Of a DNA stretch of 64,000 nt, positions 1 through 64,000 are shown piece by piece. Both the position numbers and the translations under genes were made by a program. Within the stretch, counting starts at the first letter, position 1. Each line of letters begins with the position of its first letter. The stretch spans positions 806,001 through 870,000 of the forward strand of contig NZ_CP109592.1 of assembly GCF_036250675.1 (NCBI RefSeq). The letters run 5' to 3'. This DNA comes from Streptomyces sp. NBC_01689. GTDB taxonomy: Bacteria > Actinomycetota > Actinomycetes > Streptomycetales > Streptomycetaceae. The notes under the pieces are model-generated. The model worked only from the letters and a program-made list of their open reading frames with translations, was not told the DNA's origin and made no database searches.

Positions 1-954
1 GTGGAACGCACCACGGAAGGATCACAGACGCGCGAGCGCCCCCCGGCCTCGGCGACCCGCGCCCAGCGGAGAAGGACCCGGCAACTGGCCGCCGCCGCAG
101 GCCTCCTGATGCTCTGCGCCCTGTCGGCCGGACCGGCGGACGCGGCGCCCGCCGGCGGCCCGCACCCGCGCGTCCGCCCGCCGCTGTACGTGTCCGACTA
201 CGGCAACAACCGGGTGGTGAGGCTCCCCGCGGACCGGAGCGGCCGGACGACCCTGCCGGTCGAGGGACTGGTACGTCCTACCGGCCTGACCTGGGACACG
301 GCCGGCACCCTCTATGTCTCCGACACCGGCAACAACCGGGTGGTGAAGCTGCCGCGGAAGGGCGGACCGCAGTCCACCGTCCCCACCACCGGCCTGTCCC
401 GCCCGCTAGGACTCGTCACCGACACGGCCGGCGACCTCTACATCGCGGACAGCTTCAACGACCGGGTGGTGAAGGTCCCCGCCGACGGCGGCGGCCAGAC
501 GACCGTCCCCACCACGGGACTGCTGCACCCCTGGGGACTCGCGCTGTCCCCCCACGGGGACCTGTACGTCTCCGACTTCGTCAACGACCGGGTGGTCAAG
601 GTGTCCACCCACGGGGGCGGTCAGACCACGGTGCCCACCGTCGGCCTCTCCCAGCCGACCGGCCTCGCGGTGAACTCCGCGGGAGACCTCTACATCTCCG
701 ACAGCGGCAACGACCGAGTGGTCAGGGTCTCCGCGCGCGGCGGCGGGCAGAGCACGGTCCCGGTCACCGGCCTCGACGATCCGCTCGGGCTCGCGCTCGA
801 CTGCGGCGACCTCTACGTGGCGGACGGTCTCGGCAACCGGGTGGTACGGGTGAGGGAGACGGGCGGCGGACAGGTCACGCTGCCGTCCACCGGCCTCGAC
901 ACGCCGACCGGCCTCGCGTTCCCGCCCACCGGCGCACGGCCCGGCCGGTACTGA
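1..954 (+). CDS. Secreted six-bladed NHL-repeat beta-propeller protein
   Basis: The first codon is a GTG at the window edge, so the ribosome binding site cannot be seen and the start is provisional. Residues 1 to about 49 form an arginine-rich segment, a hydrophobic core (LAAAAGLLMLCALSAG) and an AXA-type cleavage site, which is a Sec signal peptide. The rest is six repeats of about 42 residues, each opening Y-[VI]-[SA]-D-x-x-[NG]-[ND]-R-V-V and closing L-x-x-P-x-G-L. This is the NHL repeat pattern, also seen in the sensor domain of mycobacterial PknD, and six copies would close one propeller. No catalytic or kinase domain is present. I infer an extracellular or cell-surface binding scaffold with unknown ligand. 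It converges on the next gene and both share a terminator. Confidence 0.85.
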   Translation: MERTTEGSQTRERPPASATRAQRRRTRQLAAAAGLLMLCALSAGPADAAPAGGPHPRVRPPLYVSDYGNNRVVRLPADRSGRTTLPVEGLVRPTGLTWDTAGTLYVSDTGNNRVVKLPRKGGPQSTVPTTGLSRPLGLVTDTAGDLYIADSFNDRVVKVPADGGGQTTVPTTGLLHPWGLALSPHGDLYVSDFVNDRVVKVSTHGGGQTTVPTVGLSQPTGLAVNSAGDLYISDSGNDRVVRVSARGGGQSTVPVTGLDDPLGLALDCGDLYVADGLGNRVVRVRETGGGQVTLPSTGLDTPTGLAFPPTGARPGRY

Positions 955-1004
955 CCACGGCACGGCCCGGAGCGCGCCGAGCCGGACGGCCGCCGGAAAA
1001 GCAA

Positions 1005-1029
1005 GGAGCCGGCCCCTGGGGCCGGCTCC
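1005..1029. terminator. Bidirectional hairpin terminator between convergent genes
   Basis: GGAGCCGGCCCC and GGGGCCGGCTCC form a perfect 12-bp stem around a single T (in practice a 10-11 bp stem with a short loop). It lies between the propeller gene (ends 954) and the amidase-domain gene (ends 1049 on the other strand), so it can serve both. Confidence 0.8.
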
Positions 1030-1048
1030 CGCTCCGCGTTCAGACCGC

Positions 1049-2230
1049 TCAGGTGCGGTACGCGTAGTACGCGGCGTTCGGGTACGACGCGATGATGCTC
1101 GCCACCGACCTGTTGTAGGTGTTGGTGGAGTGGTACGACACGTACGGCACGCCCTGGGCGCTTCGAGAGGTCACGATCATGCTGTGGTCCTTCTCGCCGT
1201 CCTTGTTGAAGTCCATCTGCAGGACGTCACCGACGTCCAGCTGGTAGACGTTGGCAAGGCTGGTGACCCGCTTGGACGACAGTGCGAACCACGAGAACTC
1301 GTTGACACCGACGAACGAGTCCGACTGGATGTCGGCGTTGCCGAACCACTTGTGGAAGTCGTTCGTGTAGCCGGGAACGTGCTTCCAGCCACCGGCCTTC
1401 AGCGACTGGCTGACGAAGTTGGTGCAGTCACCGCCGGCACCGTGACCGTTGAAGTCGGGGTAGTCCGGGTTGTACTTGTTCCAGTACTTCGCCGCGTACG
1501 CCGCCATGGCCTTGTAGTCGTAACCGGTGGCGGAGAAGTTCTTCGCCTTGGCCGGTGCCGGCAACGTGATGGCCGAGCGGGTCGCCTCCGGCGGAGAATC
1601 GTCCGCCGCGGTGGCCGGCTTGGCGACCTGGGGGCTGGCGACCTGGTTGACCGCGACGCCGTCATCGGTGTCACGGACCTTGGTCAGCTGCCAGTCGCCC
1701 TTGCGGTCCGCCTTGAACGTCAGCTGGTGGTGGGCCTGGAAGCCGGTGGTCTTCGGCTCCCCGCCCTTCACCTTCTTGTACGTCAGGGTCGTGGTCTCGG
1801 TGACGGCGACCGTCGCGTGGCGGCCCTTCACCTGCGTACGGTCCAGCGACACGGTCGTGTTGGCCGAGCTGTACTTCTCACCGAGCGACGCCAGACGGGA
1901 CTTGCGGCCCCGCAGCTGCGACAGCGCGGCGTTCTCGTCACGCGACTGCGTGGAGGACAGCCGTACGTCACCGGAGAACCGGGACGCCTTCGACTTGCCC
2001 TGTCCACTCTTCCCGTTGTCGACCAGGGCGTCCGTACGGTCGGTGAAGACCGCGTCCGCCAGCCGCTGGAAGGTGGCCTTGGTCGACGCGTCGACCGTCG
2101 GGTCGTCGGCGACACTCGCCGCGCCCGCGCTCCAGTTGGGGAGCAGAGCCGCACCGGCGACGACCGAGGCGGCCGCCGCCGTGACTATCGTCGCGCGTCT
2201 CCGCTTACGACTCAGTTTCCTAGATTTCAA
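1049..2230 (-). CDS. Secreted protein with C-terminal Amidase_6 (cysteine amidase-like) domain
   Basis: Translation is best started at the TTG whose first base is 2230. It is preceded by GAGGGGAAC about nine bases upstream, and no ATG or GTG occurs before the signal peptide. The 393-residue product begins with a basic stretch (KSRKLSRKRRR), a hydrophobic segment and an alanine-rich cleavage region, so it is exported. The middle, about residues 40-230, is unassigned and rich in Ser, Thr and Lys. The C-terminal part, about 235-393, matches the Amidase_6 family: YDYKAMAAYAAKYW, then a GDCTNFVSQSL motif with the presumed catalytic cysteine, then the histidine in KDHSMIV. This family is related to cell-wall amidases and NlpC/P60-like cysteine enzymes. 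The substrate is not known. An inverted repeat lies just upstream of the start. Confidence 0.85.
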   Translation of the reverse strand: MKSRKLSRKRRRATIVTAAAASVVAGAALLPNWSAGAASVADDPTVDASTKATFQRLADAVFTDRTDALVDNGKSGQGKSKASRFSGDVRLSSTQSRDENAALSQLRGRKSRLASLGEKYSSANTTVSLDRTQVKGRHATVAVTETTTLTYKKVKGGEPKTTGFQAHHQLTFKADRKGDWQLTKVRDTDDGVAVNQVASPQVAKPATAADDSPPEATRSAITLPAPAKAKNFSATGYDYKAMAAYAAKYWNKYNPDYPDFNGHGAGGDCTNFVSQSLKAGGWKHVPGYTNDFHKWFGNADIQSDSFVGVNEFSWFALSSKRVTSLANVYQLDVGDVLQMDFNKDGEKDHSMIVTSRSAQGVPYVSYHSTNTYNRSVASIIASYPNAAYYAYRT

Positions 2231-2247
2231 TGATGTTCCCCTCTACG

Positions 2248-2264
2248 CCGGTACGCTCTACCGG
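2248..2264. promoter_or_regulatory. Inverted repeat upstream of the amidase gene
   Basis: CCGGTA-CGCTC-TACCGG has perfect 6-bp arms with a 5-bp spacer, about 20 bases upstream of the TTG start of the amidase-domain gene. It could be an operator or a 5' hairpin. No clear -10/-35 pair was found. Confidence 0.3.
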
Positions 2265-2492
2265 AATCCGCATCCTCGCACGCCATATGTGTGTCCTGTG
2301 AAGGGGGTTACCGAAGGGACACCGGGCTGTGACGGTCGCCCGCGGCGGCGTCCGCAGTCCGGAGAAGAGCCCTTCGCCGCCCGGACTCCGCGTTAGGCCC
2401 TCCGAATGATTCATGCCGTCACCGGGTGAAAGAAGCCGATATGCGCCGCGCCGACGGCGGTCCGCCGTCCGCGGCCACTAGCGTTGCGTCCT

Positions 2493-3128
2493 GTGACGCT
2501 GAGCTACGCCTTTGTGAATCTCAAACCCGGGGTGGGAAAGACGACCAGTGCGGTCTGGCTGGCCCACGCGCTGCACGAGCTGGGCGTCTCCCCGCTGCTG
2601 GTCGACAGCGACCCCGCCTCCTCCGCCCTGCGCTGGAGCGAACTGGCCGGGGGCTTCCCGTTCCCCGTGATCGCCTTTCCGGTCGGTGACGTCCACCGGC
2701 GGGTGAACGACTTCCTCGGCAGCCGGCAGGCCGTGGTCTTCGACGCCCCCCAACTGGAGGACCACGCCCACATCGCCCGCAGCATCATGAGGTACGCGAG
2801 CGACTGGATCGTGCCTCTCACCCCGGCGCCCATCGAACTGGACCGCATGGCGCCCATCGGCGGAGAGATGCGCGACGTGCAGTCGCTGCGCTCCAGGCCG
2901 GCCCGCGCCGCCGTCCTGCTGAACCGCACCAACCGCCCCGACGCCACGCGCACCGGACCGGACGCCGACGCCCGCGAAGCGCTCACCGAGCGGGGCTTCG
3001 ACGTACTGGCCACCCATATTCCACGGCTCGACCTGTACTCCCAGTCCTTCGGCAGCGCCGTCGACGTCAAGGGCTCGGCCTACATGGACCTCGCGGACGA
3101 ACTCATCAAACGTCAGGACACGGCGTGA
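2493..3128 (+). CDS. ParA/MinD-like partition-type ATPase
   Basis: The 211-residue product opens with a deviant Walker A motif, KPGVGKTT at about residues 10-17, where the more usual form is KGGVGKT. It continues with the LLVDSDP motif and VVFDAP (Walker B-like), the order expected for ParA/MinD-type P-loop ATPases. I chose the GTG at 2493 because the upstream TTG adds only three residues and the P-loop then sits at the usual distance from the N-terminus. No parB gene or parS-like repeats are beside it, and there is no replication gene. A 74-codon gene overlaps its stop by GTGA, so the two are translationally coupled. It could be a chromosomal orphan of plasmid origin or a protein-positioning ATPase. 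Confidence 0.8.
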   Translation: MTLSYAFVNLKPGVGKTTSAVWLAHALHELGVSPLLVDSDPASSALRWSELAGGFPFPVIAFPVGDVHRRVNDFLGSRQAVVFDAPQLEDHAHIARSIMRYASDWIVPLTPAPIELDRMAPIGGEMRDVQSLRSRPARAAVLLNRTNRPDATRTGPDADAREALTERGFDVLATHIPRLDLYSQSFGSAVDVKGSAYMDLADELIKRQDTA

Positions 3129-3349
3129 ACCAGCGCAAGGACACCTACCGGGCCGCGCTCCAGCGCGAACCCGGCGCCCCCTCCCCCCGTCCCCTCAAGA
3201 TCACCCGGCTGGACGCCCGTTACGTCCGGCTGACCATCGAGGTCGACCCCGCCGTGCCCCGTGAGTTCAACCGCTGGGTGGTCCCACCCGTCTCCGCGCT
3301 GCTGCGCGTCGGCGCCGCCGTACTGCGCCCGCTGAGGAACGGCACCTGA
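3125..3349 (+). CDS. Small conserved-looking protein coupled to the ParA-like ATPase
   Basis: This is a 74-residue basic protein that begins at a GTG overlapping the stop of the ParA-like gene (GTGA), so it very probably depends on translation of that gene. There is no signal peptide. The centre (KITRLDARYVRLTIEVDP) is predicted strand and the C-terminus is amphipathic or hydrophobic (PPVSALLRVGAAVLRPL). I do not recognise a family. By position it may be the partner of the ATPase, for example a ParB-like adaptor or activator of the Walker ATPase, but nothing in its sequence shows DNA binding. Confidence 0.6.
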   Translation: MNQRKDTYRAALQREPGAPSPRPLKITRLDARYVRLTIEVDPAVPREFNRWVVPPVSALLRVGAAVLRPLRNGT

Positions 3350-3452
3350 CGGAGCTCGGGGCGGGCGGACCGGGCGGCATGACCGGATCGTTCCGCCACC
3401 GGCCCGGATCGGGCCTACGCCGTGCCTATCGGCCCAGTTCATGATGGGTGGC

Positions 3453-4004
3453 ATGAGCAGAGCGCTGATCGTCGTCGATGTCCAGGAGTCCTTCCGGGCT
3501 CGCCCGCTGTGGAAGCAGATCGCCCATCCGGGGATCGCCGGACCGATCAACCGGCTGGTCCGCCTCGCCCGGGCGGCCGGCGACCTCGTGGTCTGGGTCC
3601 TGCACTCGGAGCCGGGCAGCGGCGACGTGTTCGACCCCGCCCAGGGACACGTCCGTCCGCTGGAGGAGCTCGACCGCCCGGAGCCGGGCGAGCCGGTCCT
3701 GTACAAGACCTCGCACAACGCCTTCACCACCACGAACCTGCAGCAGTTGCTGACCGGGGCGGGCGTGCGCGAACTGGTGGTCTGCGGCATCCGGACCGAG
3801 CAGTGCGTGGAGACCACGACCCGGGTCGGCAGTGACCTCGGGTACCGGATGGTCTTCGTCACCGACGCCACCACCACCGACCCCATCGGCGCTCTCAGCG
3901 CCGAGGCGATCATCGAACGCACCGAAGCGGTCCTGCGCGACAGGTTCGCACGGATCGCGACGGTGGCCGAGCTGGAGTCGGAACTGGCACCCTCGCAGGC
4001 GTGA
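3453..4004 (+). CDS. Isochorismatase-family cysteine hydrolase
   Basis: The start is set at the third ATG (MSRALIVVDVQESF); two further in-frame ATG codons lie 9 and 12 bases upstream. The 183-residue product has the catalytic triad of the isochorismatase/nicotinamidase superfamily: Asp9 in VVDVQ, Lys85 in YKTSHNAF, and Cys118 in GIRTEQCVETT. The family hydrolyses amides or enol ethers of small molecules (nicotinamide, isochorismate, N-carbamoyl compounds); the substrate cannot be told from sequence. It overlaps the downstream GlxA-type regulator by GTGA, an arrangement that suggests the regulator senses the same pathway. Confidence 0.88.
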   Translation: MSRALIVVDVQESFRARPLWKQIAHPGIAGPINRLVRLARAAGDLVVWVLHSEPGSGDVFDPAQGHVRPLEELDRPEPGEPVLYKTSHNAFTTTNLQQLLTGAGVRELVVCGIRTEQCVETTTRVGSDLGYRMVFVTDATTTDPIGALSAEAIIERTEAVLRDRFARIATVAELESELAPSQA

Positions 4005-4960
4005 GTCTCGTCGTCTTCGTCCTGCTGCCCGGCGTCCACCTCCTCGACCTGGCCGGACCCGCGCAGGTCTTCAGCACCGCGGCGGACTTCGGGCAGCCCT
4101 ACCGCATCGAGTACGTCGCCGAGCGCGAGCGGGTGCTCAGCGCGCAGGGCCTCCCCCTGATCGCGCGGACCCGTTGGCCCGGCATGAGCGAGAGGGACCT
4201 GGCGGTGGTGCCCGGCTGGCGGACGCGGACCCTGGGCGGCGGGCCTGCGCTGGGCGACGCCGGAACGGAATGGCTGCGCGGCCACCATGCCGCCGGAGGC
4301 ACCGTCGCCAGCGTGTGTGCCGGGGCGGAGGCGCTGGGCCGGGCCGGACTGCTCGACGGGCGCAGATGCACCACGCACCACGACCACCAGGACGAGCTGG
4401 CTACCCGTCATCCACGGGCCCACGTGGTGCGGGACGTGCTGTTCACGGCGGACGAGCGGGTGGTGACCTCGGCGGGCATCGCCAGCGGCATCGACCTGGC
4501 CCTTCACCTGCTGGCGGTCCGCCACGGTCCCGCCTTCGCCGCCCAGGTGGCCCGCGACATGGTCGTGTACGCCCGTCGCAACGGCCACGAACCCCAGTCC
4601 AGCGCCATGCTGCGGCACCGGTCCCACCTGGACGACGCCGTCCACCGCGTCCAGGACCTCATCGACGCGCGGTTCACCGAACCGCTGCCGCTCGCCCACC
4701 TGGCCGCGGGCGCGGGCGTCAGCGCACGCACCCTGACCCGGCTCTTCCATCGCGCCACCGGCGGTCTGACCCCGCTGCGCTATCAGCAGACGCTGCGGGT
4801 CGAACGGGCCGAGCATCTGATCGACCACGGCGCCACGGTCGAATCCGCGGCCCGGCAGGTGGGGTTCGAGGACGCCCGGATGCTGCGCCGCCTGCGCACC
4901 CGGCCGCCGCGCGCCACCGGCGACGAGCCGTCCCGCCGTCGCGCGGACCCGGACGGCTGA
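4001..4960 (+). CDS. GlxA-type transcriptional regulator (DJ-1/PfpI domain plus AraC HTH)
   Basis: Translation starts at a GTG overlapping the stop of the hydrolase gene. Residues 1 to about 175 form a DJ-1/PfpI-like amidotransferase fold with the nucleophile elbow VCAGAEAL and the following GRRCTTHH segment. Residues about 205-310 form an AraC/XylS double helix-turn-helix, with VHRVQDLIDARFTEPLPLAHLA, SARTLTRLFHRATG and VESAARQVGFEDARMLRR. This is the architecture of GlxA-family activators. Most members are catalytically inactive in the first domain and use it as a ligand sensor. The likely target is its own operon with the isochorismatase-like enzyme. Confidence 0.88.
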   Translation: MSLVVFVLLPGVHLLDLAGPAQVFSTAADFGQPYRIEYVAERERVLSAQGLPLIARTRWPGMSERDLAVVPGWRTRTLGGGPALGDAGTEWLRGHHAAGGTVASVCAGAEALGRAGLLDGRRCTTHHDHQDELATRHPRAHVVRDVLFTADERVVTSAGIASGIDLALHLLAVRHGPAFAAQVARDMVVYARRNGHEPQSSAMLRHRSHLDDAVHRVQDLIDARFTEPLPLAHLAAGAGVSARTLTRLFHRATGGLTPLRYQQTLRVERAEHLIDHGATVESAARQVGFEDARMLRRLRTRPPRATGDEPSRRRADPDG

Positions 4961-5098
4961 CCGGGCCCGGCACCGGAGAGGGCCGCCGCGGACGGGCCGG
5001 TCACGAGCACGGGCGTGGACACCGGCGCCGGCGTGCGCGGGGAAGAGAGGTGGCGGGACGCCGGAGGTGGACGCGACGCGGGCCGGTGGGCGTGTGGC

Positions 5099-6133
5099 TC
5101 ACGTCTGCCGGAGCGGCTGGTAGGCCTCGGCCGCGACACCGAACGTCCAGGCCACCCCCTCACGGGCCGTGCGTGTGGTCGGCGGGACGCGCAGCCAGTA
5201 CGTGCGGCTCGTACCGTCCGGCTCCGGCGTGGAGTTGACGACCTCCACCATCACCACGTCCTCGTCCCCGACGAGTTCGACGCGCCACAGGACGCCCGTC
5301 TCGTCCCGGTGCACGGGCACCGCCCCCGACTCTGCGAGGTACCGGTCGTAGCCGTAGAACTCCAGCATCACACGGCGGAGTTCGGCGTTCTCCTCCTCAC
5401 GGATGCGCTTCGGGTCGAGGGAGGCCAGCTCGGCGAGGAAATCACCCGGCACCGGCATGCCGCGCCAGGCGTACAGCTCGAATCCGTCCGCGTATCCGAG
5501 CGCCGGTCCGTCGCCACGGTCCAGACGGCCCGCCTCGTCGCGGTGGAGCTCGGTGGGCCGCTCGCAGACGACCGCCACCCGCTCGTAGGGCCACCACCAG
5601 CCGGCCGCGCGGGCCACCAGAGCCGGACCGCCCAGCGGACCCGAGGGGTCCGTGTCGAACGCGGACAGCCAGGCCGCGTCGTGCTGACCGAGCGCCGCGT
5701 CGAGCAACAGGAGCCGGACCCGGGTCTCCTCCTTGCCGCCGGTGGCCGTCTGCTCGACGACTCCCGCGCGGATCCGGTCGACCAGGATCCGGGTCGATTC
5801 CCACAGGCCGGCCCCCGTCGCGTTCCAGTGGCCGCTCCATCCCTGCGGCCCCAGAAGCCCGTGGAGCCGCTCGCGTTCGGCTGCCCAGGGTCCGCTCAGT
5901 ACCGCGTGGCGCACGCTCGCGCCGGTCTCGTCCTCCGTCGGCGCCACGCCGTCGGGACCCTGCGCGCCCATGAGTACGTGAACCGCCTCGCGGGGAGAGC
6001 GCACCCACACCACGCGCTCGGGCCCCGTCAGACCCGCGCGCCGGTAGGCGAGCCGGATCCCCTCCTCGGCCGCGGCACGATCCGCGGGTCCCGTGGCCGC
6101 CGCCACCGCACGCCAAACAGCCATGTCCGTCAT
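5099..6133 (-). CDS. DUF6745 domain protein
   Basis: The ATG at 6133 is preceded by GGGGAGAG at suitable spacing; the same frame is open further upstream but low-complexity and not coding-like. The 344-residue product carries a C-terminal DUF6745-type region: ELHRDEAGRLDRGDGPAL, YADGFELYAWRGMPVP, a YGYDRYL segment, then VMVEVVNSTPEPDG and TAREGVAWTFG close to the end. Known DUF6745 proteins have no assigned activity. It is not membrane-bound and has no signal peptide. It follows a 108-residue small protein on the same strand (208 bases apart), and that gene is divergent from the STM4015-STM4011 operon with which it shares a bidirectional promoter region. I infer that it belongs to the same functional set. 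Confidence 0.75.
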   Translation of the reverse strand: MTDMAVWRAVAAATGPADRAAAEEGIRLAYRRAGLTGPERVVWVRSPREAVHVLMGAQGPDGVAPTEDETGASVRHAVLSGPWAAERERLHGLLGPQGWSGHWNATGAGLWESTRILVDRIRAGVVEQTATGGKEETRVRLLLLDAALGQHDAAWLSAFDTDPSGPLGGPALVARAAGWWWPYERVAVVCERPTELHRDEAGRLDRGDGPALGYADGFELYAWRGMPVPGDFLAELASLDPKRIREEENAELRRVMLEFYGYDRYLAESGAVPVHRDETGVLWRVELVGDEDVVMVEVVNSTPEPDGTSRTYWLRVPPTTRTAREGVAWTFGVAAEAYQPLRQT

Positions 6134-6341
6134 GTTCGTTCTCTCCCCATGTCGTCCGGCGCGGGTGCGGAAGCGCCGCGTTCCGCCCGCTCGGCCCGCC
6201 GTCCTCTGGTCGTGCCCGCCGTGCTCTTCGTGTTCTTCGCGCGCGTCGTGCTCCTCGTGCCGCGCCGCCGAACGGTTGCGTGGCGACCGGCATCCGCGGC
6301 ATCCGCCTCGGTGCCGCGCGAGGGTGCTCGCGCCCCCGTGG

Positions 6342-6668
6342 TCAGTCGGCGACGATCCGCACCGAACCCGGCACGTACTCCCGCTGCCGGACGACCCGGT
6401 ACCACCCCTTCGGGAGGGATATGGCCGCGTGTTCCTCGTGGACGACCCGCGCTCCGTCCGGGACGTGCAGCAGCATGGGCCCGAAGACGCCGGCCTCCCT
6501 GACCAGCCGACCGGGGCCCACCACCGCATGGGCGTGGCCGGTGACCTCACCGAGCGCGAGGACGAGCCGGCCCCGGCCGTCACGCGGCTCGGACGGCGCG
6601 TCGGCCGCGCCCTTCGGTACCGCCTCCGGTGCCAACGACACCATCAGGACATCTCCTTGCCGGTACAT
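6342..6668 (-). CDS. Small protein (about 108 residues) paired with the DUF6745 gene
   Basis: The start chosen is the ATG at 6668 (MYRQGDVLMV), preceded by a GGAGGGAGA ribosome binding site. The product is all-beta in appearance with the blocks QGDVLMV, LALGEVTGHAHAV, HEEHAAISLPKGWYRVVRQREYVP. I have seen this pattern in small bacterial proteins found beside DUF6745 genes, but I know of no function. The conserved histidines (GHAHAV and HEEH) could bind a metal. It is the first gene on the minus strand from the divergent promoter region at 6708-6770 and is the likely direct target of the minus-strand damage-type promoter. Confidence 0.7.
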   Translation of the reverse strand: MYRQGDVLMVSLAPEAVPKGAADAPSEPRDGRGRLVLALGEVTGHAHAVVGPGRLVREAGVFGPMLLHVPDGARVVHEEHAAISLPKGWYRVVRQREYVPGSVRIVAD

Positions 6669-6707
6669 GCGTCTCCCTCCGCCGGGCACCTCGCGTGCCG
6701 TGCCAGA

Positions 6708-6730
6708 ACCGTAGGGGCGGCCACTGACAC
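6708..6730 (-). promoter_or_regulatory. PafBC/RecA-NDp-type DNA-damage promoter, minus strand
   Basis: Read on the minus strand the sequence is GTGTCAGTG, 8 bases, then TACGGT. This fits the published actinobacterial RecA-independent damage promoter pattern tTGTCRgtg-N8-TAnnnT, including the exact spacer length and a full TAnnnT -10 box. Transcription would begin near 6701, about 33 bases upstream of the small-protein ATG at 6668. The other arm of the same inverted repeat forms the plus-strand promoter. Confidence 0.65.
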
Positions 6731-6747
6731 TCCCCCGCCGCACGGGG

Positions 6748-6770
6748 TTGTCAGTGGGTCTTGGTAGAAC
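6748..6770 (+). promoter_or_regulatory. PafBC/RecA-NDp-type DNA-damage promoter, plus strand
   Basis: The sequence is TTGTCAGTG, 8 bases, then TAGAAC. The first element matches the tTGTCRgtg consensus of PafBC-dependent promoters perfectly and the spacer is exactly 8; the last base of the -10 box (C instead of T) is the only deviation. Transcription would start near 6777, 80 bases before the STM4015 start codon. CCACTGACA (6721-6729) and TGTCAGTGG (6749-6757) form a perfect 9-bp inverted repeat that makes the two promoters back to back. Confidence 0.65.
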
Positions 6771-6856
6771 TCCGGTACCTGGGAATGCGGTCCGCGCGCA
6801 CCAGGCACCCCACGACCGACCCACCACCGACCAGATGCACGAAGGAGCGGGCGCGC

Positions 6857-7825
6857 ATGACCATCGGTAGCCACCTGCAGGAATTCCACGGACTGCCCGC
6901 GTTCACCTTCCCGGACGCGGCGGACGGCCCCCTCGACGTCACCGCTCTCCCGTCCCCGGAGACCGTCGCCTGGCGGGTGGCAGTGGACTCCTACGAGAGC
7001 CAGGAGTCGTGGCCGGAGGCGTTCGCCCGGTTCCTCGCCGCCGTCGACACCAAGGCCGTGCGGGCCCTGGTCGTGGGCGCCTGGAGCGACGCCTACGACA
7101 ACGGTCCGGCCGAGGTGATCGAGGCGCTCGTGGCGGCCCGGGACCGGCTGCCCGAGCTGCGCGCGATATTCCTCGCGGACATCGTGATGGAGGAGTGCGA
7201 GATCTCCTGGATCGTCCAGGGGGACGTCTCTCCCGTGCTGGAGGCCTTTCCCCTGCTGGAGGAGTTCGGTGTCCGCGGCGGCAACCAGCTGGTCTTCCCC
7301 ACGGTCCGTCACGAGCGGCTGCGCAGGCTGACGGTGGAGACCGGCGGTATGCCCGTCGAGGCCGTGCGAGGTGTCGCGGGCAGCGACCTGCCGTCGCTCG
7401 TCCATCTCGACCTGTGGCTGGGCACGTCCGAGTACGGCGGCGACAGTGAACTCGGCGACCTGGAGCCGTTCTTCGCCGGGACCCGCCTTCCCGCACTGAA
7501 GCACCTGGCCCTGCGCAACAGCGAGATCCAGGACGCCATCTGTTCCGCGCTGGCCTCGGCACCCGTGGTGGCCCGGCTCGACGCCCTCGACGTGTCCATG
7601 GGCGTCCTCACCGACGACGGCGCGACGGCACTGCTGTCGGGACAGCCGCTGACTCACCTGAAATCCCTCGACCTGCACCACAACTACCTCAGCGCGGGCG
7701 TCCGTTCGCGTCTGCTGGAGACGCTCGAGCCGCACGGCGTGGAGGTCCGCGCAGATCAGGACGACGCCGATGCCGACGAGGAGGAGGACGGGACCGTCTG
7801 GCGTTTCGTGGCGGTGGGCGAGTAG
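6857..7825 (+). CDS. STM4015 family leucine-rich-repeat protein
   Basis: The ATG at 6857 has GAAGGAG nine bases upstream; an in-frame ATG at 6785 lacks a good site. The 322-residue product matches the STM4015 family, named after the Salmonella cluster STM4011-STM4015. The N-terminal part contains MTIGSHLQEFHGLPAFTF and a strongly acidic central segment (LVVGAWSDAYD, IFLADIVMEECEISWI). The C-terminal half carries leucine-rich repeats such as LPALKHLALRNSEI, LDALDVSMGVLTDDGA and LTHLKSLDLHHNYLS. It is cytoplasmic. Leucine-rich repeats suggest a protein-binding platform; its constant linkage to radical SAM and ATP-grasp genes suggests it presents or is itself the substrate. It is the first gene of a five-gene operon. 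Confidence 0.85.
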   Translation: MTIGSHLQEFHGLPAFTFPDAADGPLDVTALPSPETVAWRVAVDSYESQESWPEAFARFLAAVDTKAVRALVVGAWSDAYDNGPAEVIEALVAARDRLPELRAIFLADIVMEECEISWIVQGDVSPVLEAFPLLEEFGVRGGNQLVFPTVRHERLRRLTVETGGMPVEAVRGVAGSDLPSLVHLDLWLGTSEYGGDSELGDLEPFFAGTRLPALKHLALRNSEIQDAICSALASAPVVARLDALDVSMGVLTDDGATALLSGQPLTHLKSLDLHHNYLSAGVRSRLLETLEPHGVEVRADQDDADADEEEDGTVWRFVAVGE

Positions 7826-7858
7826 CGCTACGGGTCCGGGCGGACGGAGGACGGAAAG

Positions 7859-9028
7859 GTGTCAGGAGTGGACGGCGTGGACACGCGCCGCGGCCCGACC
7901 CGGTGGGCGGTCGTCGCCAACGGGGAGAACCGGAGGGTCGCCCTGTTCACCGCGGCGGCCGTCGCCGCCGGTCACGGCACGCCCCGTGTGGTCGAGTGGC
8001 GTGACGTGCTGTGCGAGGGCGGTCACGACTTCGCCGACGACGAGATCGTCCGCCTGGACTCCCCGGGGGAGGACGCGCGGGTGGACCGCCTGCTGCGCGG
8101 GGTCGACGATCCGACCCGGGTGGAGGGTTCGGCCCGCTGGTACGCGCGCTTCCTCGACGGCGTGGCCTCCCTGCGCGGCGGACGTCGGCTCGACGCCCCG
8201 GCGGACCTGGCCGTCCTCTTCGACAAGCGGCTCTGCCACGCCCGGCTGCGGGAGGCGGGGGTACCCGTGCCGGTCTCCCCGACCACGGGCGGCACCGCTG
8301 CGGCCGGGGACTGGCCCGCGGTGCGGGCCCGGATGGCGGAGGCGGGCCTGCGGCGGGCGTTCGTGAAGCTCGCGCACGGCTCGTCCGCCTCCGGTGTGCT
8401 CGCGGTCGAGACGACGACGGCGGGACGCGTCCGGGCCACGACCTCGGTGGAGCTCGCGGACGGCCGGCTGCACAACTCGCTGCGTGTGCGCCACTACACC
8501 GACGAGTCCGAGGTCGCCGCGATCGTGGACCGGCTCGCGCCGGACGGGCTGCACATCGAGCGCTGGCTGCCCAAGGCGTCGCTGGGCGGCCGGTCGGCGG
8601 ACCTGCGCGTCCTCGTCGTGGCCGGCCGGGCCACCCACGCCGTCGTCCGTACCAGCCGCTTCCCCCTCACCAACCTCCATCTCGGCGGCACCCGCGGTGA
8701 CCTGTCGGCCGTCCGGGCGCTGGCCGGCGACCGGTGGGCCCAGGCGCTCGGCATCTGCGAACGGGCCGCGGCCTGCTTCCCGGAGACCCTGTGCGTGGGT
8801 GTCGACCTGCTGCCCGCCGTCGGCTGGCGCCGGTTCGCCGTCGGGGAGGTCAACGCGTTCGGTGATCTGCTGCCCCGGCTCACCGGCCTGCCGGGCGGCC
8901 CCGCGGAAGGACTCGACACCTACGCCGCCCAGATCGCGGCCCTCGGTCCGCGCCCGCCCGCCCGGTTCGTGGCGCGGCCCACGCCCTCCCCGCACCACGG
9001 TTCAAGGACACTCCATGCCTCACTCTGA
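7859..9028 (+). CDS. STM4014 family ATP-grasp-like protein
   Basis: It begins at a GTG preceded by GGAGG, 33 bases after STM4015. The 389-residue product shows the features of an ATP-grasp enzyme: an N-terminal NGENRRVALFTAA domain, FDKRLCHARLREAGVPVP (entry to the grasp domain), FVKLAHGSSASGVLAV (lysine and glycine loop that covers ATP), DLRVLVVAGRATHAVVR, and GVDLLP with VGEVNAFGDLLP, carrying the acidic and asparagine residues that bind magnesium. ATP-grasp enzymes join a carboxylate to an amine or thiol through an acyl phosphate; RimK-type members modify proteins or peptides. The actual substrate is unknown. Its stop overlaps the STM4013 start by 14 bases. Confidence 0.82.
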   Translation: MSGVDGVDTRRGPTRWAVVANGENRRVALFTAAAVAAGHGTPRVVEWRDVLCEGGHDFADDEIVRLDSPGEDARVDRLLRGVDDPTRVEGSARWYARFLDGVASLRGGRRLDAPADLAVLFDKRLCHARLREAGVPVPVSPTTGGTAAAGDWPAVRARMAEAGLRRAFVKLAHGSSASGVLAVETTTAGRVRATTSVELADGRLHNSLRVRHYTDESEVAAIVDRLAPDGLHIERWLPKASLGGRSADLRVLVVAGRATHAVVRTSRFPLTNLHLGGTRGDLSAVRALAGDRWAQALGICERAAACFPETLCVGVDLLPAVGWRRFAVGEVNAFGDLLPRLTGLPGGPAEGLDTYAAQIAALGPRPPARFVARPTPSPHHGSRTLHASL

Positions 9029-9890
9029 CCCGCCCACCGGCACGGCGCCCGCGGCGACCGCGGGCCCGCTCCCGACACCCGACATGAACGAGGTGGTGGG
9101 CCGGGACGACCTGCTGCTGCTCACACTCGACACCCTGCGGTACGACGTCGCCGTCGATCTCGCGGCAGCCGGCCGCCTGCCGAACCTGGCGGCGCATCTC
9201 CCGGGCGGCACCTGGGAGAAGCGGCACGCCCCGGGCAGCTTCACCTACGCGTCCCATCAGGCGATGTTCGCGGGGTTCCTGCCCACCCCGGCCTCCCAGG
9301 GGCCCCATCCACGGCTGTTCGCCGCCCGGTTCGCCGGCAGCGAGTCCACCGAGGGCCGTACGTTCGTCTTCGACACCCCGGACATCGTGTCGGCGCTGGC
9401 CGCCCGTGACTACCGCACCGTGTGCGTCGGCGGCGTCGGCTTCTTCAACAGGCAGGGGGCCCTGGGCGACGTCCTCCCCGGTCTCTTCCAGGAGAGCCAC
9501 TGGGAACCGGAGTTCTCCGTGGCCTCGCCGACGTCCTTCGCGGCGCAGGTGGCGCGGGCCGAGCGGATCGTGGCCGAACTGCCCGCGCACCAGAAGCTGT
9601 TCCTCTTCCTCAATGTCTCCGCGCTGCACCAGCCGAACTGGTTCCACCTGGAAGGCGCCACCCGGGAGGCCGGGGACAGCCGGAACACCCACGCCGCCGC
9701 GCTGGAGTACGTCGACCGCCATGTCGGGCGGCTGTTCGCGGCCATGTCCGCGCGCCGTCGCTGCTTCGCCATCGTCTGCTCCGACCACGGCACGGCGTAC
9801 GGGGACGACGGTTACACCGGCCACCGGCTGGGCCACGAGTCCGTGTGGACCGTCCCCTACAGTCACTTCTTCCTGGAGCCCTCCGCATGA
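9015..9890 (+). CDS. STM4013/SEN3800 family hydrolase (alkaline phosphatase/sulfatase superfamily)
   Basis: The ATG at 9015 lies inside the end of STM4014. The 291-residue product has the metal-site layout of the alkaline phosphatase superfamily: LLLTLDTLRYD near residue 35 (aspartate ligand and threonine as probable nucleophile), CSDHGTAYGDDGYTGHRLGHE near the C-terminus (Asp-His pair and the final histidine). These enzymes cleave phosphate or sulfate esters or phosphodiesters using two metals. There is no signal peptide, unlike most sulfatases, so it works in the cytoplasm with its operon partners. It overlaps the next start by ATGA. Confidence 0.85.
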   Translation: MPHSDPPTGTAPAATAGPLPTPDMNEVVGRDDLLLLTLDTLRYDVAVDLAAAGRLPNLAAHLPGGTWEKRHAPGSFTYASHQAMFAGFLPTPASQGPHPRLFAARFAGSESTEGRTFVFDTPDIVSALAARDYRTVCVGGVGFFNRQGALGDVLPGLFQESHWEPEFSVASPTSFAAQVARAERIVAELPAHQKLFLFLNVSALHQPNWFHLEGATREAGDSRNTHAAALEYVDRHVGRLFAAMSARRRCFAIVCSDHGTAYGDDGYTGHRLGHESVWTVPYSHFFLEPSA

Positions 9891-11242
9891 CCATCGCCCC
9901 CGTGGCCGCGGCGCACTCCGTGCCCCGCCCGTACCAGAGCTATCTGTACGCCTATCCGCACAAGACCGCCTACCGGCCGCTCGCGCCGCGCCCCGAGCTG
10001 GAGCGGTTGTGGGCGGACGAGTCCCGACAGGCGCTCTCCCTGTACCTGCACATCCCGTTCTGCGAGGTGCGCTGCGGCTTCTGCAACCTGTTCACCCGCG
10101 TCGGCGCCCCCGACGGGCTGACCGGCCGTTACCTCGACGCCCTGAGCCGGCAGGCCGTCGCCGTGCGCGAGGCGCTCGGCGACGCCTCGTCACCGCGGTT
10201 CGCCAACGCGGCCTTCGGGGGCGGCACGCCCACCTTCCTGGAGGCCGCGGAACTGGAGCGCCTCTGCGACATCGCGGAACGTGACATGGGCGCGGACCTG
10301 CGGTCGGTCCCGCTGTCCGTGGAGGCGTCGCCCGCGACGGCGACCGCCGACCGCCTCGCCGTCCTGGTCCGGCGCGGCGCCACCCGGATCAGTCTCGGGG
10401 TGCAGAGCTTCGTCGAGGACGAGGCCCGCGCCGCGGTACGCCCGCAACGTCGCTCCGACGTCGAGTCCGCGCTCAGCCGGATCCGGGAGTCGGCCGTCGC
10501 GGTCCTCAACATCGACCTGATCTACGGCATCGACGGTCAGACCACGGCCAGTTGGCGCTACTCCCTCGACGCGGCCCTGGCCTGGCGGCCGGAGGAGATC
10601 TACCTCTACCCGCTCTACATCCGTCCGCTCACGGGCCTCGGCCGCCACGCGGACGCGCGGACCGCCGACCGGGAGTGGGACGAGCAGCGGCTGCGCCTGT
10701 ACCGCGAGGGCCGAGACCATCTGCTGTCCGAGGGCTACGAGCAGGTGTCGATGCGCATGTTCCGCCGTGCCGACGCGCCTCCGCAGGGGCCCGACGACTA
10801 CGCGTGCCAGACGGACGGCATGATCGGACTGGGCTGCGGGGCACGGTCGTACACCTCCGCTCTGCACTACTCCTTCGACTACGCCGTGTCGATGCGCGAA
10901 GTGCGCGCCATCATCGACGACTACAGCGCCACCGAGGACTTCTCCCGTGCCCTGCACGGCCGTTGGGTGGACGAGGACGAGGCCCGCCGCCGGCACCTGT
11001 TGCAGTCGCTGCTGCAGGCCGGGGGTCTGGTCCGCGGTGACTACCGGAGTCGGTTCGGCACCGACCCCGCCGACGACTTCGCCGCCGAACTGGACGTCCT
11101 CGGCCGGCGTGGCTGGCTCCAGGACGCGGGGACCGAGCGGCTGGTGCTCTCGCCCGAGGGGCTGGCCCATTCGGACGCCATCGGACCCGAGTTCTTCTCC
11201 CCGGCCGTCCGGGACGCCATGGCCGCCTACGAGACGAGGTGA
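9887..11242 (+). CDS. STM4012 family radical SAM protein (HemN-like)
   Basis: Translation starts in an ATGA overlap with STM4013. The 451-residue product has the radical SAM cluster motif HIPFCEVRCGFCN (Cys59, Cys63, Cys66; CX3CX2C), the GGGTPTFL motif that binds S-adenosylmethionine, SVEASPATAT, SLGVQSF and LIYGIDGQT. These match the HemN/coproporphyrinogen-dehydrogenase-like branch. HemN-like relatives include heme chaperones and C-methyltransferases, so the name should not be read as a heme biosynthesis role. In this operon it is more likely one of two radical enzymes acting on the same unknown substrate. Confidence 0.88.
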   Translation: MTIAPVAAAHSVPRPYQSYLYAYPHKTAYRPLAPRPELERLWADESRQALSLYLHIPFCEVRCGFCNLFTRVGAPDGLTGRYLDALSRQAVAVREALGDASSPRFANAAFGGGTPTFLEAAELERLCDIAERDMGADLRSVPLSVEASPATATADRLAVLVRRGATRISLGVQSFVEDEARAAVRPQRRSDVESALSRIRESAVAVLNIDLIYGIDGQTTASWRYSLDAALAWRPEEIYLYPLYIRPLTGLGRHADARTADREWDEQRLRLYREGRDHLLSEGYEQVSMRMFRRADAPPQGPDDYACQTDGMIGLGCGARSYTSALHYSFDYAVSMREVRAIIDDYSATEDFSRALHGRWVDEDEARRRHLLQSLLQAGGLVRGDYRSRFGTDPADDFAAELDVLGRRGWLQDAGTERLVLSPEGLAHSDAIGPEFFSPAVRDAMAAYETR

Positions 11243-11247
11243 CGACC

Positions 11248-12198
11248 ATGGACCTGACAGACCCAACAGACCTGACAAACCTCACCGTCCTCTATCGCGG
11301 GCCCCTGGCCTCCTGCGACTACGACTGCCCGTACTGCCCGTTCGCCAAGCGCCGGGACAGCGCGGCCCAGCTGCGCGCCGACCGTGCCGCGCTCGAACGG
11401 TTCGTGGCCTGGGCGCGTGGTCCGCACGACCACCGGCTGTCGGTGCTGTTCACACCGTGGGGCGAGGGACTGACCCGCTCCTGGTACCGCCGGGCTCTGG
11501 TGGACCTGTCCCACGAACCGCGCGTCGAGCGGGTCGCCACCCAGACCAACCTGAGCTGCCGCACCGACTGGCTCACGGAGGCGGCGGCCGACACGGTCGC
11601 CCTCTGGTGCACGTATCACCCGGGGCAGACACCCTACGGGCGGTTCCTCGCCAAGACGCACCGCCTGTCCGGCCTGGGGATCCGGTACAGCGTGGGTGTG
11701 GTGGGCCTCCCCGAGCATCTGGACGACGCACGGCGGTTGCGTGCCGACCTGCCCTCGCACGTCTATCTGTGGATCAACGCCGCCGAGGGCCACACCTACA
11801 CCGACGAGCAGGCCGACGAGTGGACCGCGCTGGATCCGCTCTTCCCGTACAGCCGGCGTCCGCACCGCTCGGCGGGGCTGCCGTGCCGGACCGGCCGGAG
11901 CGTCGTCTCGGTCGACGGAGAGGGCACCGTCCGGCGCTGTCACTTCGTCCGGACGGAGCTCGGCAACCTCTACGACGGCTCCTACCGCTCCGCGCTCGCC
12001 CCGAGGCCGTGCCCGCTCACCGCGTGCGACTGTCACATCGGGTACGTCCATCTGGAGACCCTGCCGTTGTACGACGTCTTCGCGGGCGGGGTCCTCGAAC
12101 GCGTCCCCCGCGCGCAGGCGCTGCCGCCGCGCCCGCTCCTCCCGGTGGTCAGCGGCCGACCCGGTCCTCCGGCAGCTTCACCAGCCCCAGCTCGATGA
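11248..12198 (+). CDS. STM4011 family radical SAM protein
   Basis: The ATG at 11248 has GAGGTGA eight bases upstream, which overlaps the STM4012 stop; a GTG at 11239 is an alternative. The 316-residue product carries CDYDCPYC (Cys23, Cys27, Cys30), followed by FTPWGEGL and YHPGQTPYGRF. Near the C-terminus are further cysteines in CRTGRSVVSVDGEG, VRRCHF and CPLTACDCH, a spacing that resembles the SPASM/twitch auxiliary iron-sulfur cluster region found in peptide- and protein-modifying radical SAM enzymes. The last 50 bases overlap the end of the convergent reductase gene. Confidence 0.85.
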   Translation: MDLTDPTDLTNLTVLYRGPLASCDYDCPYCPFAKRRDSAAQLRADRAALERFVAWARGPHDHRLSVLFTPWGEGLTRSWYRRALVDLSHEPRVERVATQTNLSCRTDWLTEAAADTVALWCTYHPGQTPYGRFLAKTHRLSGLGIRYSVGVVGLPEHLDDARRLRADLPSHVYLWINAAEGHTYTDEQADEWTALDPLFPYSRRPHRSAGLPCRTGRSVVSVDGEGTVRRCHFVRTELGNLYDGSYRSALAPRPCPLTACDCHIGYVHLETLPLYDVFAGGVLERVPRAQALPPRPLLPVVSGRPGPPAASPAPAR

Positions 12199-13249
12199 GG
12201 CTGTCGGCGGTGTCGAGGACCGTCCTGGTGACGTCGCGGGGTTCCCAGCCGAGCACGGAACGTGCCTTGGCATTGCTGATGACGGGAATCCGGCCGCCCA
12301 GTCCCACGGCGTCCCGGAGCGCCGGCTGAGTCTTCGCCGCTTCGCGCATCTCTTCGAGGGTGAGCTCCGCGGACGGCAGGGCGTCGGCGGCCGCCGGCAG
12401 GTGCGCCCGGAGGGTCCGGGCCATGCCGAGGAAGCTGACCGACGGTCCGCCCACCGCGAGGAAGCGTTCCCCGGCCGCCTGGGGATGGAGCATGGCGCGC
12501 AGGTGCAGGTCCACGACGTCGCGGACGTCGACGACGCCGAAGTACATGAGTGGTACCGCCGGGATCCGGCCGGTCATCATGGACCGGACGATGTCGGTCG
12601 ACGCGGCGAGGCGCGGTCCGAGCACGGGCCCGAAGATGCCCACGGGGTTGACGACCGTCAGCTCGATCTCCCCGTCGGCGTCCACGAAGTCCCAGGCCGC
12701 GCGCTCCGCGAGGACCTTGGACTTGTGGTAGGCGGGGAGACCGACGGTGTCGGGGTCGGTCCAGTCCTCCTCCGTGTACCGGTCGTCGGGCTTCACGGTG
12801 TAGCCGACCGCCGCGAAGGAGGACGTCATGACCACGCGCCGCACGCCCGCCGCACGCGCGGCGGAGAGGACCCGCAGCGCGCCGTCGCGTGCCGGGCGGA
12901 CGAGTTCGTCCTCGTGCTCCGGGGGCGTGGCGGGAAAGGGCGACGCCACGTGCAGCACCTGGCTCACGCCGTCCACCGCGGCGGGCCAGCCCGCGTCGGC
13001 GGACAGATCCGCCACGGCGAACTCCAGCAGGTCCCGCCGGTCCGCTCCGGCCTGCCGCACGAGGTCCAGCACCTCGGCCTCACGGCCGGGTTCCCGGATC
13101 GTCACCCTGGTCCGGTACCCGTCACGCAGCAGCCGGGCGACCAGGTGACCGCCGACGTATCCGGTCGCGCCGGTCACCAGCACCGTTCCCACGCCGGAGG
13201 CGTCAGGAGCCTCGGAAGCGCCGAAAGCAGGGTTGTTCTCCACACGCAT
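12149..13249 (-). CDS. NAD(P)-dependent extended SDR, dihydroflavonol-reductase-like
   Basis: The 366-residue product contains TGATGYVGGHLVARLL (Rossmann nucleotide site near residue 25), an LHVASPFP segment, and the YHKSK active-site motif (Tyr-x-x-x-Lys). These define the extended short-chain dehydrogenase/reductase or epimerase group, closest in pattern to dihydroflavonol-4-reductase and related aldehyde or carbonyl reductases. It is cotranscribed with, and 13 bases downstream of, a MerR regulator. The arrangement suggests induction by a reactive or toxic carbonyl compound. Its 3' end overlaps STM4011 on the other strand. Confidence 0.82.
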   Translation of the reverse strand: MRVENNPAFGASEAPDASGVGTVLVTGATGYVGGHLVARLLRDGYRTRVTIREPGREAEVLDLVRQAGADRRDLLEFAVADLSADAGWPAAVDGVSQVLHVASPFPATPPEHEDELVRPARDGALRVLSAARAAGVRRVVMTSSFAAVGYTVKPDDRYTEEDWTDPDTVGLPAYHKSKVLAERAAWDFVDADGEIELTVVNPVGIFGPVLGPRLAASTDIVRSMMTGRIPAVPLMYFGVVDVRDVVDLHLRAMLHPQAAGERFLAVGGPSVSFLGMARTLRAHLPAAADALPSAELTLEEMREAAKTQPALRDAVGLGGRIPVISNAKARSVLGWEPRDVTRTVLDTADSLIELGLVKLPEDRVGR

Positions 13250-13262
13250 GTCGCTCAGTCCC

Positions 13263-13691
13263 TCAGGGTTCGAATTGTTCGAGGATCGCCGTGACGGTCT
13301 CGACGGCCCGGCGCTCGGCGGCGGCGTCGCCGCGCACGCGGGCGTCCCACATCCGGGTCTTCCCCCGGAGGTAGGCGAGGCGGGACTTCAGCCGTTCGAT
13401 GTCGTCGGCCAGCTTCTCCGCCTGGTCGGCGAACAGGTCCCGCTGTTCCTCCGCCGCGGCGTTGCCCAGCGGGAGCAGGTCCACGTAGCGGCGCATCCCG
13501 GCGACGGTCATGCCAGCCGAGCGCAGACAGGCCAGCGCCACGACCCGGTCGGCCGTCGCCGCCCCGTAGCGCCGATGGCCGCTGGACTCGTCGCGGCCCA
13601 CCACTCCCAGCAGGCCGACCTTCTCGTAGTAGCGGAGCGTGGGCTCGCTGAAGCCCGAGCGTCGCGCCATCTCCTGAATGGTCAGACTCAC
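13263..13691 (-). CDS. MerR family transcriptional regulator
   Basis: The GTG at 13691 (followed by [27 protein letters not shown]) is preceded by GGAGGACG. The 142-residue product has the N-terminal winged HTH of MerR proteins, the Arg-Arg-Tyr turn in [16 protein letters not shown], and the long dimerisation helix ([23 protein letters not shown]). There are no conserved metal-binding cysteines, so it probably senses an organic ligand. It is the first gene of a two-gene operon with the extended SDR. Confidence 0.85.
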
Positions 13692-13733
13692 CGTTCGTCC
13701 TCCGTCGTGTCCGTCGTGAAGAAGCCTCCGGCC

Positions 13734-13753
13734 CTTCAAGCGCTTCAAGTCAA
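13734..13753 (-). promoter_or_regulatory. Candidate MerR promoter/operator with direct repeats
   Basis: Two CTTCAAG copies lie nine bases apart (13734-13740 and 13743-13749), and on the minus strand a TTGACTT element (13747-13753) sits directly in front of them. This is 45-60 bases upstream of the merR start. MerR operators normally lie between -35 and -10. A convincing -10 box was not seen, so this is tentative. Confidence 0.3.
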
Positions 13754-13879
13754 ATGTCCTGGACCTGGGCTTCCGGGCCGCCGCGGACGCGCGGATGCGG
13801 GGCAGGTCACTCCTGGGGACACTGGGCGTACTGCATCCCCCACCACCCCCCTGTCGCCCACGAGCCGGAGGAACTGACG

Positions 13880-14350
13880 ATGGCCGGGAAGCCGCCTTAT
13901 CCGCCGTTCGACGCCGAGAGTTCCGTGCAGAAGGTCCGGGCGGGCGAGGACGCCTGGAACACCCGCGACCCCGGGAAGGTCTCGCTGGCCTACACCGAGG
14001 ACAGCCGCTGGCGGAATCGTTCACTCTTCATCAACGGACGCGAGGAGATCGTCGCCTTCCTCACCCGCAAGTGGGAGCACGAGCTCGAATACCGGCTGAT
14101 CAAGGAGCTGTGGGCGTTCGGCGGGAACCGGATCGCCGTCCGGTTCGCCTACGAGTACCACACGGTCACCGGGGACTGGTTCCGCGCCTACGGCAACGAG
14201 AACTGGGAGTTCGCCGACGACGGGCTGATGAGCGTGCGCCACGCGAGCATCAACGACGTACCGATCACCGCATCCGAGCGCGCCTTCGACTGGGACCGTT
14301 CGGGGCCGCGCCCGGCCGACTACCCCAGCCTCAGCGACTTCGGCTTCTGA
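13880..14350 (+). CDS. Nuclear transport factor 2-like protein, DUF1348 type
   Basis: The ATG at 13880 has GGAGGAAC upstream. The 156-residue product matches the DUF1348 branch of the NTF2/SnoaL fold: [84 protein letters not shown], and the terminal [14 protein letters not shown]. Members are small cone-shaped barrels often fused to or beside oxidoreductases; the function is unsettled. It is transcribed away from the MerR operon. Confidence 0.85.
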
Positions 14351-14400
14351 CCCGGGAGGCCCCGGACCGTCGGCCCCGGATGTCCCGGGGTCTCGGACGG

Positions 14401-15405
14401 TCAGACGCGGGCGCGGAGCCTGCCCTGGCCGGAGAGGCGGAACAGCAGGATCAGCGACGGCAGGATGATCAGCGCGGCGACGCAGGCGACGCCGAGGAGG
14501 ACGGCCAGCGTGGTGTCGGGGGCCGCGGCCGCGTGGATGCGCAGATGCGTGCCGAGCAGGAAGGGGTACTGGGCCACTCCCCAGCCGACGACCACGGCGG
14601 CGATGGCCAGCGCGGCGATCTCGCGGCGGCCGGCGCGGCGGCCCAGGCCCGCACCCGCCATGCCGGCGACTCCGCAGAGCGCCGCGAGCACCATCAGCGG
14701 CAGCCCCCGGTGACTGAGCTGGTGGAACAGCCGGGGTGCGTCCGTCCTGAGCACGAAGATCCCGGCGACGCTGACGGCCCCCGCCACGGCTCCGGCGAGC
14801 AGGGCGCGGTCACGGAAGTACCGTTCGAGGCCCGCGTCGTCGAGCCGGTGGGCCGCCGCGGCCAGGTAGAAGGCGGCGAGGTAGGCACAGCTGACGACAG
14901 CGAGGACGCCACCGAGGACGGAGGTCGGATTGAGCCAGCTGGTGAAGGCGTCGCCGTTGCCCCCGGTGGGCACCCGGCCCGAGGCGATGCCGCCTGCGAT
15001 GGAGCCGAAGCAGTAGGGGGTCAAGACGGAGGAGGCCGCGAACAGGGTTCCGTTGAGGCGCTGTTGGGGTGTCCGCACGGAGACCTTGCGGAAGGCGAAG
15101 CCCGCTCCGCGAAGGACGATGCCGAGGGCGGCCAGCAGCAGGGGCACGTACAGGGTCGTGGTGATCGCGGCGAAGGCCGTGGGGAAGCCGCTCCACAACA
15201 TGACCAGGCAGTAGATGAGCCAGGTGTGGTTGGCCTCCCAGACCGGACCGATCGACAGGTCGACCAGGTGGCGGGGTTTCTTGCCGCGTTCGGCTCCCCC
15301 GGCCGTCAGGTCCCAGAAGCCGGCTCCGAAGTCGGCCCCGCCGAACAGCGCGTACGCGACGACGCCGACGAACATGACCAGGGCGACCACGTCACTGAGG
15401 TTCAT
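14401..15405 (-). CDS. cydB: Cytochrome bd quinol oxidase subunit II
   Basis: The 334-residue integral membrane protein starts with MNLSDVVALVMFVGVVAYALFGGADFGAGFWDL, the typical CydB N-terminus, and continues with PVWEANHTWLIY and FPTAFAAI. It has about eight to nine membrane spans. CydB pairs with CydA to form the high-affinity terminal oxidase that reduces oxygen to water with electrons from menaquinol. Its start overlaps the cydA stop (ATGA at 15402-15405), so the subunits are coupled. No cydC/cydD exporter genes follow; the next gene downstream is convergent. Confidence 0.93.
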   Translation of the reverse strand: MNLSDVVALVMFVGVVAYALFGGADFGAGFWDLTAGGAERGKKPRHLVDLSIGPVWEANHTWLIYCLVMLWSGFPTAFAAITTTLYVPLLLAALGIVLRGAGFAFRKVSVRTPQQRLNGTLFAASSVLTPYCFGSIAGGIASGRVPTGGNGDAFTSWLNPTSVLGGVLAVVSCAYLAAFYLAAAAHRLDDAGLERYFRDRALLAGAVAGAVSVAGIFVLRTDAPRLFHQLSHRGLPLMVLAALCGVAGMAGAGLGRRAGRREIAALAIAAVVVGWGVAQYPFLLGTHLRIHAAAAPDTTLAVLLGVACVAALIILPSLILLFRLSGQGRLRARV

Positions 15406-16850
15406 CGCTCGTCTCCTGCCGTGCGGGACGTGGCATAGGGCTGCTCGGGTCCGTAGGGGACGTAGACCGTCGCGTCGCCCGCGGTCCGCCAGCGCCGGGC
15501 CATGGCGCGCAGGACCAGGACGCCACCGGTGCCGACCGCCGCGTACAGGGCGAGGGTCGCGCCGAACAGCGGCCACAGGTTGCCCTGTGTGGTCACGGCC
15601 TGCCTCGTCAGCAGCAGTCCGACGACGGTCCAGGGCTGCCGCCCGACCTCGGTGACGACCCAGCCGCTCTCCAGGCAGACGACGGCGACGACACCGCTCA
15701 GCGCGGCGCCCCGCAGGAACCAGCGGTTGGTGGGCACCGTCCGTCCCCGCCACCACAACCAGGCGAACCAGAGGACGAGGCCGAGCATGAGGAAGGTGGT
15801 GCCGACCATCACGTCGAAGGCCAGGTGCACGAGGGTGACGCTGCGGTCGGTGGGCCGTACCTCCGGCGGGATCTCCTCCAGGCCCTTGATCTCCGTGGAG
15901 GGGGTGAAGCCGGCCAGGATCGACGCCATGTCCGGGATCGGAAGGCCGTATCTGACCTTGCCGTCGATCAGGAACCCGCCGAGGTTCTCCGGCACGTGAT
16001 CGCCTGTCGTGGGCAGGAGCTCGATCGCCGCGAACTTGGCGGGCTCCTCCTGGAACACCTCGCGGGCCACCGTGTCGCCGACGACGACCTGCACCGGAAC
16101 GGCCGCCGCCGCGACGAGGAAACCGATGAGGAACCCTAGCCGGTGGTGGCGGTCCTGACGTCCTTTGAGCATGCCGGCCGCGTACACGCCGGCGACCGTG
16201 AAACCGGCCACGATGTAGGCGGCGAGGAGCATGTGCACGGTCTCGAACCAGAACGCTCCGTTGAAGAACACGCCCAGCGGGCGTACGGCGGTGACATGTC
16301 CGTCCCGCAGGGTGATCCCGCCGGGCTGGTTCATCCAGCTGTTGGCGGCGATGACGGCAGCCGCCCCGCCGAGGCTGGCCAGCACGACCGGAACCCCGGT
16401 CCAGAAGTGCGCCCAGGGCGGGAGCCGGTTCCAGCCGTACAGGTAGATCGAGACGAAGATGGCCTCGAGGAAGAAGAAGAGTCCCTCCACCGCGAACGGC
16501 ATCCCGAAGGCGGCGCCGTAGTCGCCCATCAGACCGGGCCACAGGATGCCGAGTTCGAACGAGAGGACCGTACCGGTGATCGCCCCCATCGCGAAGAGCA
16601 CGGCGGCCACCTTCGACCAGCGCCGGGCGAGCCGCAGGGCGTCGTCGTCGCCGTGGCGCAGGCCGCGGTAGTGGGCGATGAGCATGAGCGCGGTCAGGGC
16701 GACGCCGAACGGCACCAGGATGATGTGGAAGCCGAGGGTGAACGCCATCTGCTCCCGGGCCGGGAGCAGCTGCGGGGGATCTCCGACGGCCGCCAGGGCC
16801 TTGCTCACTGGATGCAACACCCGGTCCATGCTCGCGTGATGACGGCTCAT
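15402..16850 (-). CDS. cydA: Cytochrome bd quinol oxidase subunit I
   Basis: I start at the ATG at 16850 (MSRHHASMDRVLH); MDRV at 16829 is an alternative and neither has a strong ribosome site. The 482-residue protein has the REQMAFTLGFHIILVPFG helix with the histidine expected to bind heme, the GMPFAVEGLFFFLEAIF helix with the acidic residue needed near heme, WFETVHMLLAAY with a second histidine, and the quinol-site GRQPW motif. It reduces oxygen at the cytoplasmic membrane. The first helix (FHIILVPFGVALTAL) differs from the classical E. coli CydA and is closer to bd-like variants. Confidence 0.92.
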   Translation of the reverse strand: MSRHHASMDRVLHPVSKALAAVGDPPQLLPAREQMAFTLGFHIILVPFGVALTALMLIAHYRGLRHGDDDALRLARRWSKVAAVLFAMGAITGTVLSFELGILWPGLMGDYGAAFGMPFAVEGLFFFLEAIFVSIYLYGWNRLPPWAHFWTGVPVVLASLGGAAAVIAANSWMNQPGGITLRDGHVTAVRPLGVFFNGAFWFETVHMLLAAYIVAGFTVAGVYAAGMLKGRQDRHHRLGFLIGFLVAAAAVPVQVVVGDTVAREVFQEEPAKFAAIELLPTTGDHVPENLGGFLIDGKVRYGLPIPDMASILAGFTPSTEIKGLEEIPPEVRPTDRSVTLVHLAFDVMVGTTFLMLGLVLWFAWLWWRGRTVPTNRWFLRGAALSGVVAVVCLESGWVVTEVGRQPWTVVGLLLTRQAVTTQGNLWPLFGATLALYAAVGTGGVLVLRAMARRWRTAGDATVYVPYGPEQPYATSRTAGDER

Positions 16851-17125
16851 CCGGGACGCCCGCGGTGCGGCGCGGCGCGGGGTGCCACCCGGACGGGCTA
16901 GCCGCCCCGCACACGGCGTGGCCGTCGGACGCCGTGTCCTCACGCCGCGTGGCCGTCGGGGCGCGGTGTCCTCACGTCGCTTGCCCGGCGGCGGCTCGTC
17001 CGCGGTGCCCCGCCCAGGCCGTGCACCGGAGGCTGATCGTCGGGGTGAGCGGGGTCCGTCGCGGGGGTGGCGTCCGGCGGCCGCCTTCCCAACACTGGTG
17101 GCCTACGGGTGACGGGGGCTCGGAC

Positions 17126-18334
17126 ATGGTGACGGGTACGGAACCGGCGCAGGCACCGCCACCGGCGCGACGGCCGGAGCTGGACGCGATCCGGATGCTG
17201 GTCGTGATCGGGCTGGTCTTCTTCCACTCGGCGCTGGTGTTCGCCACCGACGACGATTTCTACGTCAAGAACGCCGAGACCACCGAAGCCGTGCTGATCA
17301 TCGCCGGGTTCGGGGTCGTCTGGGCCATGCCGCTGCTGTTCCTCATCTCCGGCCTCGGTGCCTGGCACTCGCTCCAGCGCCGCGGCGCGGGCGGCTTCGC
17401 CGCAGAGCGGCTGCTGCGGCTCGGCGTTCCACTGGTCTTCGCGACCCTCGCGCTGAACCCGCTGCCGCAGTGGCTGCGGCTGCGCTCGGCCGACGCCGGC
17501 TACCACGCGTCGTACCTCGGCTTCCTGCCCCGCTTCTACGACGTGCGCCTGGAGCCGGCAGAGTTCCCCTTCCTCGTCCAGAGCGAGCACTTCGAGACCG
17601 GCCATCTCTGGTTCGTCGTGCTCCTCCTGACGTTCTCCCTGATGCTGGCGCCGTTCCACCGGTGGCTGCCGCGCGAGCGCGTCCGCCGCGTCGGCGACCG
17701 GGTGGCGGAGGCGGCCCTGCGCCGGCGGGGCGCCGTGTTCCTGCCCGCCCTCGCCTTCGCGGCGATCTGCGCCTTCGCACGGATGGAGGAGGACTACGCG
17801 GGCTGGCACCGGTGGTCGTACCTGCTGTTCTTCGTCGCCGGCTTCGCGCTCGCCGCCGACGACCGCTTCCGCACCGTGATGCGGCGTGACGCCGGGACCG
17901 CGGCCTGGCTCGGCGTCCTGCTGTTCGCGGCTTCCGGCCCCGGCTTCGCCCTGGCCGACGAGCCCTTCACGGAGACGACCGCCCTGGCCGCGGCCTCACG
18001 GGCGCTGTTCGGTGCGGCCGGTTGGTGCCTGGTAATCGCCATCCCGGGCCTCCTCGACCGTCGGCGGCCGGGAAAATCGCGTACGGCGCCGACCCCGACC
18101 CCTACCAAGCGTGGGCGCCTCTACGGCTATCTCGCCACAGCCGTGCTGCCGCTGTACGTCCTGCACCAGCCGATCGTGGTCGCCGTCGCCTACTTCGTGA
18201 CCGGCTGGTCCGCGCCGATCCTGGTCGAGTACGCCGTGCTGGTGGTGATCGCCCTCGTCCTCACCCTCACCTCCTACGAGCTGCTGGTCCGCCGCACTCG
18301 GGTGACCCGCTTCCTGTTCGGGATGCGGTCCTGA
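17126..18334 (+). CDS. Acyltransferase family 3 membrane protein
   Basis: The 402-residue protein starts at ATG 17126 with a proline-rich cytoplasmic tail, then RRPELDAIRMLVVIGLVFFHSALVF, where the histidine in the first span is the conserved residue of acyltransferase-3 proteins. About ten membrane spans follow, including WAMPLLFLISGLGAW, HLWFVVLLLTFSLML and a final LPLYVLHQPIVVAVAYF. Members transfer acyl groups such as acetyl or succinyl to extracytoplasmic sugars, glucans or antibiotics. The substrate here cannot be assigned. It stands alone between cydA (divergent) and the signalling gene (convergent). Confidence 0.85.
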   Translation: MVTGTEPAQAPPPARRPELDAIRMLVVIGLVFFHSALVFATDDDFYVKNAETTEAVLIIAGFGVVWAMPLLFLISGLGAWHSLQRRGAGGFAAERLLRLGVPLVFATLALNPLPQWLRLRSADAGYHASYLGFLPRFYDVRLEPAEFPFLVQSEHFETGHLWFVVLLLTFSLMLAPFHRWLPRERVRRVGDRVAEAALRRRGAVFLPALAFAAICAFARMEEDYAGWHRWSYLLFFVAGFALAADDRFRTVMRRDAGTAAWLGVLLFAASGPGFALADEPFTETTALAAASRALFGAAGWCLVIAIPGLLDRRRPGKSRTAPTPTPTKRGRLYGYLATAVLPLYVLHQPIVVAVAYFVTGWSAPILVEYAVLVVIALVLTLTSYELLVRRTRVTRFLFGMRS

Positions 18335-18362
18335 AGGCCGCGTATCGAACCTGCCGGTCACA

Positions 18363-18380
18363 GCCGCTTTTGACAGCGGC
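18363..18380. terminator. Short hairpin downstream of the acyltransferase gene
   Basis: GCCGCT and AGCGGC pair around a six-base TTTGAC loop, 29 bases after the acyltransferase stop and ahead of the convergent signalling gene end at 18486. The stem is short, so a terminator role is only probable. Confidence 0.4.
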
Positions 18381-18485
18381 TCCCGGCCGGGGCACCCTCG
18401 TACGGCCCAGGACAACCTCGAACCGCGAGGAGTCCGCGCGCGCCGGGCGGAAGCCCGCGTGCTTCTTGCCCCTCGGCACCAGGCG

Positions 18486-20720
18486 TCAGGGCAGCGGCTC
18501 CTCCGTCCACACCGTCTTGCCCTCCTCGGTGTAGCGGGTGCCCCAGCGGTCGGTGAGGGCGGCGACGATGAGCAGGCCCCTGCCGTCCTCGTCCTGGATG
18601 CGGGCGTGCCGGAGGTGGGGGGCCGTGGAGGCCTCGTCGGAGACCTCCAGGGTCAGCGACTGGTCGCGGATCAGCCGCACGGTGGCGGCGCCGCCGGCGT
18701 GCCGGATGACATTGGTGACGAGTTCACTGGCGACCGTCTCCGCCGTGAACGCGTGCGAGTCCAGTCCCCAGCTTTCCAGTTGCCCGCGGACCTTGTGCCG
18801 GCAGTCCGCGACGGCCGACGGCTCCGGGGGGAACCGCCACGCGGCGACCTGGTCGCGGGCGAGGCGATGGGTACGGACGGCGAGCAGGGCGACCCCGTCC
18901 GCGGGAGGCTCGCGCAGCAGGCTGTACACGATGGCGTCGCAGACGGCCTTGGGGTCGTTGGCCGGGCGCTCGCTGATCTCGCGCAGCCGGGAGAACCGCC
19001 GGTCGGCCTGGGGGAAGGTGCCCAGCAGCGAGGGGGAGTAGAAGGTGAGCAGGCTCTCGGAAGCCAGCGGGACGTGGACGCACTCGTAGCTGGCGTGGTT
19101 GCCCAGGGGCGGTCCGACGATCCGTTCGAGGCTGTCCGGGGTCACCCCGTCCGCGGGGGTGATCAACGGTGGCGGCCAGCCGGCGCTGGCCAGGGTGAGG
19201 TGTCCGTCCACGGGGTCGTAGACGGCGTACTGACACCATGCGTGCGCCGCTCCGGAGGACTGGGACGAGGCCCCCTCGCGGGCGATGCGCTGGGCGGCGT
19301 CGTCCAGGTGGACCAGCAGTTCGTCAGGCGGCAGGTCCAGTACCGCGAGCGTCGACACGGCCGTACGGAACCGTCCCACGGTGGCCGCCGCGGCGAGTCC
19401 CTGATCGGGAATCCGCCCGATCACGATACCGATGCGGGCGCTGGACAGTTCGACGAGGTCGAACCAGAGCGCCTGGCCGACTCCCGGGAGGTGGAAGTGG
19501 CACGTGCTGACCGCGCTGACGGTGGGCAGCACCCTGGGCAGCAGGCTCCGCTGCAGGGTGATGGCGAGGGTGTGCTCACGGACGTAGCGACGGGCGTTCT
19601 CGATGTGGATGGCCGCGTTGTTGCCCAACTCGGCCGCCAGGGGCACGTCGTCGGTCGTGAAGGGTTCCGGATGCCGGGGGCCGCGGTAGAAGCAGGCGAG
19701 CCCCAGGACCCGGCCGTGGACGGACAGCGGCGTGATGATCATCGAGTGGATGCCGGCGCGTTGCAACTCGCCGGCGCGGGCGCCGTCGTGCATCAGCCAG
19801 TCGGACGGGGTGGCGTGCGGGTCGACCAGGCGCGGCGCGAGGTCGGCGAGCACCTGTGTATACGGGGTGGGGTACACGAAGCGGCTGGGCTCCCCGACCG
19901 CGTACACGCTTCTCATCTGCTCGGTTCCCTCGAACGCCGCCCGGCGCAGGGGCACATCGGCGTCGACGGGCGGCTCGGGAGGTTCGTCGCCCCGCAGCAC
20001 GGCGTCGAGGAGGTCGACGGAGGCCACGTCCGCGAAGTCCCGGACGGCGACCGCGGCGAGCTCCTGGGCGGTACGGGTGGCGTCGAGGGTGGTCCCGATC
20101 TTCCCACGGGCCAGGGCGAGGAGCTCGGCCGCCGCCTGTGTCCGGGCCCGCTCGGTGACGTCGTGGATGACGGTGGCGATCCCGACGGGTTCCTGGCAGA
20201 CCCCGTGGAGGAGGTAGGCGGTCACGTGGTACGTGCGCGCGCCGCCCTCGCTGTCACGTCCCCGGAGCTCCCGGCTGAGCGCGGGCAGACAGCCGGTGAT
20301 CACCTGGTCGAGGAGCGGGGCCAGCGGGAGGTCGGGGCCCAGGTCCGCGACCGGCCGGTGGAGGACCTGGTCGGCGGGCAGACCCCGGATCGCCAGGGCG
20401 GCGGGGTTGGACCTCAGGACGCGGAGGTTCAGGTCGTAGATCTCGAGGCCCGCGACGGACTGCTCGAAGATGGAACCGAGTGTGTCCTCGGCCCGCCGGA
20501 GGGCGGCCCGCACGTGGATACGGCCGTCCTGGGCGTCGCGTCCCGCTTCGAGGGTGAAGGCGCAGTCCGCGTCAGGTCCGAGCAGCCGGCCGAGGAGTTG
20601 TCCCGCCGAGAGCTCCTCCGCGTCGGACGCCGCGATCCCCGTCGCCTCGGTGGCCGTCCGGGTCCAGTCGGTGACGGCGCCGTCCTCGGTGAGCGTGAAC
20701 CACGTCTCGTGCGCCTGCAT
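18486..20720 (-). CDS. PAS-GAF-SpoIIE-like-HATPase signalling protein with degenerate phosphatase domain
   Basis: The ATG at 20720 follows a GGAGGAGG site. The 744-residue protein has two PAS-like segments (about 1-75 and 85-190, with LEIYDLNLRVLRSNPAAL), a GAF-like region (about 200-380, with IHSMIITPLSVHGRVLGLACFY), a SpoIIE/PP2C-like region (about 395-605) and a C-terminal GHKL ATPase region (about 615-744) with AETVASELVTNVIRHAGG and DEDGRGLLIV. The phosphatase region has lost key acidic residues: the usual GDVxGHG is GRIPDQG and the usual DD[IV]ALL is ADGVALL. It is therefore probably a non-catalytic or altered regulator, although the ATP-binding kinase end looks intact. Such proteins tune anti-sigma and anti-anti-sigma switches. 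Confidence 0.85.
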   Translation of the reverse strand: MQAHETWFTLTEDGAVTDWTRTATEATGIAASDAEELSAGQLLGRLLGPDADCAFTLEAGRDAQDGRIHVRAALRRAEDTLGSIFEQSVAGLEIYDLNLRVLRSNPAALAIRGLPADQVLHRPVADLGPDLPLAPLLDQVITGCLPALSRELRGRDSEGGARTYHVTAYLLHGVCQEPVGIATVIHDVTERARTQAAAELLALARGKIGTTLDATRTAQELAAVAVRDFADVASVDLLDAVLRGDEPPEPPVDADVPLRRAAFEGTEQMRSVYAVGEPSRFVYPTPYTQVLADLAPRLVDPHATPSDWLMHDGARAGELQRAGIHSMIITPLSVHGRVLGLACFYRGPRHPEPFTTDDVPLAAELGNNAAIHIENARRYVREHTLAITLQRSLLPRVLPTVSAVSTCHFHLPGVGQALWFDLVELSSARIGIVIGRIPDQGLAAAATVGRFRTAVSTLAVLDLPPDELLVHLDDAAQRIAREGASSQSSGAAHAWCQYAVYDPVDGHLTLASAGWPPPLITPADGVTPDSLERIVGPPLGNHASYECVHVPLASESLLTFYSPSLLGTFPQADRRFSRLREISERPANDPKAVCDAIVYSLLREPPADGVALLAVRTHRLARDQVAAWRFPPEPSAVADCRHKVRGQLESWGLDSHAFTAETVASELVTNVIRHAGGAATVRLIRDQSLTLEVSDEASTAPHLRHARIQDEDGRGLLIVAALTDRWGTRYTEEGKTVWTEEPLP

Positions 20721-21169
20721 GCCCGCCTCCTCCAGCTCCCCAGGGCAGACAGTCCGTTGCGAACGGCATCGACCGCGTGGCCGAGAAGAGGGCCGGCCCC
20801 TCCATTCCCTTGCCCACGCGACTCCTTGAGGGCCGCAGGACGACTACCTTCCAGAATGCCGTCGGGGGACGGCACCGGCAACTCAGTCACGGGGCTGCTC
20901 GGCCCCGCGGGCCGGCCGGGGCCCGCGCCGCGTACGCATACGTCGGCCACCCGCGCGGGTCGTCGGCGCATGCGTACGACGGTGCGTCGCCCTAGATTGA
21001 TCGCATCGGCTCTGTGACGACGCGGCACCATCCGAGGAGGGCGGGCGAGGGGCATGGACCTGGACGGCGGGGGACCACTCGACCCCGCTTCTCCTCGCCC
21101 GCGCCCGTTGTCGACAGGGCTCGCGTCGGGGCCGGCTGCCGGCCGGGGCCGTGGAGGACTCCCACCGCC
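20721..21169. other. Gene-free divergent region (449 bases)
   Basis: No convincing gene lies between the divergent SpoIIE-like and DUF1275 genes. It holds a long inverted repeat (20931-20978) and a TAGATT -10-like hexamer at 20993-20998 on the plus strand. The rest shows nothing recognisable. Confidence 0.6.
20931..20978. repeat. Widely spaced 9-bp inverted repeat
   Basis: CGTACGCAT (20931-20939) and ATGCGTACG (20970-20978) are perfect inverted copies separated by 30 bases. They lie just upstream of a TAGATT -10-like hexamer at 20993. Two half-sites on nearly the same DNA face would suit a dimeric regulator that loops or spans the promoter of the downstream DUF1275 gene. Confidence 0.45.
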
Positions 21170-21880
21170 ATGGCGCTGAGACCGGGCGGCCCCGGTGGAC
21201 GGGGATGGTCAGGCCACGCGCGGACGGCCCAGTTCCTGCTGACGCTGGCCAGTGGTGCCGTCAACGCCGTCAGCTTCCTCACGCTGGGCGGGGTGTTCAC
21301 GAGCGTCATGACGGCGAATTCCGCTTTGCTGGGACTGGCGCTGGGCAACGGACACCTGTCGCTGGCCAACCTCGCGGCACTCGCCATCGCTGCGTACCTG
21401 GTGGGTGCCGTCGCGGGGAGCTGGCTCACGGCCGCGACGGGCCCGGCACCGCTCACCGGGGTGACGGGCGCCCTGCTCGCGGAGAGCGCGCTGCTGTGGG
21501 CGCTGTTCGCCGTCTGGCTGGTCCTGGACGGCGCGCCCGGGACGACGGCCCGTGCGGCGCTGCTCGCGGTGGGAGCCGGGGCGATGGGCTGCCAGAGCGG
21601 CAGCGTCCGTGTGGTGGCCGGCAGCAGTGTGACGACCGCGTACATCACGGGTGCGCTGACGGGACTCGTCGCACAGGCGACGGTGGAGAGGAAGCTGCAG
21701 CGGCACAACGGGCTGGTCATCCTGTCGCTCCCGGTCGGCGCCGCGGCGGGCGGCGCCGCGGTGCGCTGGGCCCCGCTCGTCGCACCGGGGGTTCCCGCCG
21801 TGCTGGTGACCGCGGCCCTCGCGGTGACGGTGGTACGGCGTCGGCCGGCACCCGGCGACGGGCCCGTCCCCGACGCGTGA
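21170..21880 (+). CDS. DUF1275 (YoaK-like) membrane protein
   Basis: The ATG at 21170 has GGAGG about 12 bases upstream. The 236-residue protein has six predicted membrane spans and the family blocks LASGAVNAVSFLTLGGVFTSVMTANSALLGLALG, GAMGCQSGSVRVVAGSSVTTAYITGALTGL. DUF1275 proteins are widespread inner membrane proteins without a settled function; some are described as transport-related. It is a single-gene unit followed by the promoter region of the molybdopterin oxidoreductase. Confidence 0.87.
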   Translation: MALRPGGPGGRGWSGHARTAQFLLTLASGAVNAVSFLTLGGVFTSVMTANSALLGLALGNGHLSLANLAALAIAAYLVGAVAGSWLTAATGPAPLTGVTGALLAESALLWALFAVWLVLDGAPGTTARAALLAVGAGAMGCQSGSVRVVAGSSVTTAYITGALTGLVAQATVERKLQRHNGLVILSLPVGAAAGGAAVRWAPLVAPGVPAVLVTAALAVTVVRRRPAPGDGPVPDA

Positions 21881-21931
21881 CCCGGCGGAGCCGGGCCCGC
21901 CGGATCGGGAGACCGTCGCGCCTGGTCAGGC

Positions 21932-21960
21932 AGGACAATCAGACGATACCCCCATAGCAT
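21932..21960 (+). promoter_or_regulatory. Candidate promoter of the YdeP-type oxidoreductase
   Basis: AGGACA (21932-21937), a 17-base spacer and TAGCAT (21955-21960) match the vegetative -35/-10 layout. The region is unusually A+T-rich for this window, and a run of TGAAG repeats (21975-22005) follows in the leader. The oxidoreductase start is about 115 bases downstream. Confidence 0.45.
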
Positions 21961-22080
21961 GAAATGTCTGAGCTTGTGAAGCCCTCTGAAGTCGCCTGAA
22001 GCCTCCTGACGCCGATGTGAAATGAAGCCCCTTCCCCCTTTCCCCCTTTCCTCTGTTCCACCTATCGCAGGGTGATGGAT

Positions 22081-24441
<2,361 letters not shown>

Positions 24442-24461
24442 GTCCTCCCGGCCGGACAGGA

Positions 24462-24485
24462 CGGCGCGCCCGGGAAGGCGCGCCG
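24462..24485 (+). terminator. Strong hairpin terminator after the molybdopterin oxidoreductase
   Basis: CGGCGCGCC and GGCGCGCCG form a perfect 9-bp stem with a six-base CGGGAA loop, 21 bases after the stop codon. There is no U-tract, which is usual for Streptomyces terminators. Confidence 0.75.
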
Positions 24486-24619
24486 GTCCGAACCACACCC
24501 GGGCCGGGGGCTGGACAGCACCCCGCGCATCGCGCGGGCTCACGTGCGTCGCGCCCCCGTACGGCTTCCTGCCCGCTGAACGCCGGACGCTGGACGCCGC
24601 GATACGGCCGCGAGGCCCC

Positions 24620-25111
24620 TCAGACACCCCGGCGTCGGCCGGCGGGCATCATCCGTTCCAGGACCGCCACGGTCACCACGGCGTAGGCGAGGTGCGGGAC
24701 GATGTCGGAGACCCAGTCGACGGCTGACCAGGTACGGGGGTCGGTGACCCGCAGCACCGTCATGGGCCCGTTGGTACCGACGAGGGCTCCGGCGGCGGCC
24801 ACCGCGTAGTGGGCCGGTCGCCCGGGACACCATCCGGCGGCCCGGGCGGCCCCGAGGACCGCACCCATGCCGAGCCCGGCGGCGTAACCGGTCAGCGGGC
24901 CGAGGCCGGCCACCCGGTTGTCCTGCTTGTCCCCCTCCCCCGGGATCGGGACGTGCAGCCGCTGCGAGAGCCTGCGCACCGTCACCTCCGGGGTGGAACT
25001 GGCGGGGCGGCCGCGCAGCGCGATGTCGCAGTAACTCACCGTGTCGAGCGCCGTGGTGCCCGCGGCACCGGCTGCGGCACCGTACATCAGTCCGCGTGTC
25101 AGGCTCGTCAT
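24620..25111 (-). CDS. Small membrane protein of unknown function
   Basis: The ATG at 25111 follows an AAGGTG site. The 163-residue protein begins MTSLTRGLMYGAAAGAAGTTALDTVSY and has about three to four alanine/glycine-rich membrane segments (VAGLGPLTGYAAGLGMGAVLG, HYAVAAAGALVGTNG, VPHLAYAVVTVAVLERM). A conserved-looking hydrophilic loop carries TPEVTVRRLSQRLHVPIPGEGDKQDNR. I do not recognise a characterised family, although similar short proteins are common in actinomycete genomes. It is convergent with the molybdopterin oxidoreductase and divergent from the next gene. Confidence 0.65.
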   Translation of the reverse strand: MTSLTRGLMYGAAAGAAGTTALDTVSYCDIALRGRPASSTPEVTVRRLSQRLHVPIPGEGDKQDNRVAGLGPLTGYAAGLGMGAVLGAARAAGWCPGRPAHYAVAAAGALVGTNGPMTVLRVTDPRTWSAVDWVSDIVPHLAYAVVTVAVLERMMPAGRRRGV

Positions 25112-25499
25112 GAGGCACCTTCCCGCCGGGCCCGCGGATGGCGCCGAGCCCGCTGAGGGAGAGAACGTCCGACCCCCGCCCTCCCATTGAACACCCTTAC
25201 CCCGATCGTCACCTGCGTCGGCGGACGAGCACGCCCGCGTCGGCGCACGGAGCCTCCCGCGCCCGGCCAGGGGCACCCGACGGCGAAACGATCCCGGCGC
25301 CCTCCGGCGGCACCGGGCCGGCGGGAAACCGGCACCGGACCGGACGGTCGCCGTCTGTTCATCCCTCGTTCCCTCCCGCGGGGCGTACGGCGGCGTCCTT
25401 GAGGGCAGAGCAGGCGCAACCGCGCGCGGCCGGACGGTGTCCGGCGCAACGCGGCGGAGGGGACACCGAGGGCCGCGAGGGCGGCGAGGGGGCGGAGCG

Positions 25500-26624
25500 A
25501 TGGAGTTCACGAGAAGCGGGCGGCTGCGGGCGAGCGGCAGGCGCTGGACGGGGTGGGGTCTCGCCGTCGAGGCGGGGGCGATCGTCTGGGCGGTGCCGGC
25601 GGACGGACAGGGCCGCGAGTCGGCCTGCATCCTCGCCGCGCTGGCGGCCCTCGGCGTCCTCGCGGGGATCCGGGACCTGCGCCGCGCGGATCGTCCGTTC
25701 GGTCTGCGCATCGACGAGCACGGCGTCGCGCTGGCCGAAGGAGGGCTCGGCTGGGGGCAGATCGAGGGCGTGGCCCTGTACTACGCACCGGCGGGCCAGG
25801 TGGACAGCGACGACCACACCACCGCCCCGGCGCCCCCGCATCTGCACGTCTTTCCCGTCGAGGGGGCTCAACTGCCCGGTCCGCGCGTGTCCGTCAGGAA
25901 CGGCCGCCGTGTCCAGGACGTGGCCGACTCCGCCGAACTCGACCAGGGAACCGACGAGTTGATCAAGGCCCTGACCCGGTACGCGGGTCCGCGTCTCGAA
26001 GGAGCCCCGCACGGGCTGCGCCGGGCGGCGGCACCCGGGCCCGTGACGTTGCAGGGCCCCGGCTTCGGGCCGCTGACCGACACGGCCGGGACTCTGCGGG
26101 CCGCGAAGGCCCCCGCCGGCGCGGCGCGCACCTTCACCGCACGGCGCAACTCCGGCCTCCGGCTGGTGCTCACGCTCGCCCTCGCGGTGGCGGGGACGAC
26201 CGCGACGATGTCGCTGTTCACCGGCGGTCTCCCGTGGGGGCCCGAACCCCTGTCCGCGTTCGGGCCGTTGGGCGCGGTGCTGGGATGGTCCCTGAGTGTG
26301 GGCTCGTTCCGCGAGTGGCGGCGGCCGTTGCGCGTGCGGATCGGGACGGACGGCATCGCCGTACAGAATTTCGCCGCGCCCGAGGTGATGATCCGCTGGG
26401 ACCAGGCGGTGGCTGTCGCCGTCGGCCGCAGGCCGGGCGCGGTGGAGAAGCATCCGTGGCTGCTGCTGTGGCCGGTCCCCGGGCACGGCTTCGATCTGCC
26501 CCACGACATCACCGACGGCCATCAGGTCTACACCCTGGTCGAGTTGCGCCGACTGCGCGACGGCGACGCGGTGGAGCCCACGGCCCGGTACTTCGCGGGC
26601 TCGCGCTACGCGGAAACGGCCTGA
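25500..26624 (+). CDS. Membrane protein with two PH-like repeats (hypothetical)
   Basis: The ATG at 25500 has a GGCGGAG site. The 374-residue protein consists of two similar halves, each a hydrophobic pair of helices followed by a beta-rich part. The first half has VEAGAIVWAVPADG and FGLRIDEHGVALAEGGLGWGQIEGVALYY. The second half has LVLTLALAVAGTTATMSLF and LRVRIGTDGIAVQNFAAPEVMIRWDQAVAVAV. The R-I-x-x-x-G-[IV]-A-[LV] and W-x-Q-[IA] pattern resembles bacterial PH-like domains of membrane proteins. No enzyme motif is present, and there are no operon partners. Confidence 0.65.
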   Translation: MEFTRSGRLRASGRRWTGWGLAVEAGAIVWAVPADGQGRESACILAALAALGVLAGIRDLRRADRPFGLRIDEHGVALAEGGLGWGQIEGVALYYAPAGQVDSDDHTTAPAPPHLHVFPVEGAQLPGPRVSVRNGRRVQDVADSAELDQGTDELIKALTRYAGPRLEGAPHGLRRAAAPGPVTLQGPGFGPLTDTAGTLRAAKAPAGAARTFTARRNSGLRLVLTLALAVAGTTATMSLFTGGLPWGPEPLSAFGPLGAVLGWSLSVGSFREWRRPLRVRIGTDGIAVQNFAAPEVMIRWDQAVAVAVGRRPGAVEKHPWLLLWPVPGHGFDLPHDITDGHQVYTLVELRRLRDGDAVEPTARYFAGSRYAETA

Positions 26625-26833
26625 CGGGACCCGCCCGCCACGCGCTTCCCACCCCGTCAGCCGCGCCGCCTCCCTGCTCCGCCGCGCCGACCTCACGTCA
26701 CACCGCGCCGGTTTCGCCGCCCACCGCACGGGTGTCGCTCTCCCCGCCGCGCCGTTCACCCGGCCCTACCCGCTCCGCCGGGCCGCGTCCGGCGGTCGGT
26801 CGGTGCCCTCTCCGGCGGCGTGAGGGTTCCGGG

Positions 26834-26970
26834 GTGCCGACGTGCAGCATCGGCCAGGCCGCGCGCCTGCTGAGGGTGAGTCCGGAGACGGTGCGCCGGC
26901 CGACGGGGCCGGCTGCCCATGGGCCGGGACGGGTCGGGCAACCGGGTGATCGACGGGGTGGGGCTCGCGG
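26834..26970 (+). pseudogene. Remnant of a molybdenum-binding (TOBE-type) HTH protein gene
   Basis: From the GTG at 26834 the frame reads CSIGQAARLLRVSPETVRR, the start of the HTH domain of small TOBE-type molybdate-binding regulators. About 15 bases later the expected continuation, GRLPMGRDGSGNRVIDGVGLA, appears in a different frame (26910-26969). The bases between are changed, so the gene is frameshifted. The TOBE part is missing: at 26970 the sequence turns into part of a xanthine-dehydrogenase-like protein. Identity is from remembered family patterns, not a search. Confidence 0.6.
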
Positions 26971-27228
26971 ACACCGATGTCGTAGGTCATGACACGGGCG
27001 CCTTCGCCTCCACCGGTACCGTGGTCGCGGGGAAGGCCAAGTCCTCGTACGCCCTCGGCCCCTGGGGGCCAAGTCGATGAGCGAGAGCCCCCTTCAACCC
27101 GGTCGCGCCCGCCGTCGCCGGCGCGCTGCGGGACGCGGCGGGGGTCCGCTTCACCGAACTCCCGCACCCGCGACCGGGTGTGGCTGGCCCTCCGCGAAGC
27201 GGCGGCGAACGGTCCGCGCGGAAAGTGA
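26970..27228 (+). pseudogene. Two fragments of a xanthine/aldehyde-oxidase large subunit gene
   Basis: Without interruption from the HTH remnant, 26970-27035 encodes DTDVVGHDTGAFASTGTVV, the pattern of a conserved segment of xanthine-dehydrogenase-family molybdopterin subunits, and the frame stops at 27078. At 27091 a second piece reads FNPVAPAVAGALRDAAGVR then FTELP, the usual C-terminal end of the same family. The last residues, RVWLALREA, appear only after a further frameshift. Most of the original gene (well over 600 codons) is absent. It is a decayed and internally deleted relic. Confidence 0.6.
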
Positions 27229-27230
27229 CG

Positions 27231-27246
27231 GGGCGGGCAACCGCCC
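27231..27246 (+). terminator. Hairpin with GCAA tetraloop after the oxidase relic
   Basis: GGGCGG and CCGCCC close on a GCAA tetraloop right after the relic stop codon at 27228. It is probably the original terminator of the vanished gene. Confidence 0.4.
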
Positions 27247-27697
27247 GCTCCCCCGCTTGTGTTCATCTTCTGCACCCGCGGGACGGTGCCGGGGGGCGTC
27301 TTCCCGCACCCTCTGTCACGACGGGGTCCGGGCCCGGGGCGGTGTGCGCCTTCCGGCGCGTCGCCATCGCCTCCAACCTCCGGCCGCGGCCCCGCCCGCT
27401 TTCGGGCCACGCCGGGCGCGTCCGGGCAGCTCACCCGGTGCGGACCGGCCCACGGGCGCCTCGCGTGCCGTCGGAGTCTGTGAAGAAGACGCGTCCAAGG
27501 GGTTGCCCAGGCATTGCCTCATGACTTAAATCAAAGCCTGAACTAAGCAGCCCTGTAAGCCATTTCGTCTCCTCCGGGTCCCTTCGGCCGCAGTACGGAT
27601 CTCGGCACGGAGGTCACCCTGGCGTGCCCCGTCACGGATCGTGCGCGGCCTCGGGAGGCCCGCACGGCCCGTCCCCTCCTTCGAACGGAGTGAACGC
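27247..27697. other. Gene-free stretch before the discoidin/beta-helix gene
   Basis: No supported gene. The segment 27520-27570 (around CATGACTTAAATC) is markedly A+T-rich for this window and probably carries the promoter of the gene at 27698, but no clear -35/-10 pair could be fixed. The ribosome site ACGGAG is present at 27685-27690. Confidence 0.5.
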
Positions 27698-30247
<2,550 letters not shown>

Positions 30248-30620
30248 CCGACCACCGGGAACGCTGAGCACCTGACCACAGGCCCGTGGTCCGCCCAGGG
30301 GGGCGGGCCACGGGCTCCTGGTGTCCGGGTGGCACGGCCGATCGGCGGGGCCGGTCCGGCGACGTCCGGGGCGTCAACGGCGAAGGCGCCGGTCACCGGC
30401 CTTTCCGGACCCGTACCGGTCACGCCGAGTCCTCACCCGTGCACGGATCGTCGCCGAAGCTCTTCGGTGGCCCTCTCGCGAACGCCGGTCACCGGCACTC
30501 CGGCCGTACGCACGCCACGGCCGGTCCGGCGGGCCCGGTGGGCCCGGTGGGCCCGCGCGCGGACCGGCCGTCGACGAGACGGGAGGGGCGGGAGGGGAGG
30601 GGAGGGGCGGCGTGGCGCTG
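30248..30620. other. Convergent intergenic stretch
   Basis: Apart from the terminator at 30282-30315 I see no gene. The region 30520-30610 is almost pure G/C with GGCCCGGTG triplications (about 30528-30551). Confidence 0.5.
30282..30315. terminator. Strong hairpin terminator after the discoidin/beta-helix gene
   Basis: A 15-bp stem (30282-30296 with 30301-30315) contains only one G-U pair and closes on a four-base loop, 35 bases after the stop codon. Confidence 0.8.
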
Positions 30621-30812
30621 TCAGCGGTCGGCGATGTCCTCGCGGAGGCCGTCGGAGAACTCCCACCACGACAGGGGGAGCCAGTCACCGTTCACGAACG
30701 CGTCGACCGTGGCGCCGCGACCGCGGACAGTGACGGTCGTCCCGGGCGGGTACGTGGTGCCGGACAGTCCCGGTACGGGGACAAGCAGGGTTCCGAGTCG
30801 CTGTGCTGACAC
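30621..30812 (-). CDS. Small acidic hypothetical protein
   Basis: The GTG at 30812 has GGAGAG upstream and is preferred over the ATG at 30848. The 63-residue product begins SAQRLGTLLVPVPG, has a PPGTTVTVRGRGATVDAFVNG segment that looks like a small beta barrel, and ends SWWEFSDGLREDIADR. I do not recognise the family. Third-position GC and the ribosome site support it being real. It is divergent from the formaldehyde dehydrogenase gene, with an inverted repeat between them. Confidence 0.55.
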   Translation of the reverse strand: MSAQRLGTLLVPVPGLSGTTYPPGTTVTVRGRGATVDAFVNGDWLPLSWWEFSDGLREDIADR

Positions 30813-30878
30813 CTTTCGCTCTCCCTTTCCATTCTCTCGTCGCGGCACCGGAATGCCATTCGTGCCGACATTACCGGC

Positions 30879-30903
30879 TTGTCCGATCGGGCAGACCGGA
30901 CAA
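30879..30903. promoter_or_regulatory. Inverted repeat in the formaldehyde dehydrogenase promoter region
   Basis: TTGTCCG (30879-30885) and CGGACAA (30897-30903) are perfect 7-bp inverted arms with an 11-base spacer. TTGTCC followed 17 bases later by AATCAT (30902-30907) could be the -35 and -10 of the dehydrogenase gene, which would place the repeat over the core promoter as an operator. Confidence 0.45.
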
Positions 30904-30979
30904 TCATGAGAGATGGGTCACGCGATGAATGCGGCGGGGGTGACATCCGGACGCGTATTTCCCTACGGAGGTACCAGCC

Positions 30980-32113
30980 ATGAAGGCCGTTGTGTACAAG
31001 GGACCGTTCACCGTGGCGGTCGAAGAGGTTGAAAGGCCCAGCATCCAGCACCCCAACGACGCGATCGTACGCATCACCTCCACCGCGATCTGCGGTTCGG
31101 ACCTGCACATGTACGAGGGTCGCACCGCCGCCGAGCCCGGAATCGTCTTCGGCCACGAGAACATGGGAATCATCGAGGAGACCGGCCAGGGCGTCACCGC
31201 GCTCAAGAAGGGCGACCGCGTGGTCATGCCCTTCAACGTCGCCTGCGGTTTCTGCACCAACTGCGTCGAGGGATTCACGGGGTACTGTCTCACCGTCAAT
31301 CCCGGCTTCGCGGGCGGTGCTTACGGCTATGTCGCCATGGGACCGTACAAGGGCGGCCAGGCCGATTACCTCCGCGTCCCCTACGCCGACTTCAACTGCC
31401 TGAAACTCCCGCCAGGACAGGAACACGAGAACGACTTCATCCTGCTCGCCGACATCTTCCCCACCGGCTACCACGGTTGCGAACTCGCACAGGTCCGGCC
31501 CGGCGAGAGCGTCGCGGTGTACGGCGGCGGACCGGTCGGACTCATGGCCGCCTACTCGGCGCTGATACGCGGCGCGAAGAAGGTGTTCGTCGTGGACCGC
31601 ATCGCCGAACGCCTGCAGAAGGCCGAGGAGATAGGCGCGGTACCGATCAACTTCGCCGAGGGCGACCCGGTCGAGCAGATCAAGGACCGGACCGACGGCA
31701 TCGGCACGGACAAGGGCGTGGACGCCGTCGGTTACCAGGCCACGGCGCACGGCACGGAACGCGAGGAGCCGGCGACGGTCCTCAACTCGCTCGTGGGGAC
31801 GGTCCGGGCGACCGGCGCGGTCGGTGTGCCCGGGCTCTACGTCCCCTCCGACCCGGGTGGACCGGACGAGCAGGCCAAGCACGGCATGCTCCTCGTGGCG
31901 ATCGGCAAGCTCTTCGAGAAGGGCCTGAGGATCGGGACCGGTCAGTGCAACGTCAAGCGCTACAACCGCTTCCTGCGCGACATGATCATCGAGGGCCGGG
32001 CGAAGCCGAGCTTCGTCGTCTCCCATGAGATGCCCCTGGACCAGGCGCCCTCGGCGTACGACAAGTTCGACAAGCGGATCGAGGGCTACACGAAGGTCGT
32101 GCTGCACCCGTAG
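30980..32113 (+). CDS. Zinc-dependent, glutathione-independent formaldehyde dehydrogenase-type enzyme
   Basis: The ATG at 30980 follows ACGGAGG. The 377-residue protein is a medium-chain alcohol dehydrogenase: CGSDLHMYEGR (catalytic zinc cysteine), GHEN (zinc histidine and glutamate), the structural-zinc region CGFCTNCVEGFTGYC, and the NAD site VYGGGPVGLMAAYSAL. The inserted FAGGAYGYVAMGPYKGGQADYLRVP and the length match the Pseudomonas-type formaldehyde dehydrogenase/dismutase subgroup, which oxidises aldehydes without glutathione or mycothiol. It acts in the cytoplasm. It is followed by two large hairpins. Confidence 0.88.
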   Translation: MKAVVYKGPFTVAVEEVERPSIQHPNDAIVRITSTAICGSDLHMYEGRTAAEPGIVFGHENMGIIEETGQGVTALKKGDRVVMPFNVACGFCTNCVEGFTGYCLTVNPGFAGGAYGYVAMGPYKGGQADYLRVPYADFNCLKLPPGQEHENDFILLADIFPTGYHGCELAQVRPGESVAVYGGGPVGLMAAYSALIRGAKKVFVVDRIAERLQKAEEIGAVPINFAEGDPVEQIKDRTDGIGTDKGVDAVGYQATAHGTEREEPATVLNSLVGTVRATGAVGVPGLYVPSDPGGPDEQAKHGMLLVAIGKLFEKGLRIGTGQCNVKRYNRFLRDMIIEGRAKPSFVVSHEMPLDQAPSAYDKFDKRIEGYTKVVLHP

Positions 32114-32269
32114 CCGTGCCTACCCGCGGCAACCGTCCACGGAACGGACAGGACGCGTCAGCGGGAACGAAGGGAACCAGGACCCGGCCGGGACCGGCGG
32201 GAACAGGATCACCCGCCCGCGGGTCCGACGGGGAACGAGGACCCAGGACACTTCCGCAGGGAAAGACCC

Positions 32270-32309
32270 GGAGGCCGGAGCCGCAGAGGGTGAGGCGGCT
32301 CCGGCCTCC
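32270..32309. terminator. 15-bp perfect hairpin, first of a tandem pair
   Basis: The arms 32270-32284 and 32295-32309 are perfect complements over 15 bp (beginning GGAGGCCGGAG) with a ten-base loop. Very strong terminator for the formaldehyde dehydrogenase transcript, although it lies about 156 bases beyond the stop. Confidence 0.8.
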
Positions 32310-32313
32310 GCCC

Positions 32314-32342
32314 GTGCCGCACGCGGCCGCCGCGTGCGGCAC
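32314..32342. terminator. 13-bp perfect hairpin, second of a tandem pair
   Basis: GTGCCGCACGCGG and CCGCGTGCGGCAC pair perfectly over 13 bp around a three-base CCG loop, four bases after the first hairpin. Confidence 0.75.
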
Positions 32343-32531
32343 CCTGCACCGGCCGTCCCGAAGGGCGGACAGGACTGCCGAATTCCTGCGCGCGAGGAGC
32401 GCGAGAGGTGAAACGATGAGCCCTGCATGCGCCCCCGCGTCCGTGGGGAGAATGCGCAAGTGCCGGCGCTCGAGCGGCTGAGCCGTCGCGTTCCACCGTC
32501 GCCAACTCCCAGGAAAGCAGGGTCGGCTGCC

Positions 32532-33254
32532 ATGCTGCTGCGTCTGCCCACGTCCGTGTCCGAAGCACAGGAGTGCATGGCCGAGGGGGCGGAGCCGATA
32601 GGCGGCGCGACACTGGTCTGGGCGACCTGGCAGCGGGACGGGTTCCCCGAACGGGCCATGTCCTTGCGCGACTTGCCGGAGGCCAACGCGATCGGGTCGG
32701 GATCACTGGGCTCCGCCGTGGTGCTGAACCGCGTCGACGACCGTGTGCCCGAGGTGCTGCGGCGGGCAGCGGGTTCGGTCGGGACCGGGGCGGTCCGCCG
32801 GACGGCCACGGTCGGCGGCAACCTCGTCGGCAGCACCCTGCGCTGTCTGCTGCCCGCGGCGCTCGTCCTGGACGCCGGTGCCACGGTGCTGGAACCGGAC
32901 CGGGTCTACGAGACCGACCTCGCCGAGGTGATCGCCAAGCGCCACCTCCTGCTCGCCCTCCACTGGCGTGAACCCAGGGTCAGCGGCTACCTCAAGGCGG
33001 CCGGCGACGCGGGCGGACCGCCACCCCTCGTCGTCGCCACCGCCGTGCACGCCGACGACGAAGGGCGCCACCGCCTGCGGGTCGCGGTCCGGGACGGCTA
33101 CGACGTCCTCTGCGAGAGCGTCGACTGCGACACGGACACCGCGCGGGTGCTCGACGCGCTGGACGCCACCGACCTCGGCGGGCTGCACTCCACGGCCTCC
33201 GAGTCGGTGCGCGAGCAGGTCACCGCGATCCTGGCGCGTGTCACCGACGGATGA
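32532..33254 (+). CDS. Orphan FAD-binding subunit of the xanthine/CO-dehydrogenase family
   Basis: The 240-residue protein starts MLLRLPTSVSEAQECMAEG and has EPIGGATLVW followed by the FAD motif RRTATVGGNLVGSTLRCLL and a domain-end ALVLDAGATVLEP. These match the FAD_binding_5 domain of medium subunits. Normal subunits are about 280-300 residues and sit in an operon with a 2Fe-2S subunit and a molybdopterin subunit. This one is short, lacks a recognisable C-terminal CO_deh_flav_C domain and has no partner genes, so it cannot form the usual three-subunit enzyme from this locus. It may bind FAD in a different role or be a relic. Confidence 0.72.
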   Translation: MLLRLPTSVSEAQECMAEGAEPIGGATLVWATWQRDGFPERAMSLRDLPEANAIGSGSLGSAVVLNRVDDRVPEVLRRAAGSVGTGAVRRTATVGGNLVGSTLRCLLPAALVLDAGATVLEPDRVYETDLAEVIAKRHLLLALHWREPRVSGYLKAAGDAGGPPPLVVATAVHADDEGRHRLRVAVRDGYDVLCESVDCDTDTARVLDALDATDLGGLHSTASESVREQVTAILARVTDG

Positions 33255-33290
33255 AGTGAGGCCGCGAACCGCCTTTGAACCGCGCGGAGT

Positions 33291-33797
33291 TCACCCCTCG
33301 TCGGCCGGAAGCGCGTACAACCCCGGGAGGTTGACCACGATCGCCTCCTGGGTGCTCCGGGCGATGACGACCACCGCCTCGTCGTCGGGGTCCGGGTTCT
33401 CCTCCCGGTGCGGCACGAACGGCGGGACGAAGATGTAGTCGCCCGGGGAGGTGCGCAGCCGTACCTCCTCCGGCTCGCTCCCCGAGTCGTCGAGGAAGAC
33501 GAACTCCGGGTGTCCGCTCACCACGTAGATGGCGGTCTCGGACTCCCCGTGATGGTGGTCGGAGGAGGCGGTGGCGGGTGCCACGTGGGTCTGGCCCATC
33601 CACAGCTTCTCGGAGCCGACGTTCCTCCCGCTCACGGCGGCGAACCTGCGCATGCCACCGCTCTGCGCGGTGTCACCGTCCAGGGCGTCGGCGCGGATGT
33701 GGTGCAGACGGGTGCGCAGCGATGTCGCCGGGCGGTCCGCCGTGTCGTGGAGATGAGGGTGAAAGCCTTCACCAGGGGTCGTCGTCGGCTCGCTCAT
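33291..33797 (-). CDS. Cupin domain protein
   Basis: The 168-residue protein has a single cupin barrel: SSDHHHGESETAIYVVSGHPEFVF (histidines of motif 1) and TSPGDYIFVPPFVPHREENPDP (motif 2, His). Such proteins bind a metal and range from dioxygenases to small-molecule sensors. The ATG at 33797 lies at or just after the predicted transcription start, so the mRNA is probably leaderless. It is divergent from the Rrf2 regulator, with two inverted repeats between them, so Rrf2 control is likely. Confidence 0.85.
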   Translation of the reverse strand: MSEPTTTPGEGFHPHLHDTADRPATSLRTRLHHIRADALDGDTAQSGGMRRFAAVSGRNVGSEKLWMGQTHVAPATASSDHHHGESETAIYVVSGHPEFVFLDDSGSEPEEVRLRTSPGDYIFVPPFVPHREENPDPDDEAVVVIARSTQEAIVVNLPGLYALPADEG

Positions 33798-33804
33798 GGC
33801 CGGG

Positions 33805-33834
33805 ACGCTAGAGCGGGCCCGAAATGGATGTCAA
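33805..33834 (-). promoter_or_regulatory. Leaderless promoter of the cupin gene
   Basis: On the minus strand TTGACA (33829-33834), 18 bases and TAGCGT (33805-33810) give a near-consensus promoter. The predicted start site is one or two bases before the ATG at 33797. Confidence 0.7.
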
Positions 33835-33846
33835 GAGGTGTCCATT
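33823..33846. promoter_or_regulatory. AATGGA-N12-TCCATT inverted repeat over the cupin -35 box
   Basis: Six-base perfect arms flank the TTGACA -35 element. The right side, GGTGTCCATT (33837-33846), recurs exactly at 35336-35345 in the promoter of the ABC-transporter leader peptide. Confidence 0.45.
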
Positions 33847-33856
33847 GCCGTTCACC

Positions 33857-33874
33857 TGCGGCAATGTTGCCGCA
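33857..33874. promoter_or_regulatory. 18-bp palindrome between cupin and Rrf2 genes
   Basis: TGCGGCAA-TG-TTGCCGCA has perfect 8-bp arms. Lying between two divergent genes, one of which encodes an Rrf2 DNA-binding protein, it is the best candidate operator for autoregulation and cupin control. Confidence 0.5.
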
Positions 33875-33934
33875 ATGTGGGGCGGAAGCCGTTCGGCCCG
33901 CTCGCGCGGCGGGCTCCTCGGGCATGATGTGCGC

Positions 33935-34369
33935 ATGCATATTTCCGCGAAGGCGGACTACGCCATGCGGGCACTTCTGGAGCTCGCCCGTGAACCCGCC
34001 CGCCCCCTCACCTGCGAGGCGATCGCCTCGTCGCAGGAGATCCCGTTCCGGTTCCTGAAGTCCGTGGTGGGCGAACTGCGCAGAGCGGGTCTGGTGCGCA
34101 GTCAGCGGGGCTGCGAGGGCGGTTACTGGCTCGGCAGACCCGCTGAGGAGATCACTTTGCTGGACGTCGCGCGTGCGGTCGACGGCGAGTTGATCACCCT
34201 GCGCGGCGCTCCGCTGGACGGTCTCGACTATCCCGGTCCGGCGGCGGGACTGCCGGGCGTGTGGCGCGAGGTCGAAGCGGGCGCGGCCGCGGTCCTGGGC
34301 GGGGTGACCCTGAGGTCCTTGCTGTCCGGGGCGGCGCCGGGAGGACTGGCCCGGACGGGCGCGGCGTGA
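33935..34369 (+). CDS. Rrf2 family transcriptional regulator without the cysteine cluster
   Basis: The 144-residue protein begins MHISAKADYAMRALLELA, followed by the winged HTH (LTCEAIASSQEIPFRFLKSVVGELRRAGLVRSQRGCEGGYWLGRP) typical of Rrf2. It has only two cysteines and not the three-cysteine cluster that binds 2Fe-2S in IscR or NsrR. It may therefore sense a ligand, as CymR (the Rrf2 cysteine-metabolism regulator) does through a partner. Its stop overlaps the DsbA-family gene start (GTGA). I infer that it regulates the cupin and possibly the sulfur-related operon downstream. Confidence 0.85.
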   Translation: MHISAKADYAMRALLELAREPARPLTCEAIASSQEIPFRFLKSVVGELRRAGLVRSQRGCEGGYWLGRPAEEITLLDVARAVDGELITLRGAPLDGLDYPGPAAGLPGVWREVEAGAAAVLGGVTLRSLLSGAAPGGLARTGAA

Positions 34370-35265
34370 CCGGCTCTGCGGGGCCGCCGCCGGTCGAAGT
34401 GGTCGAGTTCACCGACCCGTTGTGTCCCTGGGCCTGGGGATCCGAGCCCGTCTTCCGCGCGTTGCGCGCCGCGCTCGGCGGCCGGGTGCGGTGGCGCCGG
34501 GCGTACGCGATCCTCTTCGACGAGGACGACGACCCACCGCCCGACCCGACGGCGGAGACCGCCTGGTACGCGCGTTACGTCGAGGAGATCAGCGCGCACA
34601 GCGAGGCTCCGCGTGCCCTGCGGCTCAGCCGGGTGGCGGCCAGTTCCTGGCCCGCCTCCCTGGTCGCCAAGGCCGCCGAACGACAGGGCGCCGAGGTGGC
34701 CGACCGGGTGCTGCGCCGGCTGCGGGAGTCCGTCTTCGTCCTGGGGGAACCGGCGGACACCGTGGCGCTGGCCCTGTCCGCCGCACGCGGCACGCCGGGG
34801 CTCACCCCGGAGCGGCTGGCGGCCGATGCCGCGTCCGAGGCGGTGCTGCGACAGGTGCGTGCCGACCGGGCGGAGGCGCGGCGGCCGGTCCCCGAGGTGC
34901 TGGCGCCGGGAGGCGGGTCGCCGCATCCCGGGGCGGCGAAGGAGACCGCCGACGGCGGGCGCCGGTACGCGCTGCCCACCCTGCTCTTCCGGTCGCCCGA
35001 GGGGTGCCGCGCAGTGCCCGGCTGGCGGCCCTTCGAGGAGTACGCCGCCGCCGTCGACGCGCTGCGCCCGGGGCTGTTGGGAGCCGCCGCGCCGCTCCGC
35101 CCCGCGCGGGCGCTGGAGCGCTACCGGAGCCTCAGCGACCCCGAGAGGCGGCTGCTCACGAAGGGGGCGTGGCCGCCGGCACACGCCGTACGGGTCGACA
35201 CCGGCAACGGCCCCCTGTGGCTGCACCCCGACGAGGCCGCGGTGCACCCCGCGACCGCCCGCTGA
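34366..35265 (+). CDS. DsbA/FrnE-type thioredoxin-fold oxidoreductase
   Basis: Translation starts at a GTG overlapping the Rrf2 stop. The 299-residue product has the thioredoxin-fold opening VEVVEFTDPLCPWAWGSEPVF with a single cysteine (Cys20; CPWA instead of CPxC), and later YALPTLLFRSPEG with the cis-proline. Proteins of this group act in the cytoplasm as disulfide or mycothiol-dependent reductases or isomerases. Missing the second active-site cysteine suggests a monothiol or glutathione/mycothiol-conjugate mechanism. It is cotranscribed with the Rrf2 regulator. Confidence 0.8.
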   Translation: MTGSAGPPPVEVVEFTDPLCPWAWGSEPVFRALRAALGGRVRWRRAYAILFDEDDDPPPDPTAETAWYARYVEEISAHSEAPRALRLSRVAASSWPASLVAKAAERQGAEVADRVLRRLRESVFVLGEPADTVALALSAARGTPGLTPERLAADAASEAVLRQVRADRAEARRPVPEVLAPGGGSPHPGAAKETADGGRRYALPTLLFRSPEGCRAVPGWRPFEEYAAAVDALRPGLLGAAAPLRPARALERYRSLSDPERRLLTKGAWPPAHAVRVDTGNGPLWLHPDEAAVHPATAR

Positions 35266-35325
35266 GCACCTCCCGCCGGTCGGCAGGTCTCTGATCTGCG
35301 ATCAGTGACCTGTCCCGCCGAATGA

Positions 35326-35341
35326 GACACCAATTGGTGTC
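35326..35341. promoter_or_regulatory. Perfect 16-bp palindrome upstream of the leader peptide promoter
   Basis: GACACCAATTGGTGTC is fully palindromic and ends three bases before the TTGACA -35 box. It is a probable operator for a dimeric regulator. Confidence 0.6.
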
Positions 35342-35343
35342 CA

Positions 35344-35373
35344 TTGACAGCCGGTCGAAGCTGCCCCCAGGAT
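35344..35373 (+). promoter_or_regulatory. Promoter of the leader peptide and ABC-transporter operon
   Basis: TTGACA (35344-35349), 18 bases, CAGGAT (35368-35373). The predicted start site coincides with the leader ATG at 35381, so the leader mRNA begins with or within a base of its start codon. Confidence 0.6.
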
Positions 35374-35380
35374 GTGCAGC

Positions 35381-35455
35381 ATGCTCACGACGCACCCCGG
35401 TGTGGTGTGCCGCTACGTGGACCTGCGGCGCACCAGCAGCGCACTCTGTCGCTGA
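35381..35455 (+). CDS. Short cysteine-ending leader peptide (attenuator-type)
   Basis: A 24-residue open frame begins MLTTHPGVVCRY and ends VDLRRTSSALCR. The VDL-x-R-x-x-SALC ending is the signature of the short putative leader peptides annotated upstream of sulfur and cysteine metabolism genes in actinomycetes. The late cysteine codon is expected to make the ribosome stall when cysteinyl-tRNA is scarce. An ATG at 35372 would lengthen it by three residues, but the promoter position and AGGA spacing support 35381. It precedes the ABC-transporter operon by about 480 bases. Confidence 0.72.
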   Translation: MLTTHPGVVCRYVDLRRTSSALCR

Positions 35456-35934
35456 CCTTCCGCCGCCCCCGGCCCGCGGGCGCCTGACCGCCGCTCCCGG
35501 CATCGGCCGCCCGCCCCTCGCCCGAGCCGCGTCCGCCGTCCCGCGTCCGCGCCGCCACCGCAGCGCCTCCCGCCTCCACGCGGTGTCGCACATCCTCCTC
35601 ATCCGTCCGGCCCGCCGTCCTGGGCCCGGTCCTTCCCTGTCCTGAGCGCCCCCGCACCCCGAGCGTGCGCGGTCGCTTCCTCCGGTGTGTCCGTCCGGGT
35701 ACCGGCCGACCGCACGTACGGACGGAAAGCCGCCACGTGCTCCTGGCCTTCCGTCCCCACGCCCTCTTGCTCCGTCGTCTTGTCTCTCCGTCGCTTTGTC
35801 GCTCCCTCTCCTTGTCGTCGCTCGCCCGATCCCCTGCTCTCCCTGTCCCCCTCTCCCACGCTGCCCCCGTTCCGCCCTCGCGTTCCGCTCGCCCCGCCGC
35901 GATCCGGGCCGGGGCCCACCACAGGAAGAAAACG
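35456..35934 (+). other. Long leader region: C-rich, unstructured, G-poor
   Basis: Between the leader peptide and the transporter gene there is no further gene. A 7-bp inverted repeat (CCGTCCG 35691-35697, CGGACGG 35719-35725) is followed by about 180 bases with many C and few G. In 35761-35880 I hand-counted about 61 C, 21 G, 36 T and 2 A on the coding strand. Such a bubble is the classical feature of a Rho-loading (rut) site. Confidence 0.5.
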
Positions 35935-37509
35935 ATGCCCGCCCACCTCACCACCCAGCACCGCGGACCGGCCCTGTCCTCCTCCCGACGGCCCGGCGGC
36001 CGGCGAGCCGTCGTCCTCGCGACCGCCCTCGTCGCCCTGGCCGCACCCGCTCTCAGCGCCTGCGGCGGTGATTCCGCTGCGGCAGGGGGCGGCGCCACCC
36101 TCAAGTGGACGTCGTCCTACTTCCCGACCCACTGGGACCCGGTGGTCGGTGGCAGTGGCGCACAGTTCCGCGAACTTGCCCTGACCTACGCCTCGTTGAC
36201 GCGCACGGACGAGACGGGCAAGGCCGTTCCGGACCTCGCGAAGAGCTGGGAGTACAACAAGAAGGGAGACCGGATCACCTTCCATCTGCGCCCCGGCCTG
36301 AAGTTCAGCGACGGTCAGCCGGTCGACGCCGCGGCGGTCAAGGCTGCGATCGAACGGGCCCAGAAGCAGAAGAACTCGGCGCTCTTCGGCGACCTGACCT
36401 CCATCGAGTCGGTGGACGCCGAAGGGCTGGACGCGGTCCTGCACCTGACCCAGGTCGACTACCAGATCCCTCAGCTGCTCGGCGAACGCGTCCTGCAGAT
36501 CGCCAGTCCGAAAGCGGCGAAGAACCCGGCGAAGCTGGACCAGAACCCGGTCGGCGCCGGTCCGTTCACCGTCACCCAGCTGGTCCCCGGCACCAAGGCG
36601 GTACTCAAGAAGAACCCGGACTACTGGGACGCGAAGAACATCCACATCGACAACGTCGAGCTGACCTCCGCACCGGACGCCTCCACGGTGGTCTCGGGCC
36701 TTCAGACCGGCGTCTACAACTTCGCCGATCTGGACCCGAGTCAGGCGTCGGCCGCCAAGAAGGCCGGCCTCGACGTCTTCGTCCAGCCGGGCTTCAACGC
36801 CTCGAATCTCAGCCTGAACATCAACAAGGCGCCGTTCGACAACGACAAGGTCGTCGACGCCGTCCGGTACGCGATCAACCGTCAGGAGTTCGTGGACAAG
36901 CTGACGTTCGGCTACGGCGAGGTCACCGACCAGCCGTTCCCCAAGGGGTACGTGGCCTACGACCCGAAGTCCGAGGCCGATCACCCCTACGACCCGGCGA
37001 AGTCGAGGAAGCTGCTCTCCGAGGCGGGTTACAAGGCGGGCGCCATCAAACTCGACCTGGTCATCCCCGCGGACGACCCCCAGGCCGAGATCGTCCAGTC
37101 GCAGCTGGCCAAGGTCGGCATCACCGTCACCATCAAGGTCGACAAGAACTGGGCCACCCCGTTCTTCGCCAAGAACCTGACGTTCTCGCTGTACGGGACC
37201 ACCGGCCGTGACTCCGCCCTGCAAACCCTCACCGCCCATTTCGGTCCCAACGGCCCGCTGAACCTCAGTTCGCCCTACGAGCCCGCCGGTTTCGAGGCCG
37301 CCGTCGCCAAGGTCCGCCAGACCCCGCTGGACGCGCCCGACTACGCCACGGTGCTGCAGGCGGCGACGCGCGCGGGGCTGAAGAGCAAGGCCCTCGTCTT
37401 CACCTACTCGCAGCCGAACCTCATCGCCAAGAGCAAGTCGATCTCGGGCCTCCCCAAGAACCCGGCCCACATCGACTGGACCGGCGTGACCATCTCCAGC
37501 GGCAACTGA
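35935..37509 (+). CDS. ABC transporter substrate-binding lipoprotein, SBP_bac_5 type
   Basis: The ATG at 35935 has AGGAAG upstream. The 524-residue protein has a signal peptide ending in the lipobox LSAC|GG near residue 43, and the SBP_bac_5 blocks LAKSWEYNKKGDRITFHLRPGLKFSDGQPVDAAAVKAAIERA and NPVGAGPFTV. It is anchored to the outer face of the membrane. The family binds peptides, nickel chelates and other small molecules; the following LLM oxygenases and the cysteine leader point to an organosulfur compound. First structural gene of the operon. Confidence 0.9.
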   Translation: MPAHLTTQHRGPALSSSRRPGGRRAVVLATALVALAAPALSACGGDSAAAGGGATLKWTSSYFPTHWDPVVGGSGAQFRELALTYASLTRTDETGKAVPDLAKSWEYNKKGDRITFHLRPGLKFSDGQPVDAAAVKAAIERAQKQKNSALFGDLTSIESVDAEGLDAVLHLTQVDYQIPQLLGERVLQIASPKAAKNPAKLDQNPVGAGPFTVTQLVPGTKAVLKKNPDYWDAKNIHIDNVELTSAPDASTVVSGLQTGVYNFADLDPSQASAAKKAGLDVFVQPGFNASNLSLNINKAPFDNDKVVDAVRYAINRQEFVDKLTFGYGEVTDQPFPKGYVAYDPKSEADHPYDPAKSRKLLSEAGYKAGAIKLDLVIPADDPQAEIVQSQLAKVGITVTIKVDKNWATPFFAKNLTFSLYGTTGRDSALQTLTAHFGPNGPLNLSSPYEPAGFEAAVAKVRQTPLDAPDYATVLQAATRAGLKSKALVFTYSQPNLIAKSKSISGLPKNPAHIDWTGVTISSGN

Positions 37510-37540
37510 CAACCGTCCATCACAGAGAGGGGGCAACTCC

Positions 37541-38569
37541 ATGACGACGACAGCGCTGCGGGGCGTGTCCGCCCGCCGTCGCGGGGTCGCCGTGACCAGG
37601 GCGCGGCACACGCTGGGCCGGGTCCTGGCCACCCTCGCCCGGTCCGTCGCGATCTTCGTGCCCGTCTTCGTGGTCGCGACGTTCGTGACGTTCGCGCTTC
37701 GGTCGCTGAGCGGACTCAGCCCGGCGCGCATCCAACTGGGCGAAGAGGCGACTCCCGAGGCGATCCACCGCGTCGAGTCCCAGTGGGGGCTCGACCGGCC
37801 CTTCCTGGTCCAGTACTGGGACTGGTTCAGTGGCGTCCTGCACGGACGGCTCGGTGCCAGCTGGACCAACGGCGCCGACATCTCCACGCTCATCGGCCTG
37901 GGCCTCGAAGTGAGCCTGTCCGTCGCGACGTTCGCGCTCGTCATCGGTGTGGTCGTCGGCTTCACCCTCGGCACGGTGGCCGCGCTGCGGCGCACCACCT
38001 GGGTGGACCGTGCGATCACGGGCTTCGTCACCGTCGTCTCGGTGATGCCGGCCTTCGTCGTCGGCATCGTGCTCGTCGCGGTCTTCGCGGTGGGGCTCCA
38101 TGTGTTCCCCTCGGCCGGCTACGTCCCGGCACGGCAGGGCATCGGCCCGTGGCTCGCGCACATCACCCTCCCGGCGATCGCGCTGAGCTTCGACGTCGTC
38201 GCGGATGTCGCCCGCCAGCTGCGCGGCAGTCTCGTCGCGGCCTACCGGGAGAACTACGTGACGGGCGCGGTGGTCCGCGGTCTCGGGGCGCGCCGGATCT
38301 TCCTCGTGCATGTGCTGCGGAACGGCCTCGGGCCGGCGCTCGCCACGCTCGGTCTGAAGTTCCCCGCGCTCGTCGGCGCCTCCGTCGTCACCGAGTGGAT
38401 CTTCGGCCTGCAGGGCTTCGGCAGGTTCGCCAACGACTCCGCGCAGGCCGGTGACGTACCGGCGGTGCAGGGCGTGCTGGTCGTGTCGATCGTGCTCGTC
38501 GTCCTGTTCAACCTGATCGTCAACCTGGTGCTGGCGCGTGTGACGCCGGCGTCACAGCGGGGGGTATGA
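37541..38569 (+). CDS. ABC transporter permease, DppB/OppB type
   Basis: The 342-residue protein has six predicted membrane spans and the conserved EAA-like loop region (AYRENYVTGAVVRGLGARRIFLVHVLRNGLGPAL) with the following GASVVTEWIFGLQGFG. It belongs to the first permease class of the peptide/nickel family, with the N-terminal motif LGLDRPFLVQYWDW-like (GLDRPFLVQYWDW) present. It follows the binding protein by 31 bases, with a GAGAGGGGG site, and overlaps the second permease by ATGA. Confidence 0.92.
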   Translation: MTTTALRGVSARRRGVAVTRARHTLGRVLATLARSVAIFVPVFVVATFVTFALRSLSGLSPARIQLGEEATPEAIHRVESQWGLDRPFLVQYWDWFSGVLHGRLGASWTNGADISTLIGLGLEVSLSVATFALVIGVVVGFTLGTVAALRRTTWVDRAITGFVTVVSVMPAFVVGIVLVAVFAVGLHVFPSAGYVPARQGIGPWLAHITLPAIALSFDVVADVARQLRGSLVAAYRENYVTGAVVRGLGARRIFLVHVLRNGLGPALATLGLKFPALVGASVVTEWIFGLQGFGRFANDSAQAGDVPAVQGVLVVSIVLVVLFNLIVNLVLARVTPASQRGV

Positions 38570-39462
38570 CCATGGTGCGCCGCGTCCTGTCCCTCACGTC
38601 CGGCCGGATCGCCGTCGCGGTCCTCACCCTGATCGCCCTGCTCGCGGTCCTCGGACCACTGCTCGCCCCGCAGGACCCCCTCGCCACCAGCGACCACACG
38701 CTCGCGGCGGCGTCGGGCGCCCACTGGCTCGGCACCGACTACCTCGGCCGCGACGTGCTGAGCCGACTGCTCGACGGCTCCCGGGTCAGCGTGCTCGGCT
38801 CTCTCGAAGTCGCCCTGATGGCGCTGGTGGTCGGCGCGGTGCCGGGCATCCTCTCGGTCTGTCTGGGCCGGGTCTTCGAGTGGGTCACCCTCCGCCTGGC
38901 CGACACCCTGGTCGCGCTCCCGTTCCTGCTGTTCGCGGTCGCGGTGATCGCGCTGCTGGGCAACGGCATCACCCAGGCCATGTTCGTCACGGGCGCGTTG
39001 GTCTCCCCGCTCTTCTACCGGGTGGCCCGCGCCGCCACCCTGACCGTCGCCCGCTCGCAGTACGTGGAGGCCGCGCTGATCTCCGGTGCCTCGATCGGCT
39101 GGATCGTACGGCGTCATGTGTGGGCCAAGGTGCTTCCGCCGATCGCCGTCGCGCTCGCCCAGACCGTCGGAGTCGGCTTCATCATCGTGTCGAGCCTGAC
39201 GTTCCTCGGCATCGGGGTCCAGCCGCCCGCGCCCACCTGGGGCGGCCTGCTCGCCTCGGACCTCGGCTATCTGAGCTACCAGCCGTGGGCGCCCCTCGTC
39301 CCCGCGCTGCTGATCATGATCACGGTCTGGGCCGCCAACCTGCTCGCCGACGCCGTCCGGGACGTCTCCGGCGAGGCCGGGCGGGCGTTCGTCAACAACC
39401 GCAAGGCCCGTGCCAACCGTCTCGACCAGACCGCTGCCGTTCCCACCGGAGGTGCGCGATGA
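38566..39462 (+). CDS. ABC transporter permease, DppC/OppC type
   Basis: The 298-residue protein starts in an ATGA overlap. It has the OppC N-terminal domain (LLAPQDPLATSDHTLAAASGAHWLGTDYLGRDVLSRLLDGSR) and the EAA loop ARSQYVEAALISGASIGWIVRRHVWAKVLPPI. It forms the transmembrane channel with the preceding permease. It ends in an ATGA overlap with the first ATPase. Confidence 0.92.
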   Translation: MTMVRRVLSLTSGRIAVAVLTLIALLAVLGPLLAPQDPLATSDHTLAAASGAHWLGTDYLGRDVLSRLLDGSRVSVLGSLEVALMALVVGAVPGILSVCLGRVFEWVTLRLADTLVALPFLLFAVAVIALLGNGITQAMFVTGALVSPLFYRVARAATLTVARSQYVEAALISGASIGWIVRRHVWAKVLPPIAVALAQTVGVGFIIVSSLTFLGIGVQPPAPTWGGLLASDLGYLSYQPWAPLVPALLIMITVWAANLLADAVRDVSGEAGRAFVNNRKARANRLDQTAAVPTGGAR

Positions 39463-40427
39463 CGACCCTGTCCCACGACGCCGCCCGCGAGAGGACCCCC
39501 GCCGCCGCGAGCGGAACGGAGGGCGCGCCCACGACGACCGCCGCGACGGGTGTGGCCGACACGACCGGTGCGGCCGGTCCGGCCGACACGACCAGTACGG
39601 CCGGTGCGGCCGCCGTGCCCGTCCTCGCCGTCCGCGGGATGCGCATCGGCGACCTGGCCGGCGGCCGCGAGATCGTGCACGGGGTGAGCTTCGAACTCAC
39701 CCCCGGCAAGGCCGTCGGCATCGTCGGCGAGTCCGGCAGCGGGAAGACCCTCACCTGCCGGGCCGCGCTCGGCATCCTGCCCCCGCACTTCGAGGTCACC
39801 GGCGGCTCGGTCGAGATCGGCGGCACCGACATCGCGACCCTGACCGCGCGGCAGTGGACGGCGCTGCGCGGGGCGACGATCAGCGCGGTCTTCCAGGACC
39901 CCGCGTCCTACCTCAACCCGTCGATCCGGGTGGGAGCACAGATCGCCGAGGTGGTCCGGGTCAAGAAGGCGCTGAAGCGGCGCGAGGCCCGCCGCCGTGC
40001 CGTCGAGCTGCTGGCCGCGGTGCGGTTGCGCGACCCCGAGCTGGTCTACGGCCAGTACCCCCACGAACTCTCGGGAGGCATGCTCCAGCGGGTGCTGATC
40101 GCGGTGGCGATCGCCGCCGATCCGCGGATCCTCATCGCCGACGAGGCCACGACGGCGCTCGACGTCACCGTGCAGGCCGAGATCCTCGACCTGCTCGCCG
40201 AACTGCGCCGGCGGGCCGGGCTCGCCCTGGTGGTCGTCTCCCACGACCTCGCCGTCGTCGCCCAGTTGTGCGACGAGGTGCTCGTCATGCGGGAGGGCGA
40301 GGTCGTGGAGCACGGCCCGACCGAGGCAGTGCTCCACCGGCCTCGGCACGAATACACCCGCCTGCTCATCGCCGAGCACGAGCAGTACGGCCTGGAGAAG
40401 TTCCTCGCGCCGACGGAGGCCTCATGA
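39459..40427 (+). CDS. ABC transporter ATP-binding protein, DppD type
   Basis: The 322-residue protein has an unusual N-terminal tail of about 50 Ala/Thr/Gly-rich residues with a repeat of (A)DTT, followed by the ATPase domain: Walker A GESGSGKTLT, Q-loop FQDPASYLNP, signature LSGGMLQR, Walker B ILIADEATTALD, and H-loop VVSHDL. It drives the importer together with the next ATPase. The tail is likely disordered and not needed for catalysis. Confidence 0.92.
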   Translation: MTTLSHDAARERTPAAASGTEGAPTTTAATGVADTTGAAGPADTTSTAGAAAVPVLAVRGMRIGDLAGGREIVHGVSFELTPGKAVGIVGESGSGKTLTCRAALGILPPHFEVTGGSVEIGGTDIATLTARQWTALRGATISAVFQDPASYLNPSIRVGAQIAEVVRVKKALKRREARRRAVELLAAVRLRDPELVYGQYPHELSGGMLQRVLIAVAIAADPRILIADEATTALDVTVQAEILDLLAELRRRAGLALVVVSHDLAVVAQLCDEVLVMREGEVVEHGPTEAVLHRPRHEYTRLLIAEHEQYGLEKFLAPTEAS

Positions 40428-41287
40428 CCGCCCCACTCCCCCGAGGCGCGTCCGCCGACGCCCTCCCGGACGCCGTCCTCGAAGTGACCGGCCTGGATGT
40501 GCACTACGGCACGCGGCGCCGCCGGCGCCGTGCGCTGCACGGTGTCTCGCTGAGCGTCGCGCCGGGCGAGACCGTCGGGGTCATCGGCGAGACGGGGTCG
40601 GGCAAGTCCACCTTCGCCCGTACCGTGCTCGGCCTGGTGCGCGCCTCGGCGGGCCGGATCGTCATCGACGGCGAGGACGTCAGCGCGTACGGTCCGCGCC
40701 AGTGGCGCGGCCTGCGCCGCCGCGGTGTCGTCCAGTACGTCTTCCAGGACCCGCTGCGCAGCCTCGACCCCGACCTCACCGTCGAGGAATCGCTGGTCGA
40801 GCCGCTGCTCGTGCAGGACGTCGCGCGGACGGAGGCGGCCGACCGGGCCCGGACGTTCCTCGCTCGCGTGCGGCTCTCGGAGGACCTGCTCGACCGGTTG
40901 CCGGGCGAGCTCTCCGGAGGCCAGCGACAGCGGGTCGCGGTGGCCCGGGCACTGGTCACCGAGCCGCGGCTGGTCATCCTCGACGAGCCCGTCAGCGCGC
41001 TGGACTCGGCGAATCGCGTCCAGATCCTGCAGATCCTCAAGGAACTCCGCGCCGCCGGCGTGGCCCTGATCTTCATCTCGCACGACCTGGGGTCCGTCGC
41101 CGGGATCGCCGACCGGGTCGCGGTCCTCTACCAGGGCGAACTGGTCGAGGTCGGCACCGCCCGGGACGTCATCACCCGTCCACGGCACGACTACACCCGC
41201 CTGCTGGTCGGCTCGGCGCCCACCCTGCGCTCCACCTCGGCCGACCGCGCCGAACGCGAAGCGCTGCGCGCCCTGCTGCGTGCCTGA
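40424..41287 (+). CDS. ABC transporter ATP-binding protein, DppF type
   Basis: The 287-residue protein starts in an ATGA overlap. It has Walker A GETGSGKSTF, Q-loop FQDPLRSLDPDLTVEESL, signature LSGGQRQRVAVARAL, Walker B LVILDEPVSALD and H-loop FISHDL. It is the second ATPase of the importer. The last residues differ from typical oligopeptide ATPases in lacking a cysteine-rich tail. Confidence 0.92.
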   Translation: MTAPLPRGASADALPDAVLEVTGLDVHYGTRRRRRRALHGVSLSVAPGETVGVIGETGSGKSTFARTVLGLVRASAGRIVIDGEDVSAYGPRQWRGLRRRGVVQYVFQDPLRSLDPDLTVEESLVEPLLVQDVARTEAADRARTFLARVRLSEDLLDRLPGELSGGQRQRVAVARALVTEPRLVILDEPVSALDSANRVQILQILKELRAAGVALIFISHDLGSVAGIADRVAVLYQGELVEVGTARDVITRPRHDYTRLLVGSAPTLRSTSADRAEREALRALLRA

Positions 41288-41357
41288 GCACGGCACGGCG
41301 CCCCGGACCAGCGCTCCACAGAACCCAGTTACCTGAGAAGCACGGAGAGGAACACCC

Positions 41358-42698
41358 ATGTCCCGCACCCTTCACCTCGCGCTGCACCCCTACGGCGTCG
41401 GCGGCCCCGGCCAGCACGGTCTGTGGAAGGACCCGCGCGTCGCGAAGAACGCGAGCATCGACATCAACTACTACATCGCGCAGGCCAAGGCGGCCGAACA
41501 CGCCCTCTTCGACGCCCTGTTCATCGTCGACAGCCAGTTCATCAACTCCACCTACCCGGCGCACTACCTGAACCGGCTGGAGCCGCTCACGCTGCTGTCG
41601 GCGGTCGCCACCCACACCCGGCACATCGGACTGGTGGGCACGGCCAGTTCGACGTACAACTCGCCCTTCAACCTCGCCCGCCGGTTCGCCTCGCTCGACC
41701 ACATCAGCGGCGGGCGCGCCGGCTGGAACGTGGTCACCAGTTTCGACACCGGGACGTCCAGGAACTTCGGGCTCGACGAACACCTCGACTACACCGCCCG
41801 GTACGGCCGGGCGCTGGAGTTCGTCCAGGTCGCCCGGGGCCTGTGGGACTCCTACGAGGACGACGCGTTCCCCGCCGACGTGGCATGCGACGTCTTCCTC
41901 GACCCGGCCAAGCTGCACACGCTCGACCACGAGGGCGAACACTTCAGGGTCGCCGGACCGCTCAACCTCTCCCGGTCGCCGCAGGGCCAGCCGGTGATCT
42001 TCCAGGCGGGGGTCTCCGAGGAGGGGCGCGATCTCGCGGCCCGGGTCGCCGAGGGCATCTACGCACCGGGCGGCACCCTGCGACAGGCGCAGGAGTACTA
42101 CGCCGACATCAAGGCCCGCACGGCGTCGTACGGCCGCGACCCGGAGCACATCAAGATCTTCATCCACGGCGGGCCGGTCGTCGCGGCCACCGACGAGGCG
42201 GCCACCCGCCGCGAGCGGGAGATCTTCGAGGAGGACAACGACTTCGACCGCAACCTCGCGCTCCTCGGACGCTCCTTCGGGGCCTACGACTTCAGCGCGC
42301 ACGACCTGGACGCGCCGTTCCCCGACGTCGCGCACCTCGCGGAGAAGGGCGGCCGCACCGGTGCCGCCAAGCTCATCGAGCGAGCCCGGACGGAGAACCT
42401 GACGTTGCGTCAAGTAGCAGAGTCCATCAGTGAGTTCCGCAGGTCGCCGTTTGTCGGGGCGCCGACGACCGTCGCCGACACCATCGAGCGGTGGTTCGCC
42501 GCGGGCACCTTCGACGGCATCAACCTCGCCTTCCGCAACAACGACGACCTGGAACTGTTCGTCGACGGTGTCGTACCGATCCTGCAGAGGCGGGGGCTGT
42601 TCCGTACCGAGTACGCGGCCGACACCCTGCGCGGGAATCTCGGGCTGCCGGTCCCGGCCAACCGCCACACCCGCGAACCCCACCTCGTGAACGGCTGA
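41358..42698 (+). CDS. NtaA/SnaA/DszA-type FMN-dependent monooxygenase
   Basis: The 446-residue protein is a bacterial luciferase-fold (LLM) enzyme of the NtaA/SnaA/DszA group: KAAEHALFDALFIVDSQF, TRHIGLVGTASSTYNSPFNLARRFASLDHISGGRAGWNVVTS, and PVIFQAGVSEEGRDLAARVAEGI. Members use reduced FMN and oxygen to cleave C-S, C-N or sulfone bonds (dibenzothiophene sulfone, nitrilotriacetate). Reduced FMN would come from the flavin reductase three genes later. The ABC importer and the cysteine leader favour an organosulfur substrate. Start ATG with GGAGAGGAA site. Confidence 0.9.
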   Translation: MSRTLHLALHPYGVGGPGQHGLWKDPRVAKNASIDINYYIAQAKAAEHALFDALFIVDSQFINSTYPAHYLNRLEPLTLLSAVATHTRHIGLVGTASSTYNSPFNLARRFASLDHISGGRAGWNVVTSFDTGTSRNFGLDEHLDYTARYGRALEFVQVARGLWDSYEDDAFPADVACDVFLDPAKLHTLDHEGEHFRVAGPLNLSRSPQGQPVIFQAGVSEEGRDLAARVAEGIYAPGGTLRQAQEYYADIKARTASYGRDPEHIKIFIHGGPVVAATDEAATRREREIFEEDNDFDRNLALLGRSFGAYDFSAHDLDAPFPDVAHLAEKGGRTGAAKLIERARTENLTLRQVAESISEFRRSPFVGAPTTVADTIERWFAAGTFDGINLAFRNNDDLELFVDGVVPILQRRGLFRTEYAADTLRGNLGLPVPANRHTREPHLVNG

Positions 42699-42761
42699 GA
42701 CCACTTCCCGCCCCCGCGACCGGAGGACGACTCGGTCCGATCCCCGAAAGGCGAGCACATC

Positions 42762-43790
42762 ATGACCTCCCCGACACCGCGCCTCAGACTCGGTTTCCTC
42801 ACCCACGTCCAGGGCCGCGGCGACGACCTGGCCCGGACGTACCGCAACGCGCAGGAACTCTTCGTCGTCGCCGACGAACTCGGCTTCGACACCGGGTGGG
42901 TGGCCCAGCACCACGTACCGGCCGGCGGCGGAGGTCTCTCCTCGCCGTGGACGTTCCTGGCGCACGCCGCCGCGCGGACCACCCGGATCCGGCTCGGCAC
43001 CGCCATCACCGTCCTCCCGCTGGAGGACCCGGTCCGGCTCGCGGAGGACGTCGCCGTCGTCGACACGCTCAGCGGCGGACGGGTCGAGATCGGCGTGGGC
43101 AGCGGTTACAACGACACGGAGTACGCCGCGTTCGGCCAGGACGTCACCCGCAAACGCGAGCTGACCAGCGAGAAGCTGACCGTGCTGCGCCGGGCGCTGG
43201 CCGGTGAGGAGGTGCGTGCGCCCGGATTTCGCGTCCAGCCGACGCCCGGCGACTTCACGGACCGGATCTGGCAGGGGGTCTTCAGCGGCCCCGGCGCACG
43301 GCACGCCGCCGACGGCGGGTCGAACCTCCTGATCAACCGTGCGGCCTACGGCCACGACGCCCCCACCGACGAGGTGCAGCGCCCCTGGGCGGACGCGTTC
43401 CTCGACGCCTGGGACCGGCCCCGCCGGCCGCGGATCGGACTGTCCCGGTTCGTGTTCCCGGCGAAGGACCGGCGTACGGCGCTCCGGCAGATCGGCGACG
43501 ACGTCCACCGGGCGGCTCTTCGCCAGGCGGAGAGCGGTGCCTTCCCGAAGGACCTGAGCCTGGAGGAGGCACTGCGGCGCTTCCACTCGTTCCACGGCCA
43601 TCCCGACGAGATCACCGCCGCGCTCCGCGAGGAGAAGGTGCTGCCGGTCGCGACCGATCTGATCACCCAGTTCAACCCCGCCGTCCCCGACCACGACGCC
43701 GCGATCCGTGCGCTGGAGCTGATCGCGACCGAAGTGGCGCCCGCCCTGGGCTGGAAGCCCGCGACCGTGCCCGACCTCGCAGGAGCGTGA
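42762..43790 (+). CDS. LLM class flavin-dependent oxidoreductase
   Basis: The 342-residue protein is a second luciferase-fold enzyme, different from the first: LGFLTHVQGRGDDLARTYR, ELGFDTGWVAQHHVPAGGGGLSSPW, TRIRLGTAITVLPLEDPVRLAEDVAVVDTLSGGRVEIGVGSGY. It is closer to the alkanal/F420-like LLM branch, with FNPAVPDHDAAIRALELI at the end. It may catalyse a second oxidation in the same pathway, or handle a related substrate. It ends one base before the next start codon. Confidence 0.87.
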   Translation: MTSPTPRLRLGFLTHVQGRGDDLARTYRNAQELFVVADELGFDTGWVAQHHVPAGGGGLSSPWTFLAHAAARTTRIRLGTAITVLPLEDPVRLAEDVAVVDTLSGGRVEIGVGSGYNDTEYAAFGQDVTRKRELTSEKLTVLRRALAGEEVRAPGFRVQPTPGDFTDRIWQGVFSGPGARHAADGGSNLLINRAAYGHDAPTDEVQRPWADAFLDAWDRPRRPRIGLSRFVFPAKDRRTALRQIGDDVHRAALRQAESGAFPKDLSLEEALRRFHSFHGHPDEITAALREEKVLPVATDLITQFNPAVPDHDAAIRALELIATEVAPALGWKPATVPDLAGA

Positions 43791-43791
43791 G

Positions 43792-44592
43792 ATGACCCAG
43801 TACACCGACCACCACGGCCCGGAAGGCCTCCTGACCCGCGGCACGATCGTCGTGGTGCCCGGCCGCGGAGAGGGCCGGGCCGCCTACGCCCGGTTCGGCA
43901 GGAGGCTGGCGGCCGACGCCTACCGCGTCCGCGTCGTCGACGCCCCGCGGACCGACCCGGAGGACCTGACCGGTTCACTGACGCGGTTCGGTGACGAACT
44001 CGTCGCGGCCGTAGGAGGTACCGCCGCCGAGGACGGGGTGGCCCGGCCCGTCGTCCTGGTCGGAGCCGACACCGGCGCCCTCGCCGTCGCCGCGCTCCTC
44101 GGCCTGGAGGGATCGTCCGCCGCCCGGCTGCCGGACGCCGTCGTCCTCGCGGGTCCGCCGGGGCCCGGGGCGGACGGCGGCCCGGTGAGCACGGACGCGG
44201 CAGGAGACGAGGCGGAACCGTGGCAGGACGAGCTCGACATCCGTACCTTCTGCCCGGCCCACCGGGCCGTCCTGTCCGACGACTCCGGGACGCGGCGGGG
44301 CTCGCTCGCAACCCCGGTGCCGGAAGCGCTGCTCGACGCGGCCCACCGAAGTGACATCCCGGTCCCCACGCTGATCCTCCTGGGCGACGCCGATCCGCTC
44401 GCCGACCGCGACGCCCTCACCCGCACCGCGAAGTCCTTGCCGCGCGCCCGCCTGGCGGTGGTCCGCGACGCCCACCACGACGTCCTCAACGACCTGCAGC
44501 ACCGCTCGGTGGCGGCCGAGGTCGTCACGTTCCTGGAGACGGTCCGCAACGGGCTGGTGCCGCTCGTCACGGTGGAGGCGAGCGCGTGGTGA
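43792..44592 (+). CDS. Alpha/beta hydrolase with aspartate at the nucleophile elbow
   Basis: The 266-residue protein has an alpha/beta hydrolase fold: VVVPGRGEGRAAYARFG near the N-terminus, the nucleophile elbow LVGADTGALA (Asp93 where serine hydrolases have Ser), LILLGDADPLADRDALTR (acid) and RDAHHDVLNDL (histidine). An aspartate nucleophile is typical of haloalkane dehalogenases and epoxide hydrolases and is unlike the serine hydrolases usually found in such operons. It is translationally linked to the preceding oxygenase. Confidence 0.8.
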   Translation: MTQYTDHHGPEGLLTRGTIVVVPGRGEGRAAYARFGRRLAADAYRVRVVDAPRTDPEDLTGSLTRFGDELVAAVGGTAAEDGVARPVVLVGADTGALAVAALLGLEGSSAARLPDAVVLAGPPGPGADGGPVSTDAAGDEAEPWQDELDIRTFCPAHRAVLSDDSGTRRGSLATPVPEALLDAAHRSDIPVPTLILLGDADPLADRDALTRTAKSLPRARLAVVRDAHHDVLNDLQHRSVAAEVVTFLETVRNGLVPLVTVEASAW

Positions 44593-44716
44593 GCACCGGC
44601 CGCGCGACCGGCCGCCCACGACGGCCCGGTGCCGCGCCCGCGCGTGGTGCGTCCCGGCCCCGCCACCCCGCCGGGCGGACGGTGACCCCCACCCCGACCC
44701 ACCGGAAGGAAACGGC

Positions 44717-45232
44717 ATGACCGCCCCTCTCCACCCCGACGCGCCGCCGTCGCCGCCGGCTCCCGACAGCGCGGACCTGCTCCGCGACACGCTGCGCCGG
44801 CACGCGGCCGGGGTCACGGTGATCACTTTCCCCGGCCCTGTCGGCTTCACCGCCACGTCGTTCACCTCCGTCTCGCTGCGCCCCGCCCTGGTGTCCTTCT
44901 GCGTCGGTGTCGACGCCTCCAGCGCCCCCGCCGCCCGCCGCGCGGACCGGTTCGCCGTCCATGTGCTCGGCACGGCCAACGCCGGTCTGGCGAGCCGGTT
45001 CGCGCGCAGTGGCGTGGACCGCTTCGCCGGTGTCCCCTGGCGGGCGCAGCCGGACGGTCTGCCCGTGCTCGACGGTGTCGCCGCCTGGCTCTCCGCCCGG
45101 ATCACCCTCCGTCAGACCGTCGGTGACCACCTGCTGGTCGTCGGCGAGGTCGACTCGGGCGCGACGGCCGCGCAGGCCACGGCACTCGTGCACCACAACG
45201 GGTCGTTCGCCTCGGCGCATCCCCTGGTGTGA
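44717..45232 (+). CDS. Flavin reductase family protein (FMN reductase component)
   Basis: The 171-residue protein has the flavin reductase domain: DLLRDTLRRHAAGVTVITFPG, GFTATSFTSVSLRPALVSFCVGVDASS, HVLGTANAGLASRFARSG, and ITLRQTVGDHLLVVGEVDSG. Such proteins supply reduced FMN by diffusion to LLM monooxygenases. It is preceded by CGGAAGGAAACGGC and lies 124 bases after the hydrolase. Last gene of the ABC/LLM operon, then the direction changes. Confidence 0.9.
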   Translation: MTAPLHPDAPPSPPAPDSADLLRDTLRRHAAGVTVITFPGPVGFTATSFTSVSLRPALVSFCVGVDASSAPAARRADRFAVHVLGTANAGLASRFARSGVDRFAGVPWRAQPDGLPVLDGVAAWLSARITLRQTVGDHLLVVGEVDSGATAAQATALVHHNGSFASAHPLV

Positions 45233-45259
45233 TCCGCGTGCCGGCGGCCACCCCTGGGC

Positions 45260-46003
45260 TCAGGCCGCGAACCCGCCGTCCACGGCGATGGTGGCGCCGG
45301 TGATGTACCGGCCCGCGTCACCCGCGAGATGGGAGACCGTGGCGGCGACGTCCGACGGCTGCCCGTAGCGGCCGAGCGCGGTGAAGCCCCGCTGCGCGTC
45401 GGCGCCCGGCCCGTCGGAGGGGTTCATGTCCGTCTCCGTCGGGCCGGGGTGGACCAGGTTGGCGGTGATGCCCCGCGCGCCCAGCTCACGGGCCAGCCAT
45501 CTGGTGAGGCCGGTCAACGCGGTCTTGCTGGTCGCGTACAGGGATCCGCCGGGGAACGCGGCCCGCTCGGCCATGCAGCTGCCGATGTTGATGATCCGCC
45601 CTCCTCCGGTCATGTGGCGGACCGCCGCCTGGGAGGCGACGAACGGGGCCCGCACGTTGATGTGCAGGACCCGGTCGATGTCGGCCGCCGACAGGTCCTC
45701 GACCGGGCCGAGCACCCCGATCCCCGCGTTGTTGACGACGATGTCGAGCCGTCCGAACTCGGCCGCGACCCGGTCCACCGCCGCGCGTACCGCCGCCGGG
45801 TCGGCGCCGTCGGCCCGGATGGCCTCGGCACGGCGGCCCAGGGCCCTGATCCGGCCGACCACCCCGGCCGCGCGGTCGGCGCCGTCCCGGTAGGTCACCG
45901 CGACGTCGGCCCCGTCCTCGGCCAGCCTGAGCGCCACCGCCTCCCCTATACCCCGGCTGCCGCCCGTCACGATGGCCACCCTGCCGTCCAGCATCGCCGT
46001 CAT
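45260..46003 (-). CDS. Short-chain dehydrogenase/reductase
   Basis: The ATG at 46003 has GGGAGCTGG upstream. The 247-residue protein has TGGSRGIGEAVALRLAEDGADVAVTYR, NNAGIGVLG, and INIGSCMAERAAFPGGSLYATSKTALTG with the Ser and Tyr-x-x-x-Lys of classical SDR enzymes, and ends DGGFAA. The NADPH or NADH preference is not fixed. It converges with the flavin reductase gene, 27 bases apart, and is a single-gene unit. Confidence 0.88.
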   Translation of the reverse strand: MTAMLDGRVAIVTGGSRGIGEAVALRLAEDGADVAVTYRDGADRAAGVVGRIRALGRRAEAIRADGADPAAVRAAVDRVAAEFGRLDIVVNNAGIGVLGPVEDLSAADIDRVLHINVRAPFVASQAAVRHMTGGGRIINIGSCMAERAAFPGGSLYATSKTALTGLTRWLARELGARGITANLVHPGPTETDMNPSDGPGADAQRGFTALGRYGQPSDVAATVSHLAGDAGRYITGATIAVDGGFAA

Positions 46004-46641
46004 GTCTTCGTCCAGCTCCCTTCCAACTGTCCTTTGCTTTCTCCGACTTGCCGATGCTCCCGCGCCGACCGCGGGGAGTCCGGCGGCATTCCGACGTCGT
46101 GCTGGGGGCATCACAAGGAGGTACGGCACGACCGGGTGCGGTGCGGGTCCCCGCCGGGGAAGCGCCGTCCCGTGTGCTTCCCGTCGACAGCCGTCACGCC
46201 GGAGGCGGGTCGGCCCGACGACCGTCGAACCGGTGCCCGCCCCGCGTCCGGCCCGCACCGGTGGCCGTGGCGTCGCGGAACCCGGGCCGTCGCGCGTGCG
46301 TCCGCTCGTCCGTCGGAGCGAGGGTCGCGCGGCCGACGGCCCTCGCCGTCGAGGACCCCTCCCGGTCGGTGAAGGGCGGTCGGCACGGCCGGGCGACACC
46401 CGCTCAAGGGGTCGGACGTCTCTCCGTCCGGGCCGCGGAGACAGGGTGCGAACGAGGAGCGGAGGGAGTGCGAACGAGGCACGGGAGGTACGAACGAGGA
46501 ACGGAAAGGGCGCTCCGGATCATGGAGAACTCCGGCAGTGACAAGATGTCCAGGTGGCGTCCGTGTCCGCGTGGCGCCACGCACCGCTGTCCGGCCCGGT
46601 CACGGCCGCCGGGAAGCGGTCCGGGGAGGGGAGAGTTCACG
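46004..46641. other. Long gene-free stretch with three direct repeats
   Basis: No supported gene between the SDR and the Ppx/GppA gene. The A+T-rich CTTTGCTTTCTCC at 46032-46044 may hold the minus-strand promoter of the SDR. Three direct repeats lie at 46446-46500. Confidence 0.5.
46446..46500 (+). repeat. Three direct repeats upstream of the Ppx/GppA gene
   Basis: GTGCGAACGAGG at 46446 and 46468 and GTACGAACGAGG at 46488 are spaced 22 and 20 bases apart, close to two helical turns. The next gene starts at 46642. They could be an array of binding sites for an activator. Confidence 0.5.
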
Positions 46642-47592
46642 ATGCGGGAAGGCAGGCGTATGCGGCAGGCAGGGGTCCTCGACGTGGGGTGCCACAGCGC
46701 GCTCCTGACGGTGGCCCGGCGGCCGAAGGGCGGGACGCTGGAGCCCGTCCTCTCCCGGAAGGTGCGGCTGCGGCTCCATCAGAGCCTGGGCCCGGACGGG
46801 CGGCTGCGCGAGTCGGGGGTCAGGAGTGTGCAGCAGGCGGTGACGGAGGCCGCCTCGGCGGACCCGGGGCTGCGGCTGCCCGAGGTGTTCGCGTTCGCCA
46901 CCTCCGTCATCCGGGACGCCCCCAACCGCGACGAGGTCATCGACCGGGTGGCGCACGCCACCGGTATCCGTCTGCGGGTGCTTCCCGGCGAGGAGGAAGC
47001 GCGGCTGGCGTACGCGGCGGCCCGCAGATGGGCGGCGCCGGCGGGCGGCCCCCTGCTCGTCCTGGACATCGGCGGCGGCACGCTGGAGATCGCCTCCGGG
47101 ACCGCGGCCCGGCCCCGCACCGTGCTGTCGCTACCGCTGGGGGCCCGCACGGTCACCCGGGAGTGGCTCCCCGGCGGCACCGTCCCCTCCAAGCGCCGGC
47201 TGGCCGAACTGCGAGAGCATCTGCGCCACTCCCTCAGCGCGCTCCCGGACCTGCCCCGGGCGGAGCCCGACGGGCAGGTGCTGGCGTGTTCCAAGACCTT
47301 CACCCAGCTGTCCCGGCTCGCCGCCGCCGGGAAGAACCGGGCGCCCCGCACACCGCAGCGCCTGACGCTGCCCGCGCTGCGGACGACGGTCCCGCTGCTG
47401 GCCGCCTCGACCCCGAAGCGGCGCGGCCGGCTGCCCGGCATCTCCCCGCACCGCGCCGAGCAGTCACTGGCCGGGGCCCTGATCGCCGAGGCCCTGATGG
47501 AGACCTGTGGGGTCGAGAGCGTCACCATCTGCCCCTGGTCCACCCGGGAGGGGCTGCTTCTGGAACGCCTCGGGGGCGCCCGCACGGACTGA
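46642..47592 (+). CDS. Ppx/GppA phosphatase family protein
   Basis: The ATG at 46642 is preceded by GGGGAGGGGAGAG; the ATG at 46660 is an alternative. The 316-residue product belongs to the exopolyphosphatase/pppGpp phosphatase superfamily: VLDVGCHSALLTVARR (first phosphate loop, DxGC-x-S in place of DxGSNS), FAFATSVIRDAPN, RLRVLPGEEEARLAYAAA, and LLVLDIGGGTLEIA (second phosphate loop). It is the short actinobacterial version lacking the C-terminal HD-like extension. It may hydrolyse polyphosphate or (p)ppGpp; the non-canonical first loop leaves activity uncertain. Confidence 0.85.
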   Translation: MREGRRMRQAGVLDVGCHSALLTVARRPKGGTLEPVLSRKVRLRLHQSLGPDGRLRESGVRSVQQAVTEAASADPGLRLPEVFAFATSVIRDAPNRDEVIDRVAHATGIRLRVLPGEEEARLAYAAARRWAAPAGGPLLVLDIGGGTLEIASGTAARPRTVLSLPLGARTVTREWLPGGTVPSKRRLAELREHLRHSLSALPDLPRAEPDGQVLACSKTFTQLSRLAAAGKNRAPRTPQRLTLPALRTTVPLLAASTPKRRGRLPGISPHRAEQSLAGALIAEALMETCGVESVTICPWSTREGLLLERLGGARTD

Positions 47593-47921
47593 TGTCCGGG
47601 GGCGGGCCGCACACTGACCTCCGTAAGGCGGCCCGCACACTGACGTCCGGTTCCCGGGATCCGCGAGGACCGGCGTCCGGCTTCCGGCGTCCGGGGCCCA
47701 CAAGGGCCGCGGTACGGCTTCCGGGGCCCGCCCGAGACCGACGACGCCCCGCCCGTCCCCCCTTTCCCCGAGGGCTGTCCCGGGATCCCCCGCAGGCGCT
47801 CCACGACAGCCCCGGGAGTGATCATGGTCCGGGGCCGCCTCCCCGTTCCCGTGGCGTTCCGCCCCGTGCAGCGGTCAGACTTGCTGAGGCGGAGCCGCCT
47901 CGGCGACAGGAGGTGGGGCGC
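47593..47921. other. Gene-free stretch with short direct repeat
   Basis: No supported gene. GCACACTGAC occurs twice (about 47609 and 47634), once before CTCCG and once before GTCCG. The function is unknown. Confidence 0.4.
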
Positions 47922-50222
47922 GTGCGAGAACCGGGCCGTGTCACCCTCGGGCGCGCCCTTTCGTGGCTGCGGGCCCACGATCCCGAGCTGGCGGCCACCC
48001 GCCGCGCCGTACGGGCGGCGATCGTGATGCCCACCCTCTTCGCCCTGTGCGGCCAGGTGTTCGACTCACCCACGACGGCGACCTACGCGGCCTTCGGATC
48101 GTTCTCGATGCTCCTGCTGGTGGACTTCACCGGGCCCATGGTGCAGCGGCTGCATGCGCACGCGGGGCTCGCGGTGGCCTGGGCCGTCCTCATCTGTCTG
48201 GGCACGCTCGTCGCCCACCAGGTCTGGCTCGCGGTCGCCGTCATGGTCGTGATCGGCTTCGTGGTCCTCTTCGCGGGCGCCATCAGCTCCGTCCTCGCGG
48301 GGGCGTCCACGGCGCTGCTGCTGGCGTTCGTCCTCCCGGTGACCTCGCCCGCGCCGCTGTCCCAGCTCCCCGACCGGCTCGCGGGCGCCGGACTGGCCAC
48401 GCTCGCGGCCATGCTCGCCGTCTCCCTGCTGTGGCCCCGTCCCACCACGGACCCGCTCAGCGCGCCCGCGGCACGGGTCTGCCGCGCCGCCGCGGGCCAG
48501 CTGCGGGCCGACGCGTCCTGGCTGGCCGGCGCCGGCGCTCCCGGCACGCCGGGCGTGGGCCGGTGCCGGATCAGCGCCCACCGGGCCGCCGAAGCAGCCG
48601 CCGACCTGCGCGAGGTCTTCGACACCACGCCCTACCGGCCCACCGGGCTGTCCACGAGCTCGCGCGCCATCGTCCGTCTGGTCGACGAACTGACCTGGCT
48701 CTGCGACATCCTCGCCGACAGCGCGCCCCCTCTCGACGAACACCCGGAGTGCGACGCCGACGCCCACGCCGTACGACGGGCCGCCGCGCGCGTCCTTGAG
48801 GAGGCGGCCGGGCTGCTCGACGCCCTGATGACCTCCCGGGGCCCGCTCCGCACCGCCTCGGAGGATCTCACCGCGGCCATGGCCGCCATGGAGCGCGACG
48901 CCACCGGCAGGCTGAGCACGCGGCGGACGGGAACGGCGACTTCCTCCCGGGTGCATCCGGTCATCGGCATGCTGGACCTGTCGTTCCGGGCGCAGGAGCT
49001 GGGGTACGCCACCCTGCAGATCGCGCACAACGTGGACCTGGCCGCGTCCGCCGAACGGCGCAGCTGGCACGAGCGACTGCTCGGCCGCGAGCCCGGCACC
49101 CTCACGGAACCGCTGGTCTCCGCCCGGGAACGGGCCGCCGCGCATCTCCGCCCGCAGTCCGTCTGGCTGCACAACAGCCTCCGGGGCGCGCTCGGCCTCG
49201 GCATCGCGGTCGCCCTGGTCCACGTGACCACGCTCCAGCACTCGTTCTGGGTCCTGCTGGGAACCCTGTCGGTGCTGCGCTCGAACGCGCTCAACACCGG
49301 CCAGAACGCGATCCGTGCCGTGCTGGGCACCCTCGCGGGTTCGGTCATCGGAGCCGGGATGCTCCAGCTGATCGGCGACCACAGCACCGCGCTGTGGATC
49401 CTGCTGCCGCTCGCCGTGCTGGTCGCCGGCATCGCTCCCGCCGCGATCTCCTTCGCCGCGGGCCAGGCCGCCTTCACCGTCACCGTCGTGGTCCTGTTCA
49501 ACATCGGCCAGAATCCGGACTGGCACATCGTCCTGATGCGGATCCAGGACGTCGGCATCGGCTGCGTCGTGAGCGTGCTGATGGCCCTCTTCCTGTGGCC
49601 ACGCGGCGCCACGGCCGCCGTCAACCGCGCCCTCGCGGAGGCGTACGCGGACAGCGCCCGCTATCTGGCCGGAACGGTGGCGTACGCCGTGGGCCGGTGC
49701 GGGTCCGGCCCCGCGCCGACGGTCCGTCCTCCCCTCGACGAGGGCCGTGCCGCGGCCGCCGCCGCGCGGCGGCTCGACGACGCCTTCCGCAGCTATCTCG
49801 CCGAACGCGGTGCCAAGCCGGTCCCGCTCGCCGACATGAGCACGCTGGTCACCGGCATCGTAGGACTGCGCCTCGCGGGGGACGCCGTCCTGGAGCTGTG
49901 GCAGCGCGCCGACGAGGAGGACGAGAACACCGACCGGGTGGAGGCACGTCTGGTGATCCTGGGCGCCGCCGGCCGTGTGACCGGCTGGTACCGGGATCTG
50001 GGCGCCGCCCTGGGCCGGGCGGCTCCCGTCCCCGAACCGCTGCCCCGCAACCCCACGGCCGAGGGACGGCTCGTCGAGTCCCTGCGCCGCGACCTCGGTG
50101 ACGAGCAGCGGCAGTCCGCCGCGACGGCCGTCCGCATCATCTGGACCGCCGACCACCTCGATGTCGCCCGCCGGCTCCAGCCGAACCTGGCGGCCGCGGC
50201 GAGCCCCCGCCGCCCGTCCTGA
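47922..50222 (+). CDS. FUSC family membrane protein
   Basis: The GTG at 47922 is seven bases after AGGAGGTG, which is the best ribosome site; the frame is open far upstream but not coding-like. The 766-residue protein has two membrane halves with about five to six spans each: LVDFTGPMVQRLHAHAGLAVAWAVLICLG (FUSC-like N-terminal part) and HVTTLQHSFWVLLGTLSVLRSNALNTGQNAIRAVLGTLAGSVIGAG, separated by a large cytoplasmic segment. This is the layout of fusaric-acid-resistance/YccS-type proteins. They are thought to export aromatic carboxylic acids. No outer-membrane partner is expected in this organism. Confidence 0.85.
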   Translation: MREPGRVTLGRALSWLRAHDPELAATRRAVRAAIVMPTLFALCGQVFDSPTTATYAAFGSFSMLLLVDFTGPMVQRLHAHAGLAVAWAVLICLGTLVAHQVWLAVAVMVVIGFVVLFAGAISSVLAGASTALLLAFVLPVTSPAPLSQLPDRLAGAGLATLAAMLAVSLLWPRPTTDPLSAPAARVCRAAAGQLRADASWLAGAGAPGTPGVGRCRISAHRAAEAAADLREVFDTTPYRPTGLSTSSRAIVRLVDELTWLCDILADSAPPLDEHPECDADAHAVRRAAARVLEEAAGLLDALMTSRGPLRTASEDLTAAMAAMERDATGRLSTRRTGTATSSRVHPVIGMLDLSFRAQELGYATLQIAHNVDLAASAERRSWHERLLGREPGTLTEPLVSARERAAAHLRPQSVWLHNSLRGALGLGIAVALVHVTTLQHSFWVLLGTLSVLRSNALNTGQNAIRAVLGTLAGSVIGAGMLQLIGDHSTALWILLPLAVLVAGIAPAAISFAAGQAAFTVTVVVLFNIGQNPDWHIVLMRIQDVGIGCVVSVLMALFLWPRGATAAVNRALAEAYADSARYLAGTVAYAVGRCGSGPAPTVRPPLDEGRAAAAAARRLDDAFRSYLAERGAKPVPLADMSTLVTGIVGLRLAGDAVLELWQRADEEDENTDRVEARLVILGAAGRVTGWYRDLGAALGRAAPVPEPLPRNPTAEGRLVESLRRDLGDEQRQSAATAVRIIWTADHLDVARRLQPNLAAAASPRRPS

Positions 50223-50353
50223 CGACCGGCGCACCCGGGCGCGAACGGCACGGCCGTGCCGGGGTGCCGTGCGGTCCGCGGGAGCGACCCGCCCCGGCCT
50301 TTCGCCCCGGGCGCCCGGTGCGCCCCACTCTCAGCCGCGGTGCCGCCGGTCGG

Positions 50354-50971
50354 TCAGCTCGGGCACAGGCTGGAGACCGCGATCCGGCGCAACGCGTCCT
50401 CGGCCCGGTCCCAGGACCAGCCGTTCTCGACCACGAGCGTGCGCCAGCCGGTGGGGCCGAACCAGAACCACAGGAGACCGGCCGTCTCGTCGACGGGGCC
50501 GGGGGGCGGCGGATCGAGGGTGTGCAGGTGGCGCGCGGCGGCGTCGAGCGCGAGCCGGTAGTCCGCGGTGGCGCGCTCCCACAGCGCCTCGCCGTTCTCG
50601 TGGACGGGCAGCGCCTTGAGGATCGCCTCGTGCACCGTGAACTGCTCCTCGTTGCCGAGCCGCGTCCCGCGCGCCAGGGCCGCCAGGACCTCCTCGGGGT
50701 TCCGCGGGGCGAGCACCTGCCTCATGGCCTGCTCGTAGCCCGAGTCGGCCACTCCCTGGTCGACGATCCGGTCGAGGATGTCGCTCTTGCTGCCGACGCT
50801 CGCGAAGACGGTCTTCGCCGCGACACCGGCGGCCGCGGCGATGTCGGCGACGGTGACCCGCCCGTAGCCGCGTCCGGCGAACAGTTCGGCGGCGCACCGC
50901 AGGATCAGCACGCGCGTCCGTGCGGCGGCCTGCTCGCGCAGCGGGGAGACGTAGGGGCGTTTCGACGGCAT
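50354..50971 (-). CDS. TetR family transcriptional regulator
   Basis: The 205-residue protein starts MPSKRPYVSPLREQAAARTRVLILRCAAELF and has the TetR HTH GYGRVTVADIAAAAGVAAKTVFASVGSKSDILDRIV. The rest is an all-helical ligand domain with the tryptophan-rich LLWFWFGPTGWRTL. It is divergent from a SnoaL-like gene with a palindrome in between, the arrangement of a local repressor. A TAGGAT hexamer sits seven bases in front of the ATG, so its transcript is probably leaderless. Confidence 0.88.
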   Translation of the reverse strand: MPSKRPYVSPLREQAAARTRVLILRCAAELFAGRGYGRVTVADIAAAAGVAAKTVFASVGSKSDILDRIVDQGVADSGYEQAMRQVLAPRNPEEVLAALARGTRLGNEEQFTVHEAILKALPVHENGEALWERATADYRLALDAAARHLHTLDPPPPGPVDETAGLLWFWFGPTGWRTLVVENGWSWDRAEDALRRIAVSSLCPS

Positions 50972-51005
50972 CCGGACATCCTAGTCACTGTCAGCACACC
51001 GTTTC

Positions 51006-51018
51006 CCTATTCAATAGG
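51006..51018. promoter_or_regulatory. Candidate TetR operator
   Basis: CCTATT-C-AATAGG is a perfect palindrome of 13 bases and the most A+T-rich spot of the divergent region between the TetR and SnoaL-like genes. Confidence 0.5.
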
Positions 51019-51148
51019 CGCCCTGTAACCTCAATCATCTCGGCGGGCACACCCGGCGTGGAACGCGCGCTGCCTCCACCCCGGACCGGCCGACGTCACT
51101 GCACAGATCGAACAGCCGGTGAGAGCCGGTGAAAGGTACGGACACACC

Positions 51149-51733
51149 ATGGGCATGGACACCACGGGCCTGGCCCACGGGCTCTTCCGGATCCTCGAGA
51201 CCGGGGACGCGGCACTGGCCGCCGAGGTGGTGGGCGAGGACTTCCACAACCGCGAAGCGGCCGTGGCGCCCTCCGCCTGCTCGATCCCGGGACCGGCGGG
51301 CGTCCTCGCGTCGAGCGCGTGGATGCGGTCCGCCTTCAGCGACCTGCGCTTCCCCGTCCTCGGCATCGCCGGGAACGACGAGCAGGTGTGGGTACGGCTG
51401 CGGATGCAGGGGCGCCACACCGGCCCGTTCGTCCGTTTCCGCGACGGCGCCCTCGACCAGGCCATACCCCCCACCGGCCGTGAGATCGACTTCGAGCAGA
51501 TCCACGTGCTGGATCTGCGGGACGGCAAGGTCGTCGGACACGAGGCGGTACGGGACGACATCACGATGCTCGGCCAGCTCGGCGTGTTCCCGCCGGCCCC
51601 TCCGACCGCCCTGCGCATGGTCGGCTGGAAGGTGACCGGCCGCGCCGCCCGCGCGGCCGCCGACATCACCACGCGTGCGGCCGAGGCGGCGGCCGGGGCC
51701 GGTCAGCCGGGCGAGCGCGCCGGAGGCCGCTGA
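51149..51733 (+). CDS. SnoaL-like / ester cyclase-type protein
   Basis: Start chosen at the ATG at 51149; the ATG at 51155 is close. The 194-residue product has an NTF2-type SnoaL-like domain: GLAHGLFRILETGDAALAAEVVGEDFHNREA, WMRSAFSDLRFPVLGIAGNDEQVWVRLRMQGRHTGPF, DFEQIHVLDLRDGKVVGHEAVRDDITMLGQLG. It has a basic, alanine-rich C-terminal tail. The group includes polyketide cyclases and small-molecule-binding proteins. It is probably the target of the divergent TetR repressor. Confidence 0.8.
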   Translation: MGMDTTGLAHGLFRILETGDAALAAEVVGEDFHNREAAVAPSACSIPGPAGVLASSAWMRSAFSDLRFPVLGIAGNDEQVWVRLRMQGRHTGPFVRFRDGALDQAIPPTGREIDFEQIHVLDLRDGKVVGHEAVRDDITMLGQLGVFPPAPPTALRMVGWKVTGRAARAAADITTRAAEAAAGAGQPGERAGGR

Positions 51734-51880
51734 CCCGTACGCCGCCGAACGCCGCCGCCCCGGAGCCGAACCCGAGCCCAACCGGAGCCGACGAGCGGCT
51801 GCCGTCCCGCGGCCCCTCGGCCGGGTGAGGCAGCGGACGGCGACGGCGGAGCCGCCCGCGGGATACGGCAGGATGAGGCC

Positions 51881-52207
51881 ATGAGCGTAGTCAAGATCAA
51901 CGTACTGAGCGTCCCCGCCGAGCAGCGGGAGACGCTGGAGAAGCGCTTCGCCTCCCGGGCCCACGCCGTGGAGAACTCCGACGGCTTCGAGTGGTTCGAA
52001 CTCCTCCGCCCGGTCGAGGGCACCGACAGCTATCTCGTCTACACCCGGTGGCGCGACGAGGCGTCCTTCCAGGCGTGGATGGAGGGTCCCATGAAGGCGG
52101 CCCACCAGGGCGGCGGCGAGGGCGGCGAGCGACCCAGGCCCGCTGCCGCCGGGTCCACGCTGTGGTCCTTCGACGTCGTGCAGCAGGCCGCGCCGAAGAC
52201 CGCGTGA
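51881..52207 (+). CDS. mhuD: MhuD-like heme-degrading monooxygenase (ABM fold)
   Basis: The 108-residue protein aligns from its first residue with mycobacterial MhuD: VVKINVL, LEKRFASRAHAVENSDGFEWFELLRPV, FQAWMEGP, MKAAH. The residues used by MhuD for heme and catalysis are at identical positions: Asn7, Trp66 and His75. MhuD opens heme to mycobilins and free iron, so this gene probably supplies iron from heme in the cytoplasm. ATG with AGGATGAGG upstream. It converges on glpK with a shared terminator. Confidence 0.85.
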   Translation: MSVVKINVLSVPAEQRETLEKRFASRAHAVENSDGFEWFELLRPVEGTDSYLVYTRWRDEASFQAWMEGPMKAAHQGGGEGGERPRPAAAGSTLWSFDVVQQAAPKTA

Positions 52208-52265
52208 CCGTCGGGCCCGGCACGCCGACGGCACGACGTGTCGGCTGATCGGTGAAGGATGCGGA

Positions 52266-52298
52266 CCGGCGGCCGGTGGGTTCCCTGCCGGCCGCCGG
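52266..52298. terminator. Bidirectional terminator between mhuD-like and glpK genes
   Basis: CCGGCGGCCGG and CCGGCCGCCGG pair perfectly over 11 bp around an 11-base loop. It lies between the two convergent gene ends (52207 and 52323). Confidence 0.75.
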
Positions 52299-52322
52299 CG
52301 TCGCGGTGCTCGCGATTCCCGG

Positions 52323-53837
52323 TCAAGTGGACCCCGGTGGTTTGATCCACCCCAGCGACCGTTCGACGGCACGCTGCCAGTTGTCGTACTCCGCCGCGCG
52401 GCGTACGGGGTCCATGTCCGGCAGCCACTGGCCCGCCCGGTGCCAGTTGCGCCGCAGGATCTCCAGGTCCGGCCAGTACCCGGCGGCGAGACCGGCGGCG
52501 TAGGCCGCGCCCAGGGAGACCGTCTCGGCGACCATGGGCCGCACCACGGGAACGTCGAGCACGTCGGCCACGAACTGCATGAGCAGGTTGTCGGCCGTCA
52601 TGCCGCCGTCGACCTTGAGCTGCTTCAGGGCCACCGAGGAGTCGGCGTTCATGGCGTCCACGACCTCGCGGGTCTGCCAGCCGGTGGCCTCCAGGACGGC
52701 GCGGGCCAGATGGCCCCTCGTGATGTACGAGGTGAGGCCGACGATGACCCCGCGCGCGTCGCTGCGCCAGCGGGGCGCGAAGAGCCCGGAGAAGGCGGGG
52801 ACGATGTAGCAGCCGCCGTTGTCCTCGACCGTCCGGGCGAGGGTCTCGATCTCCGGCGCGCTGTTGATCAGCCCCAGCCGGTCGCGGAACCACTGGACCA
52901 GCGAGCCGGTCACGGCGATCGAACCCTCCAGCGCGTAGACCGGAGGCTCGTCGCCGATCTTGTAGGCGACGGTCGTGAGCAGCCCGTGCCGGGAGCGCAC
53001 GACGTCCGTACCCGTGTTGAGCAGCAGGAAGCTGCCCGTTCCGTAGGTGCACTTCGCCTCGCCCGGGGAGAAGCAGGTCTGGCCGAACAGCGCCGCCTGC
53101 TGGTCCCCGAGGGCGGCCGTGATGCGCACACCGGGGAGCAGTGAGCGGGCCTCGCCGTAGCTCTCGGCGGACGAGCGGATCCGCGGCAGCATCGCGCGCG
53201 GGACACCGAAGAACTCCAGCAGCTCGTGGTCCCACTCCAGTGTGCGGATGTTCATCAGCATGGTGCGGCTGGCGTTCGTCGCGTCGGTGATGTGCAGCCC
53301 GCCGTCCACCCCGCCGGTGAGGTTCCAGATCAGCCAGCTCTCCATCGTGCCGAAGAGCACCTCACCGTCCTCGGCACGCCGTTCCAGCCCGTTGACGTGG
53401 TCGAACAGCCAGCGGATCCGCAGGGCGGAGAAATAGGTGGAGGGGGGCAGGCCGCAGCGCTCCAGGAAGAAGTCGTCGCCGGGATCCCGCCTGAGGTCGT
53501 CGACGAGCGAAGCCGTACGGGTGTCCTGCCAGACGATCGCCCGGCCCAGCGGGGCGCCCGTGCGCCGGTCCCAGACCACCGTCGTCTCCCGCTGGTTCGC
53601 GAGGCCGATGGCGGCCACCTCCGCCGCGCCGACCCCTTCGTCGGACAGCGCCTCCGGGACGATCCGCTGCAGGTTGCGCCAGATCTCGACCGCGTCGTGC
53701 TCGACCCAGCCGGGACGGGGGAAGTGCTGCTGGTGCTCACGCTGGGCGACCGACACCATCCGGCCGTGGTGGTCGAACAGGATGCATCGGGTGGAGTTGG
53801 TGCCCTGATCGATGGACATTACATACCGTTCAACCAT
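52323..53837 (-). CDS. glpK: Glycerol kinase
   Basis: The ATG at 53837 gives [22 protein letters not shown], aligned with the start of known glycerol kinases; the frame is open 15 codons further upstream without family match. The 504-residue protein has the FGGY family features: [62 protein letters not shown], and [26 protein letters not shown]. It phosphorylates glycerol to glycerol-3-phosphate using ATP. It follows the gylR-type regulator by 41 bases. There is no glpF or glpD gene beside it. Confidence 0.95.
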
Positions 53838-53878
53838 GATCGGGTTCTGCCTTCCGATGGGTCGGTGAGGCGGTGGCG

Positions 53879-54646
53879 TCACCAGCGGGCCGCCCCCAGC
53901 TCCCTGGAGACGGCCCGTGCGGCCTCCCGGAGGAGAGTGACCAGCTTCGGCCGGGGACGGCCGTGACCGTCACAGATCCTCTCGACCGGACCGGACAGGC
54001 CGATCGCCCCCACCACCAGCCCGCCATGGCCCCGGATCGGTGCCGCGATGCCGGCCTCGCCCATGCTCATCTCCTGGACCTCGGCGCCCCAGCCGAGGTC
54101 GCGGATCTCGGCCAGCGCCCGGGTGAGCCGCTCGGGGGTGACCAGGGTGTGCCGGGTGTACGCCTCGGGACCGGCTTCGAGGACCGACTCGACGGTCACC
54201 GCCCCGAAGGCCAGCAGCACCTTGCCCAGCGAGGAGGCGTGCAGCGGCAGCAGCGAGCCGACGTCCAGCGTCTGGAGCGTGTCGTCCGGCCGGAACACGT
54301 GGTGGACCACGAGGACCATCCCCTCCAGGGGCGTGCCCAGGCGAACCGATTCCCCACTGCGGGCGGCCAGCGCGTCGGCCCAGTTGATGGAGCGCGACCT
54401 CAGCTCGTTGATGTCGAGGTAACTGGTACCGAGGTGCAGCAGGGCGGCGCCGAGCTGGTACTTCCCGGTCTCGGGGTCCTGCTCCACGAAGTCCACGTGC
54501 TGGAGCGTGCGCAGGATGCCGTGGGCGGTGCCCTTGGCCAGCCCCAGCGAGGCCGCCACCTCGCCCAGCCCGAGCCGGCGAGGCTCGCCGGCGAGCAGAC
54601 GCAAGATCGCGGCCGCCCGTTCGATCGACTGGACTGGGCCGGCCAT
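53879..54646 (-). CDS. gylR: GylR-type IclR family repressor of the glycerol operon
   Basis: The 255-residue protein begins [48 protein letters not shown], which agrees closely with the Streptomyces glycerol regulator GylR, including [22 protein letters not shown] and [17 protein letters not shown]. It has the N-terminal winged HTH and the C-terminal IclR ligand-binding domain. GylR responds to glycerol-3-phosphate. Being cotranscribed with glpK supports autoregulation together with its target. Confidence 0.9.
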
Positions 54647-54746
54647 GATCCGAGCCTATTACCGCTGGGGACGGTCCGCTTGACGTGTGCGGGGGCGGTT
54701 CACGGGCGCCCGGAATGCGGCGTTCGGTAATGCCGACCCCCGTTCA

Positions 54747-54775
54747 TTGACCCACCCCATTTCGGTCCTTAACGT
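54747..54775 (+). promoter_or_regulatory. Promoter of the anti-sigma-type ATPase gene
   Basis: TTGACC (54747-54752), 17 bases, TAACGT (54770-54775). The start codon is at 54845, so the leader would be about 63 bases. Confidence 0.6.
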
Positions 54776-54844
54776 GCGATGAGGCCCGGCAACGCGCTGA
54801 GGTTCCGGCCACCGGCCGACAGCGCTCACTCCGGAGGAGAAGAG

Positions 54845-55285
54845 ATGGCGCTACAGCTCAACACGAGGCTTCGTGACCCGAAGCTTCGGGAGGCAGTCGA
54901 ATACGTCTTCCCGCTGCCGCCGGTCGCCGGGGCCGTCTCGGCCGTCCGCCGACGCGCGGGCACGGTCCTCACCGACTGGAACGTGTCTCCGGGAATCTTC
55001 GAGGACGCGCTGCTCGTGGTGTCGGAACTCCTCACCAACGCGATCGTGCACGCCCTCCCCCCGGCCGAGCTGCGCCTGTCCTGGGTCCGCGAGAACGGCT
55101 TCGACACCCTGCGGGTCGAGGTGACCGACGCGGGACCCGCGCGTGCCGACGGAGAGGACCTGGAAGGGATCGATCCCGACGAACACGGCCGCGGCGAGGA
55201 GATCGTCAAGGTCCTGGCGACCCGGTACGGCATACGGTTCCACCCCGGCGGGGTGACCAGGTGGGCCGATCTCGTGGCGGCGTGA
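54845..55285 (+). CDS. RsbW-like ATP-binding protein (HATPase_c_2)
   Basis: The ATG at 54845 follows GGAGGAG. The 146-residue protein has the GHKL/HATPase fold of small anti-sigma kinases: VSELLTNAIVHALPPAELRLSW (N-box), VEVTDAGPAR (G1), DPDEHGRGEEIVKVLATRYG (G2). Streptomyces has dozens of such proteins, which bind or phosphorylate anti-anti-sigma partners. No sigma or anti-anti-sigma gene is adjacent, but a SpoIIE-type phosphatase is encoded convergently. Confidence 0.85.
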   Translation: MALQLNTRLRDPKLREAVEYVFPLPPVAGAVSAVRRRAGTVLTDWNVSPGIFEDALLVVSELLTNAIVHALPPAELRLSWVRENGFDTLRVEVTDAGPARADGEDLEGIDPDEHGRGEEIVKVLATRYGIRFHPGGVTRWADLVAA

Positions 55286-55316
55286 GGGCCGGCGGGACCA
55301 TCGGACGGCGACATGT

Positions 55317-55346
55317 GAGAGCGCGCGGCCGAGGGCCCGCGCTCTC
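55317..55346. terminator. Bidirectional terminator
   Basis: GAGAGCGCG and CGCGCTCTC form a 9-bp stem continued by a GGCC-GAG-GGCC tip with one bulged C. It lies after the ATPase gene (ends 55285) and before the end of the convergent phosphatase gene (55482). Confidence 0.75.
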
Positions 55347-55481
55347 GGCGTGTCCGCAACCGGCGGACACACGCTTCGACGGTTCGGGCGTTCGGGCGCC
55401 ACGCCTTCCGCCTTACCGCGTACGGAGACGAAGGCGCGAGGACCGTCGTCGTACGGCCGCTCGAAGGGGCCGGAGAAGGGG

Positions 55482-56663
55482 TCAGAAGGGTTCCGCACCC
55501 GACGGACGGGAGACCACCAGATCCGAGGCGGTCCGCTCGGTCACCCGCGGACGTGCCCCGGCCGGCTCGAACGCGACCGGACCCGAGACGCCCGGGTCGG
55601 ACACGACCGGGGCGGACTCGCGCGAATCGACCGCATCGACCGAATCGACCGCCGCGGAACCAGCGGCGTCCGGACCCGAACCGGCCTGAGCTGCCGCCGT
55701 CGCCCGGGAAGCGGCCGGCTTGCTCAGCAGGAGCAGCGCGGCATCGTCGTGCAGCCGGCCGCCCACGTAGGCCAGCAGTTCGTCGTGGAGCGCGTCGAGG
55801 GTGCCCGCCGGTTCTTCGGTCACATGGCGCGCCAGCCCCTCGGCCAGCGGATAGAACTCGCGGTCGTGGTTACGGGCCTCGGTGACCCCGTCGGTGTAGA
55901 GCAGCAGCTGATCGCCGTCGGCGAAGGGCAGCACCTGGAGGCTCGGGACCTCCCCCGACAGGGCGCGCAGCCCGAGTGGCGGGGCCGGGTGGACGGGGTC
56001 CACCGCCACGACACCTCCGGACGCACGCACCAGCAGCGGCGGGGCGTGGCCGCAGTTGACGACCTCCAGATGCCCGGCCCGCCCGTATCCGGCGACCACC
56101 GCGGTGACGAAGTCGTCGCCGCCGAGGTTCCGCGCCAGGCTCCGCTCGATCCTGCCGACGACAGCCAGCAGATCGGGCTCGTCGTAGGCGGCCTCGCGGA
56201 AGACCCCGAGCACGAGCGCGGCGGTCCCCACGGCCGGCAGTCCCTTGCCGCGCACGTCGCCGACGATCAGCCGGATGCCGTACGGGGTGGACACCAGGGC
56301 GTAGAGGTCCCCGCCGATCCTGGCCTCCGCCGCGGCGGCACTGTAGCGGACGGCCACCCGGAGGGGGCCGACCGTCTCGGGGATCGGGGTGAGCAGCGCG
56401 TGCTGGGCGGCCTCCGCGACCGAGCGGACGGCGGCGAGCACCCGCTCCCGGCGGCCGCGCAGCGAGCTGGCCAGGCCGCTCGCCACGGTGACGGCCGCCA
56501 GCGCGGACAGGACGGCCGCCAGCTCGGAGACGGGCACACCGTCCCTGATGCCGAGCCTCGTCCCCAGCACGGCGCCGAGGAGACCCGTACAGAACACTCC
56601 GCGCGGGCCGTTGGTCGTGGCGGCCAGCGCGGGCGCGGCCGCCAGCAGGGACAGCCACACCAT
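55482..56663 (-). CDS. Membrane-associated SpoIIE/PP2C serine phosphatase (N-terminus uncertain)
   Basis: From the ATG at 56663 the 393-residue frame has membrane segments up to about residue 65, then a complete PP2C_SIG (SpoIIE) domain: GGDLYALVSTPYGIRLIVGDVRGKGLPAVG, YTDGVTEARN and LHDDAALLLL, with all metal-binding aspartates present, followed by a Ser/Val/Pro-rich tail. The same frame stays open and coding-like for about 60 codons upstream, reading RLPLLFISVIALVDLVVGAG directly before the ATG, so this ATG cuts a membrane helix in half. No ATG, GTG or TTG occurs there; a frameshift or a nonstandard start is likely. It may act on anti-anti-sigma proteins. Confidence 0.75.
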   Translation of the reverse strand: MVWLSLLAAAPALAATTNGPRGVFCTGLLGAVLGTRLGIRDGVPVSELAAVLSALAAVTVASGLASSLRGRRERVLAAVRSVAEAAQHALLTPIPETVGPLRVAVRYSAAAAEARIGGDLYALVSTPYGIRLIVGDVRGKGLPAVGTAALVLGVFREAAYDEPDLLAVVGRIERSLARNLGGDDFVTAVVAGYGRAGHLEVVNCGHAPPLLVRASGGVVAVDPVHPAPPLGLRALSGEVPSLQVLPFADGDQLLLYTDGVTEARNHDREFYPLAEGLARHVTEEPAGTLDALHDELLAYVGGRLHDDAALLLLSKPAASRATAAAQAGSGPDAAGSAAVDSVDAVDSRESAPVVSDPGVSGPVAFEPAGARPRVTERTASDLVVSRPSGAEPF

Positions 56664-56944
56664 GCCGGCCCCGACGACGAGGTCGACGAGCGCGATGACG
56701 GAGATGAACAGCAGCGGCAGTCGGGTACTCCGGCGGCGAGCTGGGCGCCGGCGCGCCGCTGCGCGAAGTCCCTGAGGGGCGCCACTCGACTCCGGATCGG
56801 GTGCGACGGCGTGTGGGCGTCGCCATGGGCTCGGGCCTGACTCATGTTTCGTCCGCAGTCCTCACCTGTACACCGGTCATATTCCCGGTTTGTCCGTTTC
56901 ATCCAGGAAACGCGCTCTGCCGGGGACCCACAAGGAGACGGATT

Positions 56945-57703
56945 TCAGATAGTGAGCGAGAGACTTCTCGTGACGCGGTCCGCGGTGGGGATCAGCCGGG
57001 TCACGACGTCCTCCAGCCGGGAGACGCGTTCCGCCGGCAGCGAGACGCCGAGTGCGCCCAGCGTCTCCCCGCAGTAGACGGGCACCGCGACGCAGACCGT
57101 GCCGAGGGCGTACTCCTCCAGGTCCGTGACGGCCGGGGCCACCGACGAGGAGTCGAGCCGCCGGAGCAGCTCCGAGGAACTGGTCACGGTCCGTGGGGTG
57201 AGATCGGCGAGGGCGTGCCGCGAGAGATAGTCGTTGCGGGCCTCGTCGTCCAGTTCCCGCAGGACGCACTTGCCCAGCGCGGTGGCGTGACCGGCGTCCT
57301 CGAACCCCACCCAGAGGTCGACCCGGGGTGCCCGGGGACCGTCGACGATCTCGGCGACCCGGATCTCGCCCTCCTCGTAGAAAGTGAGGTAGGCGGGGGA
57401 CGTGAGCTCGTCCCGCAGCGCGGCGAGCGTGGGGCGGATCCGGCTGAGCAGGGTCTGTCCGCGGGCGGTGCTGTGCAGGGCCTGCAGCTTGTCCCCGAGG
57501 ATGAAGCCGCCGTCGTCCAGCTTCCGCAGATAACCGTCGTGCACCAGCGTCCGCAGCAGGTGGTACGCGGTGGCCAGCGGCAGTTCGGTCTCCCGAGCCA
57601 GCTGTTTCGCCGGCGCGCCGTTCTCGTGCGCGCTCACGGCCTCCAGCAGACGGAAGGCCCGCTGCACGGAGGCGATGAGCGTGGGGCCGTCTTGCGCACC
57701 CAT
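56945..57703 (-). CDS. IclR family transcriptional regulator
   Basis: The start is the ATG at 57703 (MGAQDGPTLIASVQRAFRLLEAV). The 252-residue protein has the IclR winged HTH (APAKQLARETELPLATAYHLLRTLVHDGYLRKLDDG) and the C-terminal sensor domain (GFEDAGHATALGKCVLRELDD, VAVPVYCGETLGALGVSLP). It is distinct from the GylR-like protein in this window. No likely target operon is adjacent; it lies between the phosphatase gene and furA, all on the minus strand with gaps of 139 to 281 bases. Confidence 0.87.
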   Translation of the reverse strand: MGAQDGPTLIASVQRAFRLLEAVSAHENGAPAKQLARETELPLATAYHLLRTLVHDGYLRKLDDGGFILGDKLQALHSTARGQTLLSRIRPTLAALRDELTSPAYLTFYEEGEIRVAEIVDGPRAPRVDLWVGFEDAGHATALGKCVLRELDDEARNDYLSRHALADLTPRTVTSSSELLRRLDSSSVAPAVTDLEEYALGTVCVAVPVYCGETLGALGVSLPAERVSRLEDVVTRLIPTADRVTRSLSLTI

Positions 57704-57842
57704 AGGAACAGCGTGCGCCGACCGCGCGGCGCGGGCAACACACCCGGGCCGCTCACGGCTCTCGCGGGAGCACGACCGCGGGCGGCGGCGGTCACGGCGC
57801 ACACGCCGCGGACCGGGGCTTTCGGAGCAGGAACCAGGGCTC

Positions 57843-58253
57843 TCAGGAGCAGGAGGGGCAGAGTCCGCGGTAGGTGACCTCGACCTCGGACACCTGGAAG
57901 CCGAACCGCTCCACCGCGGGGAGGTCCGCCAGCGGGTCGCCGGTCGGATGGACGTCCCGGATGGTGCCGCAGTTGGAGCACACCAGGTGCTGGTGGGCGT
58001 GGTGGGCGTTGGGGTCGTAGCGCTTGGCGCGGCCGTCCGTCGAGACCTCTATGACCTCACCGAGGGAGACCATCTCGCCCAGGGTGTTGTAGACGGTCGC
58101 CCGGGAGATCTCGGGCAGTCGCTGCGCGGCGCGGGCGTGCACCTCGTCGGCCGTGAAATGGACGTGGTCGCCGTCGAGGACCTCCGCGACGACACGTCGC
58201 TGCGAGGTCATCCGCCAGCCACGCGCTCGCAGTCGCTCCAGCAGGTCACTCAT
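57843..58253 (-). CDS. furA: FurA-type peroxide/metal-responsive repressor
   Basis: The 136-residue protein matches the Fur family: LLERLRARGWRMTSQRRVVAEVL, EISRATVYNTLGEMVSLGEV, KRYDPNAHHAHQHLVCSNCGTIRDV and the terminal YRGLCPSC. The two CxxC pairs are the structural zinc site and the histidine-rich HHAHQH is the regulatory metal site. In Streptomyces and mycobacteria, FurA next to the catalase-peroxidase gene represses it until peroxide oxidises the zinc site. Here katG is divergent, about 535 bases away, rather than downstream in the same operon. Confidence 0.88.
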   Translation of the reverse strand: MSDLLERLRARGWRMTSQRRVVAEVLDGDHVHFTADEVHARAAQRLPEISRATVYNTLGEMVSLGEVIEVSTDGRAKRYDPNAHHAHQHLVCSNCGTIRDVHPTGDPLADLPAVERFGFQVSEVEVTYRGLCPSCS

Positions 58254-61023
<2,770 letters not shown>

Positions 61024-61048
61024 GTCCTGACTGCACCTGACGCCTGAC

Positions 61049-61085
61049 GTCCGGGCCGGCCGGCCCTGTGCCGGCCGGCCCGGAC
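61049..61085 (+). terminator. Very strong terminator after katG
   Basis: The arms 61049-61063 and 61071-61085 (beginning GTCCGGGCCGG) are perfect 15-bp complements with a 7-base loop, 26 bases after the stop codon. Confidence 0.85.
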
Positions 61086-61217
61086 CCGTCCTCGGGACCC
61101 GCCCACGGGGCCAGTCTCAGGGGCTCGTCTCCGGGGCCCGGAGCCACCGCCGGGTCGGCCCAGGGTGGGGACGGTCCGGGCGGATGAGGGACTCCGGATC
61201 CGTGGTGTGATGACGCG

Positions 61218-61610
61218 GTGAGCCGCGCCACCGAAGACACCAACCGCCGCATGCTGCGGGCCCGCGACGCGATGGACCGCGCGTACGCGGAGCCGCTGGA
61301 CGTCCCGGCGCTCGCCCGGATCGCGCATGTGTCCCCGGCCCACTTCACCCGCACCTTCCGGGCCACCTTCGGCGAGACACCGCACCGCTATCTGCAGCGC
61401 CGCCGTGTCGAGCGCGCGATGTTCCTGCTGCGGGAGACCGACCGCAGCGTGACGGACATCTGCTTCGCGGTCGGCTTCGGCAGCCCGGGAACCTTCAGCC
61501 GCACCTTCCACGGCATCGTCGGCCGGTCTCCGCGGACCTACCGCAAGGAGGCGGTCCCCGCGAACGTGCCGACCTGCTTCGCCAAGGCGTGGCTGCGGCC
61601 GGCCGGCTGA
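61218..61610 (+). CDS. Small AraC-type regulator (DNA-binding domain only)
   Basis: It begins at a GTG (MSRATEDTNRRML). The 130-residue product consists almost only of the AraC/XylS double HTH: LDVPALARIAHVSPAHFTRTFRATFGETPHRYLQRRRVERA and VTDICFAVGFGSPGTFSRTFHGIVGRSPRTYR. There is no separate ligand-binding domain. It is followed by a glyoxalase-fold gene, a pairing that is common in actinomycetes, and it is the likely regulator of that gene. Confidence 0.87.
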   Translation: MSRATEDTNRRMLRARDAMDRAYAEPLDVPALARIAHVSPAHFTRTFRATFGETPHRYLQRRRVERAMFLLRETDRSVTDICFAVGFGSPGTFSRTFHGIVGRSPRTYRKEAVPANVPTCFAKAWLRPAG

Positions 61611-61752
61611 CCCGGCCCCGCCGCGGCCACCGGCACGGGCACACGACGCACGACGCACGACGCACAGCAGGCTCGGCGGGCAGAGCTCGGGAACCACAGG
61701 GGCGGCCCGCCGACTGAGCAGTTTTGGACAAGTTTCCGTCCGGCCCGGCCGG

Positions 61753-61765
61753 TAGCGTGACGTAC
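61753..61765 (+). promoter_or_regulatory. -10 box and leaderless start of the glyoxalase-fold gene
   Basis: TAGCGT (61753-61758) is followed by seven bases and then the ATG at 61766, so transcription should begin at or within a base or two of the start codon. No ribosome site precedes the ATG. Confidence 0.6.
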
Positions 61766-62173
61766 ATGTTCAACGCCATCACGCACTCACAGATCTACGT
61801 CCTCGACCAGGACGAGGCCCTCGACTTCTACGTGGGAAAGCTCGGCCTGGAGGTCAACGCCGATGTCGACCTCGGCTTCATGCGCTGGTTGACCGTCAAC
61901 GTCCCGGGACACCCCGACCGGCAGATCCTGCTGGAGAAGCCGGGTCCCCCCGCACTGTCCGAGGAGACGGCGCGGCAGGTCCGCGAGCTGGTCACCAAGG
62001 GCGCCACCGGCGGCTCGCTCATCTTCAGCACGGACGACTGCCGCAAGACGTACGAGACGCTGCTCGCCCGGGGCGTCGAGTTCACCGAGGAACCGACGGA
62101 GCGTCCGTACGGCATCGACTGCGGCCTGCGTGACCCCTTCGGCAACAACATCAGGTTCACCCAGCCGGCCTAG
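61766..62173 (+). CDS. VOC (glyoxalase/bleomycin resistance) family protein
   Basis: The 135-residue protein starts MFNAITHSQIYVLDQDEALDFYVGKLGLE and continues FMRWLTVNVPGHPDRQILLEKPG, ending LRDPFGNNIRFTQP, the standard VOC fold of two beta-alpha-beta-beta-beta modules. The metal ligands of this large superfamily (His8, Glu47-like and C-terminal acidic positions) are plausible. The substrate is unknown. It follows the AraC-type regulator and is probably under its control. Confidence 0.88.
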   Translation: MFNAITHSQIYVLDQDEALDFYVGKLGLEVNADVDLGFMRWLTVNVPGHPDRQILLEKPGPPALSEETARQVRELVTKGATGGSLIFSTDDCRKTYETLLARGVEFTEEPTERPYGIDCGLRDPFGNNIRFTQPA

Positions 62174-62199
62174 CCGGTCCCTCGCCCGGTCGGCCTCGT

Positions 62200-63369
62200 C
62201 TACCGCCCCTGCCCTCGGTGGACGACGCCTCCGGCCCGCGCGGTGACGCGTGCCCGGGGCTTCCCGCTCCGGCGGCGCAGCAGCAGGTCCCGGGCCGGGC
62301 GCTCGACGCCCTCGTACAGGAGCCAGGCCAGTCCGAGAGCCACGGTGAACGCCACGGCGGTGGCGGTCAGTCCGGCCGCCACGCCGAAGTGCGGGGACTT
62401 CCCGAGCAGGTTGACACCGGCCCGCAGGACGAGCAGATGGATCATGTAGAAGGCGAAGGAGAGCTCTCCGAGCCGCACCAGCCGCCGGTGCCGCCACAGC
62501 GAGGGAAGGTCCCGCAGGTCGGCGACGGCGGCCGCCGGGATCAGCAGGGCGAAGCCGACGATGGTGCAGACGGTGGCCGCGTAGCCGGGGGTGACCTGGG
62601 GGACGAGGAAGTACCCGATGATCGTCAGCCCCAGTGCGGCCTCCGTGCCGGGCCCGCGCCAGCGCCCCAGGGAGACCAGCCGGGCGACCGCGGCGCCGAG
62701 CACGAATTCGGGGAGGCGGGCCGCGGGAAAGGAGTACACCGGCTGGCTGAGCCAGTGGTGCGCGTCCGACCAGGCCAGGGCGGCCACCGTCAGCACGGAG
62801 AGTCCGGCGACGGCGGTCAGCCCGCGCGCCCCGAGTCGGCGCAGCCCGAGGGCCAGCAGCGGGAAGACCGCGTAGAAGAAGGCCTCGCAGGCGAGCGACC
62901 AGCTGACCGGGTCGAGGGTCTGCCACCACGGGCGCCACCAGGAGTGTGTCAGCAGCAGGTTGGCCAGGGCCGAGGTCGGGGTGGGTCTCATCTGGCGGGA
63001 CAGTGTGAACCCCATGACCAGCGCGATCGCGGCGGTGACGAGGTGGACCGGATAGATCCGGGCGACGCGCCGTCGCCAGAAGGCCATGGCGCGGTCGCGC
63101 GGCCGTGCCGACCACATCAGCACGAAGCCGGAGAGGACGAAGAAGAACGAGACACCGTTGGCACCCGCCCCGAACCCCCACGCCATGATCCGGCCGCCGG
63201 TGCCCCCGAAGTAGCCGAAGTTGTGCACGTGCAGCCCGAAGACCAGCACCGCCGCCACCCAGCGCAGTCCGGTGAGCGAAGGCAGTGAGGACGGCCGGGG
63301 CGCGGGAGTGGCCTCGGCCGTGGTCGCTGTCGGGGCCGGCGCCCGGGTCGTCCCGGTCGCCGATGTCAT
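62200..63369 (-). CDS. Acyltransferase family 3 membrane protein
   Basis: The 389-residue protein has an Ala/Pro/Thr-rich N-terminus, then LPSLTGLRWVAAVLVFGLHVHNFGYF, where the first-span arginine and histidine match the conserved pair of acyltransferase-3 proteins. About ten spans follow, including GVSFFFVLSGFVLMW, WSLACEAFFYAVFPLLALGL and LSFAFYMIHLLVLRAGV. It transfers acyl groups to an unknown extracellular acceptor. It is not closely similar to the acyltransferase at 17126-18334. Confidence 0.87.
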   Translation of the reverse strand: MTSATGTTRAPAPTATTAEATPAPRPSSLPSLTGLRWVAAVLVFGLHVHNFGYFGGTGGRIMAWGFGAGANGVSFFFVLSGFVLMWSARPRDRAMAFWRRRVARIYPVHLVTAAIALVMGFTLSRQMRPTPTSALANLLLTHSWWRPWWQTLDPVSWSLACEAFFYAVFPLLALGLRRLGARGLTAVAGLSVLTVAALAWSDAHHWLSQPVYSFPAARLPEFVLGAAVARLVSLGRWRGPGTEAALGLTIIGYFLVPQVTPGYAATVCTIVGFALLIPAAAVADLRDLPSLWRHRRLVRLGELSFAFYMIHLLVLRAGVNLLGKSPHFGVAAGLTATAVAFTVALGLAWLLYEGVERPARDLLLRRRSGKPRARVTARAGGVVHRGQGR

Positions 63370-63721
63370 CGCGTCACCTGCCGAGGGGTGTTCGTGGAAG
63401 GCATGAAGGGGAGCGTTACCTGTTCGTCCTGGTTCATTCCGGCCTCGTGGGGAGCCTCACACCAGCCTCCGTGCGCCCGGAGGGATCCGCTCGGCCCAGG
63501 GGATCGAAGCCACATACGTGCATCCAGCCATTACTACCCTTTGTGGACCGGCCGGGGTCAAACCGGGCTCTCTCGGGTGTGTCGGGCGCCGGCCGTCCCC
63601 GCGGGGCGGATCCGCTCCGGGCAACAGGACGCGCAGGTGGGACCGGGCCCGTACGCTGAGGCTGTCGGCAGACTCGCGTGCACTCGGCCGGAGCCCGGCG
63701 ATCGCAGCATCAGGAGGAACC
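63370..63721. other. Divergent gene-free region
   Basis: No supported gene lies between the acyltransferase (minus) and the SRPBCC gene (plus). A TACGCT hexamer (63653-63658) could be the -10 box of the latter. An A+T-rich spot (CATTACTACCC) lies at 63529-63539. Confidence 0.45.
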
Positions 63722-64000
63722 GTGGCCGGTCAGTTCGAGGCGACAGCCGAGATCAACCGCCCCGTCGAGGAGGTCTTCGCCTTCCTGGCCGAGGGCACGA
63801 ACGACCCGAAGTTCAGCCCCAGGGTGCAGGAGATCAAGAAAACGCCGGAGGGCCCGACGGCCGTGGGCACCGTCTTCACGAGCACGGTCAAGGACGCGGG
63901 CATGAAGACGGGCCGGCAGTTCCGGATCACCGAGTTCGACCCGCCGCGGCGGATCCGCTGGACGGAGGTCTCGAAGAACGTCGTGACGGCCGACCAGGGC
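63722..64000 (+). CDS. SRPBCC family protein (cut by the window end)
   Basis: The GTG at 63722 follows AGGAGG, and the frame is open to the last base (93 codons visible). It begins AGQFEATAEINRPVEEVFAFLAEGTNDPKFSPRVQEI and continues FRITEFDPPRRIRWTE, the pattern of START-like polyketide cyclase/dehydrase or SRPBCC proteins, which bind hydrophobic ligands in a deep cavity. The remaining C-terminal part (usually another 50-60 residues) is outside the window. Confidence 0.85.
   Translation, partial: MAGQFEATAEINRPVEEVFAFLAEGTNDPKFSPRVQEIKKTPEGPTAVGTVFTSTVKDAGMKTGRQFRITEFDPPRRIRWTEVSKNVVTADQG

Follow-up and report, generated by a model that had tools for sequence, protein, structure and literature searches.

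The window, by which we mean the whole 64-kb stretch of Streptomyces DNA that was analysed, contains a plus-strand block of five genes, STM4015 to STM4011, whose products all score above the cut-offs of their own NCBIfam families (Table 1). The closest relative of the STM4015 protein (98% identity) comes from Streptomyces sp. NPDC048489, and 74 of 150 sampled Streptomyces genomes, about half, have the gene. Two genes diverge from this operon on the minus strand, separated from each other by 208 bases. The initial annotation had regarded them as a DUF6745 pair, a description that suits the distal gene; the proximal one, encoding a conserved 108-aa protein, belongs to no Pfam or NCBIfam family. 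Sequence searches of the PDB with the 108-aa protein, STM4014 and STM4011 gave no credible match, and PADLOC, run on the operon and its neighbours, gave a single weak hit, for STM4012 (PDC-M51A, 1e-7).

Table 1. Genes and sequence features on either side of the divergent region (positions in the window)
Feature	Position	Strand	Remarks
DUF6745 protein	5099..6133	-	PF20530, 385.6 bits; may be the second gene transcribed from the minus promoter
Conserved 108-aa protein	6342..6668	-	no Pfam/NCBIfam family; lies divergently beside STM4015 in 68 of 76 loci
Standard RecA-NDp/PafBC-type promoter (predicted)	6708..6730	-	GTGTCAGTG-N8-TACGGT, -26 element TGTCAGTG; toward the 108-aa ORF and the DUF6745 gene
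Left arm of 9-bp inverted repeat	6721..6729	unstranded	CCACTGACA; minus-promoter -26 element and one additional base
Variant damage-type promoter (predicted)	6748..6771 (core 6748-6770)	+	TTGTCAGTG-N8-TAGAAC; toward STM4015-STM4011
Right arm of 9-bp inverted repeat	6749..6757	unstranded	TGTCAGTGG; plus-promoter -26 element and one additional base
STM4015 family leucine-rich-repeat protein	6857..7825	+	322 aa; C-terminus WRFVAVGE
STM4014 family protein	7859..9028	+	ATP-grasp fold by model
STM4013/SEN3800 family hydrolase	9015..9890	+	sulfatase/phosphodiesterase kind; start 9015 or 9084
STM4012 family radical SAM protein	9887..11242	+	HemN-like
STM4011 family radical SAM protein	11239..12198	+	

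The gap between the two divergent start codons, put at 160 bp earlier, measures 188 bp. It contains a perfect 9-bp inverted repeat, the two arms being exact reverse complements, and each arm provides the -26 element of a promoter that points outward, with an eight-base spacer on both sides. In these respects the sequence is as the initial annotation described it, and the presence of two back-to-back, outward-pointing promoters of the RecA-NDp/PafBC kind is confirmed. The -10 of the minus promoter (TACGGT, 6713-6708) lies 39 bases from its start codon. That of the plus promoter (TAGAAC, 6765-6770) lies 86 bases from the start of STM4015, is preceded in the spacer by a conserved TTGG (6761-6764) that takes the position of an extended -10, and is followed by a T at 6771.

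Are the two promoters of the same kind, as was first proposed? Both have the -26 element TGTCRGTG and the 8-base spacer to the -10. The minus promoter also has TANNNT with T at -7, and so, as judged from its sequence, it carries every feature of the RecA-NDp/PafBC class that was looked for and can be considered standard. The plus -10, on the other hand, ends in C and therefore does not fit the TAnnnT pattern that had been claimed for both. Having two of the three sequence features and failing on the -7 T, the plus promoter is not filed as a standard member; and because, besides lacking that T, it has an extended -10 and hardly occurs except before STM4015 genes, its control by PafBC is something that we infer.

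The standard pattern, TGTCRGTG-N8-TANNNT, is expected 0.01 times in the window and was found once, at the minus site. The 10-Mb genome to which the window belongs has 45 such sites (31 with A and 14 with G at the R position), compared to none for the reversed pattern. When the spacer was allowed to vary (TGTCAGTG-N{0,18}-TANNNT), 40 matches were found against 5 for the reversed control; 31 of the 40 have a spacer of exactly eight bases, the other 9 being distributed over the remaining 18 spacers. One plausible downstream ORF was chosen per site, which gave 43 ORFs for the 44 sites outside the window. Sixteen of these encode repair, recombination or replication proteins by Pfam, namely DinG-like, RecA, two UvrD, RadA-like, an HhH-GPD glycosylase, DnaX, AlkZ-like, Ogt, UvrB, UvrA, RecD2-like, a PDDEXK nuclease, a HelY-like helicase, MgsA and UDG (gene names ending in "-like" are our own labels), and the rest encode mixed or unknown proteins. 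The start codon lies 6-10 bases past the -10 in 22 of the 43, a figure biased by the ORF picker, which takes whichever start codon comes first past the site, and such distances are only suggestive of leaderless transcripts.

The regulator genes are also in place. Intact pafB and pafC, encoding a WYL+WCX protein and an HTH_PafC+WYL+WCX protein, reside at the pup-proteasome locus and are followed by tat-like genes and by a HelY-like helicase gene that bears its own site (names other than PafB/C and Pup were assigned by eye). A second promoter form, TGTCNGACC-N7-TANNNT, occurs at 14 sites in the genome (L149-L162) and never in the control; it precedes ligA, xseA, sbcD and pup (Pfam-confirmed), among others, and also recA, for which it constitutes a second site, identified by overlap with the RecA protein of locus L106. 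The ORF of another of these sites (L150) resembles the SCO6735 macrodomain protein by eye and matches no Pfam family at 1e-5. Damage-type promoters were further seen before genes for a WGR and beta-propeller protein (L100, G000:C1:2086579), a SWIM protein (L112), a DUF4253 protein (L115) and a DUF3670 protein (L151).

By this sequence analysis, a large damage-type regulon using the TGTCRGTG-N8-TANNNT promoter exists in the genome. The result agrees with earlier predictions for Streptomyces, in what we draw from PMC2375139 and PMC5087735, and is at odds with a remark in a mitomycin study of S. venezuelae that defines LexA targets (PMC9380542); the relevant section of that study states that an initial search suggested that the PafBC motif of M. 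smegmatis is not conserved in S. venezuelae.

A straightforward check of the promoters is whether the motif also precedes orthologous operons, and it does. Eighty loci were retained via STM4012, mostly from Streptomyces; 76 of these contain STM4015, and 68 have the divergent small gene. The strict plus core, TGTCRGTG-N8-TA, is found before STM4015 in 64 of the 76 loci and is absent from 12. On the minus side, strict sites occur in 64 of the 68 loci, 39 of class TGTCRGTG and 25 of class TGTCRGAC, and a strict plus core is accompanied by a GTG-class minus core in 31 of the 68. Scoring was also carried out with a weight matrix built from the 44 other sites of the genome, the window being excluded. 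A score of at least 8 was reached toward the small gene in all 68 loci and on the plus side in 63 of 76, compared to 0.55% of 1457 length-matched control regions; the plus side scores below 6 in 9 of the 76 loci. In four Nocardia genomes, the regulon sites read TGTCGGTG in 136 of 142 cases (33/34, 35/37, 33/35 and 35/36; 7 overall for the reversed control), and both promoters of the Nocardia STM4015 locus carry this same G.

The plus promoter has the properties of a conserved variant. Its consensus over representative loci is tTGTCRGTGNNNCTTGGTAGAACT, and conservation drops outside this element apart from a CC about 14 bases upstream. That CC is conserved in the plus promoters of Streptomyces and Nocardia and absent from standard sites; it was rejected as a further promoter element, since it is not kept in other families. 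Among the 67 homologues scoring at least 6, the -7 base is C in 59, A in 8 and T in none. Genome-wide, T occupies -7 at the 45 standard sites and another base at 9, including the plus site, with 1 non-T match in the reversed control; one of these non-T sites, before a priA-like ORF (gene named by eye), has a similar extended -10, TGTCAGTGCCGTCTGGTAGGAA. The complete composite of -26 element and extended -10 occurs only once in the genome, and the idea that plus-type sites make up a general class of regulon sites there was therefore rejected.

The distribution of the composite was followed in 150 Streptomyces genomes, bearing in mind that the pattern was derived from the 80 loci and that some of the 150 genomes may be of the same species, so that the two sets are not independent. 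There were 84 matches, against 10 in total for the reversed control. Sixty-five are found no more than 450 bp ahead of STM4015; they come from 62 of the 74 STM4015-bearing genomes (the other 12 have no composite), and genomes without STM4015 contain the composite anywhere in only 6 of 76 cases (Fisher p 1.5e-22). The 19 matches away from STM4015 compare with those 10 in the control, and many may therefore be due to chance. Some of them precede a PLD/ResIII helicase of more than 800 aa (L194, L197 and L198), which a PADLOC run on L194 and L198 showed to be close to mREase_IV, a type-IV restriction model; another precedes a UvrD/PDDEXK protein (L200).

Counted over STM4015 ORFs, the composite is found before 65 of 82 in Streptomyces and kin, 10 of 12 in Nocardia, 6 of 7 in family f90, 26 of 62 in family f89 (36 without it) and 0 of 2 in family f6. 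The commonest related form in other families is TGTCGG-N7-CTGRTAGGAC, which in several loci precedes more than one tandem copy of STM4015. Tandem STM4015 arrays occur in L235, L248, L253 and L257, with up to five matches in L235 and L248, and several of the copies have their own promoter. In one further locus (L204, G431:C16) both of two STM4015 ORFs have the composite, and three composite promoters follow in series, one before each tandem copy and one before STM4014. This last is the only case among 452 STM4014, STM4013, STM4012 and STM4011 ORFs of the same loci. As far as literature searches go, the STM4015-bound variant and its spread over families are new; the open-licence literature, the 67-gene table of PMC2375139 aside, yielded no paper that ties RecA-NDp/PafBC promoters to STM4015-STM4011 or DUF6745 genes.

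How might the two promoters operate? In M. smegmatis, once PafBC has bound single-stranded DNA, the housekeeping polymerase can use promoters that carry a -26 element, according to the portion of PMC11804915 that bears on this point. By analogy, single-stranded DNA derived from damage would activate PafBC, with PafB holding the TGTCRGTG element and PafC holding the housekeeping sigma factor, and RNA polymerase would then start at the -10 placed 8 bases 3' of the -26 element. The minus promoter, as a standard site, would drive the 108-aa gene and DUF6745, and the plus promoter, as a conserved variant, would drive STM4015-STM4011, its extended -10 (TTGR) presumably making good the missing T at -7. 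We consider it rather probable, on balance, that two damage-activated promoters, divergent and independent of each other, occupy the 188-bp gap, the minus one a standard PafBC promoter and the plus one a conserved PafBC variant. Observed here are the two sites and the spacing within them, a regulon that extends across the genome, intact pafBC genes, and conservation in more than one family. From these, PafBC would bind here and adapt the sigma factor in this organism, damage would induce the genes, and the plus variant would be read by PafBC as well, probably working like a standard PafBC promoter.

The main rival accepts PafBC at the minus promoter and assigns the plus promoter to a different activator, perhaps a WYL protein akin to SiwR that acts at -26, such that the two sides share a theme and not a regulator. 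There is precedent in SiwR of M. smegmatis, a WYL activator described as acting at -26 in the part of PMC10693628 used here, and candidates would not be lacking, as five other PafC-HTH-like matches exist in the genome, of which one exceeds the curated cut-off. The plus element is also longer than the standard site and nearly exclusive to STM4015 genes, and the composite stands before the helicase and UvrD/PDDEXK genes mentioned above, part of which may be chance. A dedicated activator would nevertheless have to account for the exact TGTCRGTG at regulon spacing in 57 of 65 Streptomyces STM4015 sites and for an R base at the plus site that follows the genome-wide preference in Nocardia, and no regulator was found among the genes tracked at the locus. 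We therefore view a second activator as possible, with clearly less in its favour than control of both sides by PafBC.

The remaining explanations fare much worse. The perfect 9-bp repeat in the window might be taken for a single palindromic operator at which one dimeric protein regulates both gene groups. Across 60 loci, however, the two cores are anywhere from 19 to 793 bases apart (no more than 213 in 57 loci), and this variable arm spacing led us to reject the operator as very improbable; moreover, each arm lies 8 bases from its own -10, the minus arm switches from class GTG to class GAC with the plus arm unchanged, and the plus core persists in 7 of the 8 loci that have no divergent gene. 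It is also hard to credit that both are ordinary housekeeping-sigma promoters that share an octamer by chance or descent. The loci are indeed related, being mostly from Streptomyces, but the genome has 45 sites against 0 in the control, and conservation drops outside the element, while 14 of 17 clusters at 65% STM4015 identity keep the strict plus core. The composite, furthermore, recurs in Nocardia, f90 and f89 and is found before only 1 of 452 other operon genes. Finally, the genes could be damage-induced via LexA, whose S. venezuelae targets do include a radical SAM gene (vnz_31145; Table 1 of PMC9380542). This too is most unlikely, and membership in the LexA/SOS regulon was rejected: an SOS-box-like CGAAC-N4-GNNCG is absent from the window gap and present in just 2 of 76 loci, and the exact vnz_31145 SOS box occurs in none of the 278 loci examined.

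Some features of the proteins bear on the possible role of the operon. Glu is the last residue in each of the 168 STM4015 ORFs inspected (those of the window, L018-L097, L204 and L235-L268), and 163 have V at -3; the tail is mostly [YF][VT]AV[SGA]E and is preceded by an acidic stretch. The STM4015 model is a leucine-rich-repeat protein, closest to 2ra8, with the tail at moderate confidence, and the tail may simply be structural. The STM4014 model (pLDDT 86.9) has an ATP-grasp fold; its best PDB match is ArgX-LysW (3vpb, E 1.1e-11), LysX with LysW is among the closest, and PsnB and RimK are among the first ten matches listed. LysX/ArgX and RimK act on the C-terminal Glu of a protein, and the LysW-type carrier is a small acidic zinc protein ending in EDWGE. 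With regard to such ligases, STM4014 has the ATP-grasp fold in its predicted model, and the likeness is to be read as a lead, given identities of 15-19% and query TM-scores of 0.43-0.54 over the first twelve matches listed. With regard to the carrier, STM4015 shares the invariant C-terminal Glu but differs in being a 322-aa leucine-rich-repeat protein with a tail that is mostly AV[SGA]E. The terminal Glu of STM4015, together with a LysX/ArgX/RimK-like STM4014, suggests a carrier protein modified at its C-terminus. Perhaps, then, the operon encodes a damage-switched carrier pathway, in which a molecule would grow on the STM4015 Glu, loaded by STM4014, reworked by STM4012/STM4011 and released by STM4013, all under a promoter class of its own, a PafBC element with an extended -10, that recurs in front of tandem STM4015 genes; we regard this elaborate scheme as speculative and rather unlikely as it stands.

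If control of both sides by PafBC is correct, the STM4015-STM4011 family, which is named after Salmonella genes and has no known role, would for the first time be placed in a physiological setting, namely the DNA damage response that does not depend on RecA. That relatives in several bacterial families retain both promoters suggests a place in this response for a biochemical pathway whose purpose is not known. The same reading would also mean that the regulon is large in a Streptomyces, a point left open by the S. venezuelae study, and that there is a promoter variant in which an extended -10 substitutes for the -7 T of PafBC promoters.

The promoter kind itself is already known, also in Streptomyces: RecA-NDp/PafBC-dependent promoters have been described in mycobacteria and for recA of S. 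rimosus. The system analysed here has the same TGTCRGTG -26 element, 8-base spacer and -10, a repair regulon and pafBC genes, while the plus promoter differs in having no -7 T, an extended -10 and a nearly locus-specific distribution. The sites belong to the same motif family as the TGTCAGT motifs that SIGffRid located at 67 S. coelicolor genes and that were proposed as DNA-damage promoters in Streptomyces, going by the portion of PMC2375139 concerned with this motif. The SCO6735 macrodomain gene offers a parallel as a UV-inducible Streptomyces gene that lies outside the classical repair set and has a RecA-NDp promoter (PMC5087735 and PMC9411070, in the parts dealing with this gene), and differs in being a single gene with no radical SAM operon. 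The SiwR/dinS promoter of M. smegmatis is likewise served by a WYL activator at -26 under genotoxic stress but, as depicted in the relevant part of PMC10693628, it has an imperfect palindrome that adjoins its own regulator gene.
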